Source: Stephanodiscus triporus (Eukaryota; Bacillariophyta; Thalassiosirophyceae; Thalassiosirales; Thalassiosiraceae). From it: a stretch of 43,234 bases of DNA. This document shows, in pieces, positions 1 through 43,234 of this stretch. The stretch's first letter is position 1, and every line of letters begins with the position of its first letter. The translations under genes were made by a program, and so were the position numbers. The stretch lies in NCBI GenBank assembly GCA_036939755.1, contig JALLAZ010000137.1, positions 1-43,234 of the forward strand, read 5' to 3'. The notes below the pieces were generated by a model. The model was not told the origin of the DNA. It did not search any database and saw nothing but the letters and a program-made list of their open reading frames with translations.

Positions 1-191
1 ACTATCTTAGTGTAAGTTACATACAGTAGCCCAAGCGAAGATTCGAATTTGAGTGTGCCCGCCCGGCCTCCTCGCTCGCTTGCACGCTCGCTTTCGCCGC
101 CGTCAATTCAACCCTCAAGCCTATTACCTGCCTCCGCTCCCATCCTGCCTCCTCCCTCCCGCCCCCCGTCTCATGACTAATCTCCTCTACC
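1..191. other. Upstream flank of the sulfotransferase gene
   Basis: Pyrimidine-rich leader with several overlapping short open frames on both strands and no recognisable domain. It most likely holds the promoter and 5' untranslated region of the gene starting at 192. No RNA gene or repeat was seen. Confidence 0.4.
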
Positions 192-1618
192 ATGGTTCGG
201 AGGAGGACCAAAGTGCTCGCCGCAGCCCTTGTCGCCCTGTGCGTTTTTTCATCAGTCATGTTTCCTCTCCGACCGCACGGGCAGCCGCCTCGTTCACGAC
301 GTTCATTGCTTGGTCCCTCGGATAGTGCGGTTAATCCCATACTACAAAGTCACATCAAGCCACTGGACATTGAACTTGACCCGAGAAAAGAAACTGGTAC
401 GATATGGTCTTCCATGTTTATCTGATGCGTTACTCATTTATTTTAGACAGGCCAACAAATGTCTGTTTTATGTATTCGTGCATAGTCCTTTTTTGGCACA
501 TTGCCAAAGTAAGTTACTGTCTAGCAAATGCTTTTCACTGTTCATACCTTTCGACAGTAACTTATTCCTTACGTGTTGTCTGTCGTGTAGAGCGGGGGCA
601 CTACTCTCAAGTCAATTTACAAATGCATGAAGAAGACACTGACTGTTCGAGGCATGGGTAAAGATGAAGACGATTCACTCTACGTGTTTGAACAGAGGGG
701 TTCAGGGGACAAATTTGTGAATGTAGATACCATATCTCGACCTGGAATATTGCGTGCAGAGAGACTTGGTCTGGTTCCCTCGGGATTGGCAGACATTGTT
801 GTAGCGAGCAACCTCAACTATGCGATCGAGCATTTGTTCGATGAATATCACAAAGGAAGAGTCATCGTATTGTTCCGCCATCCAGTAGAAAGATTGATCA
901 GCAAATTTTACTACAGTCAGATTTCGTGAGTCAACCTTACAAATCATATGCCATATTATACCTGCAGCTCACGTTCACACTCAAATGAATTTTCACTCGT
1001 TTCGATCTACATGGCTTCATAGAACTTGGGAACCATCATACCGACCCGAATGGGCAAATTTCAACCTTATGACTTGGGTCAATGTGGCGATGGACGAAGA
1101 AAATTACATGGTCAAATCCTTGTCGGGATTGGGCATGAATGATTTAGTCTCGGAAATCGATTACCTCGTTGCAGTGAGGACTGTTAGGAGGAGGTGTTTT
1201 GTAGGCCTGATGAATCAGATGGAGGAGACTATTCATCGATTTAACGTTATCATGGGAATTGATGAATCTGAACAAATCAATCGAAAGTGCATGGACATAT
1301 TCTTTGGACACGGAGAACTCAAATCGAATGCGAACTCCCACCCGAAGGTGAGTGAAATACTTCCAGAAATGTTAAGATATTGGGAACGATACCCAATGCT
1401 CCTCTTTTCTGCACACCTCCATCCAGGTTGATGAGCGTGACCCCGCCTGGCAGGCTATTGCGAAAAAAAATGAGTATGATGTCAAGCTGTATGAAGAAGT
1501 AGTCAAGCTGTTTGACGAGCAAAGAGAAGTGGTAGAGTCACATGCAAGATCTTTTGGCTCAACAACGGCGACGACCAAGAGAGGAGGACAACGAAGGAAA
1601 GGGCAACGTAGTCTATGA
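192..1618 (+). CDS. Golgi-type sulfotransferase, four exons, first junction uncertain
   Basis: Predicted type II membrane sulfotransferase that would transfer sulfate from PAPS to a glycan or similar acceptor in the Golgi. Exons: 192 to about 406, about 591-925, 1023-1347 and 1427-1618. The N-terminus is a basic patch plus one hydrophobic segment (residues 8-26), fitting a signal anchor. Exon 2 opens with SGGTTLKS, the core of the 5'-phosphosulfate loop, and ends with the 3'-phosphate motif in VIVLFRHPVERLISKFYY. Exon 3 continues as STWEPSYRPEW, and exon 4 ends in a Lys/Arg-rich tail. Exons 2-4 join cleanly. The exon 1 donor does not: donor 397 breaks frame, donor 407 with acceptor 592 keeps it, and the family-like residues VFHV occur in a different frame at 407-418. 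About 354 residues in the in-frame model. The specific acceptor is unknown. Confidence 0.75.
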
Positions 1619-1813
1619 GGACACCGCGCATAACATTTGCAAACTGCAGTAGTGTAGCTTACAAAATCATGACTTATGACTGCATTGCCCGTAGTATATA
1701 TTGTTGACGTAATACTACTAGAAATCGAGATTGTGGAGAAATGGGGGGGATAGCCTGCACCTTATCTGTAATTACTGTTAACATATGAACAGCTGAACAA
1801 CTTTTTCTGGTAA

Positions 1814-3055
1814 TCATGACTCTTTGCTTCTGTCGTGCTGATAGGAAAACACCACACATTCATCAGTTACTCTCGGCAGAGCATGCGATAATGTGCCCAC
1901 AGTTAGAGGAACAGCATCATCAAACACCAAACAAAATGGCAAAGCTGCAACCAGTTCATCCGCAGTATTTAAAGGATCAATATTGGCCTCCCCGCACTGA
2001 AAGGATTGCATTCGCCTTGCTATACCGCTGGAGTGTGCATGCCAAAGCGCTGCTTCAAATGCAAGCTGACTGTGTGCAACTATGGAACATACCCATTTTG
2101 ATTTCAAAGAAGAGATACGTTCATCTTGTGTGAAGGCAAGAATGGCTAGCCCAGCACCGCCCCAACGTGATACATCTGTCTGAGTACGAAAATCAATGGC
2201 CAATACCAAGCCATGTTCCATACTTTGCTTCAAATCAACCCTATTTGGCCCAGGAACAATATACTCGTATAGACCTGGTAGATATCCACTGCATCCTCCT
2301 CCTTTTTCGCATCGCTCTAACCACTCCAACAGCTGTTTCTCGGTGGATATGGTAAACCACGACGAGGATGGGATTGTCCTGGCAATTGGAGATACGAGAC
2401 GATTCAAGTCAAGAGCATCGAGCAGTGGTTGAGGTGATTTGTCGCAATCTGGTGTCCATCCTGGAAGTTCTTTCAGTACTTTCAATTGTAGCGTAGGTAT
2501 TGTATTGCGTTGGACAAACCCCACCTTTTCCAGCGCACGTATCATACCCTTGTTGCTCTGTACTGTGCATGTGAATATCTTCGTCGGTTGTGCATAATTA
2601 TGCAGTCGTTGATCATTCTCCTCTTTTGATAAATCGACTACTGAACGTAATAAGGCGGTTGCCAGGCCCTGATTTCGATGGCGAGGGTGTGTGCGCACGG
2701 CCTCTATCCACCCGACGTTCTGTGCATGCAGGCGCTTGTAGTTGGCCACCGCCAGTAACGTTTCGCCTTCTTCGATAGATACACTGCCGCTCGAATTGTC
2801 ATTCTTCGTCAGAGCTAAGAACGAACAGGCTGGGTCGGCCGCGTAGGATGCCGCCATGGCGGGCAAATAATCCCTTCCCCCGTACACATTTGCACAAATT
2901 TCATCCAATGACGATCGATCGCTCTCCCGCGTTGGGTCGTAGGGGCGGAGTTGATAATGGCCAGTTCCCGCGGCCATCATTGGTGAGTCGAAGCTAAGAG
3001 ATTTGTCTATTGTCAAGACGATCATAAGGAGGGACGCGTCGACAGAATGATACAT
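1814..3055 (-). CDS. GNAT-family N-acetyltransferase, NAT16/histidine acetyltransferase-like
   Basis: Predicted acetyl-CoA-dependent N-acetyltransferase of 413 residues in one exon. The GNAT domain is at about residues 35-185. It has a first helix/strand region containing GGRDYLPAMAASYAADP, a central strand with ANYKRLHA, and the acetyl-CoA pyrophosphate loop VRTHPRHRNQGLATALL (motif A, R/Q-x-x-G-x-A). A second, less conserved region of about 200 residues follows. The DYLP segment, the loop and the long C-terminal extension recall vertebrate NAT16 (histidine N-acetyltransferase), so an amino-acid substrate is a reasonable guess, not a proof. The first 25 residues are hydrophobic and may be an import signal, or the true start may be the Met pair at 2980. 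It runs tail-to-tail with the sulfotransferase, 195 bases apart. Confidence 0.75.
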   Translation of the reverse strand: MYHSVDASLLMIVLTIDKSLSFDSPMMAAGTGHYQLRPYDPTRESDRSSLDEICANVYGGRDYLPAMAASYAADPACSFLALTKNDNSSGSVSIEEGETLLAVANYKRLHAQNVGWIEAVRTHPRHRNQGLATALLRSVVDLSKEENDQRLHNYAQPTKIFTCTVQSNKGMIRALEKVGFVQRNTIPTLQLKVLKELPGWTPDCDKSPQPLLDALDLNRLVSPIARTIPSSSWFTISTEKQLLEWLERCEKGGGCSGYLPGLYEYIVPGPNRVDLKQSMEHGLVLAIDFRTQTDVSRWGGAGLAILAFTQDERISSLKSKWVCSIVAHSQLAFEAALWHAHSSGIARRMQSFQCGEANIDPLNTADELVAALPFCLVFDDAVPLTVGTLSHALPRVTDECVVFSYQHDRSKES

Positions 3056-3192
3056 AGGATGGCGTTACGGATTATCTAGATTAAGTATCTTCTCCTCCTC
3101 CATGGCTTCGGAGTTCTCAGAGGGTGGAGGGTGCCGGTGGATAGGATGTTGTTGTTGGTGCGGTTCCACTTGCTGCCGGTACGATAAAGTAG

Positions 3193-3220
3193 GTACTACT
3201 TACCATACGATAAGTAGTAC
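3193..3220. repeat. Perfect 10-base inverted repeat before EXO84
   Basis: GTACTACTTA at 3193-3202 and TAAGTAGTAC at 3211-3220 are exact reverse complements separated by 8 bases. The repeat ends 35 bases before the EXO84 start codon, so it lies in the 5' leader or core promoter and could be a hairpin in the mRNA or a dimeric protein site. Confidence 0.6.
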
Positions 3221-3255
3221 GATACATACTTAATTTTACCAGGAGAAGCACCACC

Positions 3256-6156
3256 ATGAGCTCCTTCAAGGAAAGAGTCACCCACATCCTCGATCCGACC
3301 GCCGCCTCCCACATCCCCCTCTTCCTCCCCCGCATCAGCATCACTCGTGGAGGAGGAGGGGGCGTCGATGGTGGAGAGAATGAAGATGTCCGCCCCTTCC
3401 AAAACGCCAGCGACATTGACCGCGTGATGGACTACCCGAACATGCCCGATCCTCCCCCCGAGTGCCTCGTGATGCACTGCGAGGCTCCCGGATCCGGTAT
3501 CGACGATGAGAATGAAGACGAGGTATACGATGGAGGGATCGTATTCCCCAAACGATCGGCGAAGTTGTCGGGGGGGTACATCTTCCTATCCAAGCCGAAG
3601 GACCCCAAGGCCGATGCGAAGGCCGATGGAAAGATTGTCTGCATCCCCCTTCAAGGGTGCAAGGTGGAGCTACCCCCCGGGGGGCGTAGGGTCTTTCGAG
3701 AGCATGCACATACGGGTAAGTGAGTCGGCTCGCGAGGCGGTTGGGCTTCGAATATCGTTGAGTGTGTGTTTATTTCTCATGCCTCCCGCGCCGGCGCGTT
3801 GCAGGCGCTAGGAAGGGCTACGAGATGGCGATTCGCGTGAGACAATCCAACGACAGCGAAAAAATGTCATGTTACATCGTCTTGGATAGCTTGGGTAATC
3901 GCGAGCTCTGGGCGGGTGCCATACGGCTGCGTTGTGACGTCGGCAATAAATTGACACTGTTGCGTCCCGGCGGCATCGCGGGTAGCCGATTGATGAGTGT
4001 GGACGATTCCTATTACAATGAGAAGGCGCACCCCCCCGCGGTGCCTGGTGGAAATCAAGGACCGAGTGTAAGCCGTGGCCATCAGAGTAAGAAGCAGAAG
4101 AATTTTGGACGTCGGTCTCTGCAGAAACCATTGGTCGTGGAGGGGCCCGTATCCAGTGGCAATGCCGATCTGGATGCTGCCATAGAACAGTTTGGTGTGA
4201 GTGGATTCAAAGAAGAGAAGTGGGTGAATGAATGGCTCCAGAAGCATTCAGTCAGCGACCTGCCGGGGGAATGTGACCAGTTGGAGCGGTGGATTGACGT
4301 GATTAAGAATGGATTGAGGGGGGCAGTGCTGGAGCAGTACGAATACTTTGTGGAAGCATCAAGAGAAATGTCAACAATGGGACGGGAAGTGGCTTGGATA
4401 CGGACGTTGGTTGAACGTCAGCAGGAGACCTTGATGAGTATGAGGAACATTGACTTTGGGGCAGGGTTGGAAGTTGATGATGGTGTAGGTGATGAAGAAT
4501 ATGGATATCTCAGTGAAGAGGATGGTTTGCTTGACGAGACGGACAACGATGCTTTGAGTTATGCATCAAGCGTCGTCTCGTCCTCTTCAGATGAAGAAAC
4601 CAATCCAACAAATTCTCGAACTCCCATGAGGAGGAATCTTAGACGAGAGTCTCGTAAGAAGGTGGGAAATATTCCAATAGCACAAACGGATGAATATTTA
4701 CCTGCTCCTGGGAGTAACTCTGCTCATATTGAAATCCCACCTTGGATTGGTGATGTAACGGAAGAAGTCTCAGCATTCATCAAGGAGTCTCGTTATTCTG
4801 ACGCTACCGAGCTGATTCTCAAGGCTAAGGCCGAAGTATCAGAAATTATTGCCGTGCACGAACAGCCCACTCCACCTGTTGTCACAACCCCCACATCTTT
4901 CAATACTGGTCCAACCGCTCCCTTATCCAGGTCCAGCAGCACCATCAATAACCCACCAAAAAAACTCCATAAAAAGCAACATGCTCTCCTCCAAAGGACG
5001 AATCTTCAACTGGACACCCTCATGGATCGAATGTCCAAACGCCTTGCCGAAAACCTACGAAGAAAGAACGAGGCCCTGAAGGCGTCAGCGAAGCGAGAGC
5101 GGGCCGATCCACTTTCAACACTGGCTCCATTGGTGTCGCCTGTGTGCCTAAACGATGACGCCGTTGCGTTGCACTTATTAGTCAAGCTAGGGAGGTATCA
5201 AGAGGCTGCAACAGCTTATGCTGCTAGGCGAAGCCTCCTGCTGTCTGAATGGTACGTGTCTAATTATTGGGTTCTATTTGTCGCTGCGGTACTAAATTCC
5301 TCATTCTGTTTCCCTGCCATATATTCAGCCTTCATGAAAGACCAATCTCGAGCCCTGTTGGAATGGACGCTGTCATATACGCTGCTCAGATCAGTTCCAG
5401 CTTCTTCTCATCACTTGCTACATCAGTGGAAGGGTTTCTTGACCTTTTCATCGACTCCAACACTGAAAATAGCGGCAACGATGATGATACATCATTGAAT
5501 TCAAGAACACTGGGGAATGGCGGAAAACGGATACCGTCTGGAGCGTTATCAGCAATTGTGCTTTGGTGTGATTCAGAATTGGCGTAAGTGTTTTTGTTTC
5601 GCATACGATCTATGTGCCTCGAGAGATTAACACAATTATCGACGATTTTGATTTTTCATTTGACTGGATCACAGAAAATTTACAAACGTTTTCGGAAGCT
5701 CTCGCCTGCTAGGAAGCTTGGCACTCTCGCCTCCTGGTCTTCGTCGACAAGAGAACACGGAAGTTGTCAAAGTGTCTCTGGCAAAAGAGCGGGATGTGAG
5801 TTATTTTGCTGCGGATGTACCGATTTTTGGTATGATATGCCGCATTCCTCGCCCAACTCATTTGCTTCTATGCCCGCATGTAGCATTCTATTGAAGTAGC
5901 AGCTAAATGTGTCAATCAAGCATTCGCCTTCGCGGCGGAGAACTTGGACACCATTGGGCTGCCATTAACACCCAAGTTGGCAGAATACATGCGACCCAAG
6001 CTAAAAGGGTGTGAAGCAGAAGTTGCTGCATTTTTGGATTTGCGGTGGAAGGCGCTTGCTTTTGAGTGGACTTCGGAACGAAATGTGCAAGACATACATA
6101 TCCCCAGTCGTCCAATGGCATCGCCTCGGTCTCTCGCAGATAGCAGACGTGTGTGA
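3256..6156 (+). CDS. EXO84: Exocyst complex subunit EXO84 (EXOC8) with PH domain
   Basis: Exocyst subunit expected to act in tethering secretory vesicles to the plasma membrane before SNARE fusion. Five exons, 3256-3715, 3805-5251, 5329-5583, 5675-5795 and 5884-6156, join in frame to 851 residues. A PH-like domain lies at about 90-220, closing with the usual tryptophan (NRELWAGAIRL). It is followed at about 285-355 by the Vps51/Exo84 N-terminal helical region (KWVNEWLQKHSVSDLP, then GLRGAVLEQYEYFVEASREM), an acidic disordered stretch, a basic coiled coil, and the C-terminal cullin-repeat-like region (RSLLLSE, HERPISSPVGMDAVIYAAQI, LSAIVLWCDSELAKF, AAENLDTIGLPLTP). In animals and yeast the PH domain follows the coiled coil; here it precedes it. 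Start is the ATG in a good CACC context after a hairpin. Confidence 0.85.
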
Positions 6157-6570
6157 AAACGATGTACACTCAATGTTCTAAGAGGGGGTGGGATAACAGC
6201 CTGTGTATCAAGTGCTCCGAGTACTATCTCCTTTTGTTATTAAACTCTTGATACGAGGTCTATTGTCTTAATACTTTTAGTCGATAGCACACGAAGTTAG
6301 CAACTTGTGCACCTCCCCCCTGGTTCCTCCAGCCCACGAGCAGGCTGTCCTTGATTTTTTAGATTTGATGTCTCATTCCAAGAATCTAATCTTCTTCACC
6401 AATATTAACATTGTGCGATACCAGATTAGAAGGATCTACTCCTAATGACGTAGGAATAAGTAGTCCAGATAAGAGATCCTGTCTGGGTCTGTCCGACCAA
6501 AGAGTATTAACTCGGTGTGCATAAAAATTGCAACGGTAAAATCCACAGACAACGACTGGCGACGTCGACC
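6157..6570. other. Intergenic region between EXO84 and the myosin gene
   Basis: AT-rich 3' end of EXO84 followed by the promoter/leader of the myosin gene. No conserved coding frame, repeat or RNA gene was recognised. Confidence 0.4.
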
Positions 6571-9500
6571 ATGGCGCCCTCAAATGCTACTACACTGAGC
6601 GGCAGCGGGCATACTCGTACAGTTGACTTGGTGAGATCGCTTATTCCGTTGTGTTTGAGGACTTCTGCGTGTTACGGCAAGGGTAATTTCACGAGATGCA
6701 GATTTGGCATCGCCAATGATGAAAATTGGACGCTCATGCTGTCTGCATCTGCCTGTATTCTCTGCCAACTACTCCTAACCCTTAAACGCTCAGGTAACGG
6801 GCAAGGTCAAGACGGAATACTTCTTCGACCCAACCCTTGCTCTCTCCCCCGATGTTGAATCCTTTGACTCGTTCGATAAGAAACTCGGACCGCCGCGTAC
6901 GCCGGCCACGAGCCGCGCAAAGGGAAACTATGGTGACGATGACGATTCGGTCCTATTTTCCTCTCGTCACCTCTTCATGCCTTGCACCGTTGTGAAGGAT
7001 ATAGAGATCGATGACGACAGCAAGGATAAATTCGGCTCAATTTCGGCACTTGTCAAAACCGCCGACGGGCAGCTTCACAAAATTAGTGACCGGAAAAAGC
7101 TTGTACCACTCACTGTCCCCGAGGATTACGACGGCGTGCCCGACGTACTCTACCTGCCCAACGTCACCGAGGCGAGCTTGCTACACGCTTTGCGCGTGCG
7201 ATACAATCGTGATGAAATTTACACCAGCGCCGGACCTATACTCATGTCGGTTAATCCGTACAAGACCATCACAATGAAGGATGGGCTGGATTTGTACGCT
7301 GAGGAAAGGATGTTGCTTTATCGCAATTCCAAGTCTAATCCAGGAGCCTCAAGCAACCTACCATGTCATTTGTTTCAAGTGGCCGACAAAGCATACAAAG
7401 AGCTCCTGAAATCGGTCATATCAACCGATAGCCTACCACCGTCGCCCAGAAAAGGAGAGGATACATTGATTAAGTTGACGAAGACGAATCGCAAGGCTAT
7501 GAATCAAAGCATCGTTATCAGCGGAGAAAGTGGTGCGGGAAAGACGGAGGCTACCAAAAAAATCATGCAGTATCTGGCAGGTGTTACCAAAAATAAGGCT
7601 ACGACTGCAGAACAATGCGACAACGGAGGAAGCAAAACGACATCGCTGGAAGATCGCGTCCTCTCCTCGAATCCACTCCTTGAAAGCTTTGGTAATGCCC
7701 GAACGCTGAAAAATGACAATTCGTCCCGCTTTGGAAAATTCATCAAAATTTCCTTCAACATCGAGTCCGGCACCATCGCAGGGGCGTCCATATCGAACTA
7801 CCTTCTTGAAAAGACGCGCATCACGACGCAGATCGAGGGCGAACGCAACTATCACATTTTTTATCAGATATTTTCCGGGGCCGATGATGCCACTCTGACC
7901 AAATTCAAGTTGAATGATGGCGTCGCCGCATTTTATTACCTTGGTAACCGCCCCACGTTGAAGAGCCGTCATGATGCAAGCGCGTTCGAAGAAACCATGA
8001 AGTGTCTAGATCAAATCGGCCTTGTGGAAAAAGAGAAGAGCGACGTCTTGGGCATTCTTGCTGCAGTTCTTCACATTGGGAATATTGTTTTTGAAGTGGT
8101 CAAGGGAGAGGAAGATCACAGTGGGGAGAAGGCTACTATTTCTGAATCCAGTGCCGAGAGTCTCAAAATTGCCTGTAACCTACTTGATTTGGAAGAAACG
8201 AAGGTATCAGAGGCATTATTGACGAAAACACTGAGTGTGGGGGGTAAGACGATTCACAAGCCCCAAGATGTTGTTCAGGCTTCAGACAAACGGGATGCCT
8301 TTGCCAAGCTTGTGTATTCCAGCTTGTTTGTGTGGCTGGTGAACAAAATCAATACCACCCTCGATTTAGATATTGCGCTCCCAGAATCTGCCGATTCTAC
8401 GTTTTCTCCAGTGCGCTGTCCTTACACACCTCCCGCTCCAACGGGCTTTATTGGCGTGCTTGATATCTATGGGTTTGAAAACTTTGTGAACAATGGCTTT
8501 GAACAGCTACTCATCAATTACGCCAATGAGAAATTGCAGAGGTACTTCAATAAGCATGTATTTGAAGTTGAGCAGATAATGTACTCAGACGAAGGAGTGG
8601 ATTGGACATACATCACGTTCAATGACAACCAACCCTGTCTTGATTTGATTGAAGGCGGGGTGGGAAACGTTGGCGTTTTAAGCACGTTGGATGACTCTGG
8701 TGGCATGGGTACCGCGGCGGAGCGCGACGTCAACTTTTTAGCCCAACTTCATCAGAAATTTGGTGGTGTGACAGGGCCATCAACCATGGACTGAATGTCA
8801 ACATCAAAAAAAAAGAAGATAAAGCATAGCAAGAGCCCTACCAAGGAAGTACTATGCCACCAGAACTTCATAACACCTAAATTTGGCAATGATAGGGATT
8901 TCATCATAATTCATTACGCGGGTGAAGTGCGCTATAATGTCACTGGATTTGTGGAAAAGAATGTTGAAACTTTAAGTAATGAGTTAAAAGATCTGGGATC
9001 CACTTCCTCGAATGAATTTACCCGAGGAGTTTTTGGAGCTACGGGCTCTTCATCTCCTGCTGCTGATCTTGGCACTACCCCTTCACGTCGCTCTACGATC
9101 CGAGGAGTGAGCGTTGCATCTCAGTTTCGGACGTCTTTGCAAATGCTGGTGATGGATTTAAACTGCACCAATCCACACTACGTCCGCTGCATTAAGCCAA
9201 ACACACTGAAGGCATATAGTGTATTTGATTCTGGTGAAGTATTACGGCAGCTACGTTATTCTGGAATGATGGAAACGATCAGGATACGCCGAGAGGGTTA
9301 TTCTAACCGGGAAGATCATGGAAGCTTCTACAGAAGATTCAACGTTCTTCTTTCCAGAAAAGAAGTGAAAAATGGTGAAGGTATCGAACATCTGGTGAAA
9401 ATCTTATCAAAGAGACTGAGTTTGACCGAGGCTGAGTGGCAAATTGGTCATACCAAAATCTTTCTTAGGGATGAGTTGGCCAGCAAGCTTGAAGTGTTGG

Positions 9501-12500
9501 CTAAATTGCGACGATCAGCCGCCGCTCGTGTAGTGGGGAAATTTGGGCGTACGATTCTTCAATCGCAAGCAGGCAGGTTGCTGACTGCTTGGATAAGGTT
9601 TCGACTTACTATGCTTCGCAAGTACCGCAGGGCGGCGGCCGCAAATAAGATCTCTTCAACTTACCGCATGCAAAAAATCCGCAAGTCCTACAAATTAACT
9701 TTGCAATCGGTCGTTCGACTTCAATGCCTGCTCCGCGTGGCACTGGCCCGCGCACGTGTTCGAGTGCTGCGTGACCCTTATTTCGATATGTCGTTCAAAG
9801 ACCTGGATTTACTTCATACGAAAGAGGTTTCGCGTTTGGAAAATGCCGTAAATGCAAAAGATTTCAAGACTGCTGCAGATATTGAAAAATCATTGTAAGA
9901 GCCTTAATATGAACTTGGCCATTGACATCTATGTTGACAATTTTATTATTCTCAATTTCTTCGGCTGACTTTATCATTACCTTTCATCTACTTCTTTCAG
10001 GATTCCCCTCAGAGAAGCAATGGAATCAAAGCGACCACTTACACGCTCTGTATTGGAATCAAGAATTACAGAGGTACAATATTTACTTGAAGATGCTGTC
10101 TCTAGAAAAGCATTCACAGAGTGCGCTCCGCTGCAAGAAAAAATGGACAGGCTCATTCGACAGCGTGCAGATTTGCCAAGCATTGATGAAATGAAAGAGG
10201 CAGTTCGCCTGGCTGAAAAAAATGTTGCCGATGCAGCGGCACGGCGGGACTTTTCAGGAGCTGCGACTGCTCAGGCCGTGCTCGATAAAGCCATCGAGAG
10301 GCTTGAAGAGGCTATGCGATCTGAAGGAGTTGATGCCGACAGTGGCGATTCAGTGGAAAATGGAAGTGATAGTAGGTTTCAATCACGGGCAGATTTGGAG
10401 ATTGCAATTGCGGAGGCAGCCAAAAATATTGATGATGCCATTGCTAAGAAAGATTTTAATCAGGCCACTAAATTTCAAGCAGAGATTGAAGAACTCGAGA
10501 ACCTTCGGGCGACTTTGCCTTCGCTCGAAGAAATTGAGTCAGAGATAAGAGAATTCAAGGAGAAGATGAATGTTGCAATAAAAGAAAAGAATTTCAAGAA
10601 AGCAGATTCTCTCCAGAAAGAAATTGAAATATTGGAGGCAAAGTTGGAAAATGAGAGAGCAAAATTGACCGCAAAGTCCGAGACTAGAGAAATAGTAGAG
10701 AGATCTTTGCCTAAATTCAGCAATGAAAAGGGGGTGGATATCACTTTTACGAGTCGCTTTGAGCTCGATGAAGAAATACATCGGTTCAAATCCCTAGTTC
10801 AAAAATTTGCCAGTGCCAAAAAATTCAAAGAAGCATCCCTACACCAGCGATTCATTGACCAGCTGGAAGAGTTGAAACCGTTGCTCCCGACAGAACAAGA
10901 GCTGAACAGCGACCTCGCCAGAACAATGGCAGAAATTGAATCAGCAATTCAAAACAAAAACTTTGACAAGGCAGAAAAACTTCATGAAATCGCAGATGAT
11001 CTTGAAAGGATGCTTGCAGTGGAGAGGAAGAACGCGGCTAAGTCATCAGACAAATCTATGAATAATTTTTACGCAGCACCTCCTGCTGTTGTAAAAACTC
11101 CATTCAAAACACCGTTGCATGATAGCACGAATACTAATATCATTTCTGCTTGCAGTGTAAGAAGAGTATCGAAGAATCTCGCTACATCATTTACCAACAG
11201 CAAGCCCGTATCCAAGCTTCGTCCGAAAGCACCCATGATATCTACTTCAGATTCCACGGTGCTTTCCATTGCACAGATGCTTGCAAGCAAGAGGGGCGAT
11301 GCCGCCATAATCACCAATAGTGCTGGCGAGCTTGCAGGAATCATCACCGACACTGATGTTACGCGTCGGGTTGTTGCAAAGAATCTTCTTGCCTCCAAGA
11401 CTTGCGTTGCAGATGTCATGACCTCCAATCCTTCATGTGTGTCCATGTCAGATCCAGCCACGGATGCATTGATGACCATGGTGGAAAACCGGTTTCGCCA
11501 CCTCCCTGTCACTGACGCTAGTGGCACAGTGGTAGGCGTGTTGGATATTGCGAAATGTTTGAATGATGCAATATCCAAGCTCGAGCAAAGTAAAGAGAAA
11601 AGTAGCAATGCAGCGGAGGAAGCCTTGAATGCAACGTTGGGTGGAGCCGGTGGTGCACAAGCAGCAGCATTGAGGCAATTGTTAGGGCCGCTCATGTCTC
11701 AAGCATTTGGTGGCCAATCCTCACCTACCCTCCGTACTGTCTTGGCTGGCAAACCGTCGACCATTGTTTCGCCGTTGACAACGATCCAAGAGACAGGGCA
11801 CAAGATGGCGGAAGCTCGCAAGGCTGCGTTGGTGGTAGAGAATGGCCGGTTGGTTGGTATATTTGGATTTAAAGACATGATGATACGAGCTGTAGCAAAA
11901 GAGTTGCCCTTAGATTTCACACCAGTGTCGACTGTGATGACGCCGAACCCCGAGTCAGTGTCTCCTGACACGACTGTGCTGGAGGCATTACAAATCATGC
12001 ATGACAACAAGTTCTTGACTCTCCCTGTGTGTGAGTCCAACGGTAATGTCATCGGGGTAGTTGATGTGATGGATTGTGTTTATGGGTCAGGAGGCGCTGA
12101 TGGATGGAGGTCAGTCTTTGCGCAAGCAATGGACTGTGATGATCTGACTGACGCTGCATCAGTCCTCAGCAACCGATGCGGTAGTGTCAGATCAGCGAAT
12201 ATCTCTCGTAAGGTTGATGAGAGACCTGTTGCTAAGCTTCGTCCGCAGAAGCCCATACTCATGGGAATATCCGAAAACGTGCTCACTGTCGCTCAGACGC
12301 TTGCTAGCAAAAGAGGAGACGCAGCATTAATAGTCAATGTTGATGGTGGCGTTGCAGGAATCATCACTGACACTGATGTTACGCGTCGGGTTGTCGCGAA
12401 GGATTTGCCTGCCAGACTCACCAATGTGTCTGATGTTATGACTGCGAATCCGACTTGTGTAATGATGTCTGATTCAGCGATGGAAGCATTGATTACCATG

Positions 12501-13724
12501 GTGGAAAACCGGTTTCGTCACCTCCCTGTCACTGATGATAATGGGAACATTGTAGGATGTCTAAATATTGCAAAATGTTTGAACGATGCGATTTCAAAGC
12601 TTGAGAGGGCCCAGGACAAGAATGATTCTGCTGCTCAAGATGCGGTTAAGCAAGTGACGAGTATACAACTTGCCGGAGGTGCCAACCAAGCAGCTACTTT
12701 GCAGGCTCTACTAGGACCTCTGTTAGCCCATGTATTAGGTGGCAAATCATCCCCCACTCTTAGGTCTGTCCTGGTTGGAAAGCCGTCGAATATTGTAAGT
12801 CCAAACTTGAATGTACAAAAAGTTGGATGTATGATGGCACACGCTAGAAAAGCTGCCTTGGTCGTGGAAAGTGACAAGCTGGTTGGAATATTCGGATTCA
12901 AAGATATGATGACGCGAGTTGTTGCCAAGGAATTGCCGTTGGATAGCACCCCTGTATCTGCTGTGATGACTCCAAACCCAGAGTTTGTACCTCCTGAGAC
13001 CACGGTGCTGGAGGCACTGCAAGTCATGCACGATAACAAATTCCTTACTTTGCCTGTTTGTGAAAATGATGGTCGGGTGGTAGGACTTGTAGATGTGATG
13101 GACTGTGTCCATGCTTCAGGCGGTGCCGAGGGATGGAAATCTCTGTTTGATTCTGCACTTGATGAAGATGATGTCTCTTCGGTTTTGACGGACAACAAGA
13201 GCCAAATGCCACCTCCTCTAGTGGCTACATCTCACCCAAACAATATCCCTCTACAAGTAGAAATAGGCAAAGGGCTGCAGGGTGACCAAGATTCTATTGG
13301 TGAGAGTTCTACCCTCCAAAACCCTGTCAGCACAGTTGAGTCAAGGGCGATTCGATCAGCGGTATTCGAAGATCTTGTGGTGTACAAGATTGTCGATGAT
13401 GCCGACCAAACATATGTGATACGTGCAGGAAAGACAGTAGACTCCATATCCGAAGCACTGAAAGGAAAAATACCCAACTTTGATTCTTCAACTGCAGTGT
13501 TCAAATATTTCGATCACGAAGGCGACGAAATTCTCATCAAGAGTGATGAATGTTTGGATGAGGCTGTTCGGTCATCCGCCCAATCGGGTAACAAGAATGT
13601 CAAATTATCTATTAAATCGAAGAAAATCTCTTCGATGAATACCATGTTTATGCTTGCAGGCGGGACAGGGTTGGTAGCCGCCATTGCAATTGCTGTCACG
13701 ATTGTCCTGAAGCCTAAGAAATAA
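6571..13724 (+). CDS. Class XXIX myosin: motor, IQ, coiled coil, eight CBS domains, PB1, membrane anchor
   Basis: Unconventional myosin, 2272 residues in the model 6571-6630, 6794-8767, 8834-9894, 10001-13724. Motor domain about 20-920: P-loop GESGAGKT (264-271), switch I NARTLKNDNSSRFGKF (321-336), switch II DIYGFENF (577-584), actin-interface strand VRCIKPN (795-801). About three IQ-like basic helices follow (930-1010), then repeated 35-45-residue coiled-coil units with cores such as KKDFNQATKFQAEIEEL (1010-1370). Two copies of a four-CBS block start near 1437 and 1777, giving eight CBS domains (four Bateman pairs). A PB1-like domain begins near 2156, and a hydrophobic anchor with a Lys tail ends the protein. 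This order matches the described class XXIX architecture of stramenopiles. CBS pairs usually bind adenosyl nucleotides, so nucleotide-sensing cargo transport is an inference. An in-frame TGA at 8792-8794 is removed by a phase-compatible 66-base intron. Confidence 0.9.
8768..8833 (+). other. Probable 66-base intron containing the in-frame TGA in the myosin gene
   Basis: The motor frame runs up to HQKFGG, then meets TGA at 8792-8794, then resumes in the same frame with the typical NFITPKFGND and HYAGEVRY segments. GT at 8768 and AG at 8832-8833 would join FGG to SPTKEVL in phase 0. Acceptors at 8845 and others are also phase-compatible, so the exact right edge is open. Confidence 0.55.
11214..13253 (+). 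repeat. 1020-base tandem duplication encoding the CBS array
   Basis: Unit A begins at 11214 and unit B at 12234, both with AAGCTTCGTCCG. Matching landmarks keep exactly 1020 bases (340 codons) between them, for example GACACTGATGTTACGCGTCG starting near 11349 and 12369. Each unit encodes four CBS domains. Spacing is codon-exact and nucleotide identity is patchily high, so the duplication is selected in frame or partly homogenised. The right edge of unit B is approximate. Confidence 0.85.
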
Positions 13725-14097
13725 ACACAACCTTGATGTATACTCATGAGTAAACGAAGGAATATTGAAAATTCACCCAATTCTTTTAAAGTCATAGTTC
13801 ATCCTTTGGTGTAATGAATACTGTATGCAACAATACATATCTAGTATGATGCAACATCATCACCTCTCAACTTTTACAGCAAACGACCGCGAGAATCAAG
13901 ATTCAGATGTTTCCAAGAGTACATCTTTTAAGACTTAGTGTCTGCTATGTAGATAGTGGAGTGAACAGGAGAAAGATTGGTCGTCAGCTCCACCACTTAC
14001 GCTTCAGCTGCATCATCAGTGCCGCTTGGTGTGAGATTCATATCGTTTACTATTCACGATAAAGTAATACCTTTAAGTGTGCGTGTACTCCCACAAC
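13725..14097. other. Convergent intergenic region
   Basis: AT-rich sequence between the 3' ends of the myosin and CHR transporter genes. It should hold both 3' untranslated regions and polyadenylation signals. No coding or structured element was recognised. Confidence 0.4.
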
Positions 14098-15677
14098 CTA
14101 AAAATCACCTCCTTGTTCACACCAATTGACCTGTCCAAGACCCAAGGCGTCCTGATGGAGTATGGCTCCAAATATTCCACCGGCGAGAACGACAAATGGC
14201 GCAGCGACGCCATACACCATCGCGAGAGTGCCAGCCAGCACAAATACCATCGCATCTGCCGTCGTAGCGACCGCACTCTCGTATAGAATAATACAAGCGG
14301 CACCCACAAGACCAATCGCGGCGGCGTTGACACCATTCAATCCTGATTTGAACCATCGAAGGCGTCGTAAGCGACACCAGAATGGCACCATCGCCTGGAC
14401 AGTACGAACAAAAACAAACGCAGTGAGTTTGGTTTAATTTGGTTGGCAAAATATTTCAACACAATTATGTGACTTACAAAAATCAAAATAACTCCGGGTC
14501 CCATTATGCCGATCCAGGCGACCAACCCCCCCGTGACACCTTGATAGACAGCACCCAAGTACGCAGAGAAGTTGAACAGTGGCCCCGGCATAGACTGGGT
14601 AAGACCCAATCCTTGGAGAAATTCATCTTTTGTCATCCAATTGGGAACAACTTCATCCTGAAGCATGGGCAAGACGACCTGCCCACCTCCGAATATTAAT
14701 GATCCAATACGAAACATTATCTCGAAGATTTCGAGGTACACATTCACGGTCCTTCCTTCCTTCTTAGCTCTGGCCACAATCGTTATGGTAAAAGTCAAGA
14801 TGACTGCCCAAAGAAGAAAGATGAGCCCGCCCACCCAAAGGGGAATGCCAATTCGTTTCATAGTAAGATCCGACTCCGCGTCCCATCCCGCACTCGCGGA
14901 TTTGTAGACTCCATATGGATTCTTCCTCCTCGAATCGATGTACGTGATGAACCCACCAGCGACTAGCAATAAGGGGTACACGAATTGCGTTGCGTTCGGC
15001 GAGATCTTCTCATCTCCGTTGACCAGGAGCGACAAGATGGTGGAAACGAGGCATAATACAACGCCCAGCCTGTCAAGACTTTTCCCGAAGCCGTAGAATG
15101 CCTGGAACACCAAGCTGACCGCAGCGGGCGCGAGTCCGACGAGGTACCATGGAGGATTGTTCGGATCGACGAACGTCGCGATCAACACGCCGCAGGCGAT
15201 CAGAACGACCAGCCCGGGCAGGTTGAAGAGGAGGAAAGCGGTTATGCCAGCGATCGGGCCCGCTCGCGCCAGAGCGGTCGAGACCACCAGCTGGCTCGAC
15301 GTCGGACCCGGCAGGCCCTGGCCGATGGCGAACAGCTCAGTGAAGGATTCGTCGTCGAACCATTTTCTCTGCACCACGAGGTGATCGCGCAGGATGGCGA
15401 CGTTAGCCTGGGGACCGCCGAACGATATGAATCCGAGGGGGGCGTACGCAACCACGACCTGCTTGTATCGGACAATCCAGGGTATGTCTTCCTCTAGTAG
15501 CTCGGCGGCGGATTTTTCATTTTCCGCGCCGGCGGTGCCGTCGTGGTCGGTGATGCTCTGCTCCGCGTTAGTAGGAGTAGCTGCTCGCTTCTCGGGGTCG
15601 TCTGCGACATCGTCTTCGTTGCATTCCTCGCTCGCGAGCGGCGGCTCTGTAACCGTCTTCGGCTCCTCTGCCGCCAT
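14098..15677 (-). CDS. Chromate ion transporter family (CHR) membrane protein
   Basis: Predicted anion transporter of the CHR (chromate/sulfate) family, 498 residues, two exons: 14478-15677 and 14098-14394 on the minus strand, phase 0. After an acidic 65-residue N-terminus come the first-half signatures APLGFISFGGPQANVAILRD and IGQGLPGPTSSQL, then several membrane spans. The second half repeats them: IMFRIGSLIFGGGQVVLPML, then GLTQSMPGPLFNFSAYLGA. Exon 2 supplies WFKSGLNGVNAAAIGLVG and the last spans. The two repeated halves make this a long-chain (duplicated) CHR protein. Bacterial relatives export chromate; the eukaryotic substrate is not settled and could be sulfate or another oxyanion. 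Start is the ATG preceding AAEEPKTV. It is divergent from the glycine-zipper gene. Confidence 0.85.
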
Positions 15678-16189
15678 TCTGTCTTGAAATGCAGGATGAA
15701 ATTTTATTGATTTCCTGCTGCTGCTGGGCCGCCGCTGATGGATGTTAGACGAGGACCAAGGTTGTAAGATACACTCGAAGTTTTAGTTGAGCTGAGCGAC
15801 AGCCTCCCGACGAGTTTTGTAACCAGACCCAAGACAACGACGATTGTCCTCAACCTATCTCTGAGATACTTATGGTACCGCGCTGCACAAAGGGGCCAGA
15901 AGGATGAAGAGAATATTATTTTCAACATGATGAATGATGATGGTATGTTGTGGAGTCGGTCCTTCGAGATTCATTATTTCTTGCGCACTTCGTCTTACGT
16001 TTGGAATCCATACACGTCATTGCCGTAGGTTTTTTATGGCGCGAAACGGCCTCACCTTTTTGTGCTTTGGCTAAACACTAAACACGCAGTGACCAGCACC
16101 CTCTTCTTCGCCGCTGCGTGGAGGACGAGAATCGATACGATCGCTGGGGTGAACGAGGGAGGAATAAATCGTGCCAAACCCAAACTATT
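15678..16189. promoter_or_regulatory. Divergent promoter region with an E2F-like site
   Basis: Sequence between the divergently transcribed CHR and glycine-zipper genes. TGGCGCGAAA at 16037-16046 resembles the E2F/DP consensus. The reading frame upstream of 16190 has no ATG and is treated as untranslated. Confidence 0.35.
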
Positions 16190-16999
16190 ATGGCGCGTCT
16201 TCATGGCCCTTATGCCATGAGGTTGCTTCGTTTCTGCCTCTTCAACGCCATTTCCTTGCTCCCGCGCACGAATTCGCTAGCCATCCCATCGTCCCTTCGA
16301 TGTCGACATCCTCGAACCATCAGATTAACGACGTTTTTGCGCAACGACCTTCGCGACGAAATCGAGCGATCGGCCCAGCGTCGCGCGTACGAAAATCGAG
16401 CGCGAGGCGGGGGGACGGGTGAGACCGTCGGGGGGGCCATTCTGGGCGGGCTGCTGGGCGGGCCGTTCGGGGCGCTATTCGGCGCTCAAATCGGGGCGTC
16501 GTTCGGGGCCGCTAGTAGCTTGGACAAGGCCCGGAAGGAAGAGATGAGACGCAAGGGCGTCACCCCCGAGATGCTGGATCAGGCGACCGAAATCGGCGTT
16601 GCGCTGAGGCAGGCGGTGGAGGCCCTGCGCGCCACGCGTGAGAGCGTCGATACGAGTCAACAACTGGCGAAGACGTTGGACCGGCAGGAGAAATCGCTAT
16701 ACGAGCGGGCGAAATCCGCGATCTCGTCCGGCGACGAGGAAGTGGCACGACGGTTGTTGTTGGAGAGAGAATCAGTCAAAGAGAAATTGTTGAAAATCCT
16801 CAAGTCAGTGTCAGAGGATCGCAAGCGTCTCGCAATCATGGAGAGCAACGTGGAGGCGTTAGAAACGAGGGCTTTAGAGATCGAGTCTCTGCTAAGAAGG
16901 AGTGTGGGTGCATCGTCATGGCAAGACTCGGCTAATATTGGGTTGTCATTAGAGCCCGAGGATCCATTGCTCAAAAAATTTCGTGATCTTGGAATGTGA
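16190..16999 (+). CDS. Organelle-targeted glycine-zipper and coiled-coil protein
   Basis: Protein of 269 residues (260 if the Met at 16217 is used) with no recognised family name. The N-terminus, MRLLRFCLFNAISLLP, is a hydrophobic signal followed by an Arg-rich stretch, as in plastid or mitochondrial import. Residues about 75-110 are glycine-rich with small residues in a GxxxG-like register (GGAILGGLLGGPFGALFGAQ), the pattern of a glycine-zipper membrane insertion. The rest is a long charged coiled coil, with ERAKSAISSGDEEVARRLLL resembling the helical repeat of PspA/Vipp1-type proteins only loosely. A membrane-associated structural role is plausible. The frame is open from 16118 but its first codon is GTG, so an ATG downstream was chosen. 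Confidence 0.6.
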   Translation: MARLHGPYAMRLLRFCLFNAISLLPRTNSLAIPSSLRCRHPRTIRLTTFLRNDLRDEIERSAQRRAYENRARGGGTGETVGGAILGGLLGGPFGALFGAQIGASFGAASSLDKARKEEMRRKGVTPEMLDQATEIGVALRQAVEALRATRESVDTSQQLAKTLDRQEKSLYERAKSAISSGDEEVARRLLLERESVKEKLLKILKSVSEDRKRLAIMESNVEALETRALEIESLLRRSVGASSWQDSANIGLSLEPEDPLLKKFRDLGM

Positions 17000-17230
17000 A
17001 GACCAGTTGAAAGAATAAAATTAAATATTTATGTTCACAATACTACACTAATGCACACATGTTCTACATTTTTCTTTCGCAATTCTCGTTCATGAATCTC
17101 AATTCTTAATCGATCGGAGTTGCAGACATCGACTGACTGCATCGATTACTCCTTTCGGTCACGTCGATTTAGGGGATATGTGCACCTATACAGTAGAACC
17201 AAAACGATGAAGCGGCCACAGCGTCAATTG

Positions 17231-17701
17231 TCAGTCCCAACGCCCAGACTCCTTTGGGTATATATCAGGTTGGGTCGCTTTCATCAGCTTCAGATATTCT
17301 TGCAACTGTTCCTTCTGCTCCGGAGTCAACGACGGAACGCTATCCTCTCTCGTCTTCGCCATTTTGGAACCGAATTCTCTCGCACCTCTCAAATGTTCCG
17401 TCGCCTGGTGATGCCTTCTCTCCATGTGGTCTACCATCAAGCCGCGAGAAAAATTGAAGTATACAACCTATGATAAAATTGAAGAGGATCACATCATACA
17501 GAACTGTTTTGAGATTTGAGAAAGAGAGGAGAGCAAGGCCAACCGTCCCCACCACCGCTCCGTTCGAGTTACCTTAAATACGGTGCCGGCGACGACGACC
17601 ACCAGTCCCGCCTTCCAAGCACTCTTGTTGTCTGTCACGAGCTTGGCGAAGCGAGAAGAAAACATGTTGTAATTATTTATGGCCGATACTAGATACTCCA
17701 A
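17231..17701 (-). CDS. Small single-span membrane protein of unknown function, two exons
   Basis: Not recognised. Exons 17573-17701 and 17231-17467 on the minus strand join in phase 0 across GTAACT...ATAG to give 121 residues. The N-terminal part has a hydrophobic span, WKAGLVVVVAGTVFKVVYF (about residues 29-47). It is followed by a basic helix with several His and Arg and a soluble acidic helix, SLTPEQKEQLQEYLKLMK, ending GRWD. Size, one span and a charged tail resemble small mitochondrial or ER accessory proteins, but no family is claimed. The Met at residue 13 is an alternative start. It is divergent from the TruA fusion gene. Confidence 0.55.
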
Positions 17702-17965
17702 CGGGTTGCGGGCGATGTGCCAGGTCGCGTGGCCCGCTTACGTTTCCTCTTTGTCGGAGTTTTGAGAAGAGTGAAGAGAATAATGACGCAGAAAGTAGCG
17801 CGATTTCCCCCCTCGGGCGCCGCCCCCCCTTCCCCCCCCTTCGCTCCCGCCAACCCACGCAAAGCCCACACTTCTACAACTACTACACCGCCACCCACAA
17901 CACACCCGCCCTACACTGAACCCAAACCCTCAACTGACGCTCCCGACTCAAATGAAAATCGAACG

Positions 17966-20747
17966 ATGGCATTAATTTCGTGTGCTGGCTGCAATGAGCA
18001 ATTCAGCAGCAGAAACCAATTGTTTCGTCATTTGAATCAGACGGCCAAGACTTGTCTCTCTTCCGAAGAGTACACAAATTTTCTAGTCAAGTCCTACGAA
18101 AAGCGGGAAAAGATTGGAGTGCTCTATGGATATTACCCTGGTACGGATTTTCGGTTCCTCGATCACCATTCCTCTGCGCGCAATGATTCTTCACTGGTTG
18201 GAATCGAAGGGGGACAACATGCTGCTTGTCTGGTGACACTAGCAATCGATAGAGTGTCTTATGGACTCAATGGTGGTGCCAGCGATGCATCGGAAAGTTG
18301 CCCCCCTGCAGCCGCCAACTTCAAAATAAATCGCTCGTATGGATCAACATCGAGAGAGTCCGAATCCGTTGCTCAAGATCCTCATACGGGTGCTATTACA
18401 GAAGTATTGTGTACGACTGCCGTGCCTTTGTTTGGTGACGACGAGACCAATGAGCATACGCACAATGACACACGAACACAAATCAAAGCAAAGACGCTTG
18501 CTTGGGTAACATTTGTAAATGAACAGTTGGATCAAATTCTCGCCTCTATGACAAGTGCGCATATCAACCAATCAACATCACCGAGTGAAATTCATGACTG
18601 GTCGCCAGGAAGGATTCGGGTCTTCGGCAGAGTCGCAATACCACAAAAGAAATTTAACGCCGAAACTGACGTTACGCATCGCCGCGTAGATTATTGTTTC
18701 CCAGCCGACTTGTTGTATGCCTCCTCGAGAGAAGGATTGTCCCAGGCAGCACTACAGTCGCATGCATCAACACTTCAAGATTTTTTTGATTCTTTCCCTT
18801 CATTCCAGCCTGGCAGCAAACCGTATTCAGCTTTTGGCAACGTTCTATCCTATGACAACCGTCCCGATGAAAATACAATATCATACCTCTATAAAATGAA
18901 GCAGATCATGAAACGAATCTCAACACATGTCGAAGAATTGAATGAAAATGACGCTGCGGCTGTTCTAGAAAAGGAATTCCATGATGCCAAGAGGAAAAAG
19001 AAGACGAAGAAGAGGAATGGGTCTGAAATTATTTCAGACAAAACAGCCAGCAGACCTCTCACACCGAAACGGCTGTTAAAGCGAAAGAGATACCACAATT
19101 TTTGTCCCAGAATCCTTGCTCACGACTTCCTTGCCTACCGAAGAGTTGACAGAATATTTCATCGTGCCACTATTAGACTGACAGGATTAGCAGGCATGGA
19201 CAGTGTTGGACCAAAATTATCATCTACAGTAATAGAGAATCGACCTTTCATTGTAATTTCTCTGACAGGAGACTTGTTTTTACAGGAGCAGTAAGTAACA
19301 GTCACTCTATTCCTTCAGCAATTTATGTACATTCAAGCTAATCCTTGGCATTTGCATTTACTCTTTTTCCTTGTCGCAGGGTCGTTCGGATCATTGGTTT
19401 ATTAATAGCAATATGTCGAGGTGTGTCTGTGTACTATCAAAGGGCTATAACTTTTGTCTAAGTCTGCCACACGAGCAACTGAATCTGGTTTCTTGATTTC
19501 ATAGGTGTGATTGGTGATGACATCATCGAATGCATGTTCGACGAAGAATATACCTCTCTGGTGCCTGCGCCACCTGCCCCAAATTTTGGTCTACTGTCAA
19601 GAGAATCCCAGTACATGATGTGGGAAGGACGCATGAAAACAATTCTGAATGCGCGCACGACTGATAGATACCCTGCAATCTCTAGATCGCTCGGGTGGAA
19701 CGATGAAGAGGTGGTGAGGGCTGTAGAAGAATGGGAAAAGATCGTGCTGCAAGAAGTGGGTCGCAGTTGGTACTGGAAGGGAGAGGAGGATGGCCGACTC
19801 AATACAGCGATGCAGTGGTTAGACAATGTATTGCATCCTTGGGCAGCACGGACGCGAGAATCGCTGCATGATTATCATCGATGGAAGGCTTCCAAAACCA
19901 CAAATATCATCGCAGGCCCTTCATTCCTTCCTTTGTTGAAAGATACTGATAATGCTGTTCCACAGTTATTCGAGAAGGTACTATATTGCTTGCGTCAAGT
20001 CGATTCAAGTGGCCTTTGGCCCTCTACAACTCCCAATAGACAATTGGTGATGTTGTCTACTTCCAGTGACGAATCGCAGGCTCAGGCTCTCTCTGTGGCG
20101 CATATGAAGGCGAAGAAGAACTATGATTCAAGGTCATCGGCCTACTCATTTAAAGAAGGCGACGGAGGTGCCAGTGGATCATTTTCGGTAGGTTTCATGC
20201 CTGGCGACCAATGCTGCCAGCCGAAGGCTAATTTACTGTTTCCAGATTTGGTGAAAGCCGCCTTTCAATTGGAGGTGGATCTCTGTCCTGATCGAATCCC
20301 ATCAAGCACCATAGCGATAAATCGAAATGCGCAGTTCCGGCCTCACACAGACAACGGTGCCGGAGCTGGGCAGAGCACCAGCCTGATCGTCGGGCTCGGA
20401 AACTACGTCGGTGGTGAGCTTGTGGTGGAGGGCGCGAAGAAAGACATTCGATACAAAGCAGTGGAGTTCGACGGGTGGAAGCAAAGGTAAGACCTTTAAT
20501 GCTGCTGTTTTTCTTTCCCCGACACTGCATGCCTCTCTGATATCGACTCCTTATCATAACGTGAAATGATAGGCATTGGACACTGCCTTTCCAGGGAGAG
20601 CGCTACAGTTTGGTATGGTTTACACCGAAAGGCAAGTTATGTATGGTCTATTTTCTTCACTGCCTTTATCATCTGTCTCTCTCATTTGTGCCTCACTTTG
20701 TTTAAGTAGGATGCGAAGGTGTTAGAGGCATAGATCTTATCTCATAG
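17966..20747 (+). CDS. TruA-type pseudouridine synthase fused to 2OG-Fe(II) dioxygenase, with zinc-binding N-terminus
   Basis: Predicted RNA-modifying fusion of 814 residues. Exons 17966-19290, 19380-19420, 19505-20486, 20573-20631 and 20710-20747 join in frame; the last donor is GC (GCAAGT). Residues 1-30 hold a CxxC...H...C cluster (CAGCNEQFSS then HLNQTAKTC). A TruA-like region follows: SVAQDPHTGAITEVL could carry the catalytic Asp, FNAETDVTHRRVDYCFPAD is its middle, and PFIVISLTGDLFLQEQVVRI and GLLIAICRG match the C-terminal TruA signature. The last 200 residues look like a 2-oxoglutarate/Fe(II) oxygenase: HTD supplies the first His and Asp, GLGNYVGGELVVEG the core strands, HWTLPFQGERYSLVWFTPKG the second metal His and the 2OG Arg. 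The frame is open upstream to an ATG at 17717; 17966 was chosen because the zinc cluster starts there and 17717 nearly abuts the divergent gene. Confidence 0.75.
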
Positions 20748-21237
20748 CCCCCCAAAATGTGGCCGTCCCTCACATATTATGCCGCCAGTAATGTTGCACG
20801 CGAGAAAATCGTTCAGCCCGCCAAACGAAGAAAAGTCTTTATGAGATCAATATAAATCACGATAAGTCTCTCAAACCTATCACACCAAAACTCAAGTTGA
20901 TTGTCCCGTTTCTTCACTATCTTTGGCGCCTGGCTCTCATGTTGAAAAGATGCGAAGGAGCGAGAGACATAGTGAACACGACAAGTGAGTCGGCATCAGT
21001 TTTCATGAATTTGGAATTCCTCGTCGCTTTTGGTAATAAAAAGCCAGTAGTCACTAGTACCTCACATAATGATATTTGTTATAAAAATGACTATTCCAAT
21101 ACGATAGATATGGAGAAGAAACATCCATTTGCCGAGCTCGGGCATGAATTCGCTATCCTTGTCTTAAAAAGAACAAAAAGGAATGCAGGCCGTAACATTA
21201 CAGCCGATTCTTATTCGCTTTTAGCTTACCNTTTTTA
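20748..21237. other. Convergent intergenic region with an ambiguous base
   Basis: 3' flank of the TruA fusion and of the histone deacetylase. Around 20951-20975 there is a diverged copy of the fusion gene's last exon (shared GATGCGAAGG core, then AGAG.CATAG). Position 21231 is N, seven bases beyond the deacetylase stop, so the assembly is uncertain there. Confidence 0.5.
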
Positions 21238-22575
21238 TTACGAAACCAACTCGGAAGAATGCTCCTTCCTCCCATCGGATCTATCATCGCTTCTATGATC
21301 GGGGTCGTTCGAGCTCCCGTTCCCCATGTCGGCCTTGCAGGGCTCGTCGACGTCCATGCTCCCCGACCCCCTCGGCACGAGCTGACTCTCGACCCCCCCC
21401 GTCTGGATCTGCGTGCCCGGCACCGGCTCCACCCCCCGCAGTATCTCGAGCAGCTGCTCCTTCGTCCTATTCAGGTACTCTTTCGAATTCAGATTTTCCA
21501 TGTTCGAGACAGGCAGGTGCAGGCCGTAGTCCGGACCGAAGTACTCGTAGTAATCGTTGAAGGGCATGTCGTCCTTCACCGGCTCGCCCACGGCCACGGC
21601 CGTCTCGTACGTCCAACACCTCGGCACGTTCCGTAGCGTGTACCCTCCTCCCCCGAGTATCAGCAGCGGGACGTTGAACGTGCGCATGAAGCCGACGCAC
21701 TCGGCGTGTCCCTTGACGCTTAGGTTGAAGCACCCGAGCCTGTCGCCCGAGAGGGAGTCGGCGCCGCACTGGAGCACGACCGCGCCTGGCGCGAATCGCT
21801 CCATGACCGCCGCCAGGACTGGCTTGAACACCGACTGGTACGCCGCGTCGTCCATCCCGTCGTTGAGGGGGAAGTTGATGGCGTAATTCTTGCCGTCGGC
21901 GTATCCCACGTCGAGGACGTCCCCGGTGCCGGGGAAGTACTCGCCGAACTTGTGGAACGACACGGTCATGACGCGATTCGTCGAGTAGAACGCCTCCTCG
22001 ACGCCGTCGCCGTGGTGGATGTCGATGTCGATGTACAGCACGCGCTCGTGCTTCTTGAGCAGCTCGAGTATCGCCAGCACGCAGTCGTTGATGTAGCAGA
22101 ATCCCGACGCCTCGGACTTCTTGGCGTGATGGAGGCCGCCGCTCCAGTTGATGACGATGTCGGCGTTGTCGTCGTTGAGGCGCGCCGCGCCCCCGATGCT
22201 GCCGGACGTGTACAGCTGGCAGAATTCGAAGAGCCCGTCGAAGACGGGACAATCCTCGCCGACGTTGAAGCGCTGGAGCTGTCGGGCGTAGTCGCCCATG
22301 TTGTCGGGGGTGATGACCTTGAGGAAGTTGATGTAATCGTCGGAGTGGAACCGGGTCATGGCCGTGGGACTTATCAGGCGGGGTCGGAAGACGTCCATGC
22401 GCTTGTACAGTCCGTAGTTCACCACTAGGTTGTGGGTCATACGGACGCGGTGGGGCTTCATGGGATGGCCCTGGCCGTAGTGGTAATTGCCCACCTCGGC
22501 GTCGTAGAAATACGACACGCGGCGGGAGGTGGTGGAGATGGGGGAGATGACCGGCGCGGCGGAGGACGTTGTCAT
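21238..22575 (-). CDS. Class I (RPD3/HDAC1-like) histone deacetylase
   Basis: Zinc-dependent lysine deacetylase of 445 residues, single exon, expected to act in nuclear co-repressor complexes. The fold is complete: [20 protein letters not shown] and [12 protein letters not shown] near the N-terminus, [20 protein letters not shown] with the catalytic His pair, [17 protein letters not shown] with zinc ligands, [31 protein letters not shown] with the third zinc Asp, and the glycine-rich [20 protein letters not shown] with the catalytic-site Tyr region. A charged disordered tail of about 70 residues follows, as in class I enzymes. The frame is open upstream to 22875, but homologous sequence starts only after the Met at 22575. 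The upstream part contains hydrophobic and low-complexity sequence and is read as 5' leader. The family assignment is firm. Confidence 0.95.
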
Positions 22576-22882
22576 TGTCTTAATAGTGGTCTCGGGCGTC
22601 GGACGGAGGTCGTTATGTTTTATCTCGGCGTTCAGCGGGGTGAAAATAAGGGGGAGAAATAAATAGAGTGGGAGGAGTTGTTTTTTTATTGTTCCCACGT
22701 AGTAGAACCCACGCACGAGAGGAGCAAAATTTGGCGGGGACCGCGCCGCCATGTGAATGTTGTGCTGCGTCTCCGGCCGAGGCCACAAAGGCGTGGGGCG
22801 TCGCGTGGCACAAGTCCGACACATCCTATGTTCGACACATCGTGGATAGATCTTTCTTTCTAACGAAAAGTTCATCGGAGGA
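22576..22882. promoter_or_regulatory. Divergent promoter shared by the HDAC and lumen-protein genes
   Basis: 307 bases between two divergent start codons. AAATTTGGCGGGGA at 22727-22740 is E2F-like but imperfect. No other element was identified. Confidence 0.35.
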
Positions 22883-24058
22883 ATGATAATACCCGCGACC
22901 CTGTCGCTGGCGGCTTTCTTCGCACCGCGACTTATACGAGGAGTTCAATCCCTCTCCACGCATCAACACAAACTGAATCGTAGGGAATACCTCCATGCAC
23001 TTGGCAAGACCGTGGCCGTCGCCACTCCATTCCTCGTCCCGACGACCATCTCGAATGCCATCGAGGCAGCCGAGGACGAGCAACAGGGAATAGCGGCGAT
23101 CACCGACTCGCAAATCGGACGCGCCTTCCGCAAGTCCGTCGTCCGGGGCGCACAGGTGGCGGATAAGTTGGACGAGAAATGGGAGCGATTTTCCGATTCC
23201 TTGCGCGACAAGAGCAAATGCGACCCGAACACCGGGAGGCGCTTGTACGACAATGGAAAGCGCAAGGACGGAACTCCCATCGGCAGCCCGGGGTTGGGCG
23301 AGCTTTGTTCTCCGGAGCCTCTGCTGCCGTTGGATGTTGGGATGACGGAATTCATCCTCGATGCAGCCGTGAGGAGTGCCTTGATCGCCTCTGGAGACAG
23401 AGCACTTTCCAAAGCAGACAACCTGCGTTGGTCGATACAAGATGCGAAGGATTTAGTCCGGCCCGCATTTGAGCGAAGCATGCAAAATTCTATGAGCGAG
23501 GACGAACGGAACAGGGGACTATTGAAATTTAACTTATTCGCAACTCTTCGGGCAGTCGCTGACTTACTGAAGGGGGACAAATCATCCTGCAGGGCGTTTC
23601 AAGTCGCCTGGGGCAATGAGTTACTTTCCAAGTACGCACCGACAGCCAACCGCAAAGATTTTGTATCTCCATTTCCGAAAGGGGAAGACGAACTTCAAGA
23701 TGTCGAGTATGACAAATATGCTTTATTGGATGCTCTTGGGAAGATGACGGTGACGCTGAATCGGCTTAAGGCAGGGGGCCTCCTTGGATATTTCGAGGTG
23801 TCCATTCCATATGATGATTATGGGAGTGTAGTAACTGTGGCGTTGGATGATTATGCACCCATCGGCGCGGAAATACTGCTTTCGGAACAAAAGAACTTAT
23901 GCGAGGGTCCGATGCAAGCACTTGTTCGAGCCCTTTTCGATGAGGCGAAAATTAATTGCAGCTTGGACACATTCTACATAGATCCCTCCACTACAAGACA
24001 AGACGACTATAACCCAACGCAACTGTTGTTGTCATTGAATGGATTGAGAAGAATGTAA
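22883..24058 (+). CDS. Predicted thylakoid-lumen protein with Tat signal, unknown function
   Basis: No function recognised; 391 residues, one exon. The N-terminus carries three stacked targeting signals: a hydrophobic signal peptide with a plastid-import motif (AAFFAPRL, about 10-17), a basic transit-like stretch (LSTHQHKL), and a twin-arginine segment ([20 protein letters not shown]) ending near SNAIEA, where a lumenal processing site would fit. This is what a Tat-exported thylakoid lumen protein of a secondary plastid should look like. The mature part has two charged helical blocks, several Cys ([36 protein letters not shown]) that could form lumenal disulfides, and a C-terminal half with [18 protein letters not shown]. 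It is divergent from the HDAC gene. Confidence 0.65.
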
Positions 24059-24439
24059 ATCAACAGTGACTTATTTTCTTTTATCGTAGGCTAACCTATC
24101 TAAGTACACAATAAACCCACACAAACTTTAAGTGCAGGTAAGTAGGCCGATTCTTCACTTCCAGGCCACGAGGTCACGCCAAATATTTCACAGTTCGTTA
24201 TTCCAGGGGGTTAGGGTTTTTGTTTCTCAGAGGTCGAACACGTTCAATGTCATCATGGTCGCTTTGTTTTGCCCCCCACCTGATTGAAATTCTAATGCAT
24301 CATAACAGCAGTAAAGATGACGCAAGAAGGAATCCCAGTGAGTATCTAGAGTGCTCCTCTGTTTACTTAAAATTAAGATCTTTCTCCCAAAAGCTCGACG
24401 AATTCGCAATAAACCTTCCCAACGAAAAAAAAACGCGAC
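24059..24439. other. Convergent intergenic region
   Basis: 3' untranslated sequence of two convergent genes, with AATAAA-like signals near 24109 and 24410. No further feature seen. Confidence 0.4.
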
Positions 24440-25441
24440 TTATTTCTTCTCCTCTCCGACGCCCCCCGCGCCGACCGCTTTCTGCTTCTTCCTCTTCCTC
24501 TTCTTGCTCCCCCTCTCAAAAGCGCTCAGGCTCAAATTCGCCAGTCGATCGCTCTCCTCCTCAGCCTTCCTCCGTTCCTTCTCGGCCGGGGTCAGGTCGG
24601 CGTCCTCCGCCTTGATTGCCACCCCGGCGACGTGCGGCTGTAGCACCATATCCACCTGATCGTATCCTACCTCCTCGAACAACGGGGACCTCTCCTCCCC
24701 GTCAACGTCGTCGTCATCGTCGTCGTCTCCGGCGGCGTTCAGCTTTTCCAGACCCACCTTGATCTCCACCCCGCCGCGTTCGCTCAGACCCACCACGTAG
24801 TCGAGGTAGCTCTCCCCGTCGACGTCGGCCCCCTCGACGAAGAGGAACCTCCCCCCGGGTTTCAGCACCCGCCCGGCCTCGCGTATCGCGCGCCTCCAAT
24901 CCAGGCCGTTGTCGTTCATTCGCCTCGCGGCGAGGAGGGAAACGACCACGTCGACCGACGACGACGCAGTTTCCACGAGGTCGTCGGCGGACTGGGAGGA
25001 GTATGCGACGGTCACTCCCGATTTTCGACGTTCGGCCATCTGCCTCAGCTGTCGCTCGCAGCTAACTGTCAATCCTCCCCCCTCCGGACCGTCCCTTGTC
25101 TCCGCCGAGCTTGTGATGATCTCCCTCACTGTCCTGGGCACAAAATTCACGAGCCTGCCGTCCTCGGTGCCAAGTTGAAGCACCCTGTCCGCGTCCTTGG
25201 GGATTTGATTCGACACGAGCGACGCCGAGACCCACTCCGTGCGGAGGTAGGTCAGGGGATCCACGTACGACGACGACGACGAGGTGGTGGTGGATGACGA
25301 TGCGGCGGAGTCATCGGAGTTCGCCGATCTCCTCGTGCCGCTCGCAGCGGGGAGGGGAGGGACGAACGCTACGACGACGATCGCGCCGCCAGAAAACGAC
25401 GCGAGGGCGAGGAGGGCGAGGAGGACGATGTTCATCATCAT
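24440..25441 (-). CDS. Plastid-targeted class I SAM methyltransferase-like protein
   Basis: Protein of 333 residues, one exon. The N-terminus MMMNIVLLALLALASFSGGAI is a signal peptide and is followed by VVVAFVPPLP, the AFVP plastid-import motif of diatoms, then a Ser/Thr-rich transit-like stretch. The body is a methyltransferase fold of the type 11 kind: VLQLGTEDGRLVNFVP stands where motif I (usually DxGxGxG) should be, SVDVVVSLLAARRM is the post-motif II strand, and EAGRVLKPGGRFLFVEG is the very typical motif III region. Motif I is degenerate, so SAM binding is uncertain. An Asp run (about 241-248) and a Lys/Arg-rich tail flank a conserved-looking VGYDQVDMVLQPHVAGVAIK. The substrate is unknown. 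Confidence 0.7.
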   Translation of the reverse strand: MMMNIVLLALLALASFSGGAIVVVAFVPPLPAASGTRRSANSDDSAASSSTTTSSSSSYVDPLTYLRTEWVSASLVSNQIPKDADRVLQLGTEDGRLVNFVPRTVREIITSSAETRDGPEGGGLTVSCERQLRQMAERRKSGVTVAYSSQSADDLVETASSSVDVVVSLLAARRMNDNGLDWRRAIREAGRVLKPGGRFLFVEGADVDGESYLDYVVGLSERGGVEIKVGLEKLNAAGDDDDDDDVDGEERSPLFEEVGYDQVDMVLQPHVAGVAIKAEDADLTPAEKERRKAEEESDRLANLSLSAFERGSKKRKRKKQKAVGAGGVGEEKK

Positions 25442-25900
25442 CTCGTCCTAGAGTATCATCTAGAGTGCGTAGTATGTTTTGTGTGGCTTATTTTCTTCCC
25501 GCCCATTTCCACCCCCGTACTACCTAGTCTAGGTCTGTCCTTGGTAAGATCTGGGGGGTCCTGTCGGATATTTCCGCATCCGATAAGTATTAGCTGCGAC
25601 AGACCGTCCCCCAACAACATATTATTATTGAGGAGAGGAAAACTTCGCAGCGAATCGACACGTATCTCCAACCCTGCCAAAAAAATGCCGGGTAGAGTAG
25701 GTACCATTATAAGGTTGGAGTTTTTGTTTTTAGGTTAGACTTAAATGTGGTATTGTCCAATTTTCCTTTTTAGTGGCTCTATGGATAGATCTCACCTCGG
25801 GGATCATCAGAAAAATTTCACTTTTTCAAAATTTCCAAAAATTGACTAAGTTATGGTCAGTCAAGTTTGAGTCTTGGCTGGGAGCTCGAGAAGTGGTGTA
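25442..25900. other. Intergenic region before the transposon
   Basis: Promoter and leader of the methyltransferase gene (right to left) and AT-rich sequence up to the transposon's TA target site at 25899-25900. A short inverted repeat, ACCTAG/CTAGGT, is present near 25520. No gene recognised. Confidence 0.4.
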
Positions 25901-26086
25901 CCATTTTTAGAAATAACAAGTCGTTTTTTCCCTTCGTGGCCCATTTCACTATGTTACGCCAAGTTATGCATGTCACACCAACCCAAAAAGTATGTCATAT
26001 TGCTCCTCTTGATCTCCTCTTTCCAATGATGTGTAATACTTAATATTAATCCCACTATTAATATTTAGAAAAATTGATTCTGTGTC

Positions 26087-28957
26087 TCACAATATTTTGA
26101 CGAACACCTCATACTTCCCAAGATTTGTGTCCAACTCTCTCTCCAATGCTCGAACATAATCAGTCTTGCGGAGTTTGGAGCCATTAAGACTAATGTTGTA
26201 AACTCTGTATAGGATTGCTTCTATCTCAGGCACCGTGAGTGAAGCAACTTTTTGTTTGCATTTCCCTATCTTCTTCCCTGCTTCAGGAGCTCTCTCCTCT
26301 TGTTTTTGCATGCTATCTCTCTCTTTGTTTGTCTTATCGGCTTTCTCTCTCCTGACAATCTCAGCCATTGACTCTACAAAAACCAGATTCTCTCTCATCC
26401 GAGCCATGTTTGTTTCATCATTAACAACTGCACATTGTTCAACTATATTACCTATGTTGTTCAGTTTTCTCTTTGCACACTTTCATATTGCTCTCTTTCC
26501 AAATGAATCATGTAACATGTTTGCACGTCTAAGCTCTGATTGCGTTGGCTGGATGCATTTGAGAGCATCAGATGAGATTTCCACGTTAAGCTCGGTAGAT
26601 GGTATAATGTTCACATGTTGACTGCCCATCCTCATCTATACCATATGTTGGAAAAGATCCATCCTGGTCAGATTGGGTCTGCCATCGGCTTCTTTTGGAA
26701 TCATCTGGAATGTGTCTAACCCATCGTTTTGCTTCGTTGCATGATAATTGTTATCAGGGACTTGTGTATCATTGGTAATTGTTAAACAAGAGGCATCGTA
26801 ATCCAACGTCTCTGGATGCTCTCTAGAAACAAAAGCACACACACGCACGTCGGCTATATGGCTTCTAAGGAGGTTGCATTCAAAACGAAGCATGTTGATG
26901 CACTCTGCTGAGTACTTTTCACCGTGGCTGTCAATAACTGTCATCACAACTCTCCTCTCACCTGGTGTCATCTAATGCCAAAACGGCAGAAGCAAAGCAA
27001 ATTTTTGCTGTGGTGTTATGTCGACTGATTCTTCTTTGAATAATTCCTCTGTGTGAATATAGTTCATAATTTTGTTGCACCATTCTTGGAAGGGCAGTCG
27101 AGTGGTTGGATCAAGATTGACTCGGCGGAATGAAACAACCCAAGTTGCTGGCTGTAACTGTCAAACAAGACGCATCCCACATTGAACGAGCTCATATTGA
27201 TCAAGCTGTGTTTTACCCGTCTTAAATTTCATTATCTTCCGTTGGTCATGAAGTGACTGTGCAGCATTCTTTTTGTCCATCTTTGCTGTTTGTTGGTCGT
27301 AACCTTGATTGACGTGAGAGGTGTTGGATTCCTCTTTCAGTGATCGAATTTTGTTGCAAGCACGTAACTCGTGGGCAGCCAACACATTCTCATGAGACTT
27401 GAAACCATCGAGCAACTCCAACATTAACCAGTCCTTGTTTTCAGCAATATATGGAAGACTGCGATATCCTTTCACAATGGCCTTTGAAGCTTCTAACCAC
27501 GCATCATCCGTCATATATGCATTTTTGGTCATAATAATTGTTGATCCCTCAGCCATTCCATGTCGCTTCAAAAATTTGTCATCATATATGCTCCTACGCT
27601 TTGTGCCCTTCAATACAAAAATGGTAGGACCAGTGGTGCCTGCAACTGTCCCCGTGCGCACCATGGTGATGGAAATGCGAGAATCCTGGAGAATCTTCTC
27701 ATGCTTCTTCTTATCAGCACTACCAACGATGTGCGCATTTCCATGGAAGTCGGACATGATGCACATTTCATCAAGTCCAACAATGAAGTGACTCATGACT
27801 TCACCAAATGTCTTTCCGCTCTTTTTGCACAAGCCAATATTGATCGTACGGAGATTGTCATACTCAGCGTCGACAAGACGGTGCCATCGATATTGTTGAG
27901 CGATGTTGATGTTTGTTCGATCACTTGTAGTTGCCTGTGGCATTTGTAGTGTAGCTTTCAGTATCTTCTTCTCTGAATTTACAGGGAGAACGCGCCTTTG
28001 CAGCTGACGTGTTGCTGCTCTCAAGTCAATATCCTTTTTTGAAACATCCACGATGATATCCTTTGCCTCCTTTCTCGATAAACCATCATTAGCACGGTCT
28101 TGCCTGGCAAATACATGACCCAGGAAAAGAACTTCTTCATCAGTTAAAAGTTTTTCCTTTCCACGGCAGCCATCACCAAGATGAATTCGCTTTGACACGT
28201 CCGGATGGATGTATCTGTACAAAGACATTGAGGGAATGCCACAGACATTTGCATATGTTTTATAGTCCGTTATTCTTTCACCATTATCATCAAATCTGTC
28301 CACACCGTCATTGAGCCAGTGATCAATTGCCCTTAACATCTTGTCACGATGGGGACCAGGCTTCCCCCAATTGATTCTCTTCTGCATTGCCCCCGGAGCC
28401 GGAGGAACAGGTGGATTAATCTCAGGTTCAGCAGTGACCAACTCCTCAGGTGGGCGCTTCCTCATTTCAATTGGAATATCAATAGGCGAATCTGCAATTG
28501 CATGGTTGTTTTTCTGTTTCCGTTTTTTGGGTCGTCCTCTTGGCTTCAATGCCTTAGTTGCCTTGAAATAATCAGTAATTGTTGTCTTTGGCTTCTTCGT
28601 TCGACTCTTACTTTTACTGATGCTGTCGGTGGCTCGAGATGGAGATGGAGTAATTGGGAATGCTGCAATATCACTAGCATGGCCGCTGCCATTAGATGAT
28701 TGATGCAAGCTTACTTCCTCCCCCCCCTTGTATTCCCCCGTCTTCTCCCCCCATACATCCATCTCGGTCATCATCTCGATGTCGCCGCTCATGAGGGTTG
28801 CGTCCTCGTACTCCCCCTCATATTTCCCCGTCTTCTCCCCCCCAACATCCATCTCGGTCATCATCTCCATGTTGCCGCTCGTATCCTCCCCCTTGTATTC
28901 CCCCGTCTTTTCCCACCCAACCTTTATCTCAGTATTTGTCTCGATGTCTCCGCTCAC
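26087..28957 (-). pseudogene. pogo/CENP-B-type DDE transposase, interrupted
   Basis: Transposase open from 28957 to 27161 and continuing in the same frame past TGA (27161-27163) and a TAG near 26972. A further coiled segment lies at 26087-26407. Order from the N-terminus: acidic tandem repeats, a PCNA-box-like TTITDYFK (about residues 125-132), an AT-hook KPRGRPKKRK, a helix-turn-helix region (YANVCGIPSMSLYRYI), a second helical domain (LLTDEEVLFLGHVFARQDRA), then the DDE domain. Candidate catalytic acids are in VGLDEMCIMSDF, MLELLDGFKSH and HVNQGYDQ. These are the placements seen in the CENP-B/pogo DDE_1 fold. The stops suggest an inactive copy, though unrecognised introns could remove them. 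Confidence 0.7.
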
Positions 28958-29035
28958 AAGGATTATGTCCTCCTCCCCCTCCTATTCCCCCGTCTTCTCG
29001 CCCCCAACCTCCATCTTGGTCGTTGTCTCGACGCG
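28706..29035 (-). repeat. Tandem repeats of about 80-87 bases at the transposase N-terminus
   Basis: At least four imperfect units. Each encodes a SGDIE-MMTEMDV-GEKTGEYKG-like peptide of 26-29 residues. The unit upstream of 28957 continues the same frame but contains TAG. On the plus strand the units read as pyrimidine-rich blocks beginning TATTCCCCCGTCTTC. Confidence 0.75.
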
Positions 29036-29452
29036 CGCGCCGCAGCACCTGCACCGGTACGAGAATTAATTTAAATAAACAGAACGTGAGAACACAGCCG
29101 AATTATGCACCGCCGCAAGCGCGCGACAATCAGCTACACGTGGGTTTGATCGGCGATCCGATCCGACCATTATTCGCGGAGATATGGATTCTTTACCTAT
29201 TGATCGGCCTGGGGGGGGGAAGCCGCACTGCTCTTTGTGGCGCTGTGGTTGTGGCTCGCGCGCGTTAAAAACAAAAAAATCGAAAAAACCCGAGGGGTGG
29301 CCCCAGTTCCGAGAAAACGGTAATAGTAAGGTGTACCTATCTACTTAGCATCTACTTTACGTACTACTCTATGTACGATGAGTTGCCACGTGGAATCCCT
29401 TTTGGGTTCCGAGCATGTGTTTCTTAAAATGGTCATTTCTTAAAATGGTACC

Positions 29453-29473
29453 TACTCTACATATCGTAGAGTA
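29453..29473. repeat. 8-base inverted repeat upstream of RPB8
   Basis: TACTCTAC (29453-29460) and GTAGAGTA (29466-29473) are exact reverse complements with a 5-base gap, 30 bases before the RPB8 start codon. It resembles in position and TAC/GTA composition the hairpin before EXO84. Confidence 0.5.
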
Positions 29474-29503
29474 ATACTCCTATCATCAAAACAATAAATA
29501 ATC

Positions 29504-29965
29504 ATGGCCACCGCAACTTCCGCCCGCGTCACGCTCTTCGAAGACATCTTCTCGATAACCTCTCTCAACCCCGAGGGCAAGAAATTCGAGCGCGTGAATC
29601 GCCTAGCCGCCACCGGCACCACCTTCGAATGCGACCTCCTACTCGATTACAATTGTCAGATATACACGCTCCTCGAGGGCGAGAAGATGACACTAGTGCT
29701 GGCTTCGACCCTCAACCTCGACGGGAGTCCGGACGATCACACGAGTTACAATCCCGCCACGTCGCATAGGGCCGATAGGACGCTGGCGGACAATTACGAG
29801 TACGTGATGCACGGGAGGGTCTTCGACGTGTCGTACGGGAAGGACGGGGTCGTCGAGATCGCGATCAGCTTCGGCGGGTTGCTCTGCAGGCTATCGGGGG
29901 ATCAGAGGCATTTGAGCAGCATACTGCCAGATATGAGGCTGTACCTTTTGGTGAAGAAGGATTAA
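29504..29965 (+). CDS. RPB8: RNA polymerase subunit RPB8 (RPABC3), shared by Pol I, II and III
   Basis: Complete 153-residue orthologue of the small shared subunit of the three nuclear RNA polymerases, an OB-fold protein that sits on the largest subunit. Recognisable from LFEDIFSITSLNPEGKKFER, RLAATGTTFECDLLLDYNCQ, KMTLVLASTLNLDG, YEYVMHGRVFDV and the C-terminal FGGLLCRLSGDQRHLSSI. The length is close to the usual 145-150. The ATG sits in AATCATGGCC, a good context. A transposon ends 55 bases upstream, so the promoter or 5' leader overlaps or abuts it. A purine-rich tract follows the stop. Confidence 0.95.
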   Translation: MATATSARVTLFEDIFSITSLNPEGKKFERVNRLAATGTTFECDLLLDYNCQIYTLLEGEKMTLVLASTLNLDGSPDDHTSYNPATSHRADRTLADNYEYVMHGRVFDVSYGKDGVVEIAISFGGLLCRLSGDQRHLSSILPDMRLYLLVKKD

Positions 29966-30711
29966 AGGATTGGGTGGGAGGGGGGGTAGGATATTATTTA
30001 TAGATGAATTATGATGGCGATTGGATCGTGGAAGTAGATGATACCTGTGTCGTTGATTGACGACCATGTCACCATGCATAAAATCAAGCAACGAGAGAAT
30101 TTCATGTGCCTTCCATTGCTCATTATATTTAATCAGTAACAAATCTCGCTTGATGTTTGTCTGCATTTTTGTCCAATATTCACTGTAGTTTAACGATCAA
30201 GTAGAAGCTATCTCAGTGATGGTTGACAGCGCACATTTTTCAAATCAAATATTGTAAGAGAAGTAATTAGGGTTTGTTGTGTCCAGATTTACTCTATCAC
30301 CGAGTGCAATTGAACTTATGCGAGGTGTCTCTTACTTAGAGCACAGCCCTCCTTCTCTCAAATCTCAAATAACAACTTGACCTTGTTATCACTAGTGCAT
30401 TTCTTTTCTCCGCAATGACACATGTACTACTATCCTCCCTGCTCCCCTCAGCAAATTTCGTAAGCATCTGAGCCAATGATGTAACATTCCCAAGGGAGTA
30501 ACAAATGTGGTGAAGAGGAGAGTGATACTATCATGATAAAGGCACCCGTGAGCGGGGCTAAACTTGATCTGGATCTCCTAGCATTATCTCACTCAGTTAT
30601 ACTATGACCACTATATAATAGTAGGCACACAACTATCATCACAACAATTTTGTGAAGATTGTGGGTCAGTAAAGTGGGGTCAACTCACCCCCAACACAAA
30701 CATAACCCAAG
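29966..30711. other. Intergenic region between RPB8 and the LTR element
   Basis: Mostly AT-rich sequence without a supported coding frame, tRNA or repeat. It ends in CCAAG (30707-30711), the left copy of the retrotransposon's target duplication. Confidence 0.5.
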
Positions 30712-30980
30712 TGTTGGAATTCTCCCAAAGGGTACATGTGTAATGTATCCTAGCCCCTAGTCCCTAAAGAACAGAGTGCCAAGTCATGCATACAGATAAC
30801 TACGATACCTGATTACTACAAAACTTCATATGTTGTTCCTACATATGTTAGTACCCATAGCATAGTCAAGAGTGCAGCATATGCATTCTCGCCTGCATGG
30901 ATGCTATTGCCAATAATACTTAGAACAACCTTTTGTCTAATCTCAATGGCACTATTGTTGCCATCGTTGCACTCTCAACA
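30712..30980 (+). repeat. 5' LTR of the copia-type element
   Basis: Starts TGTTGGAATTCTCCC and ends CACTCTCAACA. The internal segments AACAGAGTGCCAAGTCATGC and AGTCAAGAGTGCAGCATATG are shared exactly with the 3' LTR. Confidence 0.9.
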
Positions 30981-31096
30981 GTTCTAAGTATCCCTATAAC
31001 TAGACATCAACACACGCCTCAGCATGTGTGCTTCTTCCCTCAGAAACAGCCTACCTGTATCTGCCATTGCTCCACCATAACGAGCAAACATCAAAA

Positions 31097-32200
31097 ATGG
31101 ACGTCACCATCACCTATGATGAAGTGTATGCCCTTGTTGGGGTAAATATCTCTTTCTTGGAACCATACCCTAATTTCGAACGTATTTGGAAATTGTGCCG
31201 CCATTTCGAAAATGCCTTACAATGCCTCCAATGTCCCCAGAGTGTCCAACACAGCTGGTATGGATGGGGATGGTGCAAAATATGTATGCTCTCCTCACCG
31301 ATACACCTTTCCATCTCCCTGTGAATCGGGGTGATACGCCGAGCTATGTCCGTGCCGTCCTCGCGGGTGAACAAATCGACAGCTCCCCACTAACGTGCAC
31401 CGAGCAAGTGACAATCAACACAATCTTCAGTCACCGCAAGCATTGCTAGCTCTTGATGCAAAACATCAAACGGGCATGTTTTACTGCCCTTGATTTGAGC
31501 GTCAATGCCATGTTCAAGCTATCCAACCAGCCAGGCTTGCATGGTTGGCATGCGGGCATGGTAACGGTCCTAATTCTTGATCAACTTAGTTTGGTATCTT
31601 CCGCAGTCCCTACTCTGCCGGGGTTGTCTTTCAATGCCAGTGATGTGGGACAAGGCCGCTGCCGCGGTGGTGGACGTGGAGCTGCCCCCCCCCCTATGTC
31701 CAGGCCCCAATGGCACCAGCACAAGGTATCGGGATGACTGATCAAAATGGGTATGGCAAACGTGGGCATTGACATGGGTGTGGCCGCGACAGTCATACCC
31801 AACAGACCCAGTTCCCTCCAGGTGTTTTTTGCTCCCCCAGGTGGAATGTTCCCACCTGGTTACGCAATTGCTCCCCCTGCGCTCGCTGGTGGTAACATGT
31901 ATGGATATGTCCCTCAAGGAGACATGGGGAGCATGCAGGCAGCCCCTAATTCATATGTTGTAAAAAGGTTTACCAACTGGAATGTGTGCTACTTGCGTGG
32001 TTTGAAATCCGGATGGACACGCAAGCATGTCGTGCCCAACTCAATGCAAACCCGGCCATGACGTGTACTTCATGCAACAAAATACGCAGCAGTACATCGA
32101 TGCCGCCCGCAACTGCAGGACTCATAACTGCCACAAGATGCAATTTCTGGCCATGTGTTTGTTAGGGGCGGTGAACACAAATGTAAAAATAAATCAATTT
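31097..32200 (+). pseudogene. gag remnant
   Basis: Broken frames encode a gag-like sequence, including TITYDEVYALVG near 31100 and, near 31970-32130, NWNVCY followed in other frames by QNTQQYIDAA. In related elements this region carries a zinc knuckle; here the Cys/His spacing is lost. Identification rests on position and on family-like phrases. Confidence 0.55.
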
Positions 32201-32229
32201 TATGTCACTGATGATTCGTCATACCTCAC

Positions 32230-32583
32230 CCAAATTTGTTTGTCGGCAATATACATCCAGACAACGATGTCAACACTGATGTTGATTCAAACGTTTCCCC
32301 TCAAGTTTTGTTTACCCCACCAGATACCCTTGAATTTGCACACACCACAATGCCCATGCCTCCACGAGTGGTGATTGCAGACTCTGGAGCCATGCAAATC
32401 TTCATCATGGAAGGGACACTTGTCAAGAATAAACACATCACAACTTACCCCCTCAAGGTTGCCCTTGCCAACAGACGCCAAGTCATGTCCACTCACATGT
32501 GCAATGTGGACATCCCAGGTCTCCCAATGCCTTTGGTTGGACACATCATACCCAACCTCTCCATTGCTTTGCTATTAACAGTA
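32230..32583 (+). pseudogene. Retroelement aspartic protease remnant
   Basis: Frame 32236-32586 encodes VVIADSGAMQIFIMEGT, the DSG active site in the usual context, then TTYPLKVALANRRQVMSTHM and GLPMPLVGHIIPNLSIALL. The domain is nearly intact but the frame closes directly after it, before the integrase part. Confidence 0.75.
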
Positions 32584-32599
32584 TAAAATTTTCCCATCA

Positions 32600-33760
32600 A
32601 TCCTTCTGCAGCCCTCGGTCTCCACTTTTCTCAACGCCATCAAACACGGCTTCCTCAAAGGGTGCCTGAATCTAACCGCCACGGGTGTCACACGATACCT
32701 CAACCCAAGCCCCCCTTCCAGCAAAGGACACATGAAATGCCCACACCATGGTATTCGCAGCACATGCCTGTGAATGCAGATGTATCAACATCCGGTGCCA
32801 GCTCAAAGGGTGACCCCACCAATCTTACCCCTCATTCACAACATGTGAGAATATCCCGGACCCACATATGATATTGCTGACAACTCCTCCGGCGACAACT
32901 CCTCCACCTCAGCCCTTAGCATTCCCCCACCCCCCAATGCCAATGTCACTGTGGATGACAACAACTCGTCTACCGAGAGCAACATCTTCTGCTTCTGTGC
33001 ATTTGCTGATAAACATACTGGCGTCATCTACAGCAACCTAACAGGCACATTCCCATACATGTCCCTCGACAGAAATGTATGCTTCCTCGTTGTTTACCAC
33101 TACAAATTGAACACAATTCTCAGCCTCCCAATCTGAAACATGGAAGACATCATGATTTTCATGACATACAAGCAACAGTTTGATTTCCTCATGAACAAAA
33201 CAGGTTTCACACTAAAATTGAATGTCATGGACAATCAGGCAAGCAGAAAAATCAAATGCTACCTCACCATGCAGGAGTTCAACCTCCTGCTTGTCAAACT
33301 GCATAATCACCGTGTCAATGCGGCCGAACGTGCAATGCAAACCTTCAAGGATCATTTTGTCAGGCCCTCGCCACAACGGACAGTGAGTTCTCCCTTCAGC
33401 TGTGAAACCGCCTCATTCCACAGGTCAACACAACATTAAATCTCATGCAATGATCAAGAATCGATCCATCAAAGTCTGCATACAAGACACTACACAGCCC
33501 ATATGACTGCCCAGCGAGGCTCCTGGGGTAGCCATGGCACCAATGCCTGGTACATGGGACCATTGTTGGACCATTACCAATGCTGCCACTATTTTTTCCC
33601 ATAGACATGAGCATATCATATCTTTGGCTTGGCCAAGCGATTTCTCCAACACTGCCAAGTCCCTTGCCTAACATCAAGGGAACAAATCCATGATGCCCTA
33701 TTGGCACAACGGGTGCCAGCCAACCCAATGAACAAAGGGTGATCATGACTGCCCCTAATC
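32600..33760 (+). pseudogene. Integrase remnant
   Basis: Pieces of the pre-integrase region (LNPSPPSSKGHMK near 32700) are followed at 33140-33370 by YKQQFDFLMNKTGFTLKLNV, MDNQAS with a catalytic-type Asp, and HNHRVNAAERAMQTFKDHF, the end of the rve core with its Glu. Further on, near 33510-33610, a broken stretch recalls the C-terminal integrase region with GSWGSHGTNAWYMGP. Several frameshifts. Confidence 0.7.
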
Positions 33761-33869
33761 TCAACAAAAAACGTCATTTAAGGACGACACCAAGGGCACA
33801 TGTGCAATTGCCATGCAACAACATCCAAGGGAGCATACCCACCATCATATGGAGTTCCCCTCGCCATCC

Positions 33870-35514
33870 TATCCCGATTGTTCCCCTTGCTTCCCCAAGG
33901 TAATGCAGGTCCCCTTGCATCCGCAAGGTACAATTTGTCCCTGTGGTCCCTGGAGAACTATGCCACCGCAATCTAATCAGCCAGGAGGCAATAAAGTTTA
34001 TCACCAATTGCGTCTGGTCAAAATCATCAGACATTTTCATGCCAGATAAGTTGAAATCGAAACATGCAGTCGCAATACCCATGATTCATGATCAATCCAA
34101 CCACAGGTGAAACAATCAGCAGTTACAAAAAGCTCATGCATGATCCTGCCACAAGTGAAATTTGGCAAACAGCCTTTGCAAAAGATTTTGGAGGCATGGC
34201 ACATGGTGATGTTAAAACATAGGCAACACATACTCCATTTTTGTTTTGACTCACGCAAAAATACCCAACATCCCCAAGACATAAATTGTCACGTATGCAT
34301 GCATGGTGGTTGATTTTTGCCCACAAAAAGCCAACCCGCATCGTATCGAATTCAGCCAACAGGAACCTCATAAATTATCCCAGCGAACTGTCAACACAAA
34401 CCTGAGCCACATCACATTTGAATTACGGCTGGTCAGAACCTCATCAATTATCTCGGCGAACTGTCAATATGAACCGCGGACCTCACAACTTCAAAATAGA
34501 TGTGAAACAGTGTGCTCAGAACAGATGTTTGGATATTCAGATTTTTTACCTGTCAGCCCCATTGTACTGCTTCGAATAGTACATGAAGATTGATTCCGCT
34601 CGCGTTATTCCCCCAGTGAACAATTGCCCAATACAACCTCACCAAGCATGCCCTCGACAGTTTTGACTACATTGGAATGTGCCATGCTGTTTGGAGCCTC
34701 CCACAAGCTGGCATTTTGGCCTACAAACTCCTTTGCAAATGCCTTCTCCCTCACGGGTATTATGAAGGCACAAACTTCATTCACGTTAGTGCTTGACAAC
34801 TTTGGCGTGAAATACGTCGGAAAAGAGCATGCGGATCACAATCTTTACTGTGGTATAAAGGACTGAAATTACATCACATGAACCCTCAACATATCAATGT
34901 CGGGGTACATAAAAAAACTCCTGCACAAATATAAACACTGGATGCCAACTCGCCCGCAACACTGCCCGTCATACTCACCCAAACAATATGGTACCAAAGC
35001 ACAAGCACCTCTTTCTGTTGACATTTTCCCAATTCTTGCTCTGGAGGAAATCAAACAAATCAACAAATCCAATGCATTGTTGGCAGCATTTTGTACAACT
35101 ATGCCCGCACCGTCGACATCACTGTCCTGATGGCGTTAAGTTCAATTGCAATTGAGTAAACAAAAGGCACAACATCCACTATGGCCAAGGCCAAACAACT
35201 CTTGGATTACCTTGCCACCCATCCTGATGCCACAATTTGATAAGGTCCTTCAGAAATCATGAATGTGCATTTGTTTCATCGGAATCCGATGCATGTAGCC
35301 GCACTTGTGGCAATTTTTCATGGGTTGGTCTCCCAAATTGTGATCCCATCCAACTCAATGAGCCCTTTTTACTTATGTGTAATCCTTTGCTTTGTTGTCA
35401 CATCTGCGGCCGAAGCCAAACTGGGTGCCCTATTTTTAAATTGTGAGGAAGGCATGATTTTCCGCCTCAATGCACAGCACCAAGCCATCTGCCCCTGGTA
35501 CTTGCATGAATAAT
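33870..35514 (+). pseudogene. Reverse transcriptase and RNase H remnant
   Basis: Fragments in shifting frames: TGETISSYKKLMHDPATSEI (near 34106), TRIVSNSANRNLINY (near 34340), LDIQIFYLSAPLYCFEYVHED (near 34530), VLDNFGVKYVGKEHADH (near 34790) standing where the catalytic YxDD region would be, MSGYIKKLLHKYKHWMPTRP (near 34897) and, for RNase H, ASAAEAKLGALFLNCEEGM (near 35405). Active-site residues are lost and there are many stops. Confidence 0.75.
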
Positions 35515-35566
35515 CTTCCCTCTCAGTATTACCAAGGGCAACCAGACCTAGCACTCTGAAAGAGTG

Positions 35567-35814
35567 TGTCAAAACTCTCCCCAAAGGGTCATATGTAATG
35601 TACCCTTACCCTGAGTCCCTAAAGAACAGAGTGCCAAGTCATGCATACAGACGAAAACCCATATGTAGTTCCTACCTTTGTTAGTACCCGTAGCATAGTC
35701 AAGAGTGCAGCATATGCATTCTCACCTGCATGGCATGCTATTGCCAATAATACTTAGAACAACCTTTTGTCTAATCTTAATGGCACTATTGTTGCAATCA
35801 TTGCACTCTCAACA
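35567..35814 (+). repeat. 3' LTR of the copia-type element
   Basis: Diverged copy of 30712-30980, shortened by about 20 bases (an indel after CATGCATACAGA). It is preceded by a short purine stretch (GAAAGAG) in the place of a polypurine tract, and followed by CCAAG. Confidence 0.9.
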
Positions 35815-35819
35815 CCAAG

Positions 35820-36591
35820 CATAAGTTGGCCACAAGAAGTACAGTTAGAAAGCAAATTTTAATTGTACATGCCATGGGGTGTGTCTAACTTATAGACTGC
35901 AGCCCTGGTGGTAGAGATCTGACAGGAGTGGCCAGTTTTTGATGCATCTACACAATTATGGTAATGCAATAAAAATGCTGTGATGTGATGGTTGTTACTG
36001 TTACGGGATGTCATGGTCATGGCTAGAAAATGTAGTGGTAGTAATGTTTATGGAGATGGAGATGGAGGGGCACAATGATAACAGAAAATCCAGTGTTCAG
36101 CCACTGAGACACGATTATTTCCTGCCTGTTTGGCATTGGCTCCTGGGGAAAACAGGGGGGTATTGAAACTGAACTGAACAAACAATCTGTACCAAAATTG
36201 ACATGAACGTCCCAACAATTACAAGCTCCCAAATCCAATGGGGACAAGTTTTGGAGTCCCCACGCCCGCGACGCCAACCCCGAGCTGGCAAACTTTCATC
36301 GGCGGCCCCTCGCCACTCGCCACCGATCATCACCCTTTCGACAAGTCGTATCACAGGTCAGTCTTCCCCCCTGTCTCCTCGTCCTATCCGATCTTTCTCC
36401 TACGCCGTGGGGGGATGGGAGGAGGGGTCCTCTGGCATTTTCGCCCGTCCTCGCGGTCATTGTTTTCTATTATCCCGCGCTGCCTCAATTTTTCTCTCGT
36501 CGTTACCACGTGTGAATAATTTGACCCCCGCCCCCCACCAACCCCGAACCCGTCGGCATTATAGGTGAGGAGGTGATATGATTATGGGATC
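35820..36591. other. Intergenic region upstream of the SUMO protease
   Basis: AT-rich retrotransposon flank, then GC-rich leader. An ATG at 36238 opens a 40-codon frame ending at a good GTCAG donor. However, a stop at 36574-36576 sits in the protease frame just before its ATG, so this would be at most a 5' untranslated exon or an upstream ORF. Confidence 0.4.
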
Positions 36592-39500
36592 ATGGATCTG
36601 AAAAGCATCTCCACCGTCCCGAGGAAGAAGGCTCGGCTCAACAAGAGTAGGACCATAATCAAAACGCCCACAGCCACCGACTACGACGGCAATCACGCAG
36701 ACGAAGGAATTCGCAGGACGGCGGCGGCTCATCCTCCTCCCGGGAACTCGCGTCGTCATATCGAGAGCAACGATGACGGTAGCGATTCCTCCCGCTTCAG
36801 TCGGGGCGGGTGCAGCACCGACGGTAGCATCGGCGAAACGCATAATAAGGCAGGTCGACGCGGCAAGACCGAGGAGGAAAAGAGACGGCAGGTAAAAGAA
36901 AGGCTCGCCGAGGATCAGAGGCGCAAGGACGAGTCTCGTTCGAGCGAGGGCGTCATTAACGCTGACGGCGGTGGTGGGCCGATCTGCTTCGACGGCATCC
37001 GCATCGACGGGTACAATGATCCCACGAAAGAACGATACGTGAATCATGTGGTGCAGGAGTTGGGAGGCGGCCGTCCAGTTGGTAACGCAAAATACGACGA
37101 AGATGTCGACTATGGTGCGCGCGCGGGGGAGGGCGGGAAGAAGAACTACCGCGGGAGGAAACACCAGGAGTCGGCCATGACGCGGCAGTCGTCGTCGATG
37201 TTGTCCCCCTCGAAGAAGGGAGGGCAGAGGATGCTGGTCGGGAGGGAACGCGTACGCGATCGAGGGGATAGCAGGGGCGAGGGTTGGAGGCTTACCTACG
37301 AAGGCAGCCCGCTTTTTCCGTCGTCGGTCATGGCGGATGGTGAGGATCCGCTGGATCTTGCACGATCCCTGCAGGAGGCCGATCGCCGCCCGATGTCCTC
37401 GTCTGCATTGCACGACATCGTCCGTGCAACGCCCCAGAAGGTCAAGCATTACGTGACCCAGACCATGAGTAATGTGATGGACAATTTCTTGCAGCTTGGC
37501 AGCGGGAGCATGGCAACAAGGCGTGATAAGCTTGCCGACGCCGCATCGGGGCGCCGTCGTAATCCTTCGATGGAGGAGAAGAGAAAATCCACCGCGGATG
37601 CCGCACTGGAACGAAGGACCGCGGACAAACCATCGGGCCATCCTTTGCCAATGGGGGAAAAGAGGAAGTGGACGCATCAGTTCGAGTCGCGCGAGGGTAG
37701 GCACGCTCCCACAAAACGAAATGAGCGTTGTGGCGCAATCGCCGTGGATGATAGCATCGATCAGAGTACGGGTGAGAATGGCCAGGGCGACGACAGCGTA
37801 GGAATGACCTTAGTGGCTAGTGGACGGTGGTTAAACACCGATGACATATCGAAAAACACGACGCCCCCGACTAATTTTGGCGTGAAGAGGTGCCCGAGAG
37901 GCAATGATAGCGTTATCAAAAATACATGCGAGTCTCAACAAATTTTTGCGTACTGTTTCATGTGTGTTCTTACTTTTTACATCACGCTCATCTGTGTTTT
38001 GTTGCTATTCCTCGGCCTTGCTATTGTCTTGCGATCACTCACAGCTAAAACGAACAACAATAGACGAATAAATGACATATATTCACATCTACGCGGCACT
38101 AAGAAAGGTGATGACATTGAGTCTATTCACAGCATGGAGGACCTTCAGATTAGGGAGACGAAATCAACTACTCACACCTCTAATCGGCAAATATCAAAGA
38201 GAGATGACTATGGTCAAAGTAGAACAAAGAAAACTTATGGTCTTGCAAATCAAATCAAGAGAACTGGTATGAGGATGATAGATAACTTTGGCGAAGAAGA
38301 GGAATGGATTGATACGTCGACTAAACCAAGTAAGTTTGGGTATCTTTTGGATTCCATTAAGCCCTTATTTTGTATTCAAGTCTCACTTCTGTTGTCATTG
38401 AATCAATAAGATATTGCAGATGCGCAGAAGGCTAGACCTCGCAGACGTAAAAAGAGTCCGAGCTCATCGCCCCAAGTAACAGATTACACTGTTAAAAGAA
38501 ACACCAGAAGCAGTCTGAAAGCCTATGCCGCGGACAGTGGAGTCATTACGATAGACAGTAGTAGTGATGAAGGAGATGACACCTTTCTCGGTGCTTCAAA
38601 TTGTACATCAAACAATACTACAAATGGTGCTCCTGAGGTAAGGTCTCATTTACTCAAAGTGCAGCAACGTTGATATCTGTATCAAACTGATCTGGGGCTT
38701 ATTTGTTGCTCTAGCAGATCGTTGCGGAAAGGCGGGCCTCGTTGAGGCAGAGGCGAGCTGTTGGCGATGTCGCATCCATAGATGCTGTGCGTATTGCCAT
38801 TGGGAAATTGATTTTCAAGAGTAAATGTGTATTGAGCTTTCAGTTTGGAACAAAAAGTCCATACATCCAGTTCTCTTTCGAGGATAAAGGACAAATGAGT
38901 GAGCATCGTGCTTACCTCAGTGGTGAAGAATTGAAAGAGGTCAAATATCAAATCGCAGATGACAACAGCACTTCTGAGAGTGATGAAATAGGTGAAACTA
39001 TGACTGTGATCGCCTTCCGCATCACTCCCACTGACCAAAACAACTTGAACAAATTCACTAATTCTTATGATCAAGAGGAAAGTGACCAAATTACAGGGAA
39101 GCAATACATCTCGGTGGAAGTTCGTGATACTGACGATTTTCGGGTGAGTAATCATGAAAGTTTCAGTTCATATCCTTGTGAAATATTCTCAGATAATAAC
39201 TCTTCTGTTCTCCAATCTATGTTAGGCAATGCTAGAAAAAATGCGACAGCATCCAGATCTTGGAATCTGGTGCACGAAAGAGTCTGAGATGGAGTTTTAT
39301 GATCGTGACAAATATATGACAGCCCTGATAGATGACAGTCGCAAGGAGAGAACAGAGCGGATGCGTATTGCTAGAAGGACTCGATCCGGGGGAAACAAAA
39401 AGAGGAACGATGCCGATAACAAATTGATCTTGGTTTATCCATTTGATGCCAAAGAAACAGAGTTGAGTGCGGCAGCCTCTGGCCTGAAGGAACTAGGTGG

Positions 39501-40902
39501 AGACTTGCTTGGTTTGGACCGAGCTGACGAAGTAAACACCGCTGAAAGAATGAAAAAGCCATCAAGGACACATTATGTAACTATTCGAGACGATGACAAG
39601 GAAAGGCTATGTCCAGGTCAATTTCTCAATGATACTCTTGTTGACTTTTGGATGCGCTGGTAAGACAATTCTATATTTGCATGATCTTCATGCGTTCTGT
39701 TGCCATTGATATCAATTAATTTGTGCTCTCTTCATCTAATAGGATCAGCAGAGGTGAATCCCAACAACAGTCATCCAATGTGCACTTCTTCACATCGCAC
39801 TTCATGACCACTCTGAAAGAAAAAGGCCCCGAAGCTATCGCCTCATGGACCGAAAAGAAAAATATCAATTTGTTTCAGAAAAAGCTTGTGTTCATCCCCG
39901 TGAACGCAGACCTTCATTGGTCGCTTTGTGTTGTGGTCAATCCTGGCTTGATTGCGAACAACTTGGACAGTGATCGTGACCCCACTAAGGAAGGCGCATT
40001 GTAAGTGTTGCAACTCTGTTTGACACGAATTATTTTCACATCAAAGTTCACACTTCCATTTTTGTTTTGTATAGCATTTTGTTTTTTGATTCACTGAAAA
40101 TGCATAGCAAAAATGCCTATGCAAGGCATATTCGCAAATGGTTAAATTATGAATGGAAAAGACTTGGGGGTGTAAATCCTCCTTTTGACACAGATAGTTT
40201 GCGGTTGGTATCGCCGAAGAGTAGGTTTTGTTTCATTTTTCTTTTACAACATGTACAAGGAGATTTCCTCATTTTCTCTTTTTTTTGCTGTCGATTATGC
40301 CACCTATACCAGTTCCATACCAAGACAATGGATGCGATTGTGGAGTTTTTGTTTGCAGGTATGCCTACAATTTGTACATGATGAGGCACCTACAATACAC
40401 ATGGGACGACTACAATGAAAGTCCTCGATTCAGCACTTTGATCACAAATGGCCCGGCTTTTCAGTTTTGCATGTCTGATATTGATCGCATCAGAGGAGAA
40501 ATTTCAACTTTGATCAGCAAACTTTCAGAGCTGTACCTACCTATGTTACAAAAGCAAGTGGAAGCTGCCAAAGAGGCTAAACGCCATGCGAAACAAAAGG
40601 AGTCTTCTAACAATGCAAATGGTGATGCCGATATGTCTACTAACAAGGATGAGGGAAGTGTAGATGAGGATTTGGCCAGCGCTTCTGTTGAAAAGGAGGA
40701 CAATAGAGAAGTCACCATGTCTTCATTCAAGGAGAAGGAAAATATTTCTCAGGAAGTTGGATCTCAGAACAGTTCTTACGAAGGTGTTGCAGCTCACGAA
40801 AAGGTTCCGGCGGATTTTTACAAAAGCTATAGTGACGACCCTATGGAGGAGGATAATGACTACTCAATGGAGACGGACGAGATCGTTTCGGACGTCATCT
40901 GA
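36592..40902 (+). CDS. SUMO-specific cysteine protease, Ulp1/SENP (C48) family
   Basis: Predicted SUMO/ubiquitin-like protease, 1269 residues. Exons: 36592-38329, 38420-38637, 38718-39143, 39226-39659, 39743-40000, 40075-40220 and 40313-40902, all phase-consistent. The N-terminal 440 residues are basic, disordered and contain NLS-like runs. A hydrophobic stretch (CVLTFYITLICVLLLFLGLA, about 463-482) is either a membrane span or an unrecognised intron. Exon 2 carries KARPRRRKK and the SUMO-interacting motif VITIDSSSDEGDD. Exons 3-4 form a domain seen in SENP6/7-like proteins. The catalytic domain starts at LCPGQFLNDTLVDFWMRW; the triad is His in DLHWSLCVVV, Asp in ILFFDSLKMH, Cys in NGCDCGVFVCRY, with the oxyanion Gln in PYQDNG. 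An acidic tail of about 120 residues ends the protein. Confidence 0.88.
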
Positions 40903-41109
40903 AAAGAGTAAAGTAGTTTAGCAAAAATGAGAACTCGAACTTATTTTTTGTAGCTTCAAAATCACTAGCCAGCTTTGTGACGAATAGGAAGAGAGGAACT
41001 ATGCTCTGAAATAGGGCTTCATTTGATCGCAATAGTATTTCCATGTTGTGCAAAGAATTTCCACCGAGGCCCCTTACTCGTCAGAGCGACGTTGAATCCC
41101 CGTCCCGAT

Positions 41110-41149
41110 ATCAGAAACAAACAATGGATGAATATGTTTGCCCCGTCAT
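41110..41149 (-). promoter_or_regulatory. Candidate SECIS element in the selenophosphate synthetase 3' UTR
   Basis: About 80 bases after the stop, the transcript reads ATGAC, then GGGGCAAACA, an 11-base loop, TGTTTGTTTC, then TGAT. The two 10-base arms pair completely if G-U pairs are allowed, and the TGA/GA positions fit the non-canonical SECIS quartet. The loop shows CC, not the usual AA, and the lower stem is weak, so this is a candidate only. Confidence 0.4.
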
Positions 41150-41230
41150 TCCGTGTACGTGGGATTCGCAACCCTCTCCTGTCCCCTCTCTGCCCGTTCG
41201 TCGTCGATGTTGCAATCACACCCCAATCTG

Positions 41231-42925
41231 CTATTCGTAATCCACCTCAATTATTTCGACGTCCTCCGTAATCCTCGCCTTCCTCTCGGGATCCGCGACC
41301 ACCCTCCCGATTATCCACGATGGCGCGCCGTCCAACGCCTCGAGCTCCTCGCAATACGACACGGCGTCGTCCTCCGACATGCATATCATCAACCCCCCCG
41401 ACGTCTCGGCGCTGTACCCTCTCGTCAGGCGGAAGTCGAACACGCCGCTCCCGTCCACCCTCGCGGTCTTCGCTATGCAGGGCAAGGAATGTATCTCCAT
41501 GCCCACCACCTCCCTCTGGTTGTCCATCAGGTTCTGGGCGTGCCCGAGCACGCCGAATCCGGTAACGTCCGTGCCCGCGTGAGCGTTGTGCCTCACCATG
41601 ATCGAACCGGCGTTGCGATTCAGGCGCGACATGGAACGGCACGCCGCGTGCATCATGTCCTCCGCGTCCGAAGTCGTTAGTATGCCGCGCCTCGTCAGCT
41701 CGTTCCACCTGGACGCGCCGAACGACAACGACGACGACGACGACGACCCCGCCTCCTCCTCCGTCGTCGCCCTCCTCCTCCACTCGTGAACGTTCACCGC
41801 CACCTGCGTCCCGAGGGGCTTCGTCAGTACCACCACGTCCCCGACCCTCGCGCCGTCGCTCCTAACGTACTCCCCCTCCGAGCATATCGTCGTGGCCACC
41901 CCGCCGATGACCGGCCACGGGTTCAACACCGTCTGCCCTCCCGTGACGACCGTGCCCGCCTCGATACACGCGTCGTTGAACCCGCGTACCATCTCCCTCG
42001 TGCATATCGCACGATGGTCGTCGGACATGCCGACGCACGCCGCCAACAGCATGAGCACGTGGTCGCACTCTCCCACCCCCTCGGCGTACAGGTCGCTCAA
42101 CACGTTCGCCGCGCCTATCCTGCCCTGCAGGTACGGACTGTCGACGAGCGGGAAGAAGAAGTCGGTCGTGGATATGACTACGTGTCCCTGCCTCGTCGTG
42201 CGGACCGAGCAGTCGAGCGCGATGCGCCCGCCGGACGTGCCGATGTTGTTCCCGTCGCCGAGTCCGAGCGTCATCAGCATCGACTGGAGCTGGGATTGCG
42301 GCACCTTGCAAGCTCATCCCTTGAGGGAGGAGAAGGACGTTAGGGACCATGCGGGGGGTAGGCCGAGGCGGGTCGGGTCAAAGTTGACTTATATTTCGTT
42401 CGCGTGCGCGTGTGTGTGTATGAGGGGGAGGGGGAAGGGGGGGGGGGGGGATGGGGGGGAGAGAAGCAGGTTGGGGGGGCGTGAGGGATGACAATTAGGG
42501 GACGATGGCGTTTCGGATGCGAGGGAGGGGGGAGGGATGAGGGGAGGAGGGCAAAAAGGCATGGGATGGAAGGACGCGGCGATTTTCGGTACCCCCCCGC
42601 GCGCCGCGCGGCCCCGCCCGCGTCGTACGGTCCCATCGGACGGAACCTCTGCCAGAAGAAGCGCGCCGCTCGTCACTTTTTTTATTGGGGTCCTCGCCGA
42701 GGAGGTCGTCGCGATCTTCGTCCCCCGACGAAGATGTGGGGGGGGGGGCGGACCTCCCCGCCCCCCCCCACCCACCCACCCCCACCCCAACTGGTATAAT
42801 GAAATAAAAAATAGAATAAAGCGCGGCAGACTTCTAAGCTTACCCGACTCCTCCCTCGACGGACGATAGCCCTTCGTCGTCGTTCGACGCTTTTTCTTCG
42901 CCGTCCCGTCGTCGGACGCTGACAT
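41231..42925 (-). CDS. SPS: Selenophosphate synthetase (selenide, water dikinase), a selenoprotein
   Basis: Makes selenophosphate, the selenium donor for selenocysteine, from selenide and ATP. Exons 42844-42925 and 41231-42387 on the minus strand join in phase (GTAAGC...ATAAG) to 412 residues. Exon 1 is a basic leader (MSASDDGTAKKKRR). Exon 2 begins NFDPTRLGLPPAW, then SLTSFSSLKG, TGA, ACKVPQSQLQ. The TGA (42314-42316) stands where other SelD enzymes have catalytic Sec or Cys before GCKVPQ, so it should be read as selenocysteine. The rest is the standard AIRS-like fold: TTDFFFPLVDSPYLQGRIGA with metal-binding Asp, NVLSDLYAEG, VTGGQTVLNPWPVIGGVA, GARVGDVVVLTKPLGTQVAV, NAHAGTDVTGFGVLGHAQN and a Gly-rich SAETSGGLMI. 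A conventional annotation would start after the TGA and lose the active site. Confidence 0.93.
42314..42316 (-). other. Selenocysteine codon (TGA) of selenophosphate synthetase
   Basis: In-frame TGA between LKG and ACKVPQ. Upstream coding (NFDPTRLGLPPAW, SLTSFSS) and downstream coding are both family-conserved and in the same frame, so this is recoding and not a stop. Confidence 0.9.
42388..42843 (-). other. GC-rich first intron of selenophosphate synthetase with homopolymer G/C runs
   Basis: 456-base intron, much longer than others in the window. The plus strand carries a 14-base G run (42437-42450), further G7-G8 runs, and a G10 run opposite a C9 run (42738-42769) able to form a hairpin. 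The G runs lie on the template strand. Confidence 0.6.
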
Positions 42926-43234
42926 TGTTTTCTCTCTTTCTTATTATTATATTATTTATCGTGTCCAACGACTTTTCACAGAGAGAGAGAGAGAGGAGGG
43001 GCGGGGGGGGGGCGGGGGGGCGGGCGGGGGGGGGGGGGGGGAAGAAGGGGTGGAGGGACGACGGACGGACGATGGCGCTCTTATCGGCACGACTTCGTTT
43101 TGGCGGGAAGATGGAGTGTTCTCAGGAAGACACTGGATTGGGCGCCAAAAAGGGGGGAATATACTGGGCGCCCCCGCTTTTTTGGCGCGACCACTCACTT
43201 TCTTGTGTAATCGCCGATTAACCCTACATACTGC
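42926..43234. promoter_or_regulatory. Upstream region of selenophosphate synthetase with three E2F-like sites
   Basis: Contains an (AG)n microsatellite (42981-42996) and a G-rich tract (42998-43041). These are followed by TTTTGGCGGGAAG (43098-43110), GGCGCCAAAAA (43141-43151) and TTTTTTGGCGCGA (43178-43190), all close to the E2F/DP consensus TTTSSCGC. The sites may serve this gene or one beyond the window end. Confidence 0.45.

Follow-up and report, generated by a model that had tools for sequence, protein, structure and literature searches.

Among the described enzymes, the PUS1/TruA tRNA pseudouridine synthases come closest to the middle part of the protein considered here. They share with it the fold, the C-half motif, the HNF motif and the spacing of the catalytic loop, but this protein carries xQ[D/E] in place of RTD, its group is devoid of the conserved Tyr, and its chain includes a long insert before the C-half together with a fused zinc finger and oxygenase. 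The C-terminal part is comparable with the 2-oxoglutarate (2OG)/Fe(II) base oxygenases of the TET/JBP type: it has a predicted beta-helix with HxD...H...R, its best oxygenase match in Foldseek is of this type, and weak matches to the Tet_JBP profile exist. Unlike TET/JBP, the protein stays below the Pfam cut-off, and its oxygenase is joined to an RNA-enzyme fold, not to DNA-binding parts. Another related design is ALKBH8, which unites an RNA-binding part, an AlkB oxygenase and a methyltransferase in one chain. The logic of RNA binding plus oxygenase is common to both, and a sister gene of the locus adds a methyltransferase; at the same time, the RNA-binding fold is another one, the methyltransferase is of the FkbM type, and the oxygenase is, by best match, TET-like but not AlkB-like.

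In 2009, Iyer and colleagues reportedly predicted, in Cell Cycle, a family of algal 2OG/Fe(II) oxygenases that modify RNA and occur in many domain architectures. By that account, the family is similar in being algal, predicted to be RNA-modifying and architecturally diverse; algal oxygenases of such kind may have been predicted before. Literature searches, which covered open-licence papers, brought up no description of a zinc finger/PUS/oxygenase fusion, in agreement with the original prediction, which knew of no characterised enzyme with this layout, and no mention of synthase-site loss across the family.

The gene resides in a 43,234-nucleotide stretch of DNA from the diatom Stephanodiscus triporus, called the window below. 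We give about an even chance to the view that its product is an RNA-directed, TET/JBP-like base oxygenase guided by a PUS1 fold that is largely retired, as opposed to an enzyme with two sequential chemistries.

Gene structure and conservation of the fusion

The features of the gene are as follows.

17966..20747, plus strand: whole gene, five exons and four introns, 814 residues
17966..19290, plus strand: exon 1, residues 1-442, with the finger, the N-half of the TruA/PUS1-like domain and the beginning of its C-half (open frame with a GT donor, full-length homologous proteins)
17981..18055, plus strand: C2HC zinc finger, ligands C6, C9, H22 and C30 (weak Pfam zf-C2H2 match, ligand conservation)
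18371..18403, plus strand: place of the RTD motif, here AQDPHTGAITE (residues 136-146), Asp kept and Arg lost (register and column counts)
18686..18688, plus strand: Val241, where pseudouridine synthases have their conserved active-site Tyr (column counts, register from the PUS1 match)
19380..19420, plus strand: exon 2, residues 442-456, portion of the TruA/PUS1-like C-half (splice sites, frame)
19505..20486, plus strand: exon 3, residues 456-783, end of the TruA/PUS1-like domain, helical linker and most of the oxygenase (frame, homology, fold match)
20344..20352, plus strand: HTD with the iron ligands H736 and D738 (H in 111/115 and D in 111/115 rows, the other four being gaps)
20573..20631, plus strand: exon 4, iron ligand H784 (20574-20576) and putative 2-oxoglutarate-binding R793 (20601-20603), GC donor 3' of the exon (column counts)
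20710..20747, plus strand: exon 5, last residues GCEGVRGIDLIS and stop (frame)

Spliced together, the exons (17966-19290, 19380-19420, 19505-20486, 20573-20631 and 20710-20747) make up 2445 bases, i.e., 814 residues and a stop codon; start, end, exon number and length had all been predicted exactly. Each of the four introns has an AG acceptor, and the donors are GT in three of them and GC (GCAAGT) in the fourth. The latter, a GC-AG intron, follows exon 4, with its donor at window positions 20632-20637. The C-terminal GCEG...GID recurs in most of the homologues shown. An alternative in-frame ATG is present upstream, at 17783. Still, 17966 appears to be the better start, since residues 1-4 of the shorter form are where close homologues begin to align, at or near their own N-terminus (residue 1 in P0003 and P0004, 4 in P0001 and 26 in P0006).

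A search of 5.8 billion proteins with the window protein yielded 298 proteins at E <= 0.001 among 7997 scored; of the best 120 of these matches, 97 span at least 94% of the query at 40-66% identity. The gene is judged to be real because of these homologues, and Pfam alone would have missed much. Among the matches listed, the best ones bearing an organism name are from the diatoms Thalassiosira and Discostella. The PUS C-half and the oxygenase core are both found in 108 of the 114 homologues longer than 700 residues (from the best 120), and 97 of those have the finger region, too; the counts over 115 rows given throughout omit the six listed homologues of 700 residues or less. The same order of parts is seen in four proteins named as belonging to the brown algae Ectocarpus and Hapterophycus. 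Overall, the fusion is conserved in diatoms and brown algae, and the predicted continuous spliced frame joining a zinc cluster, a TruA-like domain and an oxygenase with HTD...H...R is borne out by the homologues in both layout and continuity.

Transcripts ending before the oxygenase part, which the original prediction named as a finding that would speak against it, are not what is seen in the relatives: the five transcript-derived MMETSP homologues marked type:complete among the 120 matches listed (P0001, P0004, P0006, P0033 and P0120) align to residue 812 or 814 of the window protein. A gene-model artefact fusing two neighbours was considered, as were chance open frames, and both were rejected in view of the homologues and transcripts.

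At the N-terminus, zf-C2H2 scores 15.1 bits against a Pfam cut-off of 25.2. In the rows with a letter at the respective place, the finger ligands are nearly invariant (C6 102/102, C9 102/102, H22 106/106 and C30 106/107).

The window also harbors other genes. A histone deacetylase (PF00850, E 5.1e-83; window 21238-22875, minus strand) adjoins the gene. A myosin head at 6977-9898 is split into two abutting open frames of the same register with one stop between them; the first matches myosin profile positions 81-467 and the second 468-679, with about 30 unmatched codons in between, and this gap is probably an in-phase intron. The gene at 10020-13724 encodes 1234 residues, in which four CBS stretches and, weakly, PB1 are matched.

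The TruA/PUS1-like domain and its active site

Structure comparison places a TruA/PUS1 fold at about residues 49-590 of a predicted orthologue model. By Pfam, the window protein remains below the PF01416 cut-off (17.3 vs 23.3 bits), which is exceeded by seven of the ten relatives scanned, these seven having been picked because they were already flagged with PF01416. The register of the active site was set by how RTDxGVxA is spaced relative to the Ala that follows and to the Glu replacing the Gln of the next strand, by the match of FN...R.Y.YLLP to human PUS1, and by a strand whose start lies, in both models, four residues past the Asp place. RTDxGVxA, the canonical motif, is also present in the TruA genes of the same genome. 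A forced global alignment of the profile with canonical TruA paired Asp138 with the RTD aspartate and Val241 with the Tyr for one of three proteins, with a probability of only 6.8%, and failed to do so for the other two; there was no usable local alignment of the profile with a single canonical TruA of the same genome.

In this register, RTD is replaced by x-Gln-Asp/Glu, where Gln137 is found in 115/115 rows and Glu146 is likewise invariant in the orthologues. The place of Asp138, assigned by spacing, is occupied by D in 105/115 and by E in 10/115 rows. Two places before it, the RTD arginine is found in 13/115 rows, and the window protein has A there. The Tyr place holds no tyrosine at all (0/115), with V in 57 rows, I in 40, M in seven and others in 11. 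As a control, all four canonical TruA genes of the same genome keep RTD (4/4).

More distant relatives present a mixed picture. In the sister group (67 rows picked by rank, i.e., the sister gene and P0121-P0186, 10/66 of which were without a precomputed FkbM domain), Tyr is kept in 61/67 and Arg in 15/67 rows. The brown-algal rows keep Tyr, and Glu replaces Asp in them (AQE). All three residues, Arg, Asp and Tyr, are present in the reductase-bearing P0238; in P0266, Asp and Tyr are lost. In the relatives with a GEHA/DEHA motif (P0229 and P0233-P0237; motif read by hand), the catalytic loop is present and Asp is absent in five of six; the alignment alone showed the loop of these six as deleted, and P0238 and P0266 are not among them.

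These patterns bear on the possibility that both domains are active, so that the oxygenase works on RNA in which the PUS part has first formed pseudouridine, oxidising either that residue or one next to it. The aspartate kept at the RTDxGVxA spacing to the next motif residues would fit such a pathway, as would the sister group, with its frequent Tyr and occasional Arg, and the complete triad of P0238; speaking against it are the absence of the Arg from 102/115 rows of the window's group and of the Tyr from all 115, the Glu for Asp in ten of these rows and in the brown algae, the Asp missing from most GEHA/DEHA-motif relatives, and the published mutants. According to excerpts of PMC10631681, the R132A substitution in yeast PUS1 abolishes about 87% of the activity and D134A is dead. 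For RluB, excerpts of PMC3919597 give 0.6% of activity retained in R108A and about 3% in Y140F, and several Tyr mutants of human Pus1 are described there as partly active. Since the pocket has lost residues that published mutants show to be needed, two active chemistries in turn are not supported, and we regard this scenario as unlikely. At the same time, the pocket seems to do something and may be a weak or unusual synthase, because Asp is so widely kept and the motif region is well conserved (54% identity). Hence, the window's group may possess a weak or altered pseudouridine-synthase activity; from the residues lost, we infer that the PUS1-like pocket is largely retired and its synthase activity gone.

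The oxygenase and its candidate substrates

Foldseek, VIA and the column counts together point to a 2OG/Fe(II) oxygenase, i.e., a beta-helix fold with HxD...H and a 2OG-binding R. A C-terminal part lying outside the double-stranded beta-helix oxygenases was another finding named beforehand as adverse; the fold search places this part among them. H784 occurs in 108/115 and R793 in 107/115 rows, nearly all exceptions being gaps, and the oxygenase core has a mean identity of 84% (sampled pairs). The whole tetrad H736/D738/H784/R793 is found in 107/115 rows (seven of the rest are gapped, and one, P0081, has a differing C-terminal end), while the synthase site has its Arg in 13/115 and its Tyr in none. 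The part of the original prediction that envisaged two active chemistries in sequence is not supported; the nucleic-acid setting it assumed for both parts is supported as the likeliest one.

The family assignment of the oxygenase is less sharp. TET/JBP ranks first among oxygenases by Foldseek, viral models and Pfam; in VIA, the scores of AlkB, TET, FTO and prolyl hydroxylases differ by no more than one Z unit, i.e., are tied. In Pfam, no oxygenase family matched the whole window protein at E up to 10; Tet_JBP gave 11.5 bits vs a cut-off of 34.9 (E 0.18) on its oxygenase piece and matched 5/14 oxygenase pieces with a best E of 0.0016. Tet_JBP had no match in the six-frame translated genome (1324 contigs, 21.65 Mb). 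When the oxygenase profile was compared by sequence with solved structures, no convincing relative emerged (a telomere protein was matched in two chains, with E 1.2). In viral and bacterial/archaeal contigs, no relative was confirmed with the oxygenase alignment, each scan relying on two short peptide patterns and thus being weak evidence of absence; PHROGs returned three weak matches only, whose function is not known.

Since VIA scores the four oxygenase types within one Z unit, a protein or other substrate is also possible. The oxygenase could, e.g., act on a ribosomal or translation protein, with the PUS-like domain only tethering it to ribosomes or pre-ribosomes, a role that folds of this kind seem to have in mitoribosome assembly particles; with TET/JBP on top of the oxygenases in Foldseek, viral models and Pfam alike, we consider this improbable. 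Modification of DNA, with the finger and the PUS fold binding DNA or the nascent transcript at chromatin, would accord with the TET/JBP-type similarity, the C2H2-type finger and the stretch rich in lysine and arginine (7 or more in 10) seen in 55/115 rows, but is very doubtful given that the solved structures nearest in fold to the middle domain belong to a family of RNA-modifying enzymes and that Pfam found a single finger in the window protein.

Sister genes and the proposed role

In the oxygenase-domain tree (n=45; five of the 50 chosen rows were omitted, their oxygenase core having been missed by the pattern used), the window's group of 22 forms one clade (95/96). It sits in an open fork with the brown-algal rows (n=4, of which P0230 is labelled so without an organism name) and the reductase-type rows; 17 of the 42 inner branches are open, and the deeper order is unsure.

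The same genome contains a sister gene (C386, L011:3385-6923) whose 1150-residue product combines a finger and a TruA-like part with an oxygenase of the same kind and, in addition, an FkbM methyltransferase (PF05050, E 1.4e-10). Its presequence resembles a secretory or plastid signal (ASSF). PF05050 was present in 60/117 relatives found with the second half of this protein. Some FkbM-bearing relatives, e.g., P0161, P0168 from Pseudo-nitzschia and others, lost the oxygenase iron ligands and kept the methyltransferase domain, which speaks against a strict hydroxylate-then-methylate coupling and suggests that some branches can do without the oxygenase. The aldo/keto reductase domain (PF00248) occurs in 6/90 proteins listed in the third search. 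Overall confidence in the second structure model, which has a reductase part, is low (pLDDT 61.3).

A third oxygenase gene (C1104, L008:181-1203) is a distant relative; its 340-residue frame is alone as far as the open frame shows and has no Pfam match at E up to 1. Mixed architectures, read by eye, are represented by P0227, P0183, P0222 and P0223, among which are AlkB (PF13532) with a degenerate oxygenase-like part and FkbM, an oxygenase with FkbM and no TruA part seen, and a TruA C-half with FkbM without an oxygenase.

Under the preferred reading, that of an RNA-directed base oxygenase, the zinc finger and the TruA/PUS1-like domain would hold a structured RNA, most likely a stem-loop of a tRNA or some other helix such as PUS1 binds, so that a base is offered to the TET/JBP-like C-terminal oxygenase. 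The latter would hydroxylate the base with Fe(II) and 2-oxoglutarate, most likely at the C5 group of a pyrimidine; RNA as the substrate and pyrimidine C5 as the target are inferred, and the domain folds are predicted. The PUS1-like pocket would no longer make pseudouridine at a useful rate and, remodelled around Gln137, Asp/Glu138 and Glu146, would have become a recognition site. As stated in excerpts of PMC11503269, TET2 and ALKBH1 are precedents for m5C oxidation in tRNA.

More tentatively, the ochrophytes might possess modular enzymes of RNA hypermodification that form one family and reuse the retired PUS1 fold as a tRNA/RNA-docking arm; in them, the TET/JBP-like oxygenase would add a hydroxyl or carbonyl, and an FkbM methyltransferase or an aldo/keto reductase, fused to the protein in parallel branches, would finish the product and give rise to undescribed nucleosides.

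If the preferred reading is true, one of the main groups of marine algae would have converted a pseudouridine synthase into a guide that serves a different chemistry of RNA modification. The reading predicts that diatom RNA contains a modified base, and the methyltransferase- and reductase-bearing sister genes predict further products. Such proteins, despite the names of some homologues, should not be taken for working TruA enzymes.
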